Shown here piece by piece: positions 1 to 64,000 of a stretch of 64,000 nucleotides of DNA (within the stretch, counting starts at the first letter, position 1; the number at the start of each line of letters is the position of its first letter). Position numbers and translations under genes: made by a program. The notes under the pieces are model-generated. The model was not told where the DNA came from. It was given only the letters and a program-made list of their open reading frames with translations, and did not search any database. The DNA is from Phycisphaerae bacterium RAS1. GTDB lineage: Bacteria > Planctomycetota > Phycisphaerae > UBA1845 > Fen-1342. Location: contig SMLU01000001.1 of the NCBI GenBank assembly GCA_007859745.1, positions 124,001-188,000 of the forward strand. Direction: 5' to 3'.

Positions 1-230
1 GGGCGTATTACGTGCTGGCGGAGATCGGGCACCTGGGCTTTCCGAATGCGAAGGCGGCGGCGATGGCGCTGCTGGAGGAAACCAAAGTGGCCAGCGTGCC
101 GGGAACGGCGTTCTATCAGAGCGAAACGGGGCAGAAGCTGCTGCGGTTCTGCTTCGCCAAGGAAGACGACCTGCTGCGCGAGGCGGCCAGGCGAATCCGG
201 AGCTTCCGGGGAGCGCCGGTCCATGCTTGA
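1..230 (+). CDS. mtnE: Methionine-pathway aminotransferase, C-terminal fragment (probable MtnE)
   Basis: Only the last 75 residues are in the window; the reading frame is open at the left edge (first complete codon at base 3). The segment AYYVLAEIGHLGF, then VPGTAFY and LLRFCFAKEDDLL, matches the C-terminal domain of PLP-dependent fold type I aminotransferases of the aspartate/methionine group. The PLP lysine is off the window. Because mtnB, mtnD and mtnC follow directly, the likely role is the last step of methionine salvage, transamination of 4-methylthio-2-oxobutanoate to methionine; this substrate is inferred from context. Its stop overlaps the start of mtnB by 8 bases, so the two are probably translationally coupled. 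Confidence 0.75.
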   Translation, partial: AYYVLAEIGHLGFPNAKAAAMALLEETKVASVPGTAFYQSETGQKLLRFCFAKEDDLLREAARRIRSFRGAPVHA

Positions 231-882
231 GTTCGTGCCGGGCTTGCTGGATCGCGGGCCGGCGGCGGTGGCGGCGGCGCGGCATGCGCTCGCGGACCTG
301 TCCGCCATGCTCTACGAGCGCGGCTGGGCCTTCGGAACCAGCGGCAATTACAGCGCGCTGCTCAGCCACGAGCCGCTGCGGCTGCTGATCACGGCCAGCG
401 GGCGCGACAAGCGACGGCTGACGGACACGGATTTCACGATCGTTGACGAACGGGGGCGCACGGTCGACGCCGGCGCGCCCCGGCCATCGGCGGAGACGAT
501 GCTGCACGTGACGCTGGCGCAGCGCGGCTGCGTGGGATCGGTGCTGCACACGCACTCAACCTGGAACACGGTGCTTTCGGACCTGCATGCGGCGCGCGGG
601 GCGTTGCGGATCGAGGGCTACGAGATGCTGAAGGGGCTGACGGGCGTCACGACCCACGAGAGCGCCATCGAGATTCCGATCTTCGAGAACACGCAGGATA
701 TCCCGGACCTGGCGCTGCGCGTGGCGGCGCGGCTGGATGAGACCGGCGACGGGCTGCCCTGGGCATTTCTGATTCGGCGGCACGGGCTGTACACATGGGG
801 GCGCGACCTGGCCGAAGCCCGGCGGCACGTGGAGATTCTGGAGTTCTTGTTCGAGGTGGTCGGTCGAAGTTCAGGGCTGTAA
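223..882 (+). CDS. mtnB: Methylthioribulose-1-phosphate dehydratase
   Basis: 219 residues, class II aldolase/adducin fold. It dehydrates 5-methylthioribulose 1-phosphate to the diketo intermediate of methionine salvage. Visible family features are the N-terminal [12 protein letters not shown] loop, the metal-ligand segment [12 protein letters not shown] (HxH) and the later [11 protein letters not shown] segment, which supplies the third histidine. The ATG at 223 was chosen because it overlaps the upstream stop (ATGCTTGA) and the protein then starts at the expected family length; a longer in-frame extension back to 46 would run through the aminotransferase gene. Cytoplasmic. Confidence 0.92.
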
Positions 883-897
883 CGGCCGTCGGTGTCG

Positions 898-989
898 CCG
901 GTTTTTTGTGGCACCGGTTTTTTGTGGCACCGGTTTTTTGTGGCACCGGTTTCCAACCGGTGGTTGTTTGCACGGGTTTCCAACCCGTG
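898..989. repeat. Three tandem 16-bp units followed by two short palindromes
   Basis: The unit CCGGTTTTTTGTGGCA occurs three times head to tail at 898-913, 914-929 and 930-945. It is followed by the perfect palindromic hairpins CACCGGTTTCCAACCGGTG (944-962) and CACGGGTTTCCAACCCGTG (971-989). The block sits between mtnB and mtnD and could form hairpins in the operon transcript. There are no unique spacers, so it is not a CRISPR array. Confidence 0.9.
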
Positions 990-1015
990 CCCGCGACGGC
1001 GATGGAGCATCGCAT

Positions 1016-1612
1016 ATGGCGACGATCTGCGTTCCAAAAGAAGCCCGGACCATTCACGGCCAGGCCGAAATCTCGGCGTTTCTGGCACCCTTCGGCATGA
1101 CCTACCAGCGCTGGCCGCTCGAGGACCGGGTCGATCCCGATGCGACTGCGGACGACATCCTGGCGGCGTACTCCCTGGAGATTGAGGAGTTGAAGCGCGG
1201 GGGTGGATACGTCACGGCCGACGTGATCAACGTGACGCCCGATACGCCGGGGCTGGACGCGATGCTGAACAAGTTCAACAAGGAGCACCGGCACACGGAA
1301 GATGAAGTGCGGTTCATCGTGAAGGGCAAGGGGCTGTTTCACATCAACCCGGAAAACGGCCCGGTTTTCTCGATCACGGTCGAGGCCGGCGACCTGATCA
1401 CCGTACCGCGCGGCACGCGACACTGGTTCGACCTGTGCGCCGAGCGGACCATCCGGGCGATCCGGCTGTTTCAGGATATTTCCGGCTGGACGCCGCTGTA
1501 CGAGGCCGGCGGCGTGCACGGCGAGTTTCAGCCGCTGTGCTGGGGCCCGACGTACCTCGGCGGGCAGGCGTTCGCAGGCTCTCGTGCCCCTTCGTCGCGA
1601 ATAACCCCGTGA
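1016..1612 (+). CDS. mtnD: Acireductone dioxygenase
   Basis: 198 residues, cupin fold. It oxidises acireductone with O2 to 4-methylthio-2-oxobutanoate and formate (Fe form) in methionine salvage. The cupin metal site is complete: [11 protein letters not shown] gives HxH and the glutamate, and GTRHWFD gives the last histidine. The ATG at 1016 ([10 protein letters not shown]) was chosen because the family begins close to this point and the sequence upstream is repeat DNA; an upstream in-frame start at 908 would encode translated repeat. The stop overlaps the GTG start of mtnC by four bases (GTGA). Confidence 0.93.
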
Positions 1613-2304
1613 CACCGGGCGTTCGCTGCATCCTGTTGGACATCGAAGGCACGATCGCGCCGATTGCGTTCGTGCATGACGTGCTTTTTCCGTTCGCCCG
1701 CGCAAGGCTGAATGCGTTTCTGGAGCGCCACTGGGACACGCCGGAAGTCCACGCGGCGCGGCAACAGATCGCCGACGACGCGCATTCGCCGCCGCTGGAT
1801 CGCGACGCGCTGATCGCGCATCTGCTGGGGTTGATGGATCGCGACGCGAAAACGACGGGGCTGAAGTCGCTTCAGGGGCTGATCTGGCGCGGGGGCTTCG
1901 AGAGCGGGGAACTGCGCTCACCGCTGTTCGACGACGTGGCGCCGGCGATTCGCCGATGGCGCGAGGAGGGTGTGCGCATCAGCATTTACTCCAGCGGTAG
2001 CGCGGCGGCGCAGCGGCTGTTCTGCGCGCACACCACCGCCGGCGACCTGACGCCGCTCATTGAACGCTATTTTGACACGACGGTCGGGGCAAAGCGGTCG
2101 GCGGCGAGCTACCAGCGAATCGCGGAACTGCTGGCCCTGCCCGCGGAGCAGATGCTTTTCATCTCCGACGTACCGGCGGAGTTGGCGGCGGCGCGCGCGG
2201 CCGGGGTGCCGGTGCGCCTGGCCGTGCGGCCGGGGAACGCGCCGGCGACAGGAACGGAATTCCCGGCGCTCCAGTCGTTGTCGCAACTTTCGGCGATTGA
2301 CTGA
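1609..2304 (+). CDS. mtnC: Enolase-phosphatase E1
   Basis: 231 residues, HAD superfamily. It enolises and dephosphorylates 2,3-diketo-5-methylthiopentyl-1-phosphate to acireductone, the substrate of the upstream dioxygenase. HAD motif I is present as [11 protein letters not shown], motif II as [10 protein letters not shown], the lysine of motif III in [10 protein letters not shown], and motif IV as FISDVPAE. The GTG start at 1609 is set by the GTGA overlap with the mtnD stop and gives normal family length. This completes a run mtnE-B-D-C, with the isomerase and nucleosidase steps not in the window. Confidence 0.92.
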
Positions 2305-2309
2305 TCCCA

Positions 2310-2351
2310 CCGGTGCAAACTGGAAACGCACCGGCGGGACGCCGATGCTCC
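2310..2351. repeat. Palindromic repeat, SIGVPPV family
   Basis: A 7-bp stem (2310-2316 with 2328-2334) is followed by a block CACCGGCGGGACGCCGATGC at 2329 onwards. The 25 bases 2327-2351 recur exactly at 43644-43668 and, in reverse complement, inside the acs gene at 57618-57642. There is no T-run, so it is not an obvious terminator for the mtn operon although it lies directly after it. Confidence 0.85.
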
Positions 2352-2427
2352 GGTCGCGGGAATCTCCCAAGTAGAATGGGTCGGAGCGCGCTCGCCGAAC
2401 GCCGGCGCGACCGGTAAACTGCACGGT

Positions 2428-3006
2428 ATGCGGGGAACGTTAACGACACATGTCAGCCTGCTCGCGCGCCTGTCCGACGGCGACGACGCGACCGCCTGGA
2501 GCGACTTTCTCGATCGCTACGGCGAGCTGATCCGCAGCTTCGCGCAGCGGCGCGGGCTTCAGGCCGCGGACTGCGACGACGTCGCACAGGACGTGCTGCT
2601 GGCGTTGACCAAGGCCATGCGGAGCTTCGAGTATCGCGCCGAGAAGGGCCGCTTTCGCGCCTATCTGAAAGCCGCCACGCTGCGGCTCGTCAATCGGAAA
2701 TTCTGGCAGAAAACCGGCGTGCGCCCCCTAGAGCAGGTCGAGGACGCCGGGGCCGATCCGGCTGTCGAGAGCCTGTGGGAAGAGGAGTGGCGCGCCCACC
2801 ACGTGCGCCAGGCGATGCGGACGCTCGAAGTCGAGTTCGGCCGCACCGAGCTTCGCGCGTTTCAGTGGTACGGCGTCGAGGGACGCGGCGCGCAGGAGAC
2901 GGCCGCCGCCCTGAGCCTGTCGTTGAACCAGGTCTACCAGGCCAAGTCGCGCGTGATGAAGCGGCTGGCCGAGCTGATCGAGGAGCAGACGCAGGACGAG
3001 GGGTAG
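2428..3006 (+). CDS. ECF RNA polymerase sigma factor
   Basis: 192 residues. Region 2 is seen in DFLDRYGELIRSFAQRRGL through CDDVAQDVLLALTKAM and FRAYLKAATLRLVNRKFWQK. Region 4 is seen near the C-terminus as ETAAALSLSLNQVYQAKSRV, a helix-turn-helix that binds the -35 element. The N-terminal VSLLARLSDGDDATAWSDF is the style of the planctomycete ECF group that is encoded beside Ser/Thr kinases. No anti-sigma gene is adjacent; the kinase gene begins 22 bases downstream and probably forms an operon with it. Which regulon it controls cannot be read from the sequence. Confidence 0.9.
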   Translation: MRGTLTTHVSLLARLSDGDDATAWSDFLDRYGELIRSFAQRRGLQAADCDDVAQDVLLALTKAMRSFEYRAEKGRFRAYLKAATLRLVNRKFWQKTGVRPLEQVEDAGADPAVESLWEEEWRAHHVRQAMRTLEVEFGRTELRAFQWYGVEGRGAQETAAALSLSLNQVYQAKSRVMKRLAELIEEQTQDEG

Positions 3007-3028
3007 GCGTCGCAAGCGTTTGTGAGCC

Positions 3029-5947
3029 ATGGCACGCGACTCCGATTGGTACTCTGAGGAAGGCGCGCTGATCAAGGCGATTCGCAGCAGCCGCTGGACG
3101 GCGCCGCCCGATCCGGGCATCGCCGGCTACTCCGAGTGGTGCGAATTGCGGCGCGGCGGACAGGGCGTGGTGTTCAGCGCCACGCAGCTTTCGACCCGGC
3201 GGCGCGTCGCGGTGAAGATTCTCCACGGAGGGCCGTTCGCCTCGCCCCAGGGCTGGGCGCGATTTGAGCGCGAGATCGACCTGATCGCCGGCTTTCAGCA
3301 CCCGCACATCGTCCGGCTGTACGACCGCGGATTGACCGACCAGGGACTGCCCTATTACGTGATGGAGCTGATCGAGGGGGTCGGGCTGGACGATCTTCTG
3401 GCGCCGTCCGGCGTTCGCGACGCGCGCCGCGCCGACAATGGGACTCCCGCGGCGGCCCTGCCCGTGCGTCGAACGCTGGAGCTGCTGGCGCAGATCTGCG
3501 AAGCGGTGAACTACGCCCATCAGCGAGGCGTCATTCACCGCGATTTGAAGCCGGCCAATATCCTTCTCGACCCGGACGGGGCGCCGCATGTGCTGGATTT
3601 CGGACTTGGCAAGCGGGTCGCGGAGGAACCCGGCGAAAACACGCGCACATCGCTGAGTCGAACCGGGGACTTTGCCGGTTCGCTGCCCTGGGCCAGCCCC
3701 GAGCAGCTCGAAGGAGAGCCATCGCGTATTGACGTTCGCACCGACGTCTACGCGCTGGGCGTGTTGTCGTTTCAGATGCTCACGGGGTGCTCCCCGTACC
3801 CCGCTGGCGGTGGGCTGCGCGAACTCGTGACGCACATCCGGGAGTGGAACCCGAAACGGCCGAGCTTGCTGCGAAGCGGGATCGACGCCGACGTGGACAT
3901 CATCGTGCTCAAGTGCCTGAGCAAGGAGCCGCTCCGCCGCTACCAATCGGCAGGCGAGCTGGCCCGCGACCTGCGGCACTACCTGGCCGGCGAGCCGATT
4001 GAGGCCAAGCGCGATTCGGCGATCTACCTGCTGCGGAAACGCGTTCGCCGTCATCGCGCCGTGCTGGGACTGGCTGCGGCGCTGGCCCTGGCGCTTCTGG
4101 CCGGGCTCACGGCATCGCTGCGCTTCTGGGCGCAGGCCGCCGGCCAGCGCGACGAGGCCCGGCGACAAGCCGCGGTTGCGCGGGCCGTGAACGCGTTCCT
4201 GCACGACACGCTGGCGGCGGGCGACCCCTACGCCGCCCGCCCGCTATTTGAACCGGCGCGTCAGGCTGGCGTAAGCGGCGCGCTCGATGTCGCGTCGGCG
4301 CGGGTCGCGACCGCGTTCGCCGGCCAGCCCGAAGTGGAAGCCGCTGTCAGGGCGACGCTGGGAGCGACGTATCTGCACCGCGGCGAAGTGGACAAGGCGG
4401 CCCCGCACATTGAACAGTCGCTTGCGCTTCGCCGCACGCTCCTGGGCGAGCGGCATCCGGACACGCTGACCGCACTGGAGCTGGTCGCAGAGCTTCGCGA
4501 GGCGCAGCGCCAGTATGCCGAGTGCGAACGGTTGATCCTCCAGGTCTGGGAAATACGACGCGCAACTTTGGGCGACGACCACGCCGACACGCTGCGAGCG
4601 CTTGGCGCTTTGGGCTGGGCGAGGCATCGCCTGGGACGCGAGCAGGAGGCCGAGGCGGCGGTGCGCCAGGCGCTGGCGGGCCAGGTGCGACTGCTGGGAG
4701 AAAGTCACGCCGAAACGCTCGACACCATGACGGGCCTGGCCTGGGTGCTGCAGGGCATGAACCGGATCGACGAAGCGTACGCCGTCGCTCGCCGAGCCTC
4801 AGACGGGTTCCAACGCCTGCTGGGAACCGGGCACCCGCTCGCAATCAACTCACTGGATCCCCTTGCGTCGCTGCTGATGGCCCAGGGACGCCTGGACGAA
4901 TCCGAGCGGCTGTACCGCGACGTCCTGGACGGCTCCCGCCGTGTGTTGGGGGAGGCGCACCCGGATACGCTCACGTCGCTGGGCAATGTCGCGCGCGTCA
5001 CATATGAGCGCGGCCGGTATGCAGAAGCGGAGGCGCTTTACCGCGAGCAGCTCGATCGCATGCACCCCATCCTCGCGGCCGACCATCCGGCGCGCTGCAC
5101 CGTGCTCTACAGCCTGGCGCTGACGCTCAAGATGCAGAAGAAGTACGCAGAATCGGAGAGATTCTACGGCGAGGCCATGGACGCGGCCCGCCGCGCGCTG
5201 GGGGCCGACAATACACTGACGATCCAGATTTTGTACGGGTGGGGTGAAGTGCTGCGGGAACTGGGTCGCTTCTCCGAGGCCGAGCCTCGGCTGCGCGACG
5301 CTTCTGACGGCTATCGCCGGACCGTCGGCGAGCAGGACGACAAGACGTTGATCGCAATGAACTCGCTGGCTGGAACGCTCGGCGACCTGAACCGGCCGGC
5401 CGAAGCCGAACCGATCTACCGCAGCGTGCTGGAGGTCCGGCGGCAGCGGCTGGGAAACGAGCACACGGACACGCTGACGACGCTCAACGACCTGGCGCTA
5501 CTGCTCAAGAATGCCGGCCGCCTGGCGGAAGCCGAGCCGCTCTACCGCGAGGTGGTCCGGACGCAGCGCGAAGCGCTCGGCCCCTTGCACCGCCACACGC
5601 TGATCGGCGCGTTCAACCTGGCGCAACTTCTCTGCGAGAAGGGCGACTGCGACGAGGCGGAGTCGCTTTTTCTCGATGTGATTCGCAGCGCACCGGACGC
5701 GCTGACGCCGGACCACTGGTACTGCGGCTGGTTCCGGCTCGGTTTCGGCCGATGCCTGATGAAATCCGGCCGCCTGGCCGAAGCTGAATCGCACCTGCTC
5801 AGCGCCCATTCCCACCTGGCCAGCGTGCTGGGACCGGATGACCGCCGCACCACAAACGCGGCCCGCTGTCTGGCCGACCTGTATGTCGCGTGGGAGCGAC
5901 CGGCGGAGGCGGCCGTCTGGCGGGCTCTTTCCGAGCCGCGACCGTGA
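3029..5947 (+). CDS. Membrane-anchored Ser/Thr protein kinase with TPR array
   Basis: 972 residues. The kinase domain spans about residues 30-320: glycine-rich loop LRRGGQGVVF, VAVKIL lysine, catalytic loop HRDLKPANIL with Asp172, DFGLGK and SPEQLEG activation segment, then DVYALGVLSFQML. A single transmembrane helix follows at about 342-365. The remainder has about eleven 42-residue TPR units, each with a core like LGERHPDTLTAL. The likely arrangement is a cytoplasmic kinase and an exported TPR sensor or scaffold. It follows an ECF sigma gene, a pairing known in planctomycetes in which the kinase is thought to act on the sigma factor. The last five codons and the stop lie inside a palindromic repeat, so the native C-terminus may have been replaced. 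Confidence 0.93.
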   Translation: MARDSDWYSEEGALIKAIRSSRWTAPPDPGIAGYSEWCELRRGGQGVVFSATQLSTRRRVAVKILHGGPFASPQGWARFEREIDLIAGFQHPHIVRLYDRGLTDQGLPYYVMELIEGVGLDDLLAPSGVRDARRADNGTPAAALPVRRTLELLAQICEAVNYAHQRGVIHRDLKPANILLDPDGAPHVLDFGLGKRVAEEPGENTRTSLSRTGDFAGSLPWASPEQLEGEPSRIDVRTDVYALGVLSFQMLTGCSPYPAGGGLRELVTHIREWNPKRPSLLRSGIDADVDIIVLKCLSKEPLRRYQSAGELARDLRHYLAGEPIEAKRDSAIYLLRKRVRRHRAVLGLAAALALALLAGLTASLRFWAQAAGQRDEARRQAAVARAVNAFLHDTLAAGDPYAARPLFEPARQAGVSGALDVASARVATAFAGQPEVEAAVRATLGATYLHRGEVDKAAPHIEQSLALRRTLLGERHPDTLTALELVAELREAQRQYAECERLILQVWEIRRATLGDDHADTLRALGALGWARHRLGREQEAEAAVRQALAGQVRLLGESHAETLDTMTGLAWVLQGMNRIDEAYAVARRASDGFQRLLGTGHPLAINSLDPLASLLMAQGRLDESERLYRDVLDGSRRVLGEAHPDTLTSLGNVARVTYERGRYAEAEALYREQLDRMHPILAADHPARCTVLYSLALTLKMQKKYAESERFYGEAMDAARRALGADNTLTIQILYGWGEVLRELGRFSEAEPRLRDASDGYRRTVGEQDDKTLIAMNSLAGTLGDLNRPAEAEPIYRSVLEVRRQRLGNEHTDTLTTLNDLALLLKNAGRLAEAEPLYREVVRTQREALGPLHRHTLIGAFNLAQLLCEKGDCDEAESLFLDVIRSAPDALTPDHWYCGWFRLGFGRCLMKSGRLAEAESHLLSAHSHLASVLGPDDRRTTNAARCLADLYVAWERPAEAAVWRALSEPRP

Positions 5948-5985
5948 GGGAGAGGATCCTGCAAAACCGCTTGCTGACGCGCGCT
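5930..5985. repeat. Palindromic repeat family A, overlaps the kinase stop codon
   Basis: The block TCCGAGCCGCGACCGTGAGG starts at 5930 and the other half (CCGCTTGCTGACGCGCGCT) ends at 5985. The kinase gene reads Ser-Glu-Pro-Arg-Pro-stop from the left half, using the TGA within ACCGTGAGG. Related copies are at 10160-10222, 34955-35026, 56021-56082 and 56175-56203. Confidence 0.85.
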
Positions 5986-6031
5986 TAGATCGAGATAACG
6001 ATTCTGGGATAGCCGCAAGTCGGCTTCGCGC

Positions 6032-8128
6032 TCATGGCATTTCCGCTGGCTTGCGGCGGACGTAGCGCTCCATCCATGCCAGGTCCCATTCCATCTTCGC
6101 CTTGCGGAAGCTGCATTTCGTGAGGCCGTGACCCTGGCCCGGATAGACCAGCAGCTCGCAGGGCACATTCACGTATTCGCGCAGGGCGCGGTGCAGGGCG
6201 CGGCTGTGAATCGCCGGTACGCGCGCGTCGTCGCCGCCGACGTGGATCAGCGTGGGCGTCTTGACGTCCCCCAGCCGCGAGGACGGCGAACCGAGGCGGT
6301 AGGCGTCGTGCTCCGTCCAGGAGAAGCCGCGCATGTAGTTGAGGACGTGGCCGGGCGTGTCCTCGGCCGCCCATTGCAGGAACTGATCGACGACGCCGGC
6401 GCCGCTGCTGGCGGCTTTGAAACGCGTCGTCGTCGTGATCAGGCAGTTGGTGAGAAAGCCGCCGTTGCTCCATCCCATGACGCCGAGCTTGTCCGGATCG
6501 GCGATGCCGCGCTCGATCAGGGCGTCCACGCCGGTGAGGATGTCGGCGACGTCGATGTCGTTCTCATGGCCGATCAGGTCGGTGAGGAATTTGTCGCCGT
6601 AGCCGGTCGAGCCGCGGTAGTTCGGGCTGAAGACGGCGTAACCGGCGGCGGGGAAGCTGGTGCGGCCGTAGATGCGGAAGTCGAGGGCGATGCGCGTGCT
6701 GTCGGTCGGGCCGCCGTGCAGCTCGACGATGAGCGGGAGCTTGCCGCCGCCGGGCTCGTAGTCGTGGGGGAGTTCGAGGATGCCTTCGCATTCGACGCCG
6801 TCGCGGGATTTCCAGGTGACGGTGGAGACCTGCGGCAGCTTCCAAGTGTCAACCTGCGGGTTGACGTTGGTCAGACGCTTGTAGATCTGGCCCTTGGCAG
6901 GGTCCGCGCCGGATTCGATTAAGAAAACGTCGGCGGTGTGCTTCGGGTCGTTGAGGATGACGGCGGGCGGTGTGGCGACGTTGGTCGAGAACGCGTAGCC
7001 GTCGACGACGATATCAGTCGGTGTCAGCAGGCGCGTTTTTCCGGGGGCGCCGTCGCGCAGACTTTCCAGGCAGTAGATCCGGCGGCGGGCGCGCTGATCG
7101 GCGACGAAGCACAGATCAGCCGAGTCTGGAATCCACTGCAGCCGACCGGTGACGTAAACGTCCGCCGGGCGCGCCGCGCGGCGCAAGGCGGGGGCCGCGC
7201 CGGAGGCGGCGTCGGTCTTCCACTCGGCCAACAGAATCTCGCTCGGATAGCCGTCAAATGAGATCGTGAACGCCAGCAACCGTCCGTCGCTGCTCCAGGC
7301 GGCCGATTCGAGCCAGCCGTAGGGCGAGGGGGCCTGAGCTCGCCACAGCTCGTCCGCGAGCGTCTCGACTTTTTTCGTCGCCGCATCGTAGACATCGACG
7401 CGCGAGCGGCCTTCGTGCGTGATCAGCTCGTCATTCGGGTCGGTGATCATGGCGATTCGTTGCTGGTCGGGCGAGACGGCGAAGTAGCGGATGTAGCGCT
7501 TTTCGGCGACGAGTTTCTCCGCCCGCCAGGTCTGCATGTCGAGTCGCCAGAGCTCGGAGACCGCTCGCTTCGCGCCGACATACGTCACGTCCTTGTGCTT
7601 GCCGCGCAGCTCCTTCCACTCTTCCTGCGCATCTTCGCCGGAGGTCGTGTAGTAGACGTGCCGGCCGTCCTGCGCGAGCTGAAAGGCGCCAATACCGTCG
7701 GCCAGCCGCGTGATGGCGAGCGGTTCGCCGCCGTGCGTGCCGGTGGCCCAGACCTGCGTCTTCCCGTTGTACGGAGCGGCCTTGCCGTCATCACGTTTGC
7801 GCGAGGCGGCGAAGTACAGATGCTGGCTGTCCGGGCCCCACTGCGGCGAGCCGTCGCTGCCCGGATCGAACGTCAGTCGATAAGGCGGGCTTGCGCCGTC
7901 GGTGGCGACGATCCAAATCTCGGTGTTGCGGTCTTCGGCGGGCGGCTCCCAGCGGGTGTCGGTGTAGGCGACGAGCTTGCCGTCGGGCGAGGCGGCGACT
8001 TCGCCGACAACGGCGAGCGTGAAGTAGTCGTCGATCGTGATGTCGTGCGCACGGGTGGGCGGATCGGCGGCGAGGGCGGCGAAAGTGAGAAGGAACGAAC
8101 AGGCGAGCATGCGTGAAATTCGGTGCAT
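6032..8128 (-). CDS. Secreted S9 family prolyl oligopeptidase-like serine peptidase
   Basis: 698 residues. The N-terminus (MHRISRMLACSFLLTFAALA) is a signal peptide, so the enzyme is exported. Residues 30-430 resemble WD40-like beta-propeller repeats (ASPDGKLVAYT, SPDQQRIAMI, WSSDGRLLAFT). The C-terminal alpha/beta hydrolase domain carries the nucleophile in GWSNGG (Ser near 554), the aspartate in VGGDDARVP (near 633) and the histidine in PGQGHGL (near 667). This is the dipeptidyl-peptidase/acylaminoacyl-peptidase architecture; the exact substrate is unknown. The ATG at 8128 was chosen because it begins the signal peptide; the frame is open a little further upstream. It is convergent with the kinase gene. 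Confidence 0.9.
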   Translation of the reverse strand: MHRISRMLACSFLLTFAALAADPPTRAHDITIDDYFTLAVVGEVAASPDGKLVAYTDTRWEPPAEDRNTEIWIVATDGASPPYRLTFDPGSDGSPQWGPDSQHLYFAASRKRDDGKAAPYNGKTQVWATGTHGGEPLAITRLADGIGAFQLAQDGRHVYYTTSGEDAQEEWKELRGKHKDVTYVGAKRAVSELWRLDMQTWRAEKLVAEKRYIRYFAVSPDQQRIAMITDPNDELITHEGRSRVDVYDAATKKVETLADELWRAQAPSPYGWLESAAWSSDGRLLAFTISFDGYPSEILLAEWKTDAASGAAPALRRAARPADVYVTGRLQWIPDSADLCFVADQRARRRIYCLESLRDGAPGKTRLLTPTDIVVDGYAFSTNVATPPAVILNDPKHTADVFLIESGADPAKGQIYKRLTNVNPQVDTWKLPQVSTVTWKSRDGVECEGILELPHDYEPGGGKLPLIVELHGGPTDSTRIALDFRIYGRTSFPAAGYAVFSPNYRGSTGYGDKFLTDLIGHENDIDVADILTGVDALIERGIADPDKLGVMGWSNGGFLTNCLITTTTRFKAASSGAGVVDQFLQWAAEDTPGHVLNYMRGFSWTEHDAYRLGSPSSRLGDVKTPTLIHVGGDDARVPAIHSRALHRALREYVNVPCELLVYPGQGHGLTKCSFRKAKMEWDLAWMERYVRRKPAEMP

Positions 8129-8221
8129 GGCTGATCCTCGATAAGCTTGTAGGATGCCGGATTGTGGCGGGAGTGAAGGAGCGCCGCCACGGGCGTGCAT
8201 CCGGTTTCAGGTGGCGATCCG

Positions 8222-8320
8222 TCCGAACCCGCCGCGCCAAGCGGCGGGGTGTCGTCCGCGGCCTGTGGAGCGCCGATCGCTAACGACCGTCATCCCGCCG
8301 CTTGGCGCGGCGGGTTCGGA
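8222..8320. repeat. 99-bp palindromic element, family D
   Basis: Two perfect 27-bp inverted arms (8222-8248 and 8294-8320; outer part TCCGAACCCGCCGCGCCAAG) flank a 45-bp asymmetric centre. Nearly identical elements lie at 39587-39685 and 43479-43576, there with the centre in the opposite orientation. It occupies most of the 328-base gap between the S9 peptidase and lpdA; the only other signal there is the AAGGAG ribosome binding site of lpdA. Confidence 0.92.
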
Positions 8321-8445
8321 AAAACACCGCCATTCGCAACCTCTATCGGGATGCCCCCGCCCCACGGCGTCGATGCCGACTCGTGCTTGACGACCGCCCC
8401 GCCGGATGCTTCCAATCCGCAGCAGCATTAACGGCTGCAACCATG

Positions 8446-8451
8446 AAGGAG
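8446..8451 (+). promoter_or_regulatory. Ribosome binding site deciding the lpdA start
   Basis: AAGGAG lies five bases before the GTG at 8457. The alternative upstream start at 8406 has no such site and would add 17 unlikely residues. Confidence 0.75.
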
Positions 8452-8456
8452 TTTCC

Positions 8457-9842
8457 GTGCCACAGCACGATGTGATCATTATCGGCGCCGGTCCCGGCGG
8501 CTATGTTGCCGCGATTCGGGCGGCGCAGCTCGGGCTGAACGTGGCCTGCGTCGAGCGCGAGCCGGCCCTGGGCGGGACGTGCCTGCGCGTCGGCTGCATC
8601 CCCAGCAAGGCCCTTCTCGAATCGAGCGAGCGCTATCATGAGGCTCTGCACGGCCTGGCCGCGCACGGAATCCGTCTGTCCAAAGTCGAGCTGGACCTTC
8701 CGGCGCTGCTCAAACGCAAAGATGACATCGTCAAAGGACTGACCGACGGCGTGGCGATGCTGCTGAAGAAAAACAAGATCACGCGCTACAACGGGCATGC
8801 GCGGTTCGTGACGGCGGGGAAACTGCGGGTGGAGGGGGCGGAGGGGAAGAGTGAGCTGACCGGCAAGCACATCATCATCGCCACCGGCAGCAAGCTGGCG
8901 CCGCTCAAGGGCGTCGAGCTGGACGGCGACCTGATCGGCGGTAGCACGCAGGCGCTGGCGTATCCGAGCGTGCCCGGCCATCTCGCCGTGATCGGCGCCG
9001 GCTACATCGGCCTCGAACTGGGCTCGGTCTGGAGCCGGCTCGGGGCGAAAGTCACGGTGCTCGAGTACCTCGACCGCATCCTCCCCGGTATGGACGCCGA
9101 GCTGGCGAACGAAGCGCTCAAGGTGTTCAAGAAACAGGGGCTGGAATTCCGGCTGTCGAGCAAGGTGACGGCGGCGCGTGTCGTGAAGAAGAAGTGCGTC
9201 GTGGAGTGCGAGGGGGCAGAGCCGCTGGAGTGCGACCGCGTGTTGCTGGCGGTGGGCCGGGCGCCGAATACGGACAACCTCGGCCTCGATGCGATCGGCC
9301 TGATGCTCGACGAGCGCGGCCGCGTGCCCGTCAATGAGCACTTCCGCACGCCGATCGACGCAGTGTACGCCATCGGCGACGTGATCCGCGGGCCGATGCT
9401 GGCGCACAAGGCCGAGGAGGAGGGCATCGCCTGCGCCGAATTCATCGCGACCGGACACGGCCACGTGAACTACGACGCGATTCCGGGCGTGGTCTATACC
9501 GAGCCGGAGATCGCGTCGGTCGGAAAGACTGAGGAGGATCTGAGGTCGGCGGGCGTGGAGTACCGCAAGGGCGTGTATCACTTCCGGGCCAACAGCCGGG
9601 CGCGGGCGATCAACCGCGTGGACGGGCGAATCAAGATTCTCGCGCATGCGAAGACCGACCGCGTGCTGGGCGTGCACATCATCGGCCCGCGCGCCGGCGA
9701 CCTGATCGCCGAGGCGGCGGTGGCGATCGAGTTCGGCGCGTCGGCCGAGGACATCGCCCGCAGCAGCCACGCGCATCCGACGCTGGCGGAGGCGATGAAG
9801 GAGGCGGCGCTGGCGGTGGATGGGAGGGCGATACATGCGTGA
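8457..9842 (+). CDS. lpdA: Dihydrolipoyl dehydrogenase
   Basis: 461 residues. This is the E3 flavoprotein that reoxidises dihydrolipoamide in 2-oxoacid dehydrogenase or glycine cleavage complexes. The FAD-binding GxGxxG is at the N-terminus (IIIGAGPGGYVAAIRAA), the redox disulfide is GGTCLRVGCIPSKALL, the NAD-binding motif is VIGAGYIGLELGSVW, the second FAD motif is YAIGDVIRGPMLAHKAEEEG, and the C-terminal His-Glu pair is HAHPTLAEAMKEA. Start is GTG 8457 with a good AAGGAG site. No E1 or E2 gene is nearby; the next gene is an unrelated acyl ligase. Confidence 0.95.
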   Translation: MPQHDVIIIGAGPGGYVAAIRAAQLGLNVACVEREPALGGTCLRVGCIPSKALLESSERYHEALHGLAAHGIRLSKVELDLPALLKRKDDIVKGLTDGVAMLLKKNKITRYNGHARFVTAGKLRVEGAEGKSELTGKHIIIATGSKLAPLKGVELDGDLIGGSTQALAYPSVPGHLAVIGAGYIGLELGSVWSRLGAKVTVLEYLDRILPGMDAELANEALKVFKKQGLEFRLSSKVTAARVVKKKCVVECEGAEPLECDRVLLAVGRAPNTDNLGLDAIGLMLDERGRVPVNEHFRTPIDAVYAIGDVIRGPMLAHKAEEEGIACAEFIATGHGHVNYDAIPGVVYTEPEIASVGKTEEDLRSAGVEYRKGVYHFRANSRARAINRVDGRIKILAHAKTDRVLGVHIIGPRAGDLIAEAAVAIEFGASAEDIARSSHAHPTLAEAMKEAALAVDGRAIHA

Positions 9843-9877
9843 AGTAGCGAGTTCAGAGTAGCGAGTAGCGAGTTGAA
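9842..9877. repeat. AGTAGCGAGT short tandem repeats
   Basis: Several units of AGTAGCGAGT followed by TGAAGAC lie just after the lpdA stop. The same motif, in both orientations, fills 46556-46653. Confidence 0.7.
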
Positions 9878-9994
9878 GACTGGAGCGGGAATGGCGAACG
9901 GGGAGTGCGGGCGGCGCGCTCGCACCGGCGGGCGGCGCGTATGAAACGTCTGTTCCCGCATCGCACGGGCTGATTCATCCGGAAAAACGAGCGA

Positions 9995-11569
9995 ATGCAC
10001 TTCTTTCTCGACCGATTCGAAGCCACCGTCCGATCGCGGCGCGAGGCGCCCGCCGCGTGCGATCAGAGCCTCGTTACGACGTTCGAGTCGTTCCGGGCGC
10101 TGGCTTGCGGCGTCGGCGGCGTCTTGCTCAATACGATCGATGCCGGATCGCGGGGCGAATCCGAGCCACGCGCTTCAGCAAGCGGAGCTCCAAGCACCGC
10201 TCCCTTACGGTCGCGGCTCGGAAAGACAATCGCCGGCGGCGCCGACGGCGAGCGGCACATCGGCATCCTCCTCCCCACCTCCGCCGCCGCGGCGGTCAGC
10301 ATTTTTGGTTGCTGGTACGCCGGGCTGACGCCTGTTCCGCTGAACTTCATGCTCCCGCCGGACGAGTTGAAGCGGATCGTCGCCGACGCCGGAATCACGC
10401 TGATTGTCACGATCGAGCGCTTCGCCCCGCTGGCCGAGGCTGCGGGGGCGACGCCGCTAGTTCTGTCGGGCAAAACGACGCTCATTCCCGGCGAGCTGGC
10501 CGCGCCGCCGGCAGACAAGGACCAGACCGCCGTCATCCTCTACACGTCCGGCACGTCCGGCGATCCGAAGGGCGTCTGCCTCTCGTTCGACAATCTCGTG
10601 AGCAATGCGCTGGCCTGCATCGAGCACGCCGGCATCACGCCCGATCAGAGCTTTCTAAGCGTCCTGCCGCAGTTTCACAGCTTCGGCTTCACCGCCATGA
10701 CCGTCACGCCGCTGCTTCTTGGCGCGACCGTTCACTATCTGCCGCGCTTCACTCCGGCCGCGATTCTCGACACAGTCAGCGAAAAGCACATCAGCGTCTT
10801 CATGGGCGTCGCCAGCATGTATGGCGTGCTGCTGGGCATGAGCGCGGCGGAGCCGGCGATGTTCGCGTCGCTGCGCCTGGCGGTGAGCGGCGGCGAGCCG
10901 TTGCCGGACAGCATCGCGGACGGATTCGAGCAGCGTTTCGGCGTGCGGATCATGCAGGGCTACGGCCTGACCGAAACGTCGCCGGTTGCGACGCTGAACA
11001 CACCGGCGGCGAATCGGCACGGCTCTGTGGGCCGCCCGTTGCCGGGCGTGCGCGTCTGGGCTGCGGACGAGGCCGGGCGCGACCGTCCCGCGGGCCAGGA
11101 GGGCGAGTTGATCGTCGCGGGGCATTGCGTGATGAAGGGCTATCACAACAAACCTGAAACGACGGCGGCGGCGCTGCTGGGCGACGGGTCGCAGGACCGC
11201 GCGCTGCGAACCGGCGACATCGGCCGCGTCGATGCCGATGGGTACGTGTTCATCACCGGCCGGGCGAAAGAGATGATGATCGTCGCCGGCGAGAACGTCT
11301 TCCCCGGCGAGATCGAGCGCGTGCTCGCGACGCACCCCGCGGTCGCAGAGGCGGCGGTGATCGGCGTGCGAAGCGAGCGGCACGGCGAGCGGCCGGTCGC
11401 GTTCGTGGTGCTGCGCGAAGCGGCGGCGGTCGACGCCGCCGCGCTCCAGACATACTGTCGCGAGCGGCTGGCGGGGTACAAGGTCCCGCGTGAGGTCTAC
11501 TTCGCCGCCGATTTCCCGCGGGCCGCGACGGGTAAGATCATGAAGCGGCTCCTGAGACCGCCGGGATAG
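9995..11569 (+). CDS. AMP-dependent acyl-CoA/acyl-ACP ligase with an in-frame palindromic insert
   Basis: 524 residues, ANL superfamily, activates a fatty or other carboxylic acid through an acyl-adenylate. The P-loop is ILYTSGTSGDPKGV, followed by LPQFHSFGFT, YGLTETSPV, RTGDIGRVDADGYVFITGR and the C-terminal catalytic lysine in RAATGKIMKRLL. The LPQFHSFGFT segment resembles the acyl-ACP synthetase domain of Aas, but no acyltransferase domain is present. Residues 56-76 (SEPRASASGAP...) are encoded by a 63-bp palindromic repeat, exactly 21 codons, inserted in the N-terminal domain before the GILLPTSAAAAVSIFG helix. The last codons lie at the start of a tandem 105-bp duplication. Confidence 0.88.
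   Translation: MHFFLDRFEATVRSRREAPAACDQSLVTTFESFRALACGVGGVLLNTIDAGSRGESEPRASASGAPSTAPLRSRLGKTIAGGADGERHIGILLPTSAAAAVSIFGCWYAGLTPVPLNFMLPPDELKRIVADAGITLIVTIERFAPLAEAAGATPLVLSGKTTLIPGELAAPPADKDQTAVILYTSGTSGDPKGVCLSFDNLVSNALACIEHAGITPDQSFLSVLPQFHSFGFTAMTVTPLLLGATVHYLPRFTPAAILDTVSEKHISVFMGVASMYGVLLGMSAAEPAMFASLRLAVSGGEPLPDSIADGFEQRFGVRIMQGYGLTETSPVATLNTPAANRHGSVGRPLPGVRVWAADEAGRDRPAGQEGELIVAGHCVMKGYHNKPETTAAALLGDGSQDRALRTGDIGRVDADGYVFITGRAKEMMIVAGENVFPGEIERVLATHPAVAEAAVIGVRSERHGERPVAFVVLREAAAVDAAALQTYCRERLAGYKVPREVYFAADFPRAATGKIMKRLLRPPG
10160..10222. repeat. Palindromic repeat family A inside the acyl ligase gene
   Basis: 63 bp beginning TCCGAGCC and ending GGCTCGGA, with the internal half-blocks CGCTTCAGCAAGCGG and CCGCTCCCTTACGGTCGCGG seen in the intergenic copies. 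It is in frame and contains no stop. Confidence 0.88.
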
Positions 11570-11760
11570 GAAAACAACCACGGAGTCACGGAGACACGGA
11601 GAGCAGGGCAAGGGGATAGAGGAACGGATGGACAACGGGCGTTCCGGGCTGTGTACCTGAGGCCGCCGGGATAGGAAAACAACCACGGAGTCACGGAGAC
11701 ACGGAGAATGCAGAGCAAGGGAACAGAGGAGTGGATGAACAAGCGGCGTTCCGGGCTCTC
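11551..11760. repeat. Tandem 105-bp duplication with CACGGAGACACGGAGA motif
   Basis: Copy one (11551-11655) starts in the last codons of the acyl ligase gene (CCTGAGACCGCCGGGATAGG) and copy two (11656-11760) starts with a near copy of those codons. Each carries ACCACGGAGTCACGGAGACA and ends in GTTCCGGGCT. The same motif occurs inverted at 11802-11828, just before nadE. Confidence 0.85.
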
Positions 11761-11853
11761 TAGTCCGCGCGCGTCCTCTCCGTCTATGCCCTTCCCCCGC
11801 ATTCTCCGTGTCTCCGTGTCTCCGTGGTTAGTCTTCCCCGTTCGGACACGCGC

Positions 11854-13503
11854 ATGAAGCTGGCGCTGATCCAGACCAATCCCACGATCGGCGACATCGC
11901 CGGAAATACCGCCCGGATTATCGAGCGGCTGGCCGACGCGGAGCGCGCGGGGGCTGAGCTGGCGGTGTTTCCTGAGCAGGCGATCATCGGCTATCCGGCC
12001 AAGGACCTCCTGCTGCGGCGCGAAGTCATTCAGGCCAATCAGGCGGCGCTCGCCCGGATTGCGGCCGCATGCACGCGCATCGCCGCAATCGTCGGCTTCG
12101 CCGAACCGACCGATCGCCCCTTCGGCCGCCCGCTCTACAACGCCGCGGCGCTGCTGTCGAAGGGGCAGATCGCGGCAGTGCGCCGCAAACGGCTGCTCCC
12201 CACGTACGACGTGTTCGACGAGGCCCGCTACTTCGAGCCGGCCGGACCCCAGCAGCCCGTCGAGTTCCGCGGGGTCCGCCTGGGGCTGACGATCTGCGAG
12301 GACATGTGGTCGCAGGAGGAGTTGTACGCGCGGCCGCTGTATGACTGCGATCCGATTCGCGACGTGGCTGCCGCGGGAGCCGAGACCATCATCAATATCT
12401 CGGCCTCGCCCTATTTCATCGACAAGCAGCCGCTGCGAATCGAACTGATGGCGGCGCACGCGAAACGCAGCGGCGTGCCGATCATCTTCGTGAACCAGGT
12501 CGGCGGGAACGACGAGCTGATCTTCGACGGGGCAAACTGCGCAATCGACCGCCGCGGGGCCACAATTGCGCAAGCACGGGCGTTCGACGAGGACCTGCTG
12601 CTGGTCGAATCCGACGCCGCGGACGTGCGGCCGGCGCGGATCGAGCCGATCCCCGCCGGCGTCGCGGGCGTGCACGACGCGCTGATCCTCGGGCTGCGCG
12701 ACTATCTGCGCAAGTGCGGGTTCACCAGCGCCGTCATGGGCCTGTCGGGCGGAATCGATTCGGCGGTCGTCGCAGCCCTGGCCGCCGCCGCGCTTCCGCC
12801 GGAGAATGTGCTCGGCGTGGCGATGCCCAGCCGTTTCAGCAGCGATCACAGCGTCGCCGACGCCCGCGCGCTGGCCGTAAATCTGGGAATCCGTTTCTCG
12901 CAAATTCCGATCGAGCCGGTGCATCGCGCGTATGAGCAGACGATGGCCGAGGCGTTCGCCGGTCGCGCGGCGGACGTGACCGAGGAGAACATCCAGGCTC
13001 GAGTCCGCGGCGGCATCCTGATGGCGCTGTCCAACAAGTTCGGCAGCCTGCTGCTGACCACCGGAAACAAGAGCGAGCTGGCCGTCGGCTATTGCACGCT
13101 CTACGGCGACATGTGCGGCGGGCTGGCGGTGATCAGCGACGTGCCCAAGACGATGGTCTATTCGCTGGCGCGGCACATCAACGCCCGGGCCGGCCGCGAC
13201 GTGATCCCGCACGGAAGCCTGTCAAAGCCGCCGTCAGCCGAGCTTCGTCCCAACCAGACCGATCAGGATTCGCTGCCGCCGTATGAAGTGCTGGACGAGA
13301 TTCTGCGACGTTACGAGGAGCAGCTTCAGAGCGTGGATGAGATGGTGGCCGCGGGCGCGGACCGGGCGGCCGTGGAGCGAGTCGTGAGACTCATTCAATC
13401 CAGCGAATACAAACGGCAGCAGGCGGCGCCGGGTCTGAAAGTCACGTCGCGGGCTTTCGGCTTTGGGCGGCGGATGCCCATCGCCGTACGATGGCCGCGA
13501 TAG
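11854..13503 (+). CDS. nadE: Glutamine-dependent NAD+ synthetase
   Basis: 549 residues. The N-terminal nitrilase-type glutaminase domain (about 1-265) shows the catalytic Glu in FPEQAIIGYP, Lys in VRRKRLLPTY and Cys in LTICEDMW. The C-terminal ATP-dependent amidating domain has the pyrophosphatase P-loop SGGIDSAVVAAL and TTGNKSELAVGYCTLYGDM. It converts deamido-NAD to NAD with ammonia from glutamine. The ATG at 11854 (MKLALIQTNPTIGDI) is the normal family start; upstream in-frame sequence is repeat DNA. Confidence 0.95.
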   Translation: MKLALIQTNPTIGDIAGNTARIIERLADAERAGAELAVFPEQAIIGYPAKDLLLRREVIQANQAALARIAAACTRIAAIVGFAEPTDRPFGRPLYNAAALLSKGQIAAVRRKRLLPTYDVFDEARYFEPAGPQQPVEFRGVRLGLTICEDMWSQEELYARPLYDCDPIRDVAAAGAETIINISASPYFIDKQPLRIELMAAHAKRSGVPIIFVNQVGGNDELIFDGANCAIDRRGATIAQARAFDEDLLLVESDAADVRPARIEPIPAGVAGVHDALILGLRDYLRKCGFTSAVMGLSGGIDSAVVAALAAAALPPENVLGVAMPSRFSSDHSVADARALAVNLGIRFSQIPIEPVHRAYEQTMAEAFAGRAADVTEENIQARVRGGILMALSNKFGSLLLTTGNKSELAVGYCTLYGDMCGGLAVISDVPKTMVYSLARHINARAGRDVIPHGSLSKPPSAELRPNQTDQDSLPPYEVLDEILRRYEEQLQSVDEMVAAGADRAAVERVVRLIQSSEYKRQQAAPGLKVTSRAFGFGRRMPIAVRWPR

Positions 13504-13528
13504 CAGCCCGCATCGTGCCACGTTGGGA

Positions 13529-13742
13529 GCCATGCCGACGGCCTTTGCGTCGGCATGCCCACACAGGAGGCCATGGGCGCGCCACGCGAACTTGACCAGC
13601 TCCGGCTGAACCGCTGAACCGCAGCCGCGGCTGGTACTGGGTCAGTTTGGGGGACCGGCCTCTGGCCGGTCTCGTTCTCGCCGAAGAAGCAAAGACCGGC
13701 CAGAGGCCGGTCCCCCAAACTGACCCAGTACCCCGCGGCTGC
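13529..13742. repeat. Large inverted repeat and hairpin upstream of rpmE
   Basis: This lies in the 332-base gap between nadE and rpmE. A first hairpin (GCCGACGGCCTTTGCGTCGGC, about 13534-13554) is related to one at 52338-52362. It is followed by an inverted repeat with perfect 40-bp arms (13633-13672 and 13693-13732) around a 20-bp loop; a further 10 bp (13621-13630 with 13733-13742) pair after a 2-base bulge. Each arm itself contains the smaller palindrome ACCGGCCTCTGGCCGGT. No gene is visible in the gap. Confidence 0.92.
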
Positions 13743-13835
13743 CCGGGGTTGCATTTTGGAAGGCATCGAAGATAATACGTTGCTCGGCTGGGTAGCGGAC
13801 TCACCCGCCAAGCGCCCGAGCTAGAAGAGGACGCC

Positions 13836-14081
13836 ATGAAAGAGAAGATTCACCCGGCGTATCAGGATGTAAAGGTCCATTGCGCCTGTGGCAACGAATT
13901 CATGACCCGCGCGACGGTCAAGCAGATTCGCGTTGATATTTGCGCCGCCTGCCACCCGTTCTACACCGGCAAGCAGAAATTCGTGGACACCACCGGCCGC
14001 GTCGAGCGTTTCCAGAAGAAGTTCGGCGGTTCGTACTTTGCCGGCGCCAAGGCGGGCGAAAAGGCCAAGGCCGGCAAGTAG
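13836..14081 (+). CDS. rpmE: 50S ribosomal protein L31, zinc-binding form
   Basis: 81 residues. MKEKIHPAY at the start and the [20 protein letters not shown] core are typical of bL31. The zinc ligands are present (HCACG near residue 16 and CAACH near residue 39), so this is the C+ type rather than the zinc-independent paralogue used under zinc starvation. The C-terminus is Ala/Gly/Lys-rich. It stands next to prfA, a common bacterial arrangement, but a strong terminator lies between them. Confidence 0.96.
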
Positions 14082-14103
14082 CGGCTGATTGTCGAATCGC
14101 GGT

Positions 14104-14142
14104 AACGGCCCAGGTGCGCGCACCGGGCCGTTGTCTTTTTTC
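14104..14142 (+). terminator. Rho-independent terminator of rpmE
   Basis: The stem AACGGCCC (14104-14111) pairs with GGGCCGTT (14125-14132), with an inner GGTGC/GCACC stem, and is followed by GTCTTTTTT. It lies 22 bases after the rpmE stop. Confidence 0.8.
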
Positions 14143-14271
14143 AGGCGCGCCGCCATCGGCCGGCGCCCGTCCGAGCCGCGTCCGTGCGCGGGCGAATGTT
14201 CGCGGAGCGCGTCCTTACGCTCGCGACTCTGAATAGACGGGCGAGACCATTCGACAGGAGACGCAGCGCCC

Positions 14272-15372
14272 ATGCCCACGTTCGTTCAGGATCCGCCGTG
14301 GATCGCCCGCATTGAGCAGATGGAGCGGCGTTCCAACGAGCTGGGCGAGCTGATGAACAAGCCGGAAGTGGCCGCGAGCGGCGCGCTGATCGTGAAATTC
14401 GCCAAGGAGCACGGCGCGCTCGAAAAAATCCTGCGGCCGTTCCGCGACTACCGCAGCGTTACGCAACAGGTCGAAGAATCGCACGCCATCGTGAGCGACC
14501 CGGCCGGCGACGCCGACCTCAAACAACTGGCCGAAGCCGAGTTGCCCGAGCTAGAGGCGCGGCGCGAGTCGCTGCTCAACCAACTGAAGGAAAAGCTGGT
14601 GACCGGCGATGAAGCCGCGATCAGCAGCATCATTCTCGAAGTCCGGGCCGGAACGGGTGGGGATGAAGCCGCCCTCTTCGCCGGCGAATTGCTGAACATG
14701 TACTCCTCGTACGCCGCCCGCAAGGGCTTCAAGACCGAGTTGATGTCGATGTCCGACTCCGAGCTGGGCGGCATCAAGGAGGCGATCATCAACATCACGG
14801 GCGAGGAGGTGTACCTGCACTATCGTTTCGAAGCCGGCGGCCACCGTGTGCAGCGCGTGCCCAAGACCGAAGCCCAGGGACGAATTCACACCTCGGCCGC
14901 GACCGTCGCCGTGCTTCCCGAGCCTGAGGAAGTCGAGATCGACATCGACTGGGAAAAAGACGTGATCGAGCACGTCAGCCGCGCCGGCGGCCCAGGCGGG
15001 CAAAACGTCAACAAGGTCAGCTCGGCCATCAAACTCGAGCACATCGCCACCGGCATTACGGTCTCAATGCGCGACGAAAAGAGCCAGCATAAGAACCGCG
15101 CCAAGGCCCGCCGCGTGCTGATGTCGCGCGTGTATGAGCATTTTCAGTCGCAGCAGCGGGCCAAGATCGAGTCGGCCCGGCGCAGCATGGTCGGCTCCGG
15201 CGACCGCAGCGACCGCATTCGGACTTACAACTACCCGCAGAATCGCGTGACCGACCATCGCGTCGGCAAGGACGTGTTCGATATTCCCGGTGTGCTGGCG
15301 GGCAAGCTGGATGATTTCATCGCCGAGCTGGCCGACCGCGAGTTGCAGCTTCGGCTGGAGGCGCTGGTCTGA
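14272..15372 (+). CDS. prfA: Peptide chain release factor 1
   Basis: 366 residues. The stop-codon recognition motif is P-K-T in RVPKTEAQGRIHTSAATV, the PxT form of RF1 (reads UAA and UAG), not the SPF of RF2. The catalytic GGQ loop is intact in RAGGPGGQNVNKVSSA. Length and the C-terminal TYNYPQNRVTDHR and IPGVLAGKLDDFI segments are normal. No prmC methyltransferase gene follows; the next gene is an ABC exporter permease. Confidence 0.96.
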   Translation: MPTFVQDPPWIARIEQMERRSNELGELMNKPEVAASGALIVKFAKEHGALEKILRPFRDYRSVTQQVEESHAIVSDPAGDADLKQLAEAELPELEARRESLLNQLKEKLVTGDEAAISSIILEVRAGTGGDEAALFAGELLNMYSSYAARKGFKTELMSMSDSELGGIKEAIINITGEEVYLHYRFEAGGHRVQRVPKTEAQGRIHTSAATVAVLPEPEEVEIDIDWEKDVIEHVSRAGGPGGQNVNKVSSAIKLEHIATGITVSMRDEKSQHKNRAKARRVLMSRVYEHFQSQQRAKIESARRSMVGSGDRSDRIRTYNYPQNRVTDHRVGKDVFDIPGVLAGKLDDFIAELADRELQLRLEALV

Positions 15373-15498
15373 CCGGGCCGGGCGACGATCCCGCCCGACG
15401 CGGCTTGACAACCGCCGCCCAGCGGTGTCCGATCAAACATCCGCGCTGCTCCGGCGCGACGATGCGCAGGACAGTCTGACACGGAGCGCTGAAACGCC

Positions 15499-16344
15499 AT
15501 GAGCGCCATGCCATCCCCCGACGCCGCGCCGATCTTCCGCCCGGGCTTTCTGGCGCGCGCCCGGCAGCTCTTCGACCGCCGCGAGACCATTCGCTACCTG
15601 GTCACGAGTAATCTGAAGGCGGGTCATCGCGACAAGGTGCTCGGGCACCTCTGGAGCATGCTCGATCCACTGCTGTTCATGGCGGTGTATTACGTGGTGT
15701 TCGGGCTGATCTTCGGCCAGGCCGCGCAGCGCCGCACGGAGTTCATGCTCTATCTGTTCGTCGGGGTGCTGGCGTGGCGATTTCTGGATGCGACCGTCAG
15801 CCAGTCGGCCCTGTGCATCCGCGGCAATCGCGGGTTGATTCACGAAATCAACTTCCCCAAGGCGATCTTTCCCATCGCGGTCTGCCTGGCCCGGCTGTAC
15901 GACTTCGCCTGGGGGCTCCTGGTGTACGTCGGCGTGCTGCTGGTCGCCGGCCATAGCCTCTCGCCGATGGTCGTCTGGCTACCGCTGCTGCTGCTGTTGC
16001 AACTGACCTTCGTCACGGGGATTGCGTTCGGCGTCGCGTATCTGGGAGCGTTCTATGCCGATACGCCCAACGTCGCGACCGTCGCGATGAGGCTCTGGTT
16101 TTACTCGACGCCGATTTTCTACTTTCTTGAGGGCCCGAACGCGCCGATTCCGGAGCGCTTCCGGCCGCTGATGCTGCTCAACCCCGTGGCTGCGCAGGTT
16201 GAGAACTACCGCCGCGTCTTGATCTCGGGCGGTATGCCGGACTTTTCGCTGCTGGCGTATTCGGCGTGTGCCGCGGCGCTGGCGCTGATCGTGGGGTTCG
16301 CGCTTTTTGGGCGTGGTGAAGGGACGTTCGCGAAGTATGTCTGA
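15499..16344 (+). CDS. ABC-2 type polysaccharide exporter permease (Wzm/TagG-like)
   Basis: 281 residues with about six predicted membrane segments, for example LFMAVYYVVFGLIFG, FAWGLLVYVGVLLVAG and the C-terminal AACAAALALIVGFALFG. The cytoplasmic N-terminus YLVTSNLKAGHRDKVLGHLWSM matches the amphipathic entry segment of the ABC-2 family, and NPVAAQVENYRRVLISG is the typical periplasmic reentrant region. It is predicted to export a lipid-linked polysaccharide. The gene overlaps the ATPase gene by 8 bases. Confidence 0.88.
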   Translation: MSAMPSPDAAPIFRPGFLARARQLFDRRETIRYLVTSNLKAGHRDKVLGHLWSMLDPLLFMAVYYVVFGLIFGQAAQRRTEFMLYLFVGVLAWRFLDATVSQSALCIRGNRGLIHEINFPKAIFPIAVCLARLYDFAWGLLVYVGVLLVAGHSLSPMVVWLPLLLLLQLTFVTGIAFGVAYLGAFYADTPNVATVAMRLWFYSTPIFYFLEGPNAPIPERFRPLMLLNPVAAQVENYRRVLISGGMPDFSLLAYSACAAALALIVGFALFGRGEGTFAKYV

Positions 16345-17134
16345 GCGCGACGGCGAACCGACGATCCTCGCCGAGAACGTCTGGGTCAAGTTCCTGATCC
16401 GCTACCATCGGACGGACGTGACGCTGCGCGAGATGTTCGTGGACGCGCTGCGGAGCGTTTCTGGCGGCAACGGGGCGCGCCGCAGCCGGCAGGAATTCTG
16501 GGCGCTGCGCGACATCAATTTCGCCGCTCATCCGGGCGAGGTGGTGGGCATCGTCGGGCGCAACGGCTCGGGCAAGACGACCTTTCTCAAGAGCGTCGCG
16601 GGAATCTGCAGCGCCGACCGCGGGCGCCTGACGGTTCACGGCAAGGTCGGGTGCCTGCTCTCCTTCGGCGTCGGGTTTAATCCGCACCTGAGCGGGCGCG
16701 AAAACGTCTTCCTGAGCGGGTCGATTCTGGGGCTGCCACGGCGCGACATCGATCGGCGGCTGGAGAGCATCATCGAGTTTGCGGAACTGGGCGATTTCAT
16801 CGACGCGCCGGTGCGGACGTACTCGGCCGGCATGAAGGGGCGGCTGGGCTTTTCGATCGCGATTCACATCGACCCCGACATCCTCGTGCTGGACGAGGTG
16901 CTGGGCGTCGGCGATGCGGCCTTTCGCGCCAAGGCCGGCTCGATCCTCGACCGCTTTCGCAACACCGACAAGACGGTCATCCTGGCGACGCACAACATGG
17001 AGCAGGTGCGCAGCTCCTGCACCCGCGCGGTCTGGCTCGAAGGCGGGAGCATCGTGATGTCCGGAACGCCCGATGAGGTGGTCGACGCCTACACTGCGGC
17101 CAGCGACGTCAGGGAACAACCCGCGGCGGTGTAG
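16337..17134 (+). CDS. Polysaccharide ABC exporter ATPase (Wzt/TagH-like), short form
   Basis: 265 residues. Walker A is GRNGSGKTTFLKSVAG, the signature is TYSAGMKGRLGFS, Walker B is ILVLDEVLGVGD and the switch histidine is in ATHNMEQV. YHRTDVTLREMF at the N-terminus is typical of Wzt/TagH proteins. It lacks the C-terminal carbohydrate-binding domain that some Wzt proteins use to recognise capped chains. The ATG at 16337 overlaps the permease stop (ATGTCTGA). The 3' end overlaps the convergent methyltransferase gene by 26 bases. Confidence 0.9.
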   Translation: MSERDGEPTILAENVWVKFLIRYHRTDVTLREMFVDALRSVSGGNGARRSRQEFWALRDINFAAHPGEVVGIVGRNGSGKTTFLKSVAGICSADRGRLTVHGKVGCLLSFGVGFNPHLSGRENVFLSGSILGLPRRDIDRRLESIIEFAELGDFIDAPVRTYSAGMKGRLGFSIAIHIDPDILVLDEVLGVGDAAFRAKAGSILDRFRNTDKTVILATHNMEQVRSSCTRAVWLEGGSIVMSGTPDEVVDAYTAASDVREQPAAV

Positions 17135-18464
17135 CCTGGGCCGCGCGGTGCAACGTCAGCGCCGCCCGCGCCCGCGGCGGGAGCTTCACGAAAATGTGCA
17201 GCTCGCAGGCGCTGGACAGCTCGCCCGCCAGCCCGGGCTGAAACGCGCCGGTTCGCTGTCCACTGCGGAAGACAAACGTGGTCGGCTTGGCCGGCGGCTG
17301 CGTCGCCGCCGTCACCTGCCAGCTCCAGCGCGCCCGCCGATCGCCGAACTCATCATACGCATCCGCAAAAACGACCTCGATTTCGCCTGAGAACGAAAGC
17401 TCGGCGCGGACCACGCTGGCTTCATCCAGCGGAATGCGGATGCCGCCGTAGTGCCCGCCCCCGGCTGCGGCCGCGCCGGCCGCGACCTCGCAAAGGATGC
17501 CGTGCTCGCCGACGCGTGTGAAGATGCGCTCGGATCGCACGCCCCAGCGGCTGTCGAAACGCGTCGGCGGATCGGGCAGGTCGATCGCGGCAAACGTGGC
17601 GCCCAGCGCCACGGGCGCATCCGCCGCGGCGCGTTGCAGGGATGCACGGACGCGCGCCGGCTGCGACGAATCGTGCGACGCCACGACCAGCGCCCACGCA
17701 TTATGCAGCGGTTGAAGCGTGTGCACGGTCAGGCCGGTCGCCTCGCACATCTCGACCAACCGGTCGGCGCCGAACACGCTCCAGTGATCCCAGACGTTTT
17801 CGAGCCGACCGACCAACGGCACGGTCAGCAGCAGCGCCGCATGCGGCGGCATGGCAGCGGACAGGACCGCGACCGCCTCTTCCGGATTCCGAAGATGCTC
17901 CAGCACTTCCAGGCACAGGAGAAGATCGGGGCGGCGGGCGGCCACGTACTCAGACGTCAGGTCGAAGAGATTCCTGGCGTCCAGCGAAACGCGCTGGTCC
18001 AGCAGCCCGTTGACCTGGGCCATCTGACGCGTGCAATCGACCAGGTGACGGGCGATGTCGATCCCGTGATAGGCCTCGATCTTTCCGTCGCGCAGCAGCA
18101 CGCCGCCCAGGTAGCCCCGCCCGCAGCCGATATCCATGACGCGGTCGCCGGGCAGCGTGAACTGGAGCACGCGGTGCACGCGCACCAGGTTCGCGCCGTC
18201 CAGGAAGTGCCGGTACTGGGCCTGCGGACAAGCCGGCCAATGCGTCAACGGCGCGATCGCGGCGCGGGCCGCGTCGCGCTCGGCCGCCAGATCCGCCGCG
18301 CAGCAGCGCCGGAACTGGTCCTCTCCCAGCGACTCGATCATCCGCAGCGCCGCCAACTCGCGCGCCAGCACGGCGTCGCGTGCCGCGGCGTCGATCGGGC
18401 GGCCGCGCGCCGCGGCTGGAGAGCCGGCGCCGGCGTCGCGTGCGCTTGACAATTGTGCGTCCAT
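17109..18464 (-). CDS. SAM-dependent methyltransferase with C-terminal beta-rich domain
   Basis: 451 residues. A class I methyltransferase core occupies about residues 100-255: motif I VMDIGCGRGYLGG, acidic residue in YHGIDIARH, and LLLCLEVLEHLRNPEEA. The remaining 180 residues (from VALGATFAAIDLP) are rich in predicted beta strands and do not match a family I can name; a carbohydrate-binding beta sandwich is possible but unproven. It lies convergent to the exporter ATPase and divergent from the large fusion glycosyltransferase, so it probably methylates a sugar of the exported polymer. ATG 18464 and GTG 18467 are both possible starts. Confidence 0.8.
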   Translation of the reverse strand: MDAQLSSARDAGAGSPAAARGRPIDAAARDAVLARELAALRMIESLGEDQFRRCCAADLAAERDAARAAIAPLTHWPACPQAQYRHFLDGANLVRVHRVLQFTLPGDRVMDIGCGRGYLGGVLLRDGKIEAYHGIDIARHLVDCTRQMAQVNGLLDQRVSLDARNLFDLTSEYVAARRPDLLLCLEVLEHLRNPEEAVAVLSAAMPPHAALLLTVPLVGRLENVWDHWSVFGADRLVEMCEATGLTVHTLQPLHNAWALVVASHDSSQPARVRASLQRAAADAPVALGATFAAIDLPDPPTRFDSRWGVRSERIFTRVGEHGILCEVAAGAAAAGGGHYGGIRIPLDEASVVRAELSFSGEIEVVFADAYDEFGDRRARWSWQVTAATQPPAKPTTFVFRSGQRTGAFQPGLAGELSSACELHIFVKLPPRARAALTLHRAAQATPPRVVP

Positions 18465-18734
18465 CACGTTCGATACCCGCGGCAGCGTCCCGTGCGGCCG
18501 CGTGGAGCTTAGCGTATTTCCGGCGCAGGTCGCAACGAGAGCTTCCGGCCGCGGTACGTCGCTTAAGAGGATGGAAGCGCCGGGACGCGGTCTGGAATGC
18601 GCGTCGGTTCGGGAGCGGTTGCGACGCGTGGCGACATTCGTGGCTCACGGCGGAGCCGGATCGGATCCTGACGAACCAGGCTTGATTGCTGTCCGGTTGC
18701 TACGCAGGGCTGACGTGCAAGCGGGAGAGTGACT

Positions 18735-21700
18735 ATGCCCGGCGATCGGGTAACCGAGCTATATCGCGGACAGATCTTTCAGACGCGCACGCAGCGCGTC
18801 TGCCAGGACCGGATTCACTGGATGTGCTCGCGCGTGCGGGGCGAGCGCGTTCTCGACATCGGCTGTTCGCAGGGCATCGCATCCATGATCCTGGGGCGCG
18901 AGGGGCATCATGTCGTCGGGGTCGACGTTGACGCAGAAGCGTTGCGATTCGCCGAGGAAGACCGGCGGCGGGGGCCCGAGGACATCCGCGAGCGGGTTGA
19001 GTTTCGGCTGGTCGGCAGCGGGCGCTTGCCGTTCGACGACGGCGCCTTCGACACGGTCCTGCTGGGCGAGATTCTGGAACACCTGACGCGGCCGGAGCTC
19101 GTTCTGGCTGAGGCGCGGCGCGTGCTGCGGCCGGATGGGCGCGTCGTCATCACGGTTCCGTTCGGCGTTCACCCCGACCCCGATCACAAGCGGACCTTTT
19201 TTCTGCGAAGTTTCATCGATTGTGTCGCCGCGCTCTTCACGCCGGCCGAGCTGCGGATCCTCGACAAGTACATCTGCTGCGTCGCAGACCTGTCGGCTGC
19301 GCCCAGCGCGGCGGTCGCAAGCGACGCACGACTGCTCACGCTGTCGGAGCGCGCCTTCGAGCGCGCCGAGCACCGCTATCTCAAGCGGATTGCGGGCGAA
19401 CGTCGTCGCTTCACCGAGGTGCAGCAATCGCTGCGGGAAGCCAAGGACCTGGGCCGGCGTCAAAGCGAGCAACTGCAAGCGACGAGTGAAGAGCTGCGGA
19501 AGGCGCACAGCCGCATCGCCCAGCTCGTGCAGCAAGTGCAGGGCGTCGAGGCGCAGCTCAGCGCGGCTCGCCGCGAGGTTGACACCTGGCGCCTCGCGGC
19601 GGTGGACGTCGCCGGCAAGTTGATGCGGGCGCCCCGCGCCGAATCGGCGACCGACGAAACAGCCCACCGGCGGCTGGCGCGCCTCGCGGCCGGAGCGAGC
19701 GGCAACGGCGGCGTCATCTCTGCTGCGGAGCTGTCTGCCGGCGTCGATGAATGGGTGCGATCCACGCTGACCGCCGCCGCCCGGCAGGAAGAGCGGCGTC
19801 GGGACGAAGTCGCGAGGTTGAAGCGCCAGCACGAGCTCGAGTCGTCCCGCAGCGGTCAGGAATTGGCGCGCACCCGGGAGCAACTCGACGCGCACGCATC
19901 CGAGAGCAGGCGGGTGGCCGCGGTTCAGGATGCACGCCTGTGCCGGCTGGCCTCGTCCGAGCACAAGATGACCGAGACGATCCGCTGGCTGCGCGACCGC
20001 AACCGCCGCCAACTGGAGCACATCGACTATTTGAAGTCTGAGTTGGAACTGAAGCAGCGCGAAGTCCGCTACCGGCTCGGCGACGCCATGGTTCAGGCGG
20101 CCACGAGTCCGAAGGACTTCGTGCTCCTGCCGATCCGCATGGCGCAGCTCCTGGCAACGGGATTGAAGCGTCGCGCCGAGCGCCGTCATACCGAAAACGG
20201 ACACGGCGTGACGGTCGCCGGGTCAGCCGTTGTGGACGCGGAGACGCAAACGCTGCCGCGGACAAACGGCGCCGGCAAACGCACGCCGGCTCCGGCCCTG
20301 CCGGGTCCCAAGGCGCTCTCGCAGCCTTCCGCCGCGGCCCTGGCGAAGCCGGCCGCGCCCGCGTTGCCGAGCGCTGCCGCCAAGACCGCGGGAGCCGAGC
20401 CGCGGGCGGCTGTCGCGGGTTCCATGACGTCGGCCGCCCCCACGAACGGAACGTCGGTCCAGCCGGCGCCCGACACGGCGGCCCCGGCTGTCGCCCCGCT
20501 GAAGTTTTCGCCGGTCATCGCGCCGGATCGCGCCCCGCGCTTTCCGGTGAAGGCCGCGATTATCATGGACGAGTTCACGATTGAGTGTTTCAAAGGCGAA
20601 TGCCAGCTCATTCCGGTCACGCCGGCCGACTGGCGCGAGCGGCTCACCGCCGAGCGCCCGGATTTCCTGTTTGTCGAATCGGCTTGGCGCGGCAACGGCG
20701 GCGCGTGGCAATCGCAGATTACGCGGGCCCAGTTCCTTTCGGAGAGTCCGCTCGTGGCGCTGGCCCAATGGTGCCGTGCGCAGGGCATTCCGACGGTCTT
20801 CTGGAACAAGGAGGACCCGCCGAACTTCGAACACTTCATTTACGCCGCAGGCCTCTTCGACCACGTGTTCACGACCGACGAGAACTGCATCGAACGCTAC
20901 CGTGAGCGTCTGGGGCACGATCGGGTGTACGCGCTGCCTTTCGCCGCCCAGCCGCTGATCCACAATCCGATCGGCGTACACCGTGAGAAGTATGCGAATT
21001 TCTGCTTTGCGGGCACGTACTACGCCAAGCGGCACGAGGATCGCCGCGGCGACGTGGATATCCTGCTCAAGCCGGCGTTGTCGCGCGGCCTGCACATTTT
21101 CGACCGCATGCACAACTACGGGCATAGTCAGAACTATCGCTTCCCGGATGAGTACACGGCGGCCATTCGCGGATCGCTCAACTACCCGGAGATGTGCGAC
21201 GCCTACAAGCGCTACGGCGCGTTTCTGAACGTGAACTCGGTGAAGGACTCGCCGACGATGTTCTCGCGCCGCGTGCTCGAGCTGCTCGCCTGCGGAACGC
21301 CGGTGATCAGCAGCTACTCGCTCGGAATCGAGAAGATGCTCGGACCCGACGCGGTGCCGCTGGTCCGCGACGTGTCCGACGCGGAGCGCTGGATGGACGA
21401 GCTCGTGACGAATCCGGAAACCGGCGAGCGGCTGGCGCTGCGCGGGCGGCGGCGCATTTTCAACGAGCACCTCTACCAGCACCGCATGGAGTTCATCCTC
21501 GAAAAGCTGGGCATCCCCTTCCAGCGGCCGCGGCAGCGCGTCAGCGTCATCACCTGCACCAATCGCCCGACCTTCCTGGACAACGTGGTTGCGAACTACA
21601 CGCGGCAGAGCTGGGCGGACAAGGAGCTAATCCTCGTCCTCAACCACGACGCATTTGATGTTGACGACGTCCGCCGCCGGCTCGAGGGCGTCCCCGGGGC

Positions 21701-22220
21701 GCGCGTGTACCAGTTGCCCGAAGCCTGCACGCTCGGCCAGTGCCTGAACCACGCCGTCGATCAGGTGGAGGGTGAGTACTGGTCCAAGTTCGACGACGAC
21801 AATTTTCACGGCGAGCATTTCGTGACAGACCTGATGCACGCCTTCACGTATTCCGAAGCGGACCTCGTGGGGAAGGGCACGTACTATGCCTACCTGGAGG
21901 GCTCGCGCTGCCTGGCGCTGCGATTTGCGAATCAGGAGCATCGCTACGTGAAGTTCCTGGCCGGCTCGGGGCTGATCGTCCGCCGCCGCGTCAGCGAGCA
22001 GGTTCGCTTTCCTGAAAAAAACGTCAGCGAAGACACGGCGTTCCTGGCCGACTGCCACAACCTCGGCTTTCGCATGTATTCGACCGACCGCTTCAACTAC
22101 GTCGTTCGTCGCGGAAAGTCGACCGACGAACACACGTGGAAGATTTCGGACGACGAGTACCTGCGCAAGTGCCGGGTGGTCGAGTACACCGACGACTATC
22201 GCCCGCGCGTCGTCGTTTAG
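18735..22220 (+). CDS. Methyltransferase / coiled-coil / CgeB-like / GT2-like four-part fusion protein
   Basis: 1161 residues. Residues 20-165 form a class I methyltransferase (VLDIGCSQGIASMILG, LLGEILEHLTRPELVL). Residues about 215-445 are mostly charged heptad-like coiled coil. Residues 470-590 are an Ala/Pro-rich linker. Residues about 595-930 resemble CgeB/DUF3880 glycosyltransferases (PTVFWNKEDPPNFEHF, LNVNSVKDSPTMFSRRVLEL, ELLACGTPVIS). Residues 935-1155 resemble a GT2 fold (VSVITCTNRPTFLDNVV, acidic KFDDDNFHGEHF). Cytoplasmic, likely modifying or terminating the polymer exported by the nearby ABC system; specificity is not readable. ATG 18735 follows GGGAGAG. Confidence 0.85.
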   Translation: MPGDRVTELYRGQIFQTRTQRVCQDRIHWMCSRVRGERVLDIGCSQGIASMILGREGHHVVGVDVDAEALRFAEEDRRRGPEDIRERVEFRLVGSGRLPFDDGAFDTVLLGEILEHLTRPELVLAEARRVLRPDGRVVITVPFGVHPDPDHKRTFFLRSFIDCVAALFTPAELRILDKYICCVADLSAAPSAAVASDARLLTLSERAFERAEHRYLKRIAGERRRFTEVQQSLREAKDLGRRQSEQLQATSEELRKAHSRIAQLVQQVQGVEAQLSAARREVDTWRLAAVDVAGKLMRAPRAESATDETAHRRLARLAAGASGNGGVISAAELSAGVDEWVRSTLTAAARQEERRRDEVARLKRQHELESSRSGQELARTREQLDAHASESRRVAAVQDARLCRLASSEHKMTETIRWLRDRNRRQLEHIDYLKSELELKQREVRYRLGDAMVQAATSPKDFVLLPIRMAQLLATGLKRRAERRHTENGHGVTVAGSAVVDAETQTLPRTNGAGKRTPAPALPGPKALSQPSAAALAKPAAPALPSAAAKTAGAEPRAAVAGSMTSAAPTNGTSVQPAPDTAAPAVAPLKFSPVIAPDRAPRFPVKAAIIMDEFTIECFKGECQLIPVTPADWRERLTAERPDFLFVESAWRGNGGAWQSQITRAQFLSESPLVALAQWCRAQGIPTVFWNKEDPPNFEHFIYAAGLFDHVFTTDENCIERYRERLGHDRVYALPFAAQPLIHNPIGVHREKYANFCFAGTYYAKRHEDRRGDVDILLKPALSRGLHIFDRMHNYGHSQNYRFPDEYTAAIRGSLNYPEMCDAYKRYGAFLNVNSVKDSPTMFSRRVLELLACGTPVISSYSLGIEKMLGPDAVPLVRDVSDAERWMDELVTNPETGERLALRGRRRIFNEHLYQHRMEFILEKLGIPFQRPRQRVSVITCTNRPTFLDNVVANYTRQSWADKELILVLNHDAFDVDDVRRRLEGVPGARVYQLPEACTLGQCLNHAVDQVEGEYWSKFDDDNFHGEHFVTDLMHAFTYSEADLVGKGTYYAYLEGSRCLALRFANQEHRYVKFLAGSGLIVRRRVSEQVRFPEKNVSEDTAFLADCHNLGFRMYSTDRFNYVVRRGKSTDEHTWKISDDEYLRKCRVVEYTDDYRPRVVV

Positions 22221-22261
22221 GCCGGCACGCGCCGACCCGGTCCCGCGGCCGATCCGCGCAG

Positions 22262-22368
22262 TCAGAACGCGAAGCGCAAGCGAGCGCGGCGGCGGAAGGA
22301 GTTGGCCACGCGCGCGGCGTTGGCCCCAGCATGTCATCGCGCACGCTCGTGCTTCGCGTTCGGACAGG
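22262..22368. repeat. Palindromic repeat family E
   Basis: Begins TCAGAACGCGAAGCGCAAGC and closes with an imperfect inverted arm GCACGCTCGTGCTTCGCGTTC. Relatives lie at 45247-45296 (shorter) and at 63464-63550, the last inside the ccsA gene. Confidence 0.75.
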
Positions 22369-22397
22369 CGGCGCCAACGGCCGGCGCCCGGCACCGC

Positions 22398-23573
22398 ATG
22401 ACTCGTAGCCCCAGTCACTTGCCGCCCAACCACTCCACACTCACGCTCGTCTCGCTGGCCGCCGTGCCGTGGCACTTTCCGCTGGTCGGCCGCACGCGCA
22501 TGCTGACCGAGGCGTGGCACGCCCACGGTCAACCCTGCCTGTTTGTTGAATCGCCTTCGCTGCGGACGTTCGCCCAGCGGCTGACGCTTCGCGCCCCGTC
22601 GGTCGCCGGGGCGCCGGTCGTGCGAACGCTGCCGGTCTGGCCGCTGCGCTGGTGCCGCGGACCGCAGGACTGGCGCCTGACGCGCTCCGCGGGCTGGTCG
22701 GCCGCCGCGCTGCTGAAGGCGCTTCGCCGCCGCGTCGATCTGGAGCAGGCCGCGGCCCTGGTCGTCACGCCCGCGTGGACGCCGTGGTTGCGAAAGCTTC
22801 CGTTCCGCACGGTGATCTACGACTGCATTGACGAGCTGTCGGTCCACGTGCCGGCGCCAAGGCTGGCCGGCGCCTTTCGCGAGTGGGAGGACGAGTTGCT
22901 GCAGCGCGCCGCGGGCGCGGTCGTCAGCGCCGAGAGACTTGGCGCTGACCTGCGAGAGCGAAAGCCCGGGCTCCCGATCCGCTTGATCCGCAACGGCGTG
23001 GATGCGGCTGCCTTTCAGGGGCGTGCGGCGGCCGCGCCGCGGCCGGTGGATGTTCCGACCGGGCGGCCGATCATCGGCTTTGTCGGCGCGCTCTACTCAT
23101 GGATCGATTGGGAGTTGATCAGCGGCGTGATTCGGCGACTGCCGGAATGTCAGTTCGTCTTCGTCGGCCCCGACGACGGCAACGACGCGATCGCGGCGCT
23201 GCGCGCGAGACCCAACGTCGTGTTCCTCGGCCCGCGCCCTTACGAGCTTGTGCCGGCGTACGTCAAGGCGTTTGACGTCTGCTGGATCCCGTTCCGGCAG
23301 GACGAAGTGGCGCTGTCGGCGAATCCGGTAAAGGCGTATGAGTATCTGTCGCTGGGCAAGCCGGTCGTTTCAACGCCGATCGCGGATGCCGAGTCGTTCG
23401 GCGACTGCCTGGCAATCGTGAAAACACCCGATGAGGCGGCCGACGCATTACGGGCGGCGATGCACCCTGACGCGGCGGTGGCGGCGCGGCGGGTTGCGTT
23501 TGCGTCAGACAACACGTGGCAGGCGCGGGCGAAAGCGTATTTGGAGTTCACCCGCGCGTTGCGAGGCGGCTGA
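22398..23573 (+). CDS. Glycosyltransferase, GT4-like
   Basis: 391 residues, GT-B fold. The N-terminal domain shows VYDCIDELSVH-like text (VIYDCIDELS), and the C-terminal domain has IIGFVGALYSWIDWELI, CQFVFVGPDDGN, LGPRPYELVPAYVKAFDVCWIPF and the sugar-nucleotide segment NPVKAYEYLSLGKPVVSTP, in which the Glu is the usual GT4 glutamate. It probably adds a sugar to a surface glycan and closes the polysaccharide cluster. ATG 22398 was preferred over starts further left because the upstream frame runs through a palindromic repeat. Confidence 0.87.
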   Translation: MTRSPSHLPPNHSTLTLVSLAAVPWHFPLVGRTRMLTEAWHAHGQPCLFVESPSLRTFAQRLTLRAPSVAGAPVVRTLPVWPLRWCRGPQDWRLTRSAGWSAAALLKALRRRVDLEQAAALVVTPAWTPWLRKLPFRTVIYDCIDELSVHVPAPRLAGAFREWEDELLQRAAGAVVSAERLGADLRERKPGLPIRLIRNGVDAAAFQGRAAAAPRPVDVPTGRPIIGFVGALYSWIDWELISGVIRRLPECQFVFVGPDDGNDAIAALRARPNVVFLGPRPYELVPAYVKAFDVCWIPFRQDEVALSANPVKAYEYLSLGKPVVSTPIADAESFGDCLAIVKTPDEAADALRAAMHPDAAVAARRVAFASDNTWQARAKAYLEFTRALRGG

Positions 23574-23803
23574 TAGCGTGATGTGCCGTTCCTTCGCGAG
23601 CGGTACGTACTCGATCAGCCGTCGGCGGTGGTCCGCGGTATACTCTTCTGGACCGGAGTGCGCGACCCGATACAGACCGTCGGCAGGCGGTTGAACGCGA
23701 CGGGCCCGTGTGGGTCGCGGCCGAGGCAATCGTACCAGCATTCTGTTCGAACAGCGTGCCAAATAGCACGACGAAGCACTTTGTCTATCGTGCTTAACAC
23801 GCT

Positions 23804-25006
23804 GTGAATAAAGATGTTACGGCGATCCAAAGGCTGCCAAATAACGTGACAAGTCAGGCGATTGAGTTTCGACTTCGCTACGACCGCGACAAGCTCCGCC
23901 ACGCGCTGATCGAAATCGAATCGTACCGCCTCTCGCTGAACAAGTTGCACCTTCCGCGCGAGTGGAAAGAGGATCTTCAGCGGCTGCACATCGTGCGATC
24001 GGTTCATGGAACGACCGCGATCGAAGGGAATCCGTTGACTGAGGGGGAAGTGGCATTACGCCTGCAGCCTCAGCGGGGCCGCGTGTCAAGCGACGCGGTG
24101 CATCGGCAGGTTGCGAACGCCGAGAGAGCGTTCCGCTGGATCGAGGCGCACTTCAGGATGCCGCGCAACCTCGCGATCGGCGACATCCGCACAATTCACA
24201 AGCTGCTTACCGAAGGCAGCGATGAGGCCGACAACATCCCGGGCCGGCTCCGCGCGGCCGGCCACAATGTCACGGTCGGCAGTCCGCAGTTGGGAGGCGT
24301 GCACCGAGCGCCCGCGGGCGGCGCGGAAACCGAACGTCTCGTCAGCGATTTCCTGACGTTCGTGAACTCACGCGCCTTTCGCGCAGAAAACGTGGTGGTT
24401 CAGGCGCTGATCGCGCACTTCTACTTCGTGACGCTGCATCCGTTCGGAAACGGAAACGGACGGACCACTCGTTGTATCGAGGCCGCCTTCCTGCTCGCGG
24501 GGGGATACAACGTGCACGGCTTCTACTCGCTGTCCAACTACTTCTACAGACGGCGTGACGACTACTTTCGCAAGCTCCAGGAAACTCGCACGACCCACCG
24601 ATATGACCTGACCGAATTCCTGATGTTCGGGTTGCAGGGGTTCATTGAGGAACTCGAGCGAATAAACGCCTACGTCCGGAACCGCACGCATCGCCTGCAA
24701 TACCGGGACATGATCCGCCGCTGCACAAACCAACGCGTCGGGAAACGGAGGCGACTGCTGAATCAGCGCGAGGCCGATGTGCTTCACGCCCTGCTGGATT
24801 GGACCAGACCCCCTGATCCATTTTCGGCGCATGTCGCATTACAGGTGTCGTTGGATGGAATCGTCGCGGCATGCAACCCGCTGTATCGCGGCAAGACACG
24901 CCGGACCATGATCCGCGAATTCTCGCGACTCGCGAATCTCGGCTTCATCGAACTCACCCCGATGGATCAAGTGCAGATTCGCTTCGACGCCATTGAACTT
25001 TACTAA
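23804..25006 (+). CDS. Fic domain protein (putative AMPylase)
   Basis: 400 residues. The Fic motif is complete, HPFGNGNGRT near residue 218, so transfer of AMP or a related group to a hydroxyl side chain is expected. A probable autoinhibitory helix (TTAIEGN, the S/TxxxE-G/N pattern) lies upstream near residue 71, making this a class II Fic protein. The C-terminal 100 residues (LNQREADVLHALLDW ... FSRLANLGFIELTP) look like a winged helix. No antitoxin gene is beside it. The gene and its 230-base upstream gap look less GC-rich than the neighbours, a hint of transfer. The GTG at 23804 is the only start that keeps the full N-terminus. Confidence 0.9.
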   Translation: MNKDVTAIQRLPNNVTSQAIEFRLRYDRDKLRHALIEIESYRLSLNKLHLPREWKEDLQRLHIVRSVHGTTAIEGNPLTEGEVALRLQPQRGRVSSDAVHRQVANAERAFRWIEAHFRMPRNLAIGDIRTIHKLLTEGSDEADNIPGRLRAAGHNVTVGSPQLGGVHRAPAGGAETERLVSDFLTFVNSRAFRAENVVVQALIAHFYFVTLHPFGNGNGRTTRCIEAAFLLAGGYNVHGFYSLSNYFYRRRDDYFRKLQETRTTHRYDLTEFLMFGLQGFIEELERINAYVRNRTHRLQYRDMIRRCTNQRVGKRRRLLNQREADVLHALLDWTRPPDPFSAHVALQVSLDGIVAACNPLYRGKTRRTMIREFSRLANLGFIELTPMDQVQIRFDAIELY

Positions 25007-25014
25007 GAGGAGGC
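25007..25014 (+). promoter_or_regulatory. Strong ribosome binding site for the Rieske-flavodoxin gene
   Basis: AGAGGAGG lies directly after the fic stop and six bases before the ATG at 25021, suggesting that the two genes may be cotranscribed. Confidence 0.7.
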
Positions 25015-25020
25015 CCTCGA

Positions 25021-26127
25021 ATGTCCGGCGACGCATGGAACGACGTTGGAGCGGTCGACGAGCTCCGCAGCCGACCGCTTCAGCAGATCACCGTCGGCCG
25101 CGTCAAGCTCGCACTCTCTTGCGTCAACGGTCAGTTCAGCGCCATTTCCGGCGTCTGCAATCACGCCGCCGGGCCGCTGGGCGAGGGGCGGCTCGACGGT
25201 GAGTACGTCGTCTGCCCATGGCACAACTGGAAGTTCCACTGCCGCACCGGCCTGGGCGAGCCGGGCTACGAGGATGACGCCGTCCCGCGGCATGACGTGA
25301 AGGTCGAGAACGGTCGCGTGCTCATCAACCTGACGCCCGCATCTCCGCGGACGCGGAAGCCGCATGCGCCGCACCCGCTCTCGCGCCCGATTGCGCGCGG
25401 CGAGGGACCGGTGCGCGTGCTGGGCGTCTCGACGACCGCCATGGATTCCGGCAATCCGCGCTACTCAACTTCGGACGCGCTGCTTGAGCACGCCCTCGAC
25501 TTCGCCGCCCGGCAGCGCGGCGCCGAGACGCGCCTGATCCGCCTGAACGACCTTAAATTCCGCCATTGCGAGGGCTACTACAGCAAGAGCTCGCGCGCCT
25601 GCACCTGGCCGTGCAGCATCACGCAGATGGACCCCGCCGATCAGCTCGATCGCGTATACGAGTCGATCGTGCATTGGACCGATGTGATTCTGATTGCCAC
25701 GCCGATCCGCTGGGGCGGGGCCAGCTCGCTCTATTACAAGATGGTCGAGCGGATGAACTGCATTCAGAACCAGATCACTATCGCCAACAAGGTCCTGATG
25801 CACAATAAGGTGGCGGCGTTCATCATCACCGGCGGGCAGGACAACGTGCAGGCCGTCGCCGGACAGATGCTGGGCTTCTTCGCCGAGCTGGGTTGCCACC
25901 TGCCGCCGTTTCCGTACATCGCCCATTCGCGCGGCTGGTCGGCCGAGGACATGGAGCGGAACGTGCGCTGCGTCGCGGAGAGCGCCGAGCTGCGAGCCGG
26001 CGCGGCTGATCTGGTCGCGCGCGCGATCGAAGTCGCGACAATCCTGCTCGCCGCCGCCCCGTCCGACGACCGAACCCAGCGCGGCGGCCGCAAGGCGCAC
26101 CAGTTGGACGTCAAATCGCAGCTTTGA
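25021..26127 (+). CDS. Rieske [2Fe-2S] domain fused to an NADPH-dependent FMN reductase-like flavodoxin domain
   Basis: 368 residues. Residues 1-105 are a Rieske ferredoxin: CNHAAGPLG supplies Cys and His and CPWHNWKFHCRTG supplies the second Cys-His pair. After a proline-rich linker, residues 135-320 look like the NAD(P)H-dependent FMN reductase/flavodoxin-like fold (VRVLGVSTTAMDSGNPRYSTS, IVHWTDVILIATPIRWGGASS, AAFIITGGQDNVQAVAG). The protein could pass electrons between NAD(P)H, flavin and the cluster within one chain. Substrate unknown. Located between fic and an rRNA methyltransferase gene. Confidence 0.87.
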   Translation: MSGDAWNDVGAVDELRSRPLQQITVGRVKLALSCVNGQFSAISGVCNHAAGPLGEGRLDGEYVVCPWHNWKFHCRTGLGEPGYEDDAVPRHDVKVENGRVLINLTPASPRTRKPHAPHPLSRPIARGEGPVRVLGVSTTAMDSGNPRYSTSDALLEHALDFAARQRGAETRLIRLNDLKFRHCEGYYSKSSRACTWPCSITQMDPADQLDRVYESIVHWTDVILIATPIRWGGASSLYYKMVERMNCIQNQITIANKVLMHNKVAAFIITGGQDNVQAVAGQMLGFFAELGCHLPPFPYIAHSRGWSAEDMERNVRCVAESAELRAGAADLVARAIEVATILLAAAPSDDRTQRGGRKAHQLDVKSQL

Positions 26128-26160
26128 CCGGGGAATGCGGCGTCCGAGCTTGTGGAGATT

Positions 26161-26225
26161 TGGGTGGGACGGGCGTCTCGCCCGTCCCCGCGGTCTCAGG
26201 AACGGGGAAGACGCCCGTTCCACCC
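26161..26225. repeat. Palindromic repeat family C
   Basis: An arm starting TGGGTGGGACGGGCGTCTCG (26161-26187) and an imperfect inverse arm (26199-26225) lie between the Rieske fusion and the methyltransferase gene. The same family is at 40882-40947 and inside the ABC ATPase gene at 48556-48670. Confidence 0.85.
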
Positions 26226-26313
26226 GAAAAAGTTCACAGGCTCTCCCACGCGCGCCCGAGACTATGCGGGAACCCCGCGTACGCATCTGCCCAAAGCGCT
26301 TATCATCGCCGCC

Positions 26314-27606
26314 ATGAACCGTCGCTCACACGGTCCGCCGCGCAGGCCGCCGCCGGAGAGTCAGCCGCCGGACGCCGCCGAATCGCCGTCGGCGCCGCCG
26401 TCGGGTGCGCGCCAATCGCCATGGGTCGTGCTGCGCTCCGCCACGTTTCATCCGTTCATCTTCCGCCGCATGATCGGGCACGTCGATCCGGCCGCCCGGC
26501 CCGGAGACGTGGTGAGCGTGTACGACAAGTCGAACGCGCTCTTCGGCCGCGGGCTCTTCAATCCCAAGTCTGAAATCGTCATTCGCATGCTGCTGCACGG
26601 CGACGCCGCGGCCGACGACGCCTTCTGGCAGGCGAAGCTGAAGCAGGCGATCGACCTGCGGCGGCAGCTCCGGCTGCACGAGCAGACGGACGCCTATCGC
26701 CTTGTGCACGCCGAGGGTGATGGGCTATCCGGGCTGATTGTCGAGCGCTATGCGGACTGCCTGGTTCTCGAGCTGTTCTCGCTGGGGATGTTCCAGCGGG
26801 CCGAGCAGATCGCGTCCTGGGTGGCGGCGGAACTCGGACCGCCGGCCAGCCTCGACCGCCCCGGTCGGGCGGGCGAGAACTGGCATGTTCTGATGCGGGC
26901 GGATGGCCGGGTTGAACACATGGAGGGCTTTCGCGTCCGGCCGCAGAAAGACGCCGTCCCGCCCGGCGTCGTGATTCGCGAGCACGGCATCCGCTACCGC
27001 GTGGACATGGCCGGCGGACACAAGACCGGGTTCTTCTGCGATCAGCGCGAGAACCGCCGACGGCTGGCGGGGCTGTGTGCAGAGGCGAGCGTGCTGGACG
27101 TCTGCTGCTACACCGGAGGATTCGGATTGGCGGCGCGGCTTCTCGGCACGGCGCGGGACGTGACGTGCGTCGATCTGGACGAGGCCGCGCTCGTGCTGGC
27201 CAGGGAGAACGCCAATCTGAACCAGGCCCGAATCGACATTGTGCACTCAGATGCGTTCGTCTACCTGCGGCAGATGACGGCGAATCGGCGGCAGTATGAC
27301 GTAGTCGTGCTAGACCCGCCCAAACTCGCCCGCACGCGCGACGAATACGAGGATGCCCTGCGAAAGTACTTTGATCTGAACCAGGTCGCCGCCGGCGTCG
27401 TCCGCCCCGGCGGCGTGCTGCTGACGTGCAGTTGCAGCGGGCTCGTCTCGCAGGGCGTTTTCATCGAGCTGGTTCACAAGGCGGTTCGCCGGGCCGGACG
27501 GGCCGCGCAGCTCTTCGATGTCAGCGGCGCCGGGCCGGATCATCCGGTGATGCTGAACTGCCCGGAGTCGGCGTACTTGAAGGCGCTGTGGCTGAGGGTG
27601 ATCTGA
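26314..27606 (+). CDS. 23S rRNA (cytosine-C5)-methyltransferase, RlmI-like
   Basis: 430 residues. A Pro/Ser-rich N-terminal tail precedes a PUA-like domain (HPFIFRRMIGHVDPAARPGDVVSVYD) and an EEHEY-like middle region with GLSGLIVERYADCLVLE. The SAM-binding core is VLDVCCYTGGFGLAARLLG, with the motif IV region VVLDPPKLARTRDEYEDALRKY and a cysteine pair in LLTCSCSGLVS. The substrate base is assigned by family resemblance only. ATG 26314 was chosen because the sequence further upstream is repeat DNA. Confidence 0.88.
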   Translation: MNRRSHGPPRRPPPESQPPDAAESPSAPPSGARQSPWVVLRSATFHPFIFRRMIGHVDPAARPGDVVSVYDKSNALFGRGLFNPKSEIVIRMLLHGDAAADDAFWQAKLKQAIDLRRQLRLHEQTDAYRLVHAEGDGLSGLIVERYADCLVLELFSLGMFQRAEQIASWVAAELGPPASLDRPGRAGENWHVLMRADGRVEHMEGFRVRPQKDAVPPGVVIREHGIRYRVDMAGGHKTGFFCDQRENRRRLAGLCAEASVLDVCCYTGGFGLAARLLGTARDVTCVDLDEAALVLARENANLNQARIDIVHSDAFVYLRQMTANRRQYDVVVLDPPKLARTRDEYEDALRKYFDLNQVAAGVVRPGGVLLTCSCSGLVSQGVFIELVHKAVRRAGRAAQLFDVSGAGPDHPVMLNCPESAYLKALWLRVI

Positions 27607-27687
27607 AGTCGTGTCCGGGTCGGTCGGGCCTTCGTGCGTGCGCATCGCTCAGAGGTCGCGGCGCGCTCGGGTGCGCTTGAGGTACGC

Positions 27688-29886
27688 ATGATTGCCGTGA
27701 TGCTCTTTGTCCTCGCCGACGTCCTGCCGCTCGTCGTCGTCGATCACGACGACTTTCTGATCGAGCGCTCCTGCCGCGTGACGTTTGCGTCGGCGTCGCT
27801 CATCGACGCCGACGGCGACGGGGTCATTCGCGTCACGAAGCCTGACGTCACGATCGAGTTTGAGCCGGGCGCCGTTCTCAGCGGCGACGCGAATGTCCCC
27901 GACGATCAGCGGCGCGGCTGTGGTATTCGCGTTGATGGAAAAAGCGGCGTGACCGTTCGCGGGGCGCGGGTTCGCGCGTATGCGTGCGGCATCTGGGCGA
28001 GCGGGGCCGATGGGCTGACGCTGGAAGACTGCGACGCCTCCAGCAATCGCCGCGATCGGCTCAAATCCACGCCGATGGCTGAGGACGCCGGCGACTGGCT
28101 ATGGCCGCATGACAATGACACCGGCCAGTGGCGGACGAAATACGGGGCGGGCGTGTGCATCGAGTCGAGCCGCGACGTGACGGTGCGAGGCTGCCGCGTG
28201 AACGGCGGGCAGAACGGGCTGATTCTCGATCGGGTCGAGAACGCGCGCGTCTATGACAACGACTTCTCGTTCAACAGCGGATGGGGGCTGGCGCTGTGGC
28301 GCACCAGCCGGTGCGTGATCACGCGCAACGCGATGAACTTCTGCATCCGCGGATACAGCGATGGCGTCTACAACCGCGGCCAGGATTCGGCGGGGATTCT
28401 GATGTTTGAGCAATGCTGCGAGAACACGATCGCCGAGAATTCGGCCACGCATTGCGGCGACGGGCTGTTCGCGTTCGCCGGGCGCGAGGCGCTGGGCGAG
28501 TCCGGCGAGCACCCGCCCGAGTGGCACCGGCGTCGCGGCTGCAACGGCAACCTGATCATCAACAACGATTTTTCATACGCGGCGGCGCACGGGCTGGAGC
28601 TGACGTTCTCATTTGACAACCGCATCATCGGGAACCGGCTGGTGGGCAATTGCATCTGCGGCATCTGGGGCGGGTATTCGCAGGACACGCTCATTTCTGG
28701 CAATGAAATATCCTGCAACGGCGATCGCGGGTACGGAGCAGAGCGCGGCGGGGTGAACATCGAGCACGGCCGGCGGAATTCGATCGTCTCCAACCGGTTT
28801 TTCGGGAATGCGTGCGGAGTGCATCTGTGGTGGGACGCGGATGAGGGGATCGCGGCGCGGCCATGGGCCAAGGAGAACGGCGTCGCCAGCGATGGGAATC
28901 TTGTCGCGGGCAACCGCTTCGAGGGCGGTTTGCTGGGGCTGCATCTGCGCGGCTCGCAGAAGCTGCGGCTGGCGGCGAACGAGTTTGTGAACGTCGTCCG
29001 GCAGTCGGACGTGGATGCCGTCGCGGAATTTCAAACGCAGGACTCGTGGCAGGCGCCCGAGCCGGCGACGCCCGCGTACTCAGTTCTGGGAGAGAAGCAG
29101 CCGCGAGCGGAGGCGGCGAAGGTCGCGGCGTGTGATGTGTCGCCGCGGCGGCGGATGATCATCACCGAGTGGGGACCGTGGAACGGGACGGACCGCATGG
29201 CGCAGGTCATTGCCGAGAGCGGAAACTGCACGACGCTGCGGCTGCTCGGTTGCAGTGAGATCCCGGAGGTCACCGTCACCGGCGGCCGCGGCGTATCGGC
29301 CAAGCCCCGCCTGGAAGACGGCTTCGCGCTGGTCGATGCGTGTTTTCCGCCCGGTTGGTCCGACGCCGTGTTTCGATTCAAGGCGGGCCGCGAGGAGTGG
29401 TCAATCGCGCTGCAGCGCCTGGTCGTCGACTGGAACGCGATCTTCTTTCTCTGGACGGAAGACGCCGATCCGCGCGAGAAGCTCGCCCAATGGCGCGATC
29501 TGGCACGCAGTCCGGCTGCGGTGCGAACGGCGATTCGGGGCGGGCTGACGCTGCCCTTCGGCCACGGCGGGCCGGGCTCGCTCAAGCCGCGGCTCGACCT
29601 TGGCGACGCGAAGCTTGCGGCGGACCGCTTCGGATGCATTGCGGAGACGCGCGTGCGGCTCGACGCCGGCGCGTGGCGCGTGCGGACGCGCAGCGACGAC
29701 GGCGTGCGGGTGATCGTGGACGGCCGGCCGGTGGTGGAGAACTGGACGTGGCACGTGCCGACCGTTGACACGGGTGAATTTGAGCTGAGCGGCGCGAAGG
29801 ACGTGCAGATCGTCGTCGAGTATTTCGAGATCGACGGCTATGCGACGCTGGAATTCGAGCTCGCGCCGGTCCGCGGACGTGATTGA
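27688..29886 (+). CDS. Exported right-handed beta-helix protein with C-terminal PA14-like domain
   Basis: 732 residues. A short hydrophobic leader (MIAVMLFVLADVLPLVVV) suggests export. Residues 90-470 contain many parallel beta-helix coils of the NosD/pectate-lyase-like type, with repeated NxI/NxF ladders such as RVYDNDFSFNSGWGLALW and NTIAENSATHCGDGLF. The last 120 residues (YRVRTRSDDGVRVIVDG-like text: WRVRTRSDDGVRVIVDGRP) fit a PA14 carbohydrate-binding domain. A polysaccharide-binding or -degrading role is plausible; no catalytic site was identified. The gene ends 68 bases before paaB but is functionally unrelated. Confidence 0.8.
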   Translation: MIAVMLFVLADVLPLVVVDHDDFLIERSCRVTFASASLIDADGDGVIRVTKPDVTIEFEPGAVLSGDANVPDDQRRGCGIRVDGKSGVTVRGARVRAYACGIWASGADGLTLEDCDASSNRRDRLKSTPMAEDAGDWLWPHDNDTGQWRTKYGAGVCIESSRDVTVRGCRVNGGQNGLILDRVENARVYDNDFSFNSGWGLALWRTSRCVITRNAMNFCIRGYSDGVYNRGQDSAGILMFEQCCENTIAENSATHCGDGLFAFAGREALGESGEHPPEWHRRRGCNGNLIINNDFSYAAAHGLELTFSFDNRIIGNRLVGNCICGIWGGYSQDTLISGNEISCNGDRGYGAERGGVNIEHGRRNSIVSNRFFGNACGVHLWWDADEGIAARPWAKENGVASDGNLVAGNRFEGGLLGLHLRGSQKLRLAANEFVNVVRQSDVDAVAEFQTQDSWQAPEPATPAYSVLGEKQPRAEAAKVAACDVSPRRRMIITEWGPWNGTDRMAQVIAESGNCTTLRLLGCSEIPEVTVTGGRGVSAKPRLEDGFALVDACFPPGWSDAVFRFKAGREEWSIALQRLVVDWNAIFFLWTEDADPREKLAQWRDLARSPAAVRTAIRGGLTLPFGHGGPGSLKPRLDLGDAKLAADRFGCIAETRVRLDAGAWRVRTRSDDGVRVIVDGRPVVENWTWHVPTVDTGEFELSGAKDVQIVVEYFEIDGYATLEFELAPVRGRD

Positions 29887-29954
29887 GCCGCGGTATACTC
29901 CGGTTGGCGCGCTTCGCTCAACGCGCAAGCGCACCGCCGGACGGAGGTGTCGAC

Positions 29955-30344
29955 GTGTCGAAAATCCGCGAGAACGTCCCGCTGAAGGCCTCCGAGCTAG
30001 AATCTCCGGCCGAGGGCGACTTGAAGGCCTATGAGGTGTTCATTCAGCTCGAGCGCGGCAAGCCGCACGTGCACGCCGGCGGCCTCGACGCGCCGGATGA
30101 CGAGATGGCCCTTTTGTTCGCGCGCGAGCACTACGGGCGCGACCAACCCTGCGTGCAGGTCTGGGTGGTGCCGCGCGACGCCATTCGCCGCACGAATTAC
30201 GACGAGGACGTGGTGTTCCGGCTGTCGGACCAGTCGTATCGGCAGGCGAAGGGGTACCTGGACGTGCGCAAGAAGTGGGAGACGTTCCGCGCTCGGAAGG
30301 CTGTCGATGAGTATCAGAAGGATGACTTGAAGGAAGCGTTTTGA
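29955..30344 (+). CDS. paaB: Phenylacetyl-CoA epoxidase subunit PaaB-like
   Basis: 129 residues. YEVFIQLERGKPHVHAGGLDAPDDEMALLFARE is the characteristic PaaB core (broken here into GKPHVHAGG and the ALLFAREHYGR helix). In known systems PaaB bridges PaaA-PaaC heterodimers of the ring 1,2-epoxidase. The GTG at 29955 is set by GGAGGTG at 29943-29949; the longer frame upstream has no such site. It is followed by paaC and paaD, but the catalytic paaA and the reductase paaE are not adjacent. Confidence 0.85.
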   Translation: MSKIRENVPLKASELESPAEGDLKAYEVFIQLERGKPHVHAGGLDAPDDEMALLFAREHYGRDQPCVQVWVVPRDAIRRTNYDEDVVFRLSDQSYRQAKGYLDVRKKWETFRARKAVDEYQKDDLKEAF

Positions 30345-30409
30345 GGCGTGTCGCGGAATCAGCTTCTGCTCCCGCGCCATTGCGGCCCTGATCGCGAGTT
30401 GGAACAGAG

Positions 30410-31192
30410 ATGGAAACAATCACTGCCGATCTGCGGCAACCCCTGTGCGAGCTGCTTCTGAGCATCGCCGACGACAAGTTCCTTCTTGGCCACCGCAACG
30501 CCGACTGGACCGGCCTGGCGCCGATTCTTGAAGAGGACATCGCCTTCTCGTCGATGGCCCAGGACGAAATCTCGCACGCCGGCGCGCTCTTCCAGTTCAT
30601 CGCGGGCGTCCGCGGCGACACGACCGCCGATCGGCTGGCGTTCGGGCGCAGCCCGGCGGACTACCGCTGCGCCGCAATCGTTGAGGTCGGAGACGATTTC
30701 GACTGGGCGGTGGCCATCGTGCGCCAGTTTTTCTGCGACCACTTTGACAATCTGCGGCTGGCGCGGCTGGCGGCGTCGAATCACAGGCCGCTGGCGGCGC
30801 TGGCGGCGCGGCTGCGGGCCGAAGAGGCGATGCACGTCACGCACGCTGATTCGTGGATCCGCCGCCTGGGCCGCGGCGGGCAGGACGCGCGCGAGCGGAT
30901 GCAGGCGGCCTTCGACAAGCTTGCGCCTCTGGCGACCAGCCTGCTCGAGCCGACCGACGGCGTCACGGCACTCGAAGCAGCGGGTCTCTACCCGAAAGCG
31001 GCCGGCGACATGTTCGCCTACTGGGCCGGCAACCTCTCCGGCGTCGTGGCCGACGCCCACCTGCGGCTGGAACTCACGCCGCCGCCGGCCGAGTACGTCG
31101 GCGGACGCCGCGGCCGGCACACGGCGGAGTTTGCGGCGGTGCTGGCGGAGCTTACGGAAGTGTCGGCCGTGGAGCCGGAGGCGTCGTGGTGA
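30410..31192 (+). CDS. paaC: Phenylacetyl-CoA epoxidase subunit PaaC-like
   Basis: 260 residues, ferritin-like four-helix fold. Diagnostic segments are LLSIADDKFLLGHRNADWTG, EEDIAFSSMAQDEISHAG and LRAEEAMHVTHADSWIRRL. In the characterised complex PaaC is the structural partner of the diiron subunit PaaA. With paaA absent from this locus it may serve a distant paaA or a different oxygenase. Spaced 65 bases from paaB and 12 bases from paaD, so an operon is likely. Confidence 0.88.
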   Translation: METITADLRQPLCELLLSIADDKFLLGHRNADWTGLAPILEEDIAFSSMAQDEISHAGALFQFIAGVRGDTTADRLAFGRSPADYRCAAIVEVGDDFDWAVAIVRQFFCDHFDNLRLARLAASNHRPLAALAARLRAEEAMHVTHADSWIRRLGRGGQDARERMQAAFDKLAPLATSLLEPTDGVTALEAAGLYPKAAGDMFAYWAGNLSGVVADAHLRLELTPPPAEYVGGRRGRHTAEFAAVLAELTEVSAVEPEASW

Positions 31193-31204
31193 GGTCTGGC
31201 GGTC

Positions 31205-31732
31205 ATGCTGAGCGTTGAATCCGTCTTTGCTGCGCTGCGCGACGTGAACGATCCCGAGATGCCAATCAACATCGTCGATCTCGGCATTGTCGAGGCGGTG
31301 CGGCTTGCGCGGGATGCGGAGATTGAGATTGACGTGACGCCGACCTTTGTCGGTTGCCCGGCGCTGCCGGTGATCGAGTCTGATATTCGCCGGCGGGTTG
31401 CGGCGCTGCCGGGCGTTTCGCGGGTGCGCGTGTCGTTTGTATACGACCCGCCCTGGTCGGTGGATCGGATCAGCGCGGCGGGTCGCGAGTCTCTGGCGCG
31501 GGTCGGCATCACGGTGCCGCAGCCGGGCAGCGCCTGCTCAAGCGGCGCGTTGCCGGACGAGCGTCGGCTGGTGCCGCTGAGTATCGGCGGCGACCCGCGC
31601 GACGCGGTCGCCTGCCCGCTGTGCGGTTCGGCTGACACGTCGCTGGAGAGCGCGTTCGGGCCGACGCGCTGCAAGATGATCTACTACTGCGAACGCTGCC
31701 GGAACCAATTCGAGCACATGAAACGCGTTTAG
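31205..31732 (+). CDS. paaD: PaaD-like maturation protein (MIP18/DUF59 domain plus zinc ribbon)
   Basis: 175 residues. The N-terminal MIP18 domain shows LRDVNDPEMPINIVDLGIVE and TFVGCPALPVIESDI; the C-terminal zinc ribbon has CPLCGS and CERCRNQFEHMKRV. PaaD is required for phenylacetyl-CoA epoxidase assembly, probably in metal or Fe-S maturation. The cysteine pairs are intact. It ends the paaBCD operon and is convergent with the secreted-protein operon that follows. Confidence 0.9.
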   Translation: MLSVESVFAALRDVNDPEMPINIVDLGIVEAVRLARDAEIEIDVTPTFVGCPALPVIESDIRRRVAALPGVSRVRVSFVYDPPWSVDRISAAGRESLARVGITVPQPGSACSSGALPDERRLVPLSIGGDPRDAVACPLCGSADTSLESAFGPTRCKMIYYCERCRNQFEHMKRV

Positions 31733-31840
31733 ACGCCCGTTGAAAAATGTAGCCCGGCCGCCATCGGCCAGTTCTCCGCGAGATAAAGCGCACAGTTCGG
31801 GCGTGGATGTGGTGTTTTTCCCTCCAGTTTGCGCCCGGTT

Positions 31841-32362
31841 TCAATAGAGAATGCAAGGCGACGTGATCGAGAACGACCCGCGCACCAGCAGCGGCGATTC
31901 GACGGTCAGCCGGTAGTCGTGGTTGCCGACGACTTCGATGATCGCCGGGCCGAGGCTGTCAAACAGGCTGGCCTGCAGCGAGCCGTTGCCGCCCAGCTTG
32001 ACGGACGAATTCACCACCAGCCGGGGCGTGACGCTGGAGGGCTTGGAGAATTCGATCCGGCCGTTGACGGTGACGCGTTGCGTATTGCTGGCGCTGTAGG
32101 CGATCGAGAGGTCCTTGCCCTTGATCGCCAGGACGCCGCCGGAATTCACCGTGACGGCGAAGGCGGCTTCGTTCGAGTTCTCGACGCGGCAGGTCTGGCC
32201 GTTGAGGATCGTCGCAGTGTCGCCAGATCCCGGTCGCCCTGCCGGAGACCAATTCTCCGTCTGGCTCCAGTCACCGGCGGTCACGGCGAACGTAAAGTCT
32301 GTGGCGTACGCGGTGACCGCAGTCATTGTCAACACGAGTGGAATGATGGATGCGCGTTTCAT
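31841..32362 (-). CDS. Small secreted beta-rich protein
   Basis: 173 residues. MKRASIIPLVLTMTAVTAYA is a signal peptide. The mature part (GDWSQTENWSPAGRPGSGDT, then alternating short strands) resembles the repeats found in planctomycete extracellular beta-helix or autotransporter-associated proteins. The start at 32362 has AGGAG eight bases upstream and shares four bases (ATGA) with the stop of the preceding dockerin gene, so the two are translationally coupled. Function unknown. Confidence 0.75.
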   Translation of the reverse strand: MKRASIIPLVLTMTAVTAYATDFTFAVTAGDWSQTENWSPAGRPGSGDTATILNGQTCRVENSNEAAFAVTVNSGGVLAIKGKDLSIAYSASNTQRVTVNGRIEFSKPSSVTPRLVVNSSVKLGGNGSLQASLFDSLGPAIIEVVGNHDYRLTVESPLLVRGSFSITSPCILY

Positions 32363-33681
32363 GGCTTGTACTCCTGATCAGGAGAGAAGGCCGCGCCGGA
32401 CGGTCGAAAGGGTGCCCAGTTCGGTCTCTGAAGCGATGGTTCATGTGGTGAAGACGTTGCGGACGCACATTGCACGGTGCTCGTCATGCGGCCCGCGGCA
32501 ACGATGTCTACAAACGGGTTGATGTCAAGGATGTTGACATTCCCGTCGCCATTGGTGTCGGCCAGCAGCGGGTCGCAGTAGTGTGCTTCTGAGTAGGCGA
32601 CGGCATCTTCGAGCGCCAAGACGAAGGGATTGACGTCGAGGATGTTCACGGCGCCGTCGCAGTTGAGGTCACCGAGCGGATACCGCCGGTTGTACGCCGC
32701 CGCGACCTGAAACGGCGTCCCGGCGCTCCACCCGATCTCGCCCAAGTCGTTGATTCGACCGTCGACGTTCCAGAAAGCGTCGAACGTCATCTGGCGCAGC
32801 GTGCCGTTCACGAGTGACCACATCTGCCAGGTTTGGTTCTCCTCGTGCCATCGATTGCATGCGATGTCGCCGCGAAGGTTGATGGCCGCGTTCGCACACG
32901 AGTTGATTGCGACGCTCGTTACGCCGTTTTCCCACCGGAGGATCTCGAACCGGTCGGCGGACGGGCGCCATTGCCAAGTGCAGATGCCGACGTTGTTGAT
33001 ATCTGGCACCTGCGGTTCGATGAGGTTTTGCGTGAGTTGCGTGACCTGACCATCAGCGTACCGCATGATCTCCGCAGTCCAGGGATTGTCGCAATCGTTG
33101 TAGCGCGTCCAAATGACTTGATCCAGATCGTTCAGGCGGGCGCCCTGGTTGTTGAATCCGTCCTGGCTGAGTTTCTGCTGCGTCATGCCGTCGTAGAAGT
33201 AGATATCGCTGTCGGCGTTGGCGCAGCCCTGCGGAAGGCGCTTGTTCCAGACCATGTGCCCCAGGTTGTTGATCTTGGGCGCATAGTCCTGAAAAGCGTC
33301 ATTGGTAATCAACGTGATCTGGTCATTCTTGTACATCGCTACTTCGAGCGTTCCGCCCGGGCCGACGCCGCGGCTCCAGACGATCGTCCCGTCATCGTTG
33401 ATGTCGGGAAACTCGTCGCGGTAGGTGTCGAGCGTGAGCTGGTAGATCACGCCGTTGTCATACAGCATGATCTCCGACGTGTTCGGATCGTCCCATACGA
33501 AGCGCGTCGAGAAGACGATCTGGCTGTGATTGTTGATCGCGCCCACGCGGTTGAAGTACGTCCAGTCGGTCAGGTATTCGCGGTGATAGCCCGGAGGCGT
33601 CTGGGCCGCGGACAGCGCCGCCAATGCCAGGCACAGCGCCGCTCCGAACGCTCCGCGCATGGATATGGATGCGTGTTTCAT
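32359..33681 (-). CDS. Secreted repeat protein with dockerin-like C-terminal loops
   Basis: 440 residues. A signal peptide (ISMRGAFGAALCLALAALSAA) is followed by six or seven repeats of about 50 residues with cores such as INDDGTIVWSRG, INNLGHMVWNKR and INDLGEIGWSAG, consistent with a beta-propeller. Near the C-terminus are two dockerin-like calcium loops (GDLNCDGAVNILDVNPFV and DTNGDGNVNILDINPFVDIV). Unlike the other two dockerin proteins here it continues about 50 residues past the second loop. ATG 33681 has GGAG upstream; an ATG 15 bases earlier does not. Function unknown, extracellular. Confidence 0.82.
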   Translation of the reverse strand: MKHASISMRGAFGAALCLALAALSAAQTPPGYHREYLTDWTYFNRVGAINNHSQIVFSTRFVWDDPNTSEIMLYDNGVIYQLTLDTYRDEFPDINDDGTIVWSRGVGPGGTLEVAMYKNDQITLITNDAFQDYAPKINNLGHMVWNKRLPQGCANADSDIYFYDGMTQQKLSQDGFNNQGARLNDLDQVIWTRYNDCDNPWTAEIMRYADGQVTQLTQNLIEPQVPDINNVGICTWQWRPSADRFEILRWENGVTSVAINSCANAAINLRGDIACNRWHEENQTWQMWSLVNGTLRQMTFDAFWNVDGRINDLGEIGWSAGTPFQVAAAYNRRYPLGDLNCDGAVNILDVNPFVLALEDAVAYSEAHYCDPLLADTNGDGNVNILDINPFVDIVAAGRMTSTVQCASATSSPHEPSLQRPNWAPFRPSGAAFSPDQEYKP

Positions 33682-33718
33682 GATTGTGGTCTCCATTTGG
33701 ATTCGGTCCGCGACGCGT

Positions 33719-34117
33719 TCACGGGTTGTCCGGCGGCTCCGGCGGCGTGTGCGGAAACGTCACGATCACGCCGTCATCGACCGTCACCACTGTATCGCGG
33801 CTGGCCGTGCCGGCGACATAAAACAGACGTACACTCACCGTCTGGTCGTCGCCGGTGACGTCCGTGTCGGCCTCGATCGACAGCGTATCGATCGTCACGG
33901 ACTTCAGCACGATTTGCGTCGACTCCAGCACCGGCAAGATCAGGGCCACGTCCTCGCTCGCCTGCGGAACGCAGTTCTGCGGCGAACCGATCGGCTTCCA
34001 GTTGTCGCAGGAGTCCCAACCGTAGCCGCTGGTCGGGCTCCATTTGTACACCGACGCCGACGCCAGCGGCGTCAGCAGCATCACCGTGATCGCGAGAAAT
34101 CGCTTGGGACGGAGCAT
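33719..34117 (-). CDS. Small secreted protein, similar in style to the 31841-32362 product
   Basis: 132 residues. Signal peptide MLRPKRFLAITVMLLTPLASA, then YKWSPTSGYGWDSCDNWKPI, which recalls the GDWSQTENWSP opening of the third gene of this operon. The C-terminus is proline-rich. First gene of the three-gene secreted operon, 37 bases from the next start. Function unknown. The 338 bases upstream (34118-34455) hold no recognisable gene or repeat family member. Confidence 0.7.
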   Translation of the reverse strand: MLRPKRFLAITVMLLTPLASASVYKWSPTSGYGWDSCDNWKPIGSPQNCVPQASEDVALILPVLESTQIVLKSVTIDTLSIEADTDVTGDDQTVSVRLFYVAGTASRDTVVTVDDGVIVTFPHTPPEPPDNP

Positions 34118-34455
34118 GGTGTTCCGACTTCTTTCCGGCCGCCCCGAACACCCGCCACGTCAGGCGGGCAGACCATTTGCCCCTGCGTTCGTACCTGGCG
34201 CACGACCCGCTTTGAGGCGACCAATCCGATGGGAGCCGCGTACTCAAGCCCCCGGATGGGGGAGATGCCGGCAAGTCGCGTGCCGCGCTGCAGGTAGTGC
34301 GATTTCCCCATTCCCGCCGCAGATTCCGGGTTGCGGCACTTCGTGGGTCGGCGACCGGCTGCGTGAATTGACGCAGCGGTGGGTCAAATCACGCGGAGTT
34401 TCATTGCTCCCACGAAGCGCGCGGCGGCATGCGAAAGACGGGCGACCGGCATCGG

Positions 34456-37392
34456 TCAGACGATGAGGTTGACCAGCCGCCCCTTCACCACCACCGAGCG
34501 CTTGATCGGCTTGCCGGCCAGGTGTTCGGCGGCGGCGGCGGCGGCGGCGGAAATGACGGCGTCGTCCGCCGCGTCGGCCGAAACGGTGATGCGGGCCTTG
34601 ATCTTGCCGTTGAGTTGCACGGCCAGCTCAACCGATTCGTCGCGCGTCAGAGCTTCGTCGAACGCCGGCCAGGGGGCGTGCGCCAGCGACTGGGAATGGC
34701 CCAGCGCCCGCCACAGCTCTTCGCAGACGTGCGGGGCGAAGGGGGCGAGAATCAGCACGAAGCGCTCGATCTGATCTCGCGCCAGCGCGGCGGCTTTCTG
34801 GGCTTCATTCACCCAGACGATCATCTGGGCGATGGCGGTGTTGTAGGCGAAGCGCGGGATGTCCTCGGTCACTTTGCGGATGGTCCTGTGCAGCAGGCGC
34901 TCCACGTCCGCATCGCGCCGGTCGCCGATTTTGGCGCTGAGGCGCGCAGAATCAGAGCCGCGACCGTGAGGGAGCGGTTCGCGCGGCGCGCCCTCCGGAG
35001 CAACCGCTCCCTCACGGTCGCGGCTCGGATAGTCGCGCGGCCCATCGCGGCGCGGATTGTCGCCGGGTTCGTCGCGGCTCGGATCGACGCGCGCGTCGTC
35101 CTGCTCGTCGATCACCAGCCGCCAGACGCGCAGCAGGAAGCGGTGCACCCCGATGATGTCGCGCGTGTTCCAGGGCTTGCTCGCTTCCAGCGGCCCCATG
35201 TACATCTCGTACAGCCGCAGCGTGTCCGCCCCGTACTCGGCGATGATCGAATCGGGGTTGACGACGTTCTTTTTGCTCTTCGACATCTTCTCAAAGAGCT
35301 GCACCACCGGACGGTCCTGCCAGTAATGCGTCGTCGTGTGCTCGCTGTGGCCGATGCGCAGCGCGGCCGGCGGCCCCTCGCTCACTTCCTCGGCCGGGAC
35401 GTACGTGCCGCGCTCGTCGTGATAGGCGGCGGCCCCGATCATGCCCTGGTTGAAGAGCTTCTGAAACGGCTCGGGCGTCGACACGCAGCCCAGGTCGTAG
35501 AGCACCTTGTGCCAGAAGCGGGCGTAGAGCAGGTGGAGCACCGCGTGCTCGGCTCCGCCCAGGTAGAGATCGACGCCGCCGGTTTTGGGCGAGCCGTCAG
35601 CGCGCCGGCCGCTCATCCAGTAGCGCTCGACCTTCGAATCGACAAAGGCCGTTTCGTTGTGCGGGTCAAGGAATCGCAGGTAGTACCAGCAGGACCCGGC
35701 CCACTGCGGCATGGTGTTCAGCTCGCGCCGCAACAGCGCGTCGCCGCGCTTCACCGTCGCCCATTCCCGGGCGCGCGACAGCGGCGTCTGCGGCTGGGCG
35801 TTCGGGTTGTCGCTGGCCTGCGGCTTGAAGTCATCCATCGCGGGCAGCGCCACCGGCAGCTCGCGCTCGTCGACCGCCTCGATGAGTCCGTCCGGGCGGT
35901 AGAGGATCGGGAACGGCTCGCCCCAGTAGCGCTGCCGCGAGAAAAGCCAGTCGCGCAGCTTGTACTGCACCGTGCCTTCACCCAGGTCGCGCTCTTCGAG
36001 CCAGCGAATCACCGTGCGCTTGGCCTCCGGCGTGGGCAGGCCGTTGATCGTGCATTGCCCCTCAAACGTCGCCTGCGGCGGCGAATTCACGCCCACGCCG
36101 TCGCCGACGTAGCCGCGCCACTCCGTCGCGTCGTCTTGCGGCCGCACGACCTGCACCACCGGCAGGCCGAAGGTCCGGGCGAATTCGAGATCGCGCGTGT
36201 CGTGTCCCGGAACGGCCATGATCGAGCCCGTGCCGTAACCGATCAACACGTAGTCCGCGACCCAGATGGGGATTGGCTGCCGGTTGACCGGGTTGACGGC
36301 GTAGGCGCCGGTGAAGACGCCGGTCTTGACCTTGCTGTCGGCGGTGCGGTCGAGGTCGGAGCGTTGACGCGCCTGAGACACGTACGCGTCGACCGCCGCC
36401 CGCTGCTCGGGCCTGGTGATGATCGACACCAGTCGATGCTCAGGCGCCAGCACCATGTACGTCGCGCCAAAGACCGTGTCCGGCCGCGTGGTGAAGACGC
36501 GGATCACGTCGCCGGCATGTTCGGCGGTCAGGTGAAAATCGATGTACGCGCCTTCGCTGCGGCCGATCCAGTTTCGCTGCATGAGCTTGATCGGCTCGGG
36601 CCAGTCCAGGCCGTCCAGGTCTAAGAGCAGCCGCTCGGCGTACTCGGTGATGCGGAGCATCCACTGCTTCAGCGGGCGGCGGAAGACGGGGTGATTGCCG
36701 CGCTCACTGCGGCCGTCATTGGTGACCTCTTCGTTCGACAGAACCGTGCCCAGCGCCGGACACCAGTTCACCGCGACTTCCGCGAGGTAGGCCAGTCGAT
36801 GCTCGGACTGGTAGGCGGCGACGGCGGCCGGCCCCTGGGCCTTCACGTCCGCCGGAATCGGCAGCGTTTCAATCCGCCGCGCGGCCCCGCGGACCTTGCG
36901 TCCGGCCGGATCGGTCCACTCCCATTCCGGGTCGTACCAGGAGTTGTAGATCCGCAGGAAGATCCACTGCGTCCAGCGGTAGTATTTTTCGTCGCAGGTC
37001 GCCAGCTCGCGATCCCAGTCGTAGCTCAGGCCGATCTTCCGGAGCTGGAGCGTGTAGGTGTCGATGTTGCTGCGGGTCGTGATGGCCGGGTGAACGCCGG
37101 TTTCGATGGCGTACTGCTCGGCGGGCAGTCCGAAGGCGTCCCAACCCATGGGGTGCAGCACGTTGTACCCGCGCATGCGCATGAAGCGCGAGAATATGTC
37201 GGACGCGATATAGCCCAGCGGGTGGCCGACGTGCAGCCCGGCCCCCGACGGGTATGGAAAGAAATCGAGGATGTAGTAGTGCGGCTTCTCGCCGCCCGGC
37301 TGGCCGGGATTGGCGGCGCGGAAGGTGTGATTCTCAGCCCAGTACGCCTGCCAGCGTGCGTCAATTTCGTTGAACGGGTGAGAGTGGCTCAT
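34456..37392 (-). CDS. leuS: Leucyl-tRNA synthetase with an in-frame palindromic insert
   Basis: 978 residues, longer than usual. The HIGH-type motif is in PYPSGAGLHVGHPLGY (HVGH at 54-57), the editing domain follows (for example FTTRPDTVFGATYMVL), and the second class I signature is KMSKSKKNVVNP near residue 700. Residues about 762-826, between a helix ending WRLVIDEQ and the helix beginning ADVERLLHRTIRKV of the anticodon-binding domain, are an Arg/Asp/Gly/Pro-rich insert; its core (about 790-813) is encoded by a 72-bp palindrome of family A. The frame is intact and the protein is presumably functional since leuS is essential. Six bases separate it from the upstream ppiD-like gene. Confidence 0.96.
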   Translation of the reverse strand: MSHSHPFNEIDARWQAYWAENHTFRAANPGQPGGEKPHYYILDFFPYPSGAGLHVGHPLGYIASDIFSRFMRMRGYNVLHPMGWDAFGLPAEQYAIETGVHPAITTRSNIDTYTLQLRKIGLSYDWDRELATCDEKYYRWTQWIFLRIYNSWYDPEWEWTDPAGRKVRGAARRIETLPIPADVKAQGPAAVAAYQSEHRLAYLAEVAVNWCPALGTVLSNEEVTNDGRSERGNHPVFRRPLKQWMLRITEYAERLLLDLDGLDWPEPIKLMQRNWIGRSEGAYIDFHLTAEHAGDVIRVFTTRPDTVFGATYMVLAPEHRLVSIITRPEQRAAVDAYVSQARQRSDLDRTADSKVKTGVFTGAYAVNPVNRQPIPIWVADYVLIGYGTGSIMAVPGHDTRDLEFARTFGLPVVQVVRPQDDATEWRGYVGDGVGVNSPPQATFEGQCTINGLPTPEAKRTVIRWLEERDLGEGTVQYKLRDWLFSRQRYWGEPFPILYRPDGLIEAVDERELPVALPAMDDFKPQASDNPNAQPQTPLSRAREWATVKRGDALLRRELNTMPQWAGSCWYYLRFLDPHNETAFVDSKVERYWMSGRRADGSPKTGGVDLYLGGAEHAVLHLLYARFWHKVLYDLGCVSTPEPFQKLFNQGMIGAAAYHDERGTYVPAEEVSEGPPAALRIGHSEHTTTHYWQDRPVVQLFEKMSKSKKNVVNPDSIIAEYGADTLRLYEMYMGPLEASKPWNTRDIIGVHRFLLRVWRLVIDEQDDARVDPSRDEPGDNPRRDGPRDYPSRDREGAVAPEGAPREPLPHGRGSDSARLSAKIGDRRDADVERLLHRTIRKVTEDIPRFAYNTAIAQMIVWVNEAQKAAALARDQIERFVLILAPFAPHVCEELWRALGHSQSLAHAPWPAFDEALTRDESVELAVQLNGKIKARITVSADAADDAVISAAAAAAAEHLAGKPIKRSVVVKGRLVNLIV
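34955..35026. repeat. Palindromic repeat family A inside leuS
   Basis: Two perfect 25-bp inverted arms (34955-34979 and 35002-35026; inner part CCGCGACCGTGAGGGAGCGG) around a 22-bp loop. It reads in frame through leuS as SRDREGAVAPEG and PLPHGRGSDS. A degenerate half copy (GTCGCGGCTCGGAT) lies nearby at 35072-35085. Confidence 0.93.
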
Positions 37393-37398
37393 CGCGGC

Positions 37399-39342
37399 TT
37401 ACTGCTGCGCGTCCTGAGTCGCGTCGGCGCTGGCGCCGGCCGCCGGCTTGTAGCCCAGCCGCTCGTGGATGCTGGTGGGGTCGAACCAGAGCATCGTGGC
37501 CATGTTGCGCTGGCTCATCGACTGCATCTTCAGCATGTCCTTTTGCTTGCTGAAATCACCCTGGTAAAGCGGCTTCAGTTCGTTCACGGCGACGACCACG
37601 CACTTGAATTCGCTGGCGACCGGCACAGCCGCGACCTTGTGGGCCGGCGCGGTGGCGCTGGGCGGCGCGGCAGCCAGCTCAAACGCCTTCTTCGGGACGT
37701 TTGCCGTCATTCCGACGTGCAGCAGCGGCGAGGCGCGGCGGGTAAACCGCGACGGGCCGGTGTTGGGACCGAGCGCTTCGAGAAAACGCGGCGCCTGCTC
37801 GTCGGCCGGCCGCGGGGCGGCCTGGGCGGCGGTGATGGCCTCCTTGAGCGCCGTGTCCGCCAGCGACGCCGCCAGCAGGCCGTCGGCCGCGGCTTTCTCG
37901 GCGAGCTGCTCGGCGTGCGTGCGGGCCATTTCGAATCCGCGCTGCCGCTTGATGTCGCGGATGATCTCGTCGCGGACAACGTCGATCGACGCCGGCGGAC
38001 CACTGGGCGCCACTTCGATTACGCGGAACACGTAGCCCTGGAACGCGACCGGCCCGCGGCCGCCGGGGATCGACTCCTGCGTGGCCAGCAGCGGGCTGGG
38101 CTCATTCACCATCAGCACCGGCATCTGCTCGTTCTTGCCGGGCGTGAAGACCCCCTTCACGCGCATGGCGAGCTGCGACGCGCTCAGCCGCGACTGCCCT
38201 TCGCGATAGGTCGGCTCGTTGAGATTGAGGAACGTCCGCAGCTCCTGCTCGGTCAGCCAGTCGCTCTTGCCGTAGACGATCTCGTAATCACGGCTGTACT
38301 TGCGCGCCAGCTCCTCGAGCGACGGGCCGGCGGCCGCGGGCGGCTGGCGGAAGCCGTCGGCGTCCTTGCCGGAGGAGGCCCACGGGCGATAGGCCTCGCT
38401 GCGCAGTTCATTCAGGACGCGCTGCGCCTCCTCGACCGCCTTGAGCTCGCGAAAGTCGTTGCGGGCCTGCTCCCGGGCTTCCTCCCAGGTCATCGGCACG
38501 CGCGTCGCCGCCGCCGGCTGGGTCGAGGTGGTGGTCGGCATGACGGTTTTCTGATAGTTGGCGGCGTGCTCCTCGAAGTAGCGCTTCGCTTCGGTTTCCT
38601 TGATGCGCACCTTGCTGCGGATGGCGCGCGGATCGAGCGTGACGTACTCCACCTTGACGCGGTTGGGCTGGAGATAGCCGAAAGAAAGCTGATCTTCGGT
38701 GTGGGCAGTGACGCGCGCCTTGCCCTCTTCGAAGGTCTTCTGAATGTCCTCTAGGCTCACCTCGCCCGCCAGCGGCTCGAAGACGCGCCCGTCGATGACG
38801 CAGTATTCGATACTCACCGACTGCTGCGTGTCGCGGAACGTGGACTCCAGCCGCGGCACGCTCTCATCGAAGGCCTTGTACTGCATCTGCAGGAGCTGCT
38901 CGACCGCCAGCCAGCGGCCGATGGAGGCGTAGATCGCCTCGTAGCTGCGCCCCTCGCGCGCCTGGATGCTCGCCAGCAGCTCGCCCGCGCGTTCCTTGAA
39001 CGTGTTCTGAACGTAATCAATCACCTGCGACTGGCCGATGCGCACGCCCAGCCGTTCGGCTTCGGCGGTGACCAGCAGCATGTCCACCGGGTTGAGAATC
39101 TGCACGGCGAGGAAACCCACCGCCTGGCAGATGCGCTGGTCGCCGGCGACGCGCTGCAGGTCGCTCGTGTAGACATCCAACGCGAGCGCGTCGGAATGGC
39201 CGAGCTTCTGGTTCAATTCCTGCCGGCTGCTGTCGCGCCAGGAAGAAATAACGTCTCCGAGCAGCCAAACCACCAGCAGCAGGGCCATGAAGACCATGAG
39301 CAGCGTACGGCTGTTTTCGCGAAAGTAACGGTTCAGATTCAT
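37399..39342 (-). CDS. PpiD/SurA-like membrane-anchored periplasmic foldase
   Basis: 647 residues. An N-terminal membrane anchor (LLMVFMALLLVVWLLGDVIS) precedes a SurA/PpiD N-terminal-like chaperone region (ILNPVDMLLVTAEAERLGVRIGQSQV, YIQNTFKERAGELL-like helix). Two long helical and coiled segments follow, with an interrupted parvulin-like central part that is hard to recognise, and a C-terminal helix set. It probably assists folding of exported proteins. It is encoded immediately upstream of leuS in the same operon. Confidence 0.75.
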   Translation of the reverse strand: MNLNRYFRENSRTLLMVFMALLLVVWLLGDVISSWRDSSRQELNQKLGHSDALALDVYTSDLQRVAGDQRICQAVGFLAVQILNPVDMLLVTAEAERLGVRIGQSQVIDYVQNTFKERAGELLASIQAREGRSYEAIYASIGRWLAVEQLLQMQYKAFDESVPRLESTFRDTQQSVSIEYCVIDGRVFEPLAGEVSLEDIQKTFEEGKARVTAHTEDQLSFGYLQPNRVKVEYVTLDPRAIRSKVRIKETEAKRYFEEHAANYQKTVMPTTTSTQPAAATRVPMTWEEAREQARNDFRELKAVEEAQRVLNELRSEAYRPWASSGKDADGFRQPPAAAGPSLEELARKYSRDYEIVYGKSDWLTEQELRTFLNLNEPTYREGQSRLSASQLAMRVKGVFTPGKNEQMPVLMVNEPSPLLATQESIPGGRGPVAFQGYVFRVIEVAPSGPPASIDVVRDEIIRDIKRQRGFEMARTHAEQLAEKAAADGLLAASLADTALKEAITAAQAAPRPADEQAPRFLEALGPNTGPSRFTRRASPLLHVGMTANVPKKAFELAAAPPSATAPAHKVAAVPVASEFKCVVVAVNELKPLYQGDFSKQKDMLKMQSMSQRNMATMLWFDPTSIHERLGYKPAAGASADATQDAQQ

Positions 39343-39586
39343 GGAGTCACTTTTTGTGCCAAGACCCGGCGGTCAACCGCCGAAAACGCGACGCGTTTCT
39401 GCCGAAGGATCGACCGCGGTGAATCGCCGGCTCTGTCCAACGCCCTGCCGGCCCTGCGCCGGTCGAAACCAGCATAATACGGCCACGGCGCGGGGAGACA
39501 AGTGCGGCGACGCCGTGCTCGCAACTGACGACGGCTGACGGAGTGTGGCTGACATTCCCGGCAGACGACGACGGCTGGGCCGCATT

Positions 39587-39685
39587 TCCGAACCCGCCGC
39601 GCCAAGCGGCCGGTTGACGATCGTCAGCGAGCGGCGCCTTGGAGGCCGGGGCTGTCGCCCCGCCGCTTGGCGCGGCGGGTTCGGA
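39587..39685. repeat. 99-bp palindromic element, family D (second copy)
   Basis: Arms as in the 8222-8320 element with one change in the left arm, and the central segment (TTGACGATCGT...) in the opposite orientation. A small palindrome (GAGGCCGGCCGGAGGCCGTT) follows at 39690-39710. Together they fill most of the 392-base gap between the ppiD-like and asparaginase genes; no gene was seen there. Confidence 0.9.
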
Positions 39686-39734
39686 CGGAAAAGAGGCCGG
39701 CCGGAGGCCGTTCCCCCAAACCCCGGTCGGCCTG

Positions 39735-40802
39735 CTAGGTGAACAAACCCGGCGTTTCGACGATGCGCGAACCCTGCTCATCGTGAACGGCGAGCCGGCC
39801 ACCTTTGCGCATGGCGGCGCCGCCGAGCTTGCCGTCGCGCCGCAGGGCGTAGAACTGCACGTCAAACGTCGGTTCGCCCTTCTCGTTACGAAGATGCTTT
39901 TCGCAGCGCGCCGCGATGCGGCGCAGGGCTTCCAGCGCCGCGGATTGCGGGTCCATTCCCTGGCGCATCAGCTCGACGATCAGAAACGACGAGCAGTTTT
40001 GAAGATTGGACTCGCCGCGGCCGGTGGAGCCGGCCGCGCCGACGGCGTTGTCTACGTAGAGGCCGGCCCCGATGATGGGTGAGTCGCCGACGCGCCCCGG
40101 AATCTTGTATGACAAGCCGGAAGTGGAGGTGCAACCCGCCAGGTCGCCGGAGGGCGTCAGCGCCAGCATGTTTATCGTGCCGTGCGTGTAGAGAATCTCG
40201 GCCGAGGCATTTTTCTTGCCGGACGGTTGCGACGCGGGTGCGAGCCAGTCGTCCTTGTCCGACATGGATTCCTTCCATTTCAGCCAGATTTCGCGGGCTT
40301 CGTCGGTGAGGAGATTCTCCTCCTTGAATCCGTGGGCGCGCGCGAACCGCAGGGCGCCTTCGCCGACCAGCAGCACGTGATTAGTGCGCTGCGCCACCAG
40401 CCGCGCGACTTTGGAGGCATAGCGAATTCGTTGCAGTGCCGCGACGCCGCCGGCCCGGTGGGTCGGGCCGTGCATCACGCTGGCGTCGAGCTCGACCACG
40501 CCCTCCTCGTTCGGCAACCCGCCGTAGCCGACGCTGTGATCGCTGGGGTCGTCTTCGACGACGTTGATGGCGGCGATGACGGCGTCGAGCGGGTCGCCGC
40601 CCTCGCGGACCATCTGCAGCGCAAGCGGGCCGGACTTCAACCCGTTGGCGCTGCCGACGATGATGGGCGACCGAGGGGGCGCAAATTCGCGTGCAGCGGC
40701 GGTTGGCGGCGCTGACGAATCCTGCGCACAAGCAGCGGCGGGCAGGCCCAGCGCTGCAGCGCCGGCGGCGGTCTGAATGAACTCGCGTCGCGAAGTCCGC
40801 AT
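39735..40802 (-). CDS. Exported Ntn-hydrolase asparaginase (glycosylasparaginase family)
   Basis: 355 residues. A twin-arginine type signal (SRREFIQTAAGAAALGLPAAACA) indicates export in folded form. The self-processing nucleophile threonine lies in ILYTHGTINMLALTPSGDLAG, and the substrate pocket sequences GRVGDSPIIGAGLYVDN and GRGES are intact. The family cleaves the N4-(beta-GlcNAc)-Asn bond or isoaspartyl/asparagine amides; the exact substrate cannot be decided. The start at 40802 begins the Tat signal; the longer open frame upstream crosses a palindromic repeat. Confidence 0.88.
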   Translation of the reverse strand: MRTSRREFIQTAAGAAALGLPAAACAQDSSAPPTAAAREFAPPRSPIIVGSANGLKSGPLALQMVREGGDPLDAVIAAINVVEDDPSDHSVGYGGLPNEEGVVELDASVMHGPTHRAGGVAALQRIRYASKVARLVAQRTNHVLLVGEGALRFARAHGFKEENLLTDEAREIWLKWKESMSDKDDWLAPASQPSGKKNASAEILYTHGTINMLALTPSGDLAGCTSTSGLSYKIPGRVGDSPIIGAGLYVDNAVGAAGSTGRGESNLQNCSSFLIVELMRQGMDPQSAALEALRRIAARCEKHLRNEKGEPTFDVQFYALRRDGKLGGAAMRKGGRLAVHDEQGSRIVETPGLFT

Positions 40803-40881
40803 GGCGTGATCCTGACGTTGTGTGATATGGCGAGTGCGGGCCTTCGGCCCGCCGACGCGGTCGGGAGCGATTGTGGACATT

Positions 40882-40947
40882 TGGGTGGGACGGGCGTCTC
40901 GCCCGTCCTTGATGCCGCGGGGACGGGCGAGACGCCCGTCCCACCCA
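40882..40947. repeat. Perfect inverted repeat, family C
   Basis: 27-bp arms at 40882-40908 and 40921-40947 match perfectly around a 12-bp loop. It lies in the divergent gap between the asparaginase and ylbF-like genes. Confidence 0.93.
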
Positions 40948-41087
40948 GAGTTCACACGCGCGGGCGCCCGCACTGCCGGTAACGCTACCCGCGCGGGCCG
41001 CCGTGCGGCAAGTCCGATCCACCGCTACAATCCGCCGCCGTCGCAGAGAAGAACCGCGGACAACCACCCCCAACCCCGAGGACGCGC

Positions 41088-41441
41088 ATGCAAGGTATCG
41101 AGAATCTGCTGGATCAGGCACGCCGGCTGGGCCAGTCGATCGCCCAGAACGAACGTGTGCAGGCGTTCTTCGCGGCGCGCGACGCGGTGCATCATGACCC
41201 CTCGGCCCAGGCGCTGCTCAAGGACTACATGTCGCACGTCGACAAGCTCCGCGGCCTGGAAGCCGGCGGAAAGCCGATCGAGGTGGCCGACAAGCACCGC
41301 CTCGGCGAGCTGGAGCAAGCCATGGCGCACAACGACCCGCTGAAGGACCTGATGCGCACGCAGGCCGATTACGTCGAGCTGATGACGCGCGTCAACCAGG
41401 CGCTCGAGGCCTGCCTCGGCGGCGGCGAAGCGGCGGCATGA
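41088..41441 (+). CDS. YlbF/YmcA family protein
   Basis: 117 residues, all-helical. IENLLDQARRLGQSIAQNERVQAFFAARDAV and HDPSAQALLKDYMSHVDKL (split here) follow the YlbF pattern. In Bacillus these proteins act in an RNA-processing complex; in planctomycetes the role is not established. The stop overlaps the next start by four bases (ATGA). Confidence 0.75.
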   Translation: MQGIENLLDQARRLGQSIAQNERVQAFFAARDAVHHDPSAQALLKDYMSHVDKLRGLEAGGKPIEVADKHRLGELEQAMAHNDPLKDLMRTQADYVELMTRVNQALEACLGGGEAAA

Positions 41442-43414
41442 GCCAGTCGGCGGCGACCGGGCCGGCCCCGCGCGGCGCTTCCGGGGGAACGGGATGGCTG
41501 GCGCTGCTGCTGCTCTGCACCGGGCTGATCGGCTGGTTCTGCATGTCGGGCGGGGCGGGTTTCGAACCGATTGACTGCTGGGTGGCGCAGACCGCGCGCG
41601 AGATGCGCGAGTCCGGCGACTGGATCGTGCCGCGCTTCTCCGGCGAGACGCGCATGCAGAAATCCCCCGGGCCGTACTGGGCCGTCATTCTCGCCAGCCT
41701 GGCGCGCGGCACGCCCGTGGATGAAGCCGCCGCCCGGCTGCCGAACGCGATCGCGGCGGTGGTTTTTGTCGGCGTCATCTTCATCCTGGCACGCGCGATC
41801 GCGACGACGCGCGCGGCGATCTTCGCCGGCTTTGCGGCCGCGTCGAGCGCGCTGCTGCTCTTCTGGTCGAGCCGGGGCGCCAGCGACTTCGGCCTGACGA
41901 CCTGGGTGACGCTCTCGCTGGCGAGCGTCTGGATCGCCGCCGAGCGGGCGACCGGCTGGCGCCGCGGGGTGTGCTGGTTGCTCGCCTACGCGGCCGCGGG
42001 CGCCGGCATGCTCTACAAGATGCCCATGCCGCTCGTGTGCGTCGGCCTGCCGGCGGCGGCGTACGTGCTCTTTTTGCGGCGCTGGAGCGTACTGCGCAGC
42101 GGATGGCACGTGGGGGGGTTAGCCGTGTTTGCCGCGTGCTGGCTGCCGTGGGCTCTCACGGTGCTGTGGCGCGAGCCGACGGCGCTTCAGAAATGGAACG
42201 TAGAGTACGTTGACCGCTTCACCGGCGCCCTGCCGAACGTCGAGGGCCAGCAAACGTGGCCCTTTTACCTGCTCTATGTCGGTTCCACGCTGGTGTATTG
42301 CCTGCCCTATTCGCTCTCGTTACCCGCCGCAATCTGGCGCAGCGTCCGACGCGAAAGAGGCGGCCAAGCCTCCGTCGCAATCGCGGCCGCAGCGCCGGCG
42401 CCGAGCCCGACCGACACGTCCGATGCGCCCGTCCGGCGTGGCATGGCGTTCTGCCTGATCTGGTTCATCAGCCTGCTGCTGTTCTTCACGGCGTCCGCGG
42501 GAAAGGAGGATCGCTACATACTCCCCGCTTTGCCGCCGCTGTTTGTGCTTCTCGGCGTCGAACTCGCGGCGTTCTTCGATTCACGGCGGCCGCGGAACGC
42601 GCGCGTGGTTGCGGCGCTGACGTGGGCGGTGTGCATTTTCGTCCCGTCGGGTCTGGCGGCCGGTGTTTGGGGTCTGCGCTTCTGGTTCAGGCAGCGCGGG
42701 CGATTCGAGGGAGTGGAGTGGGGGCAGGTCTGGCCGGCGTACGCCGTACTGGCGGGAATCCTGGCAGTCGGCTTCTGCGGGTCGGCGCTGCTGTTTGCCC
42801 GGGGGCGCACAAACGCGGCCTTCGCCGCGCTCGTGGCGACGATGTGGGGCGGCTGGCTGTGGGCCTGGCCGACGCTGATGCCGGTGGTGCGCGCCCAGCG
42901 GCCGTTCAAGGAGTTCGCGGCGCAACTGCGGGAGCGAATTTCACGCGATGAGCAGTCTTCGATCCGCCAGGTCGGCTTCCAGGATTCGCGCATCATCTGG
43001 TACAGCGACTACCGCTTTCCCAGGATCATCGACCAGCTCAAGCTGCTCGAAATGCAGGGCGGGAGGCGCAGCGTGGCCAGCGAAGCCCGGCTGATCGGCG
43101 AGGAGATGCTGCGGCAGTGCAACCAGCCGCAGCGGGCCCTGTTTCTGGCGCCGCTGGAGTATTACGCGCTGTTCCGTGTGGCCTCGCCGCGGCTCGCGGC
43201 CCGAACGGGCGTCGCTGATCCACCGGTGCATCTGTGGCTGCGGACGCGGTTGGGGCGCGAAGATCAGCACTTCGTCGTATTCGGCAATCAGCCGCCGTCC
43301 TGGGAGGAGCCGACGCTGGAAATTCCTGAAAAGCTGCAAAAGCGGCTGAATCGCTTCGTGGATGAGATCGAAAACACGTTCGGCACGGCTCCTGACGGTC
43401 GCCGCTCTGAGTAG
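41438..43414 (+). CDS. GT39-family membrane glycosyltransferase (ArnT-like)
   Basis: 658 residues with about ten to twelve membrane segments, for example LALLLLCTGLIGWFCM, AIAAVVFVGVIFILARAI and LIWFISLLLFFTASAGKEDR. The first periplasmic loop has the family pattern EPIDCWVAQTAREMRESGDW with PRFSGETRMQKSPGPYW, as in ArnT and protein mannosyltransferases that use polyprenyl-phosphate sugars. The acceptor (lipid A, protein or glycan) is unknown. It is translationally coupled to the ylbF-like gene by an ATGA overlap. Confidence 0.87.
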   Translation: MSQSAATGPAPRGASGGTGWLALLLLCTGLIGWFCMSGGAGFEPIDCWVAQTAREMRESGDWIVPRFSGETRMQKSPGPYWAVILASLARGTPVDEAAARLPNAIAAVVFVGVIFILARAIATTRAAIFAGFAAASSALLLFWSSRGASDFGLTTWVTLSLASVWIAAERATGWRRGVCWLLAYAAAGAGMLYKMPMPLVCVGLPAAAYVLFLRRWSVLRSGWHVGGLAVFAACWLPWALTVLWREPTALQKWNVEYVDRFTGALPNVEGQQTWPFYLLYVGSTLVYCLPYSLSLPAAIWRSVRRERGGQASVAIAAAAPAPSPTDTSDAPVRRGMAFCLIWFISLLLFFTASAGKEDRYILPALPPLFVLLGVELAAFFDSRRPRNARVVAALTWAVCIFVPSGLAAGVWGLRFWFRQRGRFEGVEWGQVWPAYAVLAGILAVGFCGSALLFARGRTNAAFAALVATMWGGWLWAWPTLMPVVRAQRPFKEFAAQLRERISRDEQSSIRQVGFQDSRIIWYSDYRFPRIIDQLKLLEMQGGRRSVASEARLIGEEMLRQCNQPQRALFLAPLEYYALFRVASPRLAARTGVADPPVHLWLRTRLGREDQHFVVFGNQPPSWEEPTLEIPEKLQKRLNRFVDEIENTFGTAPDGRRSE

Positions 43415-43478
43415 TGTGTCAATATCGGGGTCGGTTGGGGGTAGTTGGGGGGGGGGACGCCGCCGACCGGGCCGTTTT

Positions 43479-43619
43479 TCCGAACCCGCCGCGCCAAGCG
43501 GCGGGTTGACGATCGTGATCGAACGGCGCCCACAGGCCGGAGACGTCGACCCGCCGCTTGGCGCGGCGGGTTCGGACGGACCGGTACGTCACCCCGCCGC
43601 TGGGCGCGGCGGGTTCGGA
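43479..43619. repeat. Family D palindromic element plus an extra arm
   Basis: A complete 98-bp element (43479-43576) is followed by a third, slightly degenerate right arm at 43590-43619. This and the 25-bp repeat at 43644-43668 fill much of the 366-base gap between the GT39 gene and the next secreted protein. A TATACT at 43712-43717 could be part of a promoter but has no clear -35. Confidence 0.88.
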
Positions 43620-43643
43620 CAGGCCAGCCGCGACGTGGTCGCG

Positions 43644-43668
43644 CGCACCGGCGGGACGCCGATGCTCC
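43644..43668. repeat. 25-bp repeat, SIGVPPV family (second copy)
   Basis: Exact copy of 2327-2351; the reverse complement occurs inside acs at 57618-57642. Confidence 0.9.
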
Positions 43669-43780
43669 CCGGGGCCAATAAGCCGGTCTCCCAAAGTGCG
43701 GTCCGCTCATGCTATACTGGCACCGTATCGGGCCTGTCCGCGTTGCGCTGGTTTACAAACTCTAGGATTGGGAGCGAAAC

Positions 43781-45223
43781 GTGTCCAAGCACAGCATGAG
43801 CAAGTCGTTTCGAATCGGTCTGGGTTTCTTCCAGGCGGCGTTGAGCGTCGCGGGTCTGGCGACGGTTGTCGGCCAGGCGCCTGCCGCCGGGCCGGACGTA
43901 ACCGTCTGCAACATCCCGAACGGGTCGCAGCGCGCCCGCGAAGGCGCCTATCCCGACGGCATCGTCGCCATCTCGTTCGCCTCGACCATCGGCAACCACG
44001 GCGCGGACGAGCTGAAGGTGGAGGCGTTTCCCGATCTGGACCACCCGGCGGTTGTGCAGAACTTCTACCGGCTGAGCACGGTCGCCGGCACGCTGCGATT
44101 CGAGCAGATCGGCCAGTCCTGGGCGCGGCACGAGTACTGCGTGCTGGCGCAGAATACCTGCTGGACCTGCACGCCGGGGGCCACCTGCGTTCGTCTGGGG
44201 ACCGGCTGCTCGTCGTCATCGACATCGGCGAGCGAAGCAGACAAGGGCGCGCTGTCGGCCCGATCGTGGATCAACCCGTACGCGGGGACCTTCCCGAGCG
44301 CGGCCAATCCGCCGCCGCTCTGGCCCGGCGAGATGAGCGTCGACCGCCGGCTTCAGGTGAGCGACGCGAACTTGGCTCCGGCCCTGAATCCGGGGGCCAC
44401 GTACTACATTGAGCACCAGTACGTCGCGGCCGATGATTCCGTGGCGGGAAACCAGTTTGACAATCTCGGATATCGCCGAATCACGGTCAGCGGTCCTGAC
44501 GCCGGCGGCGTTTACGGGCTGGCGCCCGCGGCGGCGACGGTGAATTATGTGCCGGCGCTGTCCGTGTGGAGCGGCGCGTCGCAGTCGCTCGCGTTTCCGG
44601 TCGCCGGCGACGGGCTGGTGATTTTGGCCTACCAGGTGACGGACCTGAGCGGCGCCGGCGACGGGCCCTGGCACTACGAGTATCTGCTGTACAACATGAA
44701 TCTCGGCGCGGCGTTGAACGCGTTTGAAGTGCCGCTCCCGGGCGGCGTGGAGCTCTCGAACATAGACGCGCACTACGTCGCCAACCACGGCATTCAGGCG
44801 ACCGGCCAACCGTTCTCGAATGATCCGTGGACGGTCGATGCGACCGGCGGGCGGATACGCTGGTCCACCGTGACGCAGAGCGCCGACCCGAACGCCAACG
44901 CCCTGCGCTGGGGAACGGCGTTCAACTTCCGCTTCGACGCCAACCGTCCGCCGCGAAGCACCGCCGCGACGCTCGGCGTCTACGCAGGCGGCGCGGCGGC
45001 CGGAGTCTCGACTCAGGGGCCGACGTTCGGGTTGGGCGACATGAACTGCGACGGCGCGATCGACATTTTGGACATCAATCCGTTCACGCTGGCGCTGGGC
45101 GATGCGGCAGCCTACGCGGCGGCGTATCCAGATTGCGATGTGCTGAACGCGGACATCAACGGCGACGGCGAGGCGAACGTGCTGGACATCAACCCGTTCA
45201 TCGCGATTGTGGCGGGCGGATGA
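43781..45223 (+). CDS. Secreted protein with C-terminal dockerin-like pair
   Basis: 480 residues. An N-terminal hydrophobic stretch (FFQAALSVAGLATVVGQAPAAG) looks like a signal peptide. The body is beta-rich with a cysteine cluster (CVLAQNTCWTCTPGATC). It ends in two dockerin-like loops (GDMNCDGAIDILDINPFT and DINGDGEANVLDINPFIAIV) immediately before the stop, the standard planctomycete arrangement. GTG 43781 is preceded by GGGAG; an ATG at 43796 is an alternative. Function unknown, extracellular. Confidence 0.8.
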   Translation: MSKHSMSKSFRIGLGFFQAALSVAGLATVVGQAPAAGPDVTVCNIPNGSQRAREGAYPDGIVAISFASTIGNHGADELKVEAFPDLDHPAVVQNFYRLSTVAGTLRFEQIGQSWARHEYCVLAQNTCWTCTPGATCVRLGTGCSSSSTSASEADKGALSARSWINPYAGTFPSAANPPPLWPGEMSVDRRLQVSDANLAPALNPGATYYIEHQYVAADDSVAGNQFDNLGYRRITVSGPDAGGVYGLAPAAATVNYVPALSVWSGASQSLAFPVAGDGLVILAYQVTDLSGAGDGPWHYEYLLYNMNLGAALNAFEVPLPGGVELSNIDAHYVANHGIQATGQPFSNDPWTVDATGGRIRWSTVTQSADPNANALRWGTAFNFRFDANRPPRSTAATLGVYAGGAAAGVSTQGPTFGLGDMNCDGAIDILDINPFTLALGDAAAYAAAYPDCDVLNADINGDGEANVLDINPFIAIVAGG

Positions 45224-45246
45224 CGGTTGTCTGCTGGTGTTGACGA

Positions 45247-45384
45247 TCAGAACGCGAAGCGCAAGCGAGCGCGTCTGCCGGCAGGCGCTCGCTCGTCGCC
45301 CCGGCAAAGACTCTGGGGTGGGCCGTGCTCACCCACTTCGGTCGGCATGGCGCGCAGTGCGCCAGAAGGTGGGCACGGCCCACC
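45247..45384. repeat. Family E fragment followed by a GGGTGGGCC inverted repeat
   Basis: 45247-45296 begins TCAGAACGCGAAGCGCAAGC. It is followed by arms GGGTGGGCCGTGCTCACCC (45315 onwards) and GGTGGGCACGGCCCACCC (ending 45384), another palindrome of intergenic type. Confidence 0.75.
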
Positions 45385-45417
45385 CACCAAAAGGCAGCGA
45401 TCGCGGCAAATGATGCG

Positions 45418-46542
45418 TCAGCCGCGGCGGGCGTAGCGGACGGCCTGTTTCATCCACGTAACCACTTCTTCAGGCGCTTCTTCAGGCTTCTCAAAACTGA
45501 AGTAGTTGGCGCCGGACTGGGCATGTTCCGTCATCTGGCGGACGAGAGTCGCGCCATTGACTCCGTCGACCCCCGCGCCAAAGTTCACGCGCAATCCCGG
45601 CGGCTCGCCGAACTGTCGAACGTACTTCAGCAGAATGTGATCCGGCAGACCGTGGATCGCACAGAGCAACCTTGTCGCCGCCTGCCACGCGCCAGGGCGA
45701 AACACCAGGTGCGTCGGCGCGCCATGCCACTCCTTGCTCGCAAGGCGGACCGACTCCGCTCCGCTTTCGGCCGCAATGCGGTCGATCCACGCACCGATTT
45801 CCGACTCGCGCGATGCGCAGTAGTCGCGCAGGACCGGATCATCCAGTTGCGAAACCACGCCGCCGATCGCCTGCGGCTCCCTCACCGCGGACTCAACGCT
45901 CGTCCGTACGACGCGTGCCGCCGCGTCGGGGTCCAAGCCGCTCGCCGCGGCCGTCGCTCGGCAGGATGCGCAAAAACAAACCTGCGTGCCGGAAAAATAA
46001 GCAAAGCGGAATTGCCAGCCTCCTGACGTTTCGTCAGTTCGCAAACCCTCAAACTCAAAACCCGCCGGCTCGAACCGCTGCAAGTCACTGACCGTCGCGG
46101 CCAGCATTTCGCGCACGCTGGCCTGGCTGATACAGGCCGGTGATTGAGGCGGTTGCTGGCCCCACGCCGAGACGTGTGCCGCCGGAAGCTGCTCCGCCAC
46201 CGCCGCCACATCGCAGATGTTGATGCGGAACACGACCCGCACGCCGGCGCGCTTCGCCAGCTCGACCACCGGCGTCAGCCAGTCTTTGCGCTCGGTCCAC
46301 TTCGCGACGACGGGCTTCAGCCCGCTGGTCGCGTAAAGCTTCGCCTGAGGCGGAAAGTGCCAGCCGCCCTCGGTGTGGAAGTAGGGATTCTCGCGATCGT
46401 GAAAGACGCGGAACTGCTCGACCGGCCCGGTGACAGCGGGGATGGTGACGTGGTCCACGCCGACCTCGCCGATGACGCGCTCGAGCAGGCTGTCGGGCTG
46501 GCGGTGGTTCCAGAGGGGGTAGACGAGGCCGGCGTCGAGCAT
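45418..46542 (-). CDS. Uncharacterised protein, possible TIM-barrel glycosidase relative
   Basis: 374 residues with no signal peptide. Alternating strand-helix text (VDHVTIPAVTGPVEQFRVF, VRVVFRINICDVAAVAEQ, FEPAGFEFEGLRTD, LRVNFGAGVDGVNGA) suggests a TIM barrel. A cysteine cluster CFCASC lies near residue 195 after an aromatic FAYFSGTQ segment, as seen in some putative glycoside hydrolases of bacterial genomes, but I cannot assign a family. It lies downstream of the substrate-binding protein gene on the same strand, separated by tandem AGTAGCGAGT repeats. Confidence 0.65.
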   Translation of the reverse strand: MLDAGLVYPLWNHRQPDSLLERVIGEVGVDHVTIPAVTGPVEQFRVFHDRENPYFHTEGGWHFPPQAKLYATSGLKPVVAKWTERKDWLTPVVELAKRAGVRVVFRINICDVAAVAEQLPAAHVSAWGQQPPQSPACISQASVREMLAATVSDLQRFEPAGFEFEGLRTDETSGGWQFRFAYFSGTQVCFCASCRATAAASGLDPDAAARVVRTSVESAVREPQAIGGVVSQLDDPVLRDYCASRESEIGAWIDRIAAESGAESVRLASKEWHGAPTHLVFRPGAWQAATRLLCAIHGLPDHILLKYVRQFGEPPGLRVNFGAGVDGVNGATLVRQMTEHAQSGANYFSFEKPEEAPEEVVTWMKQAVRYARRG

Positions 46543-46555
46543 GGTGCGTACTCGA

Positions 46556-46653
46556 AAAAGTGTCGAGTAGCGAGCAGCGAGTAGCGAGTAGCGAGTTGAA
46601 GACGAGACGAACGCTCTCTCTTACACTCGCTACTCGCTATTCGCTACTCGCTA
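46556..46653. repeat. AGTAGCGAGT repeats forming an inverted repeat
   Basis: Direct units GTAGCGAGTAGCGAGT on the left are mirrored by ACTCGCTACTCGCTATTCGC on the right, enough to form a hairpin between the two minus-strand genes. Confidence 0.8.
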
Positions 46654-48336
46654 CTTCCCCAGTTCCTTCACGCGCTGGTACTTCGCCTTGAACTCCCGCG
46701 TCCAGTTGCGCGTGATCAGCCGCGCCTCGCGTTCGCCGGCTTCGAGCTTCTTGGCGATTTCCAGCCCCTCCCGCTCGGAAAAAGGCGGCTTTTTCCACTC
46801 TTCGAGCGCCGCGGGCTTCATGCCGCCGTCGATCAGCGCTTTCCAGGCGTCTTTCAATTCGCCGTGCAGGTCGACCAGCGCGGCGCCCATCAGCTCGGAC
46901 ACGAGCAGATTCCGCGAACGCTGCAGATTATCATCGACCGTGCGGAACGCCCCCGCCTCGGCCTCCTTGTAGGGGTTCTTGATGCTGATCTTATCGGCGT
47001 GCTGCTCGCACACATCGGGCCGCACGGGCAGGCGGAAGAGTGCGTTCTCCTGCGGCCCGCCCGGCTCTCCCGGCGCCAGCACCCACAGGCTTTGCCCCGC
47101 GGGGCTGAGAACGAAAGTGATGAACTTCTGCGCCATCTCGCGGTGCGGCGGCTGGCGCAGCATGGAGATCGGATCGGGCGTGATGGCCGATCCGCCGACG
47201 GGATTGACGTAGAGCAGCACGTCCTTGCCGGCCTGCGCCACGCGGGCGTAGGCGTAGAAATCGATGCACGGCCCGGCCAGCACGTTGCCCGTGGCGACCT
47301 CGTTCGGGATCGCGCTGCTCGCATCGGCAATCAACCGCGAGTTGGCCGCGATCTGCATCAACAGCGTCCAGCCCTTCTCCCAGCCGTACTGCTGCAGGAT
47401 GAGTTCGTAGCTCACGCGGACGCTGGAGCTTTTTCGCGGGTCCGCGATCACCACCCAACTGAACATCCGCGGATCGCCGAGGTCTTCCCAGGTCTTCAGC
47501 TCGGGCAGTTTCTGCTGCGCCAGGCCGCGGAGGTTCATCAATACGCCGTAGGAGGAAAGGGCCGCGCCGATCCAGCGGTGCTTGGGGTCGAAGTTGCCGA
47601 CGCCGGCGATCTTCTCCGGGATTCCCTTCAGAATGTCGTCCGGCACGCCGGCGGGCTCGAGGTAGCCGCGCTCGGCGGCCGTGTCATGGTCCGGCACGCC
47701 CCCGCCGAAGAAGACGTCGAAGCCGAACGACCCGCCCTTGACGCTTCGTTCCTGCGCTTCGAGCACCTTGAGAAGCTGGCCGGTGCCCTGCTTGACCCAG
47801 CGGATTTTGAGCGGCTTGCCCACGTGCTTGCTGAATGCCAGCTCGAATTCGCGCTGGATGTGCTCATTGTGCGGCGTGAGGATTTCGAGGTCATATTGCT
47901 CGGCGCGAGCGGTTGCGGTGGACCAGAACGCAAGCGCGAGAACCCACGCGGTCGTCAATCGAAAGAACTCACGTCGCGATGGAGCCGCGCGGCGGCAAGT
48001 GGCATGAGCCGCGGAGCGGCGAAAGAGTACAGCCCACGGCGCAAGCCGTGGGCCGGCCGCGGCGCGGGAGCGTATCTTGGAGAGCGTTCCGGATTTCCGG
48101 GCGGCGAGAGAATGCAAGATACACCCACGCGCCACTTTCTTTCGCCCCTCCGGGGCTGGCGCGAACGCCGCCGCGGAACCCACGGCTTGCGCCGTGGGCG
48201 TTACTCTTTCGCCCCTCCGCGGCTTCACCGTCCGGGGCTTCATGTTCCCGGGCTTCACTGTCCGGGGCGTCACCGCCCCGGGTTTCACCCTCCGGGGCCT
48301 AAGAGCGACGGGCTGCGGAAACTTGTTCACTGCCAA
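46651..48336 (-). CDS. ABC transporter substrate-binding protein with repeat-derived N-terminal extension
   Basis: 561 residues as read. The mature part (from EQYDLEILTPHNEHIQREFE) is a family 1/6 type iron(III)- or polyamine-like binding protein, with VKQGTGQLLKVLEAQE and WEDLGDPRMFSWVVIADPRKS. The export signal (SRREFFRLTTAWVLALAFWS) only begins near residue 118. The preceding about 105 codons consist of repeats: five 15-bp units coding VKPG/VTPR-type peptides and two blocks of the CCCACGGCTTGCGCCGTGGG palindrome, all without a stop. The TTG at 48336 has AAAGGA seven bases upstream, just after the ATPase stop. An internal start nearer the signal peptide was not found in frame; translation initiation needs testing. 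Confidence 0.75.
   Translation of the reverse strand: MAVNKFPQPVALRPRRVKPGAVTPRTVKPGNMKPRTVKPRRGERVTPTAQAVGSAAAFAPAPEGRKKVARGCILHSLAARKSGTLSKIRSRAAAGPRLAPWAVLFRRSAAHATCRRAAPSRREFFRLTTAWVLALAFWSTATARAEQYDLEILTPHNEHIQREFELAFSKHVGKPLKIRWVKQGTGQLLKVLEAQERSVKGGSFGFDVFFGGGVPDHDTAAERGYLEPAGVPDDILKGIPEKIAGVGNFDPKHRWIGAALSSYGVLMNLRGLAQQKLPELKTWEDLGDPRMFSWVVIADPRKSSSVRVSYELILQQYGWEKGWTLLMQIAANSRLIADASSAIPNEVATGNVLAGPCIDFYAYARVAQAGKDVLLYVNPVGGSAITPDPISMLRQPPHREMAQKFITFVLSPAGQSLWVLAPGEPGGPQENALFRLPVRPDVCEQHADKISIKNPYKEAEAGAFRTVDDNLQRSRNLLVSELMGAALVDLHGELKDAWKALIDGGMKPAALEEWKKPPFSEREGLEIAKKLEAGEREARLITRNWTREFKAKYQRVKELGK
48028..48298. repeat. Repeat block at the 5' end of the substrate-binding protein gene
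   Basis: Contains two hairpins of the GCCCACGGCTTGCGCCGTGGGC type (about 48030-48055 and 48178-48200) and five consecutive 15-bp units at 48224-48298 (first unit TTCACCGTCCGGGGC). All are read in frame by the minus-strand gene. Confidence 0.85.
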
Positions 48337-48340
48337 CGGA

Positions 48341-49531
48341 TTATCCTTTCAACACAACCACATCCCGCGGATCAATCTCGCACGTCACCATCTGCCCCGC
48401 CGTCGGAGACGCCGACGCTGCCGATTCGGTCAGGTTCGCGCGCAGCGTCGCCGTCCCGGCGGCCAGCGTCAACTGCACCGCCTCTCCCAGGTACAGCACG
48501 TCCACCACCTTGGCAGACACGCGATTGGCCGCGGGGTTGATGGGTGCGACGTTTCCGGGCGGGATGGGCGTCTCGCCCGTTCCAGTGCTTGTGCGGACGG
48601 GCGAGACGCCCGTCCCACCCGATGCCGAGACGCCCGTCCCACCCGATACCGAGACCCCTGCCCCGCCCACGCACACCACTATCGCCTCGGGCCGGATCGA
48701 CGCCACGCACGCCCCCGACGCCGCCGAGCCGTTCAGGTTCTCCGCCCGCAGCGGCCCGATCGGCGAATCCAGCAGCGCCGCCCCGCCCTCCTGCGAGCGC
48801 ACCGTCACATTCAGGAAATTCGTCTCACCCAGAAAATCAGCGATCCGCGCATCCGCCGGATGCCGATACAACTCGCGCGGCGTCCCGAGCTGCGCAATCT
48901 TGCCGTCGAACATCACCGCCATCCGGTCGGCGATCGTCAGCGCCTCTTTCTGATCGTGCGTCACGTAGATCGCCGTCAACCCCGCCTCCTTGCACAACCG
49001 TCGGATTTCACAGCGCATCTCCAGCCGCAGTTTCGCGTCGAGGTTGCTCAGCGGTTCATCCAGCAGCAGGCAGCGCGGACGAATCACCAGCGCCCTCGCC
49101 AGCGCAATCCGCTGCTGCTGACCGCCGGAAAGCTGGTTCGGCTTGCGGCGGGAGTATTGCCCCATCCGCACGGTTTCCAGCGCCTCTGTCACGCGGCGTT
49201 TCCGCTCGCTGCGGCCGACGCGGCGGACGCTCAGGCCGAAGGCGACGTTGGCCTCGACCGTGAGGTGAGGCCAAAGGGCGTAATTCTGGAAGACCATGCC
49301 CGTGTCGCGCCGCTGCGGCGGGACGTGCGTCACGTCGACGTCGCCGAAGAAGATGCGGCCCGACTCGGGCGTGTAGAAACCGGCGATGCTGCGCAGCAGC
49401 GTGGTTTTTCCGCAGCCGGAGGGGCCGAGAAGGAAGAACAGCTCGCCGCGGTCGATGCGCAGAGTGACGCTGTCGAGGGCCCGCGTCCGCCCGAAGAGCT
49501 TGACGACGTTGTCAACAGTGACCGGGATCAT
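48341..49531 (-). CDS. ABC importer ATPase (FbpC/PotA-like) with in-frame repeat insert
   Basis: 396 residues. Walker A is GPSGCGKTTLLRSIAG, Q-loop VFQNYALWPHLTV, signature LSGGQQQRIALARAL, Walker B CLLLDEPLSNLDAKL, switch VTHDQKEAL. The C-terminal TOBE-like regulatory domain is interrupted at about residues 288-325 by Gly/Val/Ser/Thr/Pro-rich sequence (GVSVSGGTGVSASGG...GTGETPIPPG) encoded by a family C palindrome and 24-bp tandem units. With the adjacent binding protein it should power uptake of iron(III), a polyamine or a similar solute, but no permease gene is present in the window. Start at 49531 is the first ATG of the conserved domain. Confidence 0.87.
   Translation of the reverse strand: MIPVTVDNVVKLFGRTRALDSVTLRIDRGELFFLLGPSGCGKTTLLRSIAGFYTPESGRIFFGDVDVTHVPPQRRDTGMVFQNYALWPHLTVEANVAFGLSVRRVGRSERKRRVTEALETVRMGQYSRRKPNQLSGGQQQRIALARALVIRPRCLLLDEPLSNLDAKLRLEMRCEIRRLCKEAGLTAIYVTHDQKEALTIADRMAVMFDGKIAQLGTPRELYRHPADARIADFLGETNFLNVTVRSQEGGAALLDSPIGPLRAENLNGSAASGACVASIRPEAIVVCVGGAGVSVSGGTGVSASGGTGVSPVRTSTGTGETPIPPGNVAPINPAANRVSAKVVDVLYLGEAVQLTLAAGTATLRANLTESAASASPTAGQMVTCEIDPRDVVVLKG
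48556..48670. repeat. Family C palindrome and 24-bp tandem units inside the ABC ATPase gene
   Basis: An arm at about 48558-48582 (GGGCGGGATGGGCGTCTCGC) pairs imperfectly with 48597-48620. It is followed by units of GAGACGCCCGTCCCACCCGA at 48603, 48627 and a decayed one at 48651, each 24 bases apart (8 codons). Confidence 0.85.
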
Positions 49532-49661
49532 GTGACGACCAGCCAGTATACCGGCGGAGCGGCGCAGCGACGACGGCGTGTCGGACAGGCGGGCACACCC
49601 CGGGGAGGGCTCGCACGCCGCGCGGTTTGAGCATCCGCCGCCGGCGATTACACTCCCGCCC

Positions 49662-51095
49662 ATGTTCGAATCGCTCACAGAGAAGCTCGGCAGCGTCTTT
49701 CGAAGCATCCGCGGCCGCGGAAAGATCACTGAATCGAACGTGCAGGACGCCATGCGCCAGGTGCGCACCGCCCTGCTCGAGGCCGACGTCAACGTCGAAG
49801 TCGCCCGCACGTTCTGCGACGAGTGCCTGCAGAAGGCGCTCGGCCAGCAGGTGCTCAGTACGCTCAGCCCCGACCAGGTGATGGTCAAGGTCGTGCACGA
49901 CGAGCTGGTGCGGCTGATGGGGCCGATCGAGACGCGCATTCCTTTCGTCTCCACACCGCCGACGATCATCCTCATGGCCGGCCTGCAGGGTTCGGGCAAG
50001 ACGACCACCTGCGCCAAGCTGGCCCGCTACTGCATGCAGCGCGGCAAAAAGCCGATGCTCGTCGCCGCTGACCTGAAGCGGCCGGCGGCCATCGACCAGC
50101 TCGAGGTGCTCGGCAGGCAGGTCGAAATCCCCGTCCACGCTGAGCGCGACCACCAGAATCCCGTCCGCGTCTGCCGCAACGCCGTCCGCGCCAGCAGGCA
50201 GCTCGACCGCGACGTGGTCATTCTGGACACCGCCGGCCGGCTGGCGATCGACGAAGAGCTCATGACCGAGCTGAAGCAGGTCGCCGAAGCCACCCAGCCA
50301 CACCAGATTTACCTCGTGCTCGACGCCATGACCGGCCAGGATGCCGTCCACACGGCCAAGTCGTTCGACGAGCGGCTGGAGCTGGACGGCGTTGTCCTGA
50401 CGAAGTTCGACTCGGACACGCGCGGCGGGGCGGCGCTCTCGGTCAAATCGGTGACCGGCAAACCGATCAAGTTCATCGGCGTGGGCGAGAAGCTGGACGC
50501 GATTGAGGAGTTTCACCCGGAGCGCATCGCCGGCCGCATTCTCGGCATGGGCGACATCGTCAGCCTGGTGGAAAAGGCGCACGAGGTCATCGATCAGAAA
50601 GAGGCCGAGAAGGCCCAGCAGAAGATGATGAAGGGGGATTTCGGGCTGGACGATTTCCTCGCGCAGCTCGACGGCATCCGCAAGATGGGGCCGCTCAAGT
50701 CGATCCTGAAGATGATCCCCGGCGTGGGCGGAATGCTCGACCAGGTGAATCTGCCCGAGGAGGACATGAATCGCATCAAGGGCATCATTCACTCGATGAC
50801 CCCGCGCGAACGCCGCGACCCGGACATCATCGAAGCCTCGCGCCGCCGCCGCATTGCCCGCGGGGCGGGGGTCGAGATGGAGGAGGTGTCGGGGCTGGTG
50901 AAGCAGTTCGCGCAAATGCGCGGCATGATGAAGATGATGGCGGGGATGGGAATGGGTCAGAAGCTGGCGGCGACCAAGGCGCTGGGCGAGATGGGCATGC
51001 TGGACGGCAGCGGCGGCGTGCCGCGGGTGAAAAAGGGGTCCACGTTCTACAACCCGCGGCCGACGGAGCGGAAGAAGCGCCGGCGGCGGCGCTGA
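49662..51095 (+). CDS. ffh: Signal recognition particle protein Ffh
   Basis: 477 residues. N domain (MFESLTEKLGSVFRSIRGRG), G domain with the P-loop GLQGSGKTTTCAKLARY, DTAGRLAIDEELM and TKFDSDTRGGAALS, and the methionine-rich M domain (MRGMMKMMAGMGMGQKL is within it). It binds 4.5S RNA and signal sequences to target membrane proteins to FtsY. ATG 49662 matches the family start. It is divergent from the ABC ATPase across 130 bases. Confidence 0.97.
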   Translation: MFESLTEKLGSVFRSIRGRGKITESNVQDAMRQVRTALLEADVNVEVARTFCDECLQKALGQQVLSTLSPDQVMVKVVHDELVRLMGPIETRIPFVSTPPTIILMAGLQGSGKTTTCAKLARYCMQRGKKPMLVAADLKRPAAIDQLEVLGRQVEIPVHAERDHQNPVRVCRNAVRASRQLDRDVVILDTAGRLAIDEELMTELKQVAEATQPHQIYLVLDAMTGQDAVHTAKSFDERLELDGVVLTKFDSDTRGGAALSVKSVTGKPIKFIGVGEKLDAIEEFHPERIAGRILGMGDIVSLVEKAHEVIDQKEAEKAQQKMMKGDFGLDDFLAQLDGIRKMGPLKSILKMIPGVGGMLDQVNLPEEDMNRIKGIIHSMTPRERRDPDIIEASRRRRIARGAGVEMEEVSGLVKQFAQMRGMMKMMAGMGMGQKLAATKALGEMGMLDGSGGVPRVKKGSTFYNPRPTERKKRRRRR

Positions 51096-51244
51096 GTAGC
51101 TCAATTCGGCGGCGCGTGCTCTGGACGGCAACCCTCAGACACGTTAAACGTCTACGCCGTCGCCGGCGGCAATATCGCCAAGTCGTGACGCTGTGGCTGT
51201 TTGCCCATTCGACGACACTTCGAGCCGAATGAAGGAGTCCGTGC

Positions 51245-51727
51245 TTGCCCCAGTCTCCGCAGTTTCGAGTCCCGCTGCTCACGATTCTCTTTCTGGCCCC
51301 GCTCTGTGGCTGCGGCGGCGACAAACTCCCGCCGCGCGGGCCGAACGGCATTAAGGAAAAAGCGTTCATCGGCACGTGGCGGGAAGACCCTGCCCAGGAG
51401 AGCGGCGGCGTCTTGGGGGTGATGCCCGAAACGGTGCCGCTGCGTGAGGTGTCGTTCACGCAGGACGGTAAATACAAGATGATCTTCGTCAAGAAGGACG
51501 GCACGCCGACCGATACCGGCAAGTTCGCCGAAGGCGCCTGGGCCGTTTCCGGTGAGACCTGCACGCTGAACATCACCAACAACACGCTGACCGGCGACGA
51601 CAAGCTCAAGACGCTGGTCGTGTTGTCGGCGTACGTGTACAAGGAGAAGGCTCGCGACGGCAAAGAGCACATCTGGATGCGCAATGAAGAAGATCAGCTC
51701 TTCGCGTTCTCGCGGGTTGAGAAATAG
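51245..51727 (+). CDS. Small lipoprotein, first of a tandem pair
   Basis: 160 residues. A leader ending in PLCGCGG is a likely lipobox (cysteine after LCG). The mature part shares GPNGIKEKAFIGTWRE, DGKYKMIFVKKDG and the terminal FSRVEK/FARVEK ending with the next gene. The TTG start at 51245 is preceded by AAGGAG at 51232-51237. No known domain; a small beta-barrel or lipocalin-like fold is possible. Function unknown. Confidence 0.78.
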   Translation: MPQSPQFRVPLLTILFLAPLCGCGGDKLPPRGPNGIKEKAFIGTWREDPAQESGGVLGVMPETVPLREVSFTQDGKYKMIFVKKDGTPTDTGKFAEGAWAVSGETCTLNITNNTLTGDDKLKTLVVLSAYVYKEKARDGKEHIWMRNEEDQLFAFSRVEK

Positions 51728-51832
51728 GAACTATTGTCCTGATAGGACGTCGCCGGCCGCGACGCCGCAACAACGCCCCGGCTGCAGCCGTTCAGGCGGG
51801 TGGCCGGAGCGAATTCAGAAGGAGCCGCCACT

Positions 51833-52312
51833 ATGAAACTGCACGGCAAATCTCTCGCGATCACGCTCTTGCTCGCCACGTTCGCCCCGCTGCTCGGCTG
51901 CGGCAGCAAGATCCCACCGCCAGGCCCCAACGGCATCAAGGAAAAGGCCTTCATCGGCACGTGGCGCGAAGAGACCGGGAAAGACATCGGGCAGTCGATG
52001 ACGGCCCCGGGCGGCGACGCGACGCCGCTGCGGCAGGTCAGCTTTACCGACGACGGCAAGTACAAGATGATCTTCGTCAAGAAGGACGGCGCGCCGACCG
52101 ACGCCGCCAAGTTCGTCGAGGGCACCTGGGCCGTTTCGGGCGACAAGTGCACGATCACGATCACGAACAACAAGGGCGTGGACCCGTCCATCTCGATGGG
52201 CTTCCTGCTCAAGTACGTCTACAAGGACAAGGCCAACGACAAGCTCGACCATATCTTTATGAGCAACGAAACGGACGACTCGCAGGCGTCCTTCGCGCGG
52301 GTTGAGAAATAG
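51833..52312 (+). CDS. Small lipoprotein, second of a tandem pair
   Basis: 159 residues. The leader ends APLLGCGS, a standard lipobox. It is a clear paralogue of the upstream gene over its whole length (GPNGIKEKAFIGTWREE, then DDGKYKMIFVKKDGAPTD), with divergence in the region before DGKYKM and near the C-terminus. ATG 51833 follows AAGGAG at 51819-51824. The pair probably arose by tandem duplication. Function unknown. Confidence 0.8.
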   Translation: MKLHGKSLAITLLLATFAPLLGCGSKIPPPGPNGIKEKAFIGTWREETGKDIGQSMTAPGGDATPLRQVSFTDDGKYKMIFVKKDGAPTDAAKFVEGTWAVSGDKCTITITNNKGVDPSISMGFLLKYVYKDKANDKLDHIFMSNETDDSQASFARVEK

Positions 52313-52335
52313 CGCGAGGCGCGCGGGGTTGGGTG

Positions 52336-52362
52336 CCATGCCCACGGCTTTTGCGTGGGCAT
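52336..52362. repeat. Hairpin repeat GCCATGCCCACGGC/GCGTGGGCATG
   Basis: A short hairpin related to the one at 13531-13556; further small palindromes (GCCGGCACGGGGGCCGGC and CTGCCGCGCGCGGCAG) follow before truB. Confidence 0.75.
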
Positions 52363-52475
52363 GCCGACGCAAAGACCGTTGGCGTTGTACCCGGAACACC
52401 ACCGGTAGTAGATAAACGCGTGCGTACAACGGCCGGCACGGGGGCCGGCCGCTGCCGCGCGCGGCAGAACCGTTC

Positions 52476-53222
52476 ATGGACGGCCTGATAAACCTCTTTA
52501 AGCCCGTCGGTCTCAGCAGCGCCCAATCGGTCTATCGTGTCCGCCGCATCACCGGACAGCGCAAGAGTGGGCATGCCGGCACGCTGGACCCGGCGGCCGA
52601 CGGCGTTCTGCTGGTCTGCCTGGGCAGGGCGACCAAGCTGGTTGAACGGCTGATGGACCAGCCCAAGGTCTATCGCGCCACGGCCCGTCTCGACGTAACA
52701 AGCGAGAGCTTCGACAGCGACCGCCCGCTTCTGCCGGTCCCGGTGAAAGCCTTTCCGTCGGGTGAGGAAGTCCGCGCCGCCGCCGCCGCGTTCGAGGGGC
52801 AAATCCAGCAGGTGCCTCCGGCGGTGAGCGCGCTGAAAGTCTCTGGGGTGCCGGCCTATGAGCTGGCCCGACGCGGTAAGACGGTCGAGCTGAAGGCGCG
52901 TACAGTCTGCGTTTATTGGCTCGTCGTTCGCCACTACGACTGGCCGGTCCTTTCGTTCGAAATGGCTTGCGGCCGCGGCACTTACGTGCGGGCGCTGATC
53001 CGGGACTGGGGGGTGAGGCTGGGTGTTGGCGGCTGTCTGACCAGCCTCACGCGCGTCGCGGTCGGGCCCTTTCACCACGCGAATTCCTGGACGCTGGAGC
53101 GGCTTGAGCCGGCCCACGCCAGTGACTACCTGCTGGGGATTGACGAAGCCCGAGCCATGACGGCGACGTCCGCACCGCCCGCCCGCCCGCGCACCGTATC
53201 GGACGATGATGTCATGTTTTGA
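52476..53222 (+). CDS. truB: tRNA pseudouridine synthase B
   Basis: 248 residues. The catalytic aspartate is in GHAGTLDPAADGVLLV; LFKPVGLSSAQSV at the N-terminus and CGRGTYVRALIRDWG are other TruB hallmarks. It makes pseudouridine 55 in the T-loop of tRNAs. It lacks the C-terminal PUA domain of E. coli TruB, which is normal for many bacteria, and ends with a short acidic tail. Confidence 0.94.
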   Translation: MDGLINLFKPVGLSSAQSVYRVRRITGQRKSGHAGTLDPAADGVLLVCLGRATKLVERLMDQPKVYRATARLDVTSESFDSDRPLLPVPVKAFPSGEEVRAAAAAFEGQIQQVPPAVSALKVSGVPAYELARRGKTVELKARTVCVYWLVVRHYDWPVLSFEMACGRGTYVRALIRDWGVRLGVGGCLTSLTRVAVGPFHHANSWTLERLEPAHASDYLLGIDEARAMTATSAPPARPRTVSDDDVMF

Positions 53223-53246
53223 CGGCGCTGCCCTCAGCGATATACT
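53219..53246 (+). promoter_or_regulatory. Sigma-70-like promoter for the large dockerin protein
   Basis: TTGACG, a 16-base spacer and TATACT lie at the end of truB. Transcription would start near 53253, leaving a leader of about 255 bases before the ATG at 53509, in which I saw no known riboswitch or gene. Promoter strength is inferred from consensus only. Confidence 0.55.
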
Positions 53247-53508
53247 GAGCGCTGCGGAGAGTTGGGATAAGAAGCACAGCCCTTCCGCCAACCGGTACGA
53301 GTGCGGCAAGCTGGCGATTCATCGCCCGGTTCACGCCGGCCCGCATGTTACTGCCAGCGACGTGCGCGACCTCTGAGGCCTCGCACGGATTGCAGAACTT
53401 GTTAACCGGAGCCTTGCGCAATACGTCTAGCCTTTCCTTCTGCGATCCGCCGGTTTTGGACCGTCGGGCGCCGCTGGGACGAAGAACCCTATTCTGGAGG
53501 TGAAAACG

Positions 53509-56004
53509 ATGCGTCGAGTGTTGTCTCTCCTGGGCGCCGCCGCACTGACATCCGCGGCCATGGCCCAAAACCCGTTCATCAGCGAGATGTTCATCGATCC
53601 GTTCGCCGGCCCCGGCGGCCTAGACGACGGCCGCGAATTCATCGAGATCATGCACACGCCGAACTTCAGCCTGGCGGGGTACTTCTTCCTCGTTATCGAG
53701 GGCGACAACGTCGGCACCTCCAATTCCGGCCTGGTTGATCAGGTCATCAACCTCGGAACGTACAGCACCGGCGCCAACGGTCTGTTGCTGATCCGGGACA
53801 ACGTCAACGTGCTTCTTCCCGCTCCGACCGGCGGCACCAATGTCGTCGTCGTCAACTTCACTCCGGACATTGAGAACGGCTCGAATACGTATGTTCTTGG
53901 TTTCGGAACGCCGCCGGCTCTCGCTTCCGACCTGGACGTCGACGGCGACGGCACGCTCGACGCTCCCTTAGCCGGATTTACCGTCGTCGATGCGGTTTCC
54001 TACAAGGACAGCGTGGCCGACGCCGGCAGCGATGATGAGTACGCCGACGACCTGGGCGGGACAGCCTTGGGTGTGTTTACCGGATTCAGCCCGGATGCGA
54101 TCTACCGCGTGCTCGACTGCAATTTCCGCCCGCATGTCTGGACCGGCGGTGACACGCAGACGCCCGCCCCGCCAAACGACGCATTCGGCCCCTTCAACTG
54201 GCGGGCCGGCTTCACCTTCGGGTGGAACACGGTCGGCATCGCCGACCCGGAGAACCGCACGCTCGATCCCGGAACGGTAAACTACGTCTTCGGAAACTGC
54301 GTCGGTCAGTGCTGCCTTGCGGACGGCTTCTGCCAGGTCACCTCGCAAGCTTCATGCCTGGGAATGGGCGGAACCTATGGTGGCAACGGCACCAACTGCT
54401 CGCCGAATACCTGCCCCGGCGCGCTGGGCGCCTGCTGCTTCCCGAATACCGGCGCGTGCCAGGACCTGACCAACGGCCAGTGCGCCGACGCCGGCGGCAA
54501 CTACCAGGGCAACGGCACCACCTGTGCCATGACAAGCTGCCCGCAGCCGCTGGGCGCCTGCTGCCTGACCGGCGGCGTGTGCGCGCAGTTCACGGACGCG
54601 GATTGCACGACGATGGGCGGAACCTGGGCTGGCGCTCTTACCATTTGTGCCGCCGACCGCTGCCCGCAGGACGCCATCGCCAACGACCTCGCGCTCGGAC
54701 TCAGCACGACCGCGAACCGCACGGCGGAGCAGGTTCGCGCGGGGCTGCGCGTCGGCCGCTGGAACAAGATTGAGTTCCACCAGTCGATGGAATTCGATAA
54801 TTCCGGGCTGGCGCATAACGCCAACGGCAACCTGATCACGCTGAACTTCGGCGCCGGCGGCGGCACGCCCGGCTCCGGCCCGACCTGCACTGACCCGATG
54901 CGGCCCGGCGAGGCGGCCAAGGTCTACAACATCGCCACCAACGGCGAAGACGAAGGCCAGTTGCTCTACGACTTCAACTCGCTGGCCGGCGGCATCGAGT
55001 GCACCCGCGCGGGCGGCCTGTCGGTCAGCCCCGACAACAACAAGCTGGCCATGATCGGCAACGACACCGGCTCGCTGATTGTGCTGGACTACAACGCGGG
55101 CGCCATGGTCGGCACCGGCACGGGCGCCAGCGTCACCGGCGCTCACGTCCAGACGCTCTTTACCTTCACCGCGATCACGCAGGGCACGACCTGGTTCGAC
55201 AACGACGAGGTCATGTCTTACATCCCCGATCCGTTCGGCGATCCGGCCGTGGTGGTGCTGGACGTGACGCAGTACAACGCGAACGTGTTCACGCCGGTGC
55301 GGCAGGTCGCGGTCACGCTGCCTGCGGGCGACACGTTCACCGGCTCGCGCTTCACGGACGTGGAGTACAACCCGGCCGTCGCGCCCTACATCTTCTGCCA
55401 TGCTTCGGCGTTCGCCTCGAACGTCACCAAGAACTGGCTGACGGTGATCAACCCTGCCACCTGGACCGTCGTTCGCACGATCAAGATTTACGATCTCGTC
55501 AACGGCAACAGCCTGAACACCGGTCGCGAGATCGCCCTGGGTTCCGATCGTCGCCTGTACCTCGGCCAGTTCAACGCCGGCGGCACGGGACCGATCGTGG
55601 ACTACCTGACGCTCGACACCGACGCCGACAATGACGTCGATGCGGTGGACATCGCGGCCCTGCCGGAGAATGCGACGGTCGATTATTACACGACCAGCAT
55701 CAGCGCGTCGTTCAACGGCCTGGATGTCGGCTTCAAGTCCAGCGATCCGTGCGACGGCACGCCTTGCGGCGACTCGAACTGCGACGGCGCCGTGAACATC
55801 CTGGACATCAACTACTTCGTCGCCGCCGTTCAGGGCCAGGCTCAATGGGACGCGCTGCCCGGCACGGACTGCAATTACTGCTGCGCCAACGACGTGAACC
55901 ACGACGGCCTGGTCAACATCCTCGACATCAACGCCTTCGTCGCCGCGATCGGCGCCGGCGGCTGCGGTCCGGGAATGTCCGGCGCGCCGTGCCTGGGTAA
56001 CTAG
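53509..56004 (+). CDS. Large secreted protein: lamin-tail-like, cysteine-rich repeats, dockerin-like pair
   Basis: 831 residues. The signal peptide is MRRVLSLLGAAALTSAAMA. Residues 20-150 (FISEMFIDPF, REFIEIMHTPNFSLAGY) resemble a lamin-tail domain. Residues about 265-390 hold three cysteine-rich units, each with two adjacent cysteines (QCCLADGFC, GACCFPNTGAC, GACCLTGGVC). A large middle domain of unknown type (FTFTAITQGTTWFDND) follows. The end has two dockerin-like loops (GDSNCDGAVNILDINYFV and DVNHDGLVNILDINAFV). ATG 53509 follows GGAGG. Extracellular, function unknown. Confidence 0.82.
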   Translation: MRRVLSLLGAAALTSAAMAQNPFISEMFIDPFAGPGGLDDGREFIEIMHTPNFSLAGYFFLVIEGDNVGTSNSGLVDQVINLGTYSTGANGLLLIRDNVNVLLPAPTGGTNVVVVNFTPDIENGSNTYVLGFGTPPALASDLDVDGDGTLDAPLAGFTVVDAVSYKDSVADAGSDDEYADDLGGTALGVFTGFSPDAIYRVLDCNFRPHVWTGGDTQTPAPPNDAFGPFNWRAGFTFGWNTVGIADPENRTLDPGTVNYVFGNCVGQCCLADGFCQVTSQASCLGMGGTYGGNGTNCSPNTCPGALGACCFPNTGACQDLTNGQCADAGGNYQGNGTTCAMTSCPQPLGACCLTGGVCAQFTDADCTTMGGTWAGALTICAADRCPQDAIANDLALGLSTTANRTAEQVRAGLRVGRWNKIEFHQSMEFDNSGLAHNANGNLITLNFGAGGGTPGSGPTCTDPMRPGEAAKVYNIATNGEDEGQLLYDFNSLAGGIECTRAGGLSVSPDNNKLAMIGNDTGSLIVLDYNAGAMVGTGTGASVTGAHVQTLFTFTAITQGTTWFDNDEVMSYIPDPFGDPAVVVLDVTQYNANVFTPVRQVAVTLPAGDTFTGSRFTDVEYNPAVAPYIFCHASAFASNVTKNWLTVINPATWTVVRTIKIYDLVNGNSLNTGREIALGSDRRLYLGQFNAGGTGPIVDYLTLDTDADNDVDAVDIAALPENATVDYYTTSISASFNGLDVGFKSSDPCDGTPCGDSNCDGAVNILDINYFVAAVQGQAQWDALPGTDCNYCCANDVNHDGLVNILDINAFVAAIGAGGCGPGMSGAPCLGN

Positions 56005-56020
56005 GCTGGACGGAACTTGT

Positions 56021-56082
56021 TCCGGCCCGCAACCGTGCGGGAGCGGAGGCTGGAAACCGCTCGCTGACGCGCGCGGCTCGGA
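56021..56082. repeat. Palindromic repeat family A, intergenic copy
   Basis: Complete 62-bp element ending GACGCGCGCGGCTCGGA, 17 bases after the dockerin gene stop. Confidence 0.88.
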
Positions 56083-56122
56083 TCGAAACGGCCTTCCGCG
56101 AAGTGATGCAGTGAGCATTGCG

Positions 56123-56155
56123 AAGAGGCGCTGCGGCGACGAGCCGCGGCGCCTC
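56123..56155 (+). terminator. Possible terminator hairpin of the dockerin gene
   Basis: AGAGGCGC pairs with GCGCCTCT around an inner GCGGC/GCCGC stem, followed by GCTCTT; the U-tract is weak, so this is tentative. Confidence 0.5.
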
Positions 56156-56174
56156 TGCTCTTATGGGATCTACT

Positions 56175-56203
56175 TCCGAGCCGCGACCGTGAGGGAGCGG
56201 AGG
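56175..56203. repeat. Palindromic repeat family A, half copy
   Basis: The left half only (TCCGAGCCGCGACCGTGAGG and following bases), directly downstream of the GNAT gene on the other strand. Confidence 0.8.
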
Positions 56204-56211
56204 CTTGACAA

Positions 56212-56757
56212 TCACTCAATTCGTCGCACGGCTACCAGGTCTGTCTGCAACTCCGTGCCGAACTGAAACGGGTGCTCGCCGATTTCTACGAAGCCCCAGC
56301 GGGCATAGAAGCGGCGGGCGCGCGGGTTGCGGTCCCACACGCCCAGCCACATCGTCTCGAATCCGGCTTGCCGAGCGGCTTCCAGGCATCGCTCCATCAG
56401 CCGGTCCCCCACGCCGCGGCCCTTCCAGACCGGATCGACGTACATGCGGTTCAACTCGATGGGCCGCGAGTGCGTCACGCACTTCGGAACGTAGCCGCTG
56501 CGGAGCTTCGCGTAGCCGACCAGCGCGTCGCTGATTTCGGCCAGGAAGAAGCGGCACTCCGGGGCGGCGATTTCGCTGCGCTGCCGCTGGACGGAGAAGG
56601 CCTCGGCGAGGTAGAGCTGCATGTCATCGGGGTTGCTGAGCGCGGCGAAGGTGTCGTAAAAGACGCGCGCGGCGAAGAGGGTGAGCGTTTCCGCGTCGGC
56701 GGGCACGGCATCGCGGATAAGAAGCGCCGTACGCGAGGCGGTTGGTTCGGGCGTCAT
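56212..56757 (-). CDS. GNAT family N-acetyltransferase
   Basis: 181 residues. The acetyl-CoA binding signature is in MYVDPVWKGRGVGDRLMERC, followed by TMWLGVWDRNPRARRFYARWGF and VEIGEHPFQFG. The N-terminus is IRDAVPADAETLTLF. The acceptor substrate (amino acid, antibiotic or protein) is unknown. The ATG at 56757 gives normal family length, whereas the longer frame upstream does not. Convergent with the dockerin gene. Confidence 0.87.
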   Translation of the reverse strand: MTPEPTASRTALLIRDAVPADAETLTLFAARVFYDTFAALSNPDDMQLYLAEAFSVQRQRSEIAAPECRFFLAEISDALVGYAKLRSGYVPKCVTHSRPIELNRMYVDPVWKGRGVGDRLMERCLEAARQAGFETMWLGVWDRNPRARRFYARWGFVEIGEHPFQFGTELQTDLVAVRRIE

Positions 56758-56905
56758 GCGACGGAGAATAACATGGGCGGCGCGGTCAAGCCGTCGCGCC
56801 GGCCGGTGCTCCCTCGCTGCCCGGTCCCTGCCGTCGAGCCGCCTGCCGCTTGAATGAACCGAGCCATCGGTTACGCTGCGCCGCCGAAAACACGGAGATT
56901 CCTGC

Positions 56906-58897
56906 ATGTCGATTGCCCCCGCCGCGTCGTCTGGAGAGCGCGTTTTCGCGCCGCCGTCCGAGTTTGCCCGCCGCGCCCATCTTCGCTCGCTGGACGAATA
57001 CCGCCGCATGTATCAGCGCTCCATCGGCGACGCTGAGGGATTCTGGTCCGAGATCGCCCGCGGGTTTCACTGGCAGCAGCCGTGGAGCACGTTTCGCGAG
57101 TGGGATTTCAAGGACGCGATCTTCATCCGTTACTTCGTCGGCGGGAAGACGAACATCTGCTACAACGCGCTGGACCGACACCTCGCGACGCGCGGCGAGC
57201 AGACGGCGATCATCTGGGAGGGCAACGAACCCGGTGAGCAGGGCCGCGTCAGTTACCGCGAACTGCACCAGCAGGTGTGCAAGTTCGCGCGCGTGCTGAA
57301 ATCCCACGGCGTGAAGAAGGGCGACCGCGTCAGCATTTACATGCCGATGACGCCCGAGCTGCCGGTCGCGATGCTGGCCTGCGCCCGCATCGGCGCGATT
57401 CACTCCGTCGTCTTCGGAGGCTTCTCAGCCGAGTCGCTCGCCGATCGCATCGTCGACAGCGGCTGCCGGACGCTGGTGACTGCCGACGGCGTCATGCGCG
57501 GCACGAAGCTCGTCCCCCTCAAGCAGACGGCCGATGAAGCCATGCAACTCGCCGCCGACCGCGGAACGAGCGTCACGGCGTGCATCGTCTACCAGCGACT
57601 CTCGCCCGAGAAACTGGGGAGCATCGGCGTCCCGCCGGTGCGAATGCAACCGGGCCGCGATTTCTGGTGGCACGACGTGATGAAAACTGCCTCCGCCGAC
57701 TGCCCGGTCGAGTGGATGGACAGCGAAGACCCGCTCTTCATCCTCTACACCAGCGGTTCGACGGGGAAACCGAAGGGCGTGCTGCACACCACCGCCGGTT
57801 ACATGATCCACGCCGCGACAACGTTCAAATACGTCTTCGATTATCACGACGGCGACATCTGGTGGTGTACGGCGGACATCGGCTGGGTCACGGGGCACTC
57901 GTACATCGTGTACGGCCCGCTGTGCAACGGCGCGACGACGATCATGTTCGAGGGCATCCCGGTCTATCCCGACGCCGGCCGCTTCTGGGATGTCGTGGAC
58001 AAGTACAAGGTGACTCAGTTCTACACGGCCCCGACCGCGATTCGCGCCCTGATGCGCGAGGGCGAGCATCATGTGCTCAAGCGCGACCTGTCGAGCCTGA
58101 AGCTGCTCGGCACGGTCGGCGAACCGATCAACCCCGAGGCGTGGATGTGGTACCACCGCTTTGTCGGCAAGGAGCGCTGCCCGATTGTCGATACCTGGTG
58201 GCAAACCGAGACCGGCGGAATCCTGATTACGCCGCTGCCGGGGGCGATCCCGACCAAGCCCGGCTCGGCGACGCTGCCATTTTTCGGCGTGAAGCCGGTG
58301 ATTCTGGATGAGAAAGGCGAGCGCGTCGAAGGGGCCGCCAGCGGGGCGCTCTTCATCGAGGAGCCGTGGCCGGGAATGATGCGAACCGTCTTCGGCCAGC
58401 ATGAGCGATTCAAGGAAACGTACTTCGCTCGCGTCCCGGGGTTCTACTTCACCGGCGACGGCTGCCGCCGCGACACCGACGGCTACTACTGGATAACCGG
58501 CCGAATCGACGACGTGATCAACGTCGCCGGTCATCGGCTGGGAACGGCCGAAATCGAGTCGGCGCTCGTGTCGCACTCGTCCGTGGCGGAGGCGGCGGTC
58601 GTCGGCTATCCGCACGACATCAAGGGCACGGGCATCTACGCGTACGTGACGCTCAAGGACGGACGGCCCTATGACGACAACCTGAAGAAAGAACTGATCG
58701 CCCACGTTCGCAAGGAGATCGGCGCGATCGCCGCTCCGGACGTGATTCACTGGGCCCCCGGCCTGCCCAAGACGCGCAGCGGCAAAATCATGCGGCGGAT
58801 TCTGAGGAAGATTGCGGAGGGGCATCCGGAACAGATCGGCGACACGACCACGCTGGCAGATCCGGGCGTGGTGGACAATCTGCTGAAGTCGAAGTGA
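56906..58897 (+). CDS. acs: Acetyl-CoA synthetase with a small repeat-derived insert
   Basis: 663 residues. The P-loop is [18 protein letters not shown], followed by [32 protein letters not shown], and the C-terminal [13 protein letters not shown] whose lysine is the acetylation-controlled catalytic residue. It activates acetate with ATP and CoA. Between YQRLSP and [11 protein letters not shown], residues about 236-246 ([11 protein letters not shown]) are longer than the usual loop, and the DNA there (57618-57642) is an exact copy of the 25-bp repeat found at 2327 and 43644. Confidence 0.95.
57618..57642. repeat. 25-bp repeat inside acs
   Basis: Reverse complement of 2327-2351 and 43644-43668, identical at all 25 positions, read in frame as part of SIGVPPV. 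Confidence 0.85.
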
Positions 58898-58934
58898 CCC
58901 AGCCCGTCCGGCGCGCCTGGTGGCGCGGTCGTAG

Positions 58935-58956
58935 CGTCGGACCTCCGTGTCCGACG
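58935..58956. repeat. Short palindrome CGTCGGACCTCCGTGTCCGA
   Basis: GTCGGA and TCCGAC form a 6-bp stem between acs and the next small gene. Confidence 0.55.
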
Positions 58957-58997
58957 GCGAATCGGCAGTCGGCTGGCGACGTCGTGCGAGGCCAATC

Positions 58998-59261
58998 GTG
59001 CACGAATCGACGCCGACGCGCGCCGGCGACCTGCAGACCGAACTGCCGCAACGACTCTCGAGGCGGAACGATGAGGAGCTTCGGGCCGGATTCGAAGCCG
59101 CCCGCGTCGCCAACCTCCTGCACTTTGCCAGCCTGACGCCCGACGAGCGCGTGGAGTGGCATACCGAGATGTTCGAGTTGCTCGAAGCGCTGCGCGGGCA
59201 ATCACCGCGGCAATCGGAAACCGCCGGGCGCAGCAGCGAGCCGGCGATTCCTGAGAAGTGA
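58998..59261 (+). CDS. Small uncharacterised protein
   Basis: 87 residues, mainly helical (LRAGFEAARVANLLHFASLT, then ERVEWHTEMFELLEALRG). No signal peptide. GTG 58998 was chosen because translation from further upstream would pass through a palindrome. The gene is short and rests only on coding-like composition and position 100 bases after acs, so it is tentative. Confidence 0.45.
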   Translation: MHESTPTRAGDLQTELPQRLSRRNDEELRAGFEAARVANLLHFASLTPDERVEWHTEMFELLEALRGQSPRQSETAGRSSEPAIPEK

Positions 59262-59336
59262 GGCACGCCAGCCTGCGGATGTCAACCCGCCGGCCGGTGC
59301 GCAGGATTGGGCAGACGCGGCAGTCGTGTAGGGCGG

Positions 59337-59744
59337 CTACAGTAGCGCCGGACACAGTTCGCCCCACGCGATCGATCCCTTCGCAGCGTTTTCGTAGGTA
59401 ATGTGGTCCAACAGGCACTGCCCCTCAACACACTCTCGGTAGATGTGCTGGGCCCGACACCACTTCTCCGTGCAGCCCTCCCACAAACCAAGACCCAAGT
59501 CGTCGCTCTTACAGCGTAACAGAAGTTCGTAGGAGACTTCATAGAGAACGCAGGTGGACGGCGGGTTTCCACACTGCGCATGCGAATAGACAACGTCCGC
59601 ACCACACTTCGGCCCGACTTCTGTGTAGTAGCACCTCTTCTCCGTGCCGCCACCGCCTCCGTCGCCCCCCGGGTCGCCGAAAGTCTGCTCGATGGGAACC
59701 AACAATAAAACCATCGGCAACCAGGACCTCATTTGTGATATCAT
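59337..59744 (-). CDS. Small secreted cysteine-rich protein
   Basis: 135 residues. Signal peptide MRSWLPMVLLLVPIEQTFG, then a glycine run and ten cysteines (for example KRCYYTEVGPKCGADVV, GCTEKWCRAQHIYRECVEGQC), suggesting disulfide bonds outside the cytoplasm. GGAGG lies eight bases before the start at 59744. No family recognised. It lies 63 bases downstream of the next gene on the same strand and likely forms an operon with it; both look less GC-rich than their neighbours. Confidence 0.65.
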   Translation of the reverse strand: MISQMRSWLPMVLLLVPIEQTFGDPGGDGGGGGTEKRCYYTEVGPKCGADVVYSHAQCGNPPSTCVLYEVSYELLLRCKSDDLGLGLWEGCTEKWCRAQHIYRECVEGQCLLDHITYENAAKGSIAWGELCPALL

Positions 59745-59807
59745 GTTTGAGACCTCCAGCGGTAGATGACAAATGCGAATCCAGTCGTGCGGAGTGAGCC
59801 TTCCTTG

Positions 59808-60719
59808 TCAATGCCGAAACGTCGCGACAGACAGTCGGCCGTCGGAAGCGTAGACTGCGGCGGCGACAACTTTTGGAAAGTCCGGTGACAACCGATCGGG
59901 CGGCGCGAGCGCGCCGTCGAAGTCGCCGCTTTCTGGTGGGAGCGACTCAACCGAGCGAATCTCCCAGCGCTCGACGGCTGCTTCACGAGACCGGGTCGCC
60001 CGAAGAAACGTCAACGACCGCGGGATCGCAACGTCAGCGGCCGGTACGTGATATCCACCGATCACCATCGACGAGCCCCAAGCGGCCGAAGCGAAGAACA
60101 GCGGCCTGTAGTGCGGGGCGTCGTCAGGACGTGCGGCGACAAGCGTCACGTTGTTCCCCTGCGAAATCGAAACGCGCGCGCCGCTGTCGGTTGTGCTGAG
60201 GGGGCTGGAAAAGTCAATCTCGCCGACGCCGGGGTTCGTCAACAACTGCGCCCAGCCCCGCGCCTGGGACAGTTGCATTCTCATTTGGTTGAGCATTCCG
60301 GCGTTGCCGGCCGGCATCGGAAACGGCGCACGATGCAGGATTGCATCATCGCGCCAGACCATCCATACGCCGCGATCTCCGTCGATCGCGCAAACGACCG
60401 GCGCGGTGATCTCATCATCCAGCCAAAGGTCCAGTCGGATCCGGTCCGGGCCGGCGATCCAGACGCGCGCGTGCTGATGGCGCGCTTGAGGAGCATTCTC
60501 CGAGTAGGTCGTCCGCTCAATGTCAAATTCGATAAGGCCTGAGAAATCGCGCCCCGGCCAGGCGGCCAGATCGGCGACCGCGGCTTGCGCCGCCTCCGAC
60601 CGTCGATCCGCTCCGCCGGTACGCCCACCGACAAAGAACATGGCAGAGGCGGCGCTGCCCAGCCCCAGAGTGCTGATCGCGACAAAACCCACGATTCGAC
60701 GAGCGCTACCGGTTGACAT
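59808..60719 (-). CDS. Exported or anchored protein of unknown function
   Basis: 303 residues. A single N-terminal hydrophobic segment (IVGFVAISTLGLGSAASAMFFVG) is a signal anchor or signal peptide. The rest is beta-rich (FSGLIEFDIERTTYSE, ARVWIAGPDRIRLDLWLDDE) and may adopt a LolA/lipoprotein-like fold, which is only a guess. First gene of the pair with the cysteine-rich protein. The 319 bases upstream hold a poly-A tract, the palindrome GTCGCTTAAGCGAC (60752-60765) and a hairpin near 60996-61018, with no further gene. Confidence 0.65.
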   Translation of the reverse strand: MSTGSARRIVGFVAISTLGLGSAASAMFFVGGRTGGADRRSEAAQAAVADLAAWPGRDFSGLIEFDIERTTYSENAPQARHQHARVWIAGPDRIRLDLWLDDEITAPVVCAIDGDRGVWMVWRDDAILHRAPFPMPAGNAGMLNQMRMQLSQARGWAQLLTNPGVGEIDFSSPLSTTDSGARVSISQGNNVTLVAARPDDAPHYRPLFFASAAWGSSMVIGGYHVPAADVAIPRSLTFLRATRSREAAVERWEIRSVESLPPESGDFDGALAPPDRLSPDFPKVVAAAVYASDGRLSVATFRH

Positions 60720-60992
60720 CAAACGCCCTCGGCAACGATGACCACGATACTAGTCGCTTAAGCGACCGTTCCCTATTGAATGATAAGTCCAAAAAAAAAA
60801 AACAAGAAAAAAGTGATGAGGTCGGAGGATGCGGACAGGCCACACCGCCCCGCGCACGACCCCCGAGGCCACTCCGCGAGAGGCAAATCCCCCGGCCCTC
60901 TGCTACAATTCGCTTGAACTCGCCTGTGGACATCGCACCTCCGCTCGCGGCGCAGGTGCCGTCGCCGCAGGCTGAGCCAAGCGTGTCCGCGC

Positions 60993-61020
60993 AAAAGCCG
61001 TGGGCGTGGCGCCCACGGCG
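60993..61020. repeat. GCCGTGGGC/GCCCACGGC hairpin before resB
   Basis: GCAAAAGCCGTGGGCGTGGC followed by GCCCACGGCGG forms a hairpin of the family seen at 52336 and 48030, just before the resB ribosome binding site (AAGGA at 61028-61032). Confidence 0.7.
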
Positions 61021-61038
61021 GCTAGCAAAGGAACGATC

Positions 61039-63447
61039 GTGATCCGACAGGTATCTGACGTCGGCGCCGCCGCCCCGCGCCGAAATCCGCTCATGCGGCT
61101 TTTCACCAGCGTCTGGTTCGGCATCATCCTGCTGGTGCTGATCCTCGCCTACGCCTCGGTCGCGTCCGCCCTGCCGCAGGTGCGCGGAGCGGTCGAGATG
61201 ACCGAAATGCAGATTTTCAATCACTGGACTTTCGGGGCGCTGATCGGACTGTTTTGCGTCGTGCTCTCGATCACGACGTGGGTGCGCATCCGCTGGAACG
61301 TCACCAACCTTGGCGTACTGACGGTGCACACCGGGCTGCTCATGCTGGCCGGCGGGTCCTACATCTACTTCTCCGGCAAGGTCGAGGGCGACACGCTGCT
61401 CGTTTCGCCGCGCGTCGAACTCGTCAACATCTCCGCCGGCGCCAGCCGCGTCATTGGCGATCTTCCCGCCCAGCCGGGCGAGAGTTGGTCGCGCAACATG
61501 CCCGCGTTCGGCGGCGACGTGTCGCTCATCGTCAAGTCGATCCAGGGCGGCGACTGGCGCGAGGTGTTGAACGGCAAGCCGCCGGCCGAGCCGATCTCCG
61601 CGGTCACGGTGTCGGTGCAGATGGGTCGGGCGCCGGCGAAGGAGTTCACGCTCAGCGCCGGCGAGGGCAAAGACTCCGCCATGCTCGACGGCCGGTTGGC
61701 GCTGCGGTTCCGCAGCTTCATGTCGCAGCACAGCTTTTACGACCAGGAACACGCGGCGCTGTATCTGCGTAAGGTGGGGGAAACGCAGGCCGCCATGGCG
61801 CCGATCGACGGCCTGCCGCTCTACCGCGAGCGTTACCTCGACGACGGCTCCGGCCCGCTGCTCGATTCCAATGGCCAGCCGATGCCTTCCAAGCGCGTCT
61901 GCCCCGAAATCGCGTTCGATTTTTCCCGGCTTAAGGCCAACGGGAAATGGAGCTTCCTCGCCGGACTGGGCGAACGCTTCATTCCCACCGGCTGGTTCGA
62001 GCACTGGCGGCTTCCGATCGACCTGAAGACGCCACAGGACGTGCCGTTCGACATTCAGATTACCGGCTACATTCCGTATTACTCGACGTTCAAGCAGCGC
62101 CTGGCGCCGGGCGGTCAGAAGCTGGATCCGGCGGCGTACATCAAGCTTTCCGACCGCTCGCGGACGCGGGAGGCGGTGCTGTTCGCTCTTCGCCCGGCCG
62201 AAGCCGAATTTACGCCCGGCGCGCCGGTGGAGTTTCGCTGGGCCGAGTCGGCCGAGCAGCGCGAGAAGATGCTCGCGCCGCTGGCCGGGGCCGCGGAACT
62301 GGAGATCGAGCTGCGCGATCCGCCGCTGAAGAAAGTGGTTCCGATCGACGTCGGCCAGGTAATCAAGCTGGACGACGCCGGCTACGAGCTGAAAATCGCT
62401 GATCTGAGTCCTTCCTGGCCGCTGATGACCCCCGGCTATGAGAACGCGCGCTCGCCGATGGCCTCGGTCGACGTGGTCGCGCCCGGCAAGAAGTACAACC
62501 GCACGGTGATTCAGCGTTACCCGGAGCTCTCGCAGGACATCGACGAGACCGGCAAGCGGCACAAGGACGGTCCGTACGATCCGAACCTGGTTTTGCGCTA
62601 TCGCAGCGCCGCCACGGCCCGCATTCTGATTGTCGCGGGACCTGAGTTGGAGCCGGAAATGGGCCTGTTTGCCACGGACGGCGCCGTTGAGCGGTTCAAG
62701 CTGGCGGTCGGCGTGCCGCAGACCATCGGCCCGCCGTCGGCCGGCATCCGGCTGGAACTGGCGGCGTACGAAACGAAGCCGCGCGTGTTGGAGCAGCCCG
62801 TGGTCGAGGCGCTGGAGCGCCGCCGCCCCGGCTTTCTGCGCGAGGTTTCGGCCGTCCGCATGGAGCTTCGCAGCCGGGATGGCTCGTGGCGCGAGACGCG
62901 CTGGTGCACGTTCAGCGCCTACCCCGACGTGAATCCGCAGCTCCCGCGCGATTCGCACCTCGACGCCACGCCCATCAGCGTGCGGCTGCCGGACGGACAG
63001 ACGTGGGAGATCGTCTATTCCCGGCTGAAACGGGACCTGGGCGCCACGCTGATCCCCGGCCGGCTGAGCACGATCTTCTTCCCGGGCAAACGGGCGGTCG
63101 AATCGTGGCGCAGCGACTTCTTCGTCGAAGACGACGGCGGCGAGCAGCTTCGCCATGGCCGCGTCTTCACGAACAACACATTCACCGCCGGCGGATGGAC
63201 GCTCTTCCAGAGCGGCGCCGCCCGCGATCACTGGGGGTACACGATTCTGGGCGTCGGCAATCGCCGCGGAATCTGGCCGATGGTGCTGGGCTGCATCCTG
63301 ATCCCGCTGGGCAGCATGTACGCCTTTTACGTGAAGCCATGGCTCATCCGCCGACGGCAGCAGGCAGCATCAGCCGCCGCCGGCCGCTTGCCGGCCGATC
63401 ATGGCGGACGAGCTTCGAAGAGACATCAACTGGTGGAAAGCCGATGA
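61039..63447 (+). CDS. resB: Cytochrome c biogenesis protein ResB-like, large form
   Basis: 802 residues. Two N-terminal membrane helices (FGIILLVLILAYASVASALP and FGALIGLFCVVLSITTWVRI), a third (LGVLTVHTGLLMLAGGSYIYF), a very large periplasmic domain and a C-terminal helix (MVLGCILIPLGSMYAFYV) fit the ResB/Ccs1 layout of planctomycetes. With CcsA it delivers haem to apocytochrome c. GTG 61039 has AAGGA upstream; translation from the earlier GTG would pass through a hairpin repeat. The stop overlaps the next ATG by four bases (ATGA). Confidence 0.85.
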   Translation: MIRQVSDVGAAAPRRNPLMRLFTSVWFGIILLVLILAYASVASALPQVRGAVEMTEMQIFNHWTFGALIGLFCVVLSITTWVRIRWNVTNLGVLTVHTGLLMLAGGSYIYFSGKVEGDTLLVSPRVELVNISAGASRVIGDLPAQPGESWSRNMPAFGGDVSLIVKSIQGGDWREVLNGKPPAEPISAVTVSVQMGRAPAKEFTLSAGEGKDSAMLDGRLALRFRSFMSQHSFYDQEHAALYLRKVGETQAAMAPIDGLPLYRERYLDDGSGPLLDSNGQPMPSKRVCPEIAFDFSRLKANGKWSFLAGLGERFIPTGWFEHWRLPIDLKTPQDVPFDIQITGYIPYYSTFKQRLAPGGQKLDPAAYIKLSDRSRTREAVLFALRPAEAEFTPGAPVEFRWAESAEQREKMLAPLAGAAELEIELRDPPLKKVVPIDVGQVIKLDDAGYELKIADLSPSWPLMTPGYENARSPMASVDVVAPGKKYNRTVIQRYPELSQDIDETGKRHKDGPYDPNLVLRYRSAATARILIVAGPELEPEMGLFATDGAVERFKLAVGVPQTIGPPSAGIRLELAAYETKPRVLEQPVVEALERRRPGFLREVSAVRMELRSRDGSWRETRWCTFSAYPDVNPQLPRDSHLDATPISVRLPDGQTWEIVYSRLKRDLGATLIPGRLSTIFFPGKRAVESWRSDFFVEDDGGEQLRHGRVFTNNTFTAGGWTLFQSGAARDHWGYTILGVGNRRGIWPMVLGCILIPLGSMYAFYVKPWLIRRRQQAASAAAGRLPADHGGRASKRHQLVESR

Positions 63448-64000
63448 ATACGACATTCGCATTTCAGAACGCGAAGCGCAAGCGAGCGCGGCAGGCGGAA
63501 GCGACAAGCCGGCGGACCCGTGCATCAGGCGCGCTTGCTGGGCGTTCGGACACGGTCGGCGTGGTGCTGCGGCGTGCTTTCGCTGCCGTCGCCCTGATCG
63601 CGACAATCGCGGTCGCTCGCGCCGATGAGCCCTTCGCCGCCTCGCACGACGCCGCGGCGTTTGAGAAGCAGGTGGACTGGTCCAGCGTGCGGCTGCTCGC
63701 GGTTCAGGACGGCGGCCGCTACAAGACGCTCGACTCCTTCGCGCGTGAGACGATCTCGAAGATGTACGGCGAGGAGAGCTTTCCCGGCCTATCGCCCCTG
63801 GCGACGCTGATGGAGTGGCTCTTCAACCGCGACGCCTACATCGACACGCCGGTCATCAAGGTCAAGGACATGGGGCTGCGGATTCACTTCACCGCTCACA
63901 TGCCCGAGGCAGCGCGGCAGCGAATCCGGCAGACCGGTCTGATGACGCCGCGCGAGTTCAACGATGCGACTGTGCAGCAGCGGATCGACGAGCTGGAGCC
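63444..64000 (+). CDS. Cytochrome c biogenesis protein CcsA/ResC-like, N-terminal part, with repeat-derived leader
   Basis: Open frame to the window end (185 residues seen). After a signal-like helix (FAAVALIATIAVARA) comes VRLLAVQDGGRYKTLDSFARE, the typical N-terminal periplasmic region of planctomycete CcsA; the membrane core with the tryptophan-rich motif is beyond the window. ATG 63444 is fixed by the ATGA overlap with resB. Residues 7-36 (QNAKRKRARQAEATSRR...) are encoded by a family E palindromic repeat of 87 bases, exactly 29 codons, so the normal leader would be much shorter. Confidence 0.78.
   Translation, partial: MNTTFAFQNAKRKRARQAEATSRRTRASGALAGRSDTVGVVLRRAFAAVALIATIAVARADEPFAASHDAAAFEKQVDWSSVRLLAVQDGGRYKTLDSFARETISKMYGEESFPGLSPLATLMEWLFNRDAYIDTPVIKVKDMGLRIHFTAHMPEAARQRIRQTGLMTPREFNDATVQQRIDELE
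63464..63550. repeat. Palindromic repeat family E inside ccsA
   Basis: 87 bp starting TCAGAACGCGAAGCGCAAGC and ending GCTTGCTGGGCGTTCGGA; in frame, without a stop. Confidence 0.85.

Follow-up and report, generated by a model that had tools for sequence, protein, structure and literature searches.

Inteins with homing endonucleases place a mobile enzyme in frame within conserved essential genes and rely on the host gene for their expression. Intragenic REPs and Rickettsia palindromic elements (RPEs) are described, in the accessible part of the source, as lying in frame in real genes, to which they add 20-82 residues; the same part suggests loops as tolerated sites for intragenic palindromic repeats and names uvr, rec and pseudouridine-synthase genes as targets (PMC3733652). 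TnpA-REP proteins of class 3 are described in Planctomycetes, in the portion of the publication available to us, with the motifs NHVH and Y----Q, with flanking structures whose foot is CnGA, and with a high copy number in one named genome (PMC6006769). A 2018 survey, by its own account in the sections at hand, dropped long fusion proteins as annotation errors. In the main texts of the openly licensed literature, we found no description of REP-associated tyrosine transposases (RAYTs) inside housekeeping enzymes.

The window analyzed here is a stretch of 64,000 nucleotides from the genome of Phycisphaerae bacterium RAS1. A minus-strand open reading frame of 978 codons within it is identified as leucine--tRNA ligase by NCBIfam TIGR00396 (973.5 bits against a cut-off of 548.4), and Pfam concurs. 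An earlier note, made from the sequence alone, had reported a perfect palindrome with 25-bp arms inside this leuS gene, and reading both arms within the frame confirmed it: the left arm is GAGCCGCGACCGTGAGGGAGCGGTT, the right arm is its exact reverse complement, and a spacer of 22 nt parts them. The note had also mentioned a nearby degenerate half copy; a degenerate repeat is indeed present, but by eye it consists of two tandem 27-nt units. No second intact leuS was found when all 57 of 57 candidates were scored, the other leuS-like DNA of note in the genome being a 42-residue 3' fragment that adjoins a REPIN. We conclude that the leuS palindrome is an in-frame REPIN, that is, two inverted REP units, of a high-copy REP family denoted T1. 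The features of the window are as follows.

5935-5955, plus strand: T1 REP unit with 1 mismatch (pattern search)
10197-10217, minus strand: T1 REP unit with 1 mismatch, close to the 5' end of an open frame that encodes AMP-binding enzyme domains (pattern search, Pfam)
34456-37392, minus strand: leuS, leucyl-tRNA synthetase, 978 codons, the sole intact copy found (ORF list, Pfam, NCBIfam, copy search)
34955-34979, plus strand: REPIN left arm, a T1 REP unit (read directly, pattern search, folding)
34957-35109, minus strand: leuS stretch for loop residues 762-812, with pLDDT below 50 at 766-812 (AlphaFold; coordinates derived from residue numbers)
34980-35001, no strand: REPIN spacer, 22 nt (read directly)
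35002-35026, minus strand: REPIN right arm, exact reverse complement of the left arm (read directly, pattern search, folding)
35029-35055, minus strand: degenerate tandem T1 unit, 27 nt, 9 codons, PRRDGPRDY (by eye)
35056-35082, minus strand: degenerate tandem T1 unit, 27 nt, 9 codons, PSRDEPGDN (by eye)
56026-56046, plus strand: degenerate T1 REP unit with 3 mismatches (pattern search)
56180-56200, plus strand: T1 REP unit, exact (pattern search)

The T1 REP unit reads CCGA-GCCGCGACCGTGAGGGAGCGG, and its foot is CCGA, not GTAG or CGTC. When as many as 3 mismatches are allowed, the window contains 6 matches to the 21-nt unit, far more than by chance: shuffled sequence is expected to give 0.03. 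Genome-wide, at up to 2 mismatches, it occurs at 169 + 179 = 348 places (0 + 1 for a reversed-pattern control), which bears out the earlier statement that the DNA of the palindrome is also found between genes. Copies elsewhere in the genome form inverted pairs and tandem arrays too. T1 REPs lie mostly outside genes: 27 clusters were located in 464 kb, eight of them within some open frame of at least 200 codons, and those clearly inside a gene by Pfam are in leuS and carB. As read from the sequence, five of the six frames of the T1 unit are without stop codons. For the 84-nt leuS element the folding energy is -67 kcal/mol as RNA (z -7.8) and -42.4 kcal/mol as DNA (z -8.4). A single T1 unit may form the imperfect palindrome CCGC..CC-GTGA-GG..GCGG, at -5.1 kcal/mol (z -0.9), but as a strong hairpin it does not stand out from shuffled DNA. 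When leuS was compared with Rfam under a permissive threshold, seven matches appeared, every one far under its gathering score, and the hairpin was rejected as a known RNA.

In the AlphaFold model of LeuRS, residues 766-812 have a pLDDT below 50 and lie between two intact helices; the loop between the modelled helices 743-760 and 828-844 is 67 residues long, close to the 65 or so that the earlier note had proposed. When loop length was taken by the same anchors across relatives (101 of the 102 matching genomes, G072 left out and the anchor in G075 poor), we obtained 73 residues here versus 28-35 in 19 of 23 genomes of family f1, 24 in 44 of 45 genomes of family f8, and 21 in all 12 genomes of family f4. 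The extra length therefore goes with the repeat. Each of the other 100 leuS loops is at least 5 mismatches away from the T1 unit. Per base, the loop folds at -0.58 kcal/mol here, and 17 other loops fold more weakly (-0.22 to -0.51). Other REP families were identified in the same loop of five related genomes (G007, G014, G016, G026 and G043), with 0-2 mismatches to two family patterns, the next best loops having 6 and 7; the assignment in G007, G014 and G043 rests on the loop sequences themselves. These patterns are common even in genomes whose loop is without them (82 places in G004, for example), and the loop of G019 contains a repeated segment. Because other REP families occupy it in five related genomes, the leuS loop is a recurrent, tolerated landing site, which is a stronger form of the repeated insertion or expansion suggested before. 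Copy counts, the loop survey and the AlphaFold model likewise support the earlier reading that an intergenic repeat entered a tolerated loop between helices; this loop joins the catalytic core of LeuRS to the anticodon-binding helices, and the REPIN entered it without disturbing the frame.

The likely source of the REPIN lies outside the coordinates of the window. A RAYT of the HUH/Y1 type is encoded at positions 138089-138559 of contig C4 (L269), in frame inside valS, and the combined frame runs for 1,428 codons without a stop. The host is identified by NCBIfam (944.9 bits against a cut-off of 704), in agreement with Pfam. The RAYT carries the motifs NHVH (HUH) and YVDEHQ (Y----Q), passes the Pfam Y1_Tnp cut-off (30.8 against 23) and misses the NCBIfam IS200 cut-off (30.6 against 55). 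Six T1 units with no more than 3 mismatches lie on each side of it, 12 in total. Rather than standing alone as a gene with start and stop signals of its own, it is read within valS, and no ATG, GTG or TTG is present in the 30 codons upstream. Thermus thermophilus ValRS is continuous across the insert site (residues 472/474), the matches to the two sides of the insert are 3 bp apart in G004, and relatives whose ValRS matches span this site have no insert there. No second valS was found among the 22 of 146 candidates that were scored. This ValRS could be a weakened enzyme, because IMNKS replaces the MSKS present in the other six ValRS with an embedded RAYT. The T1 family is most likely mobilised by the Y1/HUH transposase whose T1-flanked copy sits in valS.

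Two further genes of this genome, ileS and gcvP, show the same arrangement: each contains a RAYT-type transposase in frame, flanked by its own multicopy repeats. Solved homologues are nearly contiguous at the insert sites (212/219 for ileS, 754/768 for gcvP). The gcvP insert passes NCBIfam NF047646, the model for REP-associated tyrosine transposases (85.4 bits against 80), whereas the ileS insert remains below it (66.3 bits); against Pfam Y1_Tnp the latter scores 20.3 as a protein, missing the cut-off of 23, and 25.2 in a six-frame search, passing it.

Across the order, 74 RAYT matches were detected in 49 of 114 genomes. In 27 of the 74 the RAYT shares one open frame with host-enzyme Pfam domains, and a phylum sample contributed four more. 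Among these relatives, RAYTs lie in frame in alaS (12 genomes), purH (7), valS (6), leuS (1) and two DNA-modification genes; the host in G404 is PglX of BREX-2 according to NCBIfam. All six relatives' valS with an insert still pass the NCBIfam valS cut-off. Host domains flank the RAYT on both sides in the same frame in the 31 cases except G034, whose alaS meets a contig end with the N side alone visible, and G102, whose mutS is among the 27 and the 31 but is not counted as secure, because the RAYT precedes the first MutS domain and could represent read-through from a gene upstream. Two RAYTs in long frames that show no host domain (L368 and L369; G059 C75 and G011 C17) are outside the 27, and the long-frame rows G190, G474 and G383 were left out of the count.

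Start codons are scarce ahead of embedded RAYTs. An ATG within 30 codons upstream, with no intervening stop, precedes 4 of 31 embedded copies versus 25 of 34 stand-alone ones; for any ATG, GTG or TTG within that distance the counts are 15 of 31 and 31 of 34. The absence of stops is not independent evidence, because the embedded cases were selected by their long open frame. In the pairs where dN/dS could be computed, embedded RAYTs are under purifying selection: for purH of G032 and G036 the value is 0.13 for the RAYT, 0.12 for the C part of the host and 0.34-0.35 for the linkers. In one embedded RAYT, that in purH of G018, the HUH motif is replaced by DRVH. The embedded cases are not mutually independent, since the purH insert occupies one site in seven genomes and fits one insertion, and 9 of 13 alaS cases share one site (site A, nine genomes). 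The same insertion sites also recur across different families. On the RAYT tree, which was built by a quick method with strong support for 8 of 69 branches and with G396 left out for an inner stop, valS requires 6 label changes, at least 3 of them forced by strongly supported branches.

We propose that the REPIN inserted in frame into the LeuRS loop, where it is tolerated because the encoded peptide forms a disordered loop and the T1 unit is free of stops in five of six frames. In this order of Planctomycetota, RAYT-REP units (REPtrons) would time and again invade loops of essential enzymes, matching the strand and frame of the host gene. Embedded RAYTs would mostly lose their own ATG, be translated together with the host enzyme as a domain inside it, and keep REPs moving from there; they would be hard to delete, as careless loss would kill the cell. 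This explanation as a whole, covering the leuS REPIN and the RAYTs in essential enzymes, is in our judgment highly probable. Within it, the fusion proteins are probably made with both halves working, the embedded RAYT would be what moves T1 REPs, and protection from deletion may be the reason why the arrangement recurs.

A different role is conceivable for the same elements. Purifying selection on the RAYTs in computable pairs, a purH insert compatible with one origin, and the alaS site common to nine genomes would all suit a domesticated domain, in which the embedded RAYT and the REP-derived loop serve the host enzyme, for example by binding tRNA or single-stranded nucleic acid, and are kept for that rather than as selfish elements. 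We regard this as unlikely, given that the hosts are unrelated and include purH, gcvP and two DNA-modification enzymes, that three inserts of this genome are flanked by multicopy repeats, that the valS labels change so often on the RAYT tree, and that relatives' ValRS span the site without an insert. Removal of the insert after transcription or translation, by an intron or protein splicing of a new type, would leave an enzyme made without it and account for how essential enzymes can tolerate inserts some 220-350 residues long. This is quite improbable: nine insert-bearing loci gave no Rfam match at gathering score and hence no known intron (group I or II), no intein, Hint or other splicing family is among the Pfam matches of the embedded ORFs scanned, and the inserts sit in variable linkers rather than at conserved junctions that resemble splice sites.

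The earlier note had raised an effect of the hairpin on translation. Selection of the leuS palindrome for a role in the mRNA, as a hairpin slowing translation or controlling leuS, would agree with its very stable fold and its position in a domain-linker region, where pausing could aid folding. However, the same repeat is present at hundreds of other places and the leuS Rfam matches are far under gathering scores; because conservation of the hairpin is lacking among the other 100 loops and 17 other loops fold more weakly per base, we do not favour such a role and consider it very improbable. Finally, spurious long frames in GC-rich DNA, or misassembly, could mimic embedding: long antisense frames without a gene do occur here (731 and 687 codons), many genomes are drafts, and two long-frame cases have no host domain. 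Host domains on both sides in the same frame in nearly all of the 31 cases, the presence of embedded RAYTs in single-contig genomes (G032, G036, G481 and G404) and the recurrence of identical sites in different families make this explanation hardly credible.

Returning to RAYT-REP units that enter essential enzymes, we lean towards a broader statement, that in Planctomycetota a group of HUH transposases resembles inteins without splicing, living as translated domains, most of them start-less, of alaS, valS, ileS, leuS, purH and gcvP, entering the same linkers more than once, and seeding REPINs, some of which come to lie in frame in further essential genes, leuS among them. Should the fusions indeed be made, a tRNA-charging enzyme would include an active single-strand-DNA transposase, a new class of selfish element would stand beside inteins, and the way in which REPtrons persist very long would be suggested by the harm that their loss does to the host. 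The cases also illustrate how much aminoacyl-tRNA synthetases can be enlarged, and they reveal insertion sites that are permissive in nature. Embedded RAYTs would be missed by surveys that discard long fusion proteins as annotation errors.

The T1 system resembles described REP/REPIN and RAYT systems in its short repeat with hundreds of copies, in inverted pairs and tandem clusters, and in an HUH/Y1 transposase bordered by copies of that repeat. It differs in that the transposase is in frame in valS without an upstream start rather than a free gene, and in its foot. By motifs and foot it can be likened to TnpA-REP class 3 as presented in the accessible portion of that work: CCGA fits CnGA, and the valS RAYT has NHVH and Y----Q, although YVDEHQ is no letter-for-letter match to the stricter motif YV[VI][AENY]EQ, and there the genes are flanked by such structures whereas here the RAYT is within valS (PMC6006769). 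The leuS REPIN is similar to RPEs, by their description in the available part of the source, in being a palindromic repeat in frame in a loop of a genuine gene; there the small repeat alone is within the gene, whereas here a complete transposase is embedded as well (PMC3733652). Like inteins, embedded RAYTs are mobile enzymes in frame in essential genes, but they carry no splicing domain by Pfam, are flanked by REPs and reside in variable linkers.

The window gene that carries the palindrome, and the repeats within it, are as follows.

34456-37392, minus strand: leuS, 978 codons, leucine--tRNA ligase by NCBIfam and Pfam
35029-35055: degenerate T1 repeat unit, 27 nt, tandem
35056-35082: degenerate T1 repeat unit, 27 nt, tandem

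The protein scores as LeuRS in NCBIfam (973.5 bits against a cut-off of 548.4), with Pfam in agreement. The perfect palindrome reported in the earlier note is present within leuS as an exact inverted repeat with arms at 34955-34979 and 35002-35026 and a spacer of 22 nt, and it is predicted to fold very strongly as both RNA and DNA. The degenerate half copy reported next to it also exists, although as two tandem units and not one; these leave the reading frame intact because 27 nt correspond to nine codons. Of the host genes, leuS and valS of our genome were checked for copy number. The search for a second intact leuS, a possibility raised in the same note, scored all 57 candidates and detected none. 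A fragment of the leuS 3' end (42 residues, 83% identical) lies elsewhere in the genome, at 1501-1623 of locus L069 (G000:C1:717958-718080), adjoining a REPIN and homologues of the window genes downstream of leuS (31841-33696), and looks like a rearranged partial duplication. One of these window genes (31841-32362, 173 codons) is a truncated homologue of a 297-codon gene at 1708-2601 of L069.

The palindrome is built from a unit, T1 (GCCGCGACCGTGAGGGAGCGG), which occurs at 348 places in the 5.5-Mb genome with up to 2 mismatches, versus one place for the reversed pattern. Among the 30 places listed, units are found singly, as inverted pairs and in tandem arrays, and CCGA usually precedes the unit. 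T1 constitutes a REP family, and its paired copy in leuS is a REPIN (two inverted REP units). A 464-kb portion of the genome contains 36 units at 3 or fewer mismatches; these form 27 clusters, and 8 of the clusters lie within some open frame of at least 200 codons; the clear in-gene cases by Pfam are leuS and carB. In the latter (G000, L262:17003-19999, minus strand), four T1 units, a single CCGCCGCGCCAAGCGGCGG-family unit and one AGTAGCGAG repeat all lie in frame. Among a sample of 61 genomes of relatives, own genome counted, T1 is found at up to 1 mismatch in 31. The window also contains a second perfect inverted repeat (13633-13672 and 13693-13732, 40-nt arms, 20-nt spacer) and at least 3 copies of a 16-nt tandem repeat, GTGGCACCGGTTTTTT, at 892-952.

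We modelled LeuRS with AlphaFold2 from an alignment of the window protein with 39 relatives (mean pLDDT 85.9). Residues 766-812 have pLDDT under 50 and are flanked by helices 743-760 and 828-844; the closest solved structures are the LeuRS of T. thermophilus and of E. coli. Loop length, measured between fixed anchors in 101 genomes of the order, is 73 residues in this genome and 28-47 in the 22 other genomes of its family, f1; f8 genomes have 24 residues (44 of 45, the exception being poorly anchored), f4 genomes 21 (12 of 12) and 16 f7 genomes 21-38. The nearest named LeuRS, from a Planctomycetota MAG (L075), has a loop identical to that of G014, and this nearest LeuRS points to a planctomycete as the host.

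Several of the longer leuS loops consist of REPs of families other than T1. One REP pattern is matched by the loops of G007 and G043 (0 mismatches) and G014 (2), a second by those of G016 and G026 (0 mismatches), and the next best loops show 6 and 7 mismatches. Genome-wide, these patterns occur 100, 5, 50, 81 and 55 times in G007, G043, G014, G016 and G026, respectively, with reversed-pattern controls of 0 in all five, and the leuS copies of G016 and G026 were individually placed in this search. The two patterns occur in 17 and 8 of the 23 genomes searched and are also common where the leuS loop lacks them, as expected for dispersed repeats. With 40 of 90 candidates scored, the loop DNA of G019 gave 30 non-self matches at E<=1, and 17 of them map to a single segment of roughly 24 nt. 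The leuS loop is thus a place where unrelated REPs have landed repeatedly in f1 and f7.

The genome contains 20 matches to Y1_Tnp, the Pfam domain of Y1/HUH transposases; one of them (C4:138 kb), a REP-associated transposase (RAYT), is surrounded by twelve T1 units. It and two further RAYT-type transposases lie inside enzyme genes.

G000:C4:136139-140422 (L269/L316): valS with embedded RAYT and T1 arrays, ValRS domains on both sides
G000:C3 (L315): ileS with embedded RAYT-type transposase, 1,436 codons
G000:C1, about 698.4-702 kb (L270): gcvP with embedded RAYT-type transposase

The valS ORF continues through the insert without a stop for 1,428 codons (1,581 between stops), and ValRS domains flank the central transposase. 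ValRS of T. thermophilus is uninterrupted at the insert point (residues 472/474), and in relatives with both ValRS sides among the matches listed, the two sides nearly adjoin, being separated by, for example, 3 bp (G004, G033), 9 bp (G010) and 12 bp (G012). A search at E<=1e-8, in which 22 of 146 candidates were scored, gave no further ValRS in the genome. Two observations count against this reading: the predicted ValRS has IMNKS in place of MSKS, and its RAYT scores low against the NCBIfam IS200 model. Solved homologues of IleRS and GcvP are nearly contiguous at the insert points; each of these inserts is flanked by its own multicopy repeat family, not T1, and GTAG edges the one in gcvP. Arrays of the CCCGCCGCTTGGCGCGGCGGG repeat, spaced at 41 nt, border both sides of a free RAYT of 161 codons (G000:C4:17-1120, L277); positions 8222, 39587 and 43479 of the window carry this repeat as well.

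A survey of the order with the valS RAYT gave 74 matches in 49 of 114 genomes, 27 of them sharing one open frame with host domains: 13 in alaS (12 genomes, G011 having two), 7 in purH, 4 in valS (own included), and one each in leuS (G027, within the editing domain), an MmeI-type modification enzyme (G074) and mutS (G102, a weak case). The alaS ORF of G011 (C11, L322; 1,686 codons) holds two different in-frame RAYT domains at two sites. In a phylum sample of 392 genomes, with 9 candidates scored per genome, matches occurred in 56 genomes, mostly as short frames of free-gene size; another four embedded cases could be verified, three in valS (G481, G311, G485) and one in pglX (G404), a count that leaves out three further long-frame rows (G190, G474, G383). 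Embedding is thus common within the order but rarer across the phylum sample. The assemblies of G032, G036, G481 and G404 are each listed as a single contig.

L366, L320, L321, L318, L319, L365, L367: purH with RAYT, seven genomes
G404:C1:7397704-7398156 (L380): RAYT in frame within the BREX-2 defence gene pglX (NCBIfam 1045 bits against a cut-off of 400)

The purH inserts share one site in 7 of 7 cases, ahead of a CFIKHTNACG motif, and alaS has three sites with nine, three and one cases. The valS inserts of G027, G073, G078, G481, G311 and G485 fall at slightly differing points of one short linker preceding a G.(V/L/I).(F/V).P.RY-like motif, and all six proteins pass the NCBIfam valS cut-off; the insert of our genome is at another place. 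In most of the linkers of alaS, own valS and the valS of G481 and G311, the N side has SRDR..A and the C side LP(Y/H/D)GRGS, or a close variant of these; they are the T1-encoded peptides in two orientations (at the peptide level; DNA was compared in our genome only).

Rfam gave no intron at gathering score in nine insert-bearing loci, and Pfam no intein family in the embedded ORFs scanned. Of 31 embedded RAYTs, 4 have an ATG in the 30 upstream codons without an intervening stop, versus 25 of 34 free ones; for any of ATG, GTG or TTG the counts are 15 of 31 versus 31 of 34 (Fisher p 2.7e-7, computed with 26 of 34 free, and 2.5e-4, respectively; the cases are non-independent). Between the purH genes of G032 and G036, dN/dS is 0.13 for the RAYT, 0.12 and 0.34 for the C and N parts of the host, and 0.34 and 0.35 for the linkers; RAYT values were computable in 2 of 4 further pairs (alaS 0.12, valS 0.13), with dS near saturation. 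HUH and Tyr are retained in nearly all of 25 aligned RAYTs; the purH RAYT of G018 has lost the first His of HUH, and the G027 valS match stops short of Tyr. On a tree of 72 RAYT domains the host label changes once for purH, 4 times for alaS and 6 times for valS, at least 3 of the last being forced by strongly supported branches. Label shuffling (500 replicates) never gave values as low for purH, alaS or free RAYTs, and did so for valS in 92 of 500. Several embedded cases surely stem from one insertion.

REPs inside genes have already been described (in the part of PMC3733652 consulted), and the leuS palindrome by itself is a further case of these; the novelty lies in the embedded transposases. 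A TnpA class rich in planctomycetes, with a CnGA foot, is likewise known from the portion seen of PMC6006769, a survey that removed proteins longer than expected, treating them as fusions or annotation errors. The literature searched (openly licensed papers, main text) contained no account of RAYTs embedded in frame in essential enzymes, and judging from sequence the embedded transposases may possibly represent a new lifestyle of selfish DNA.
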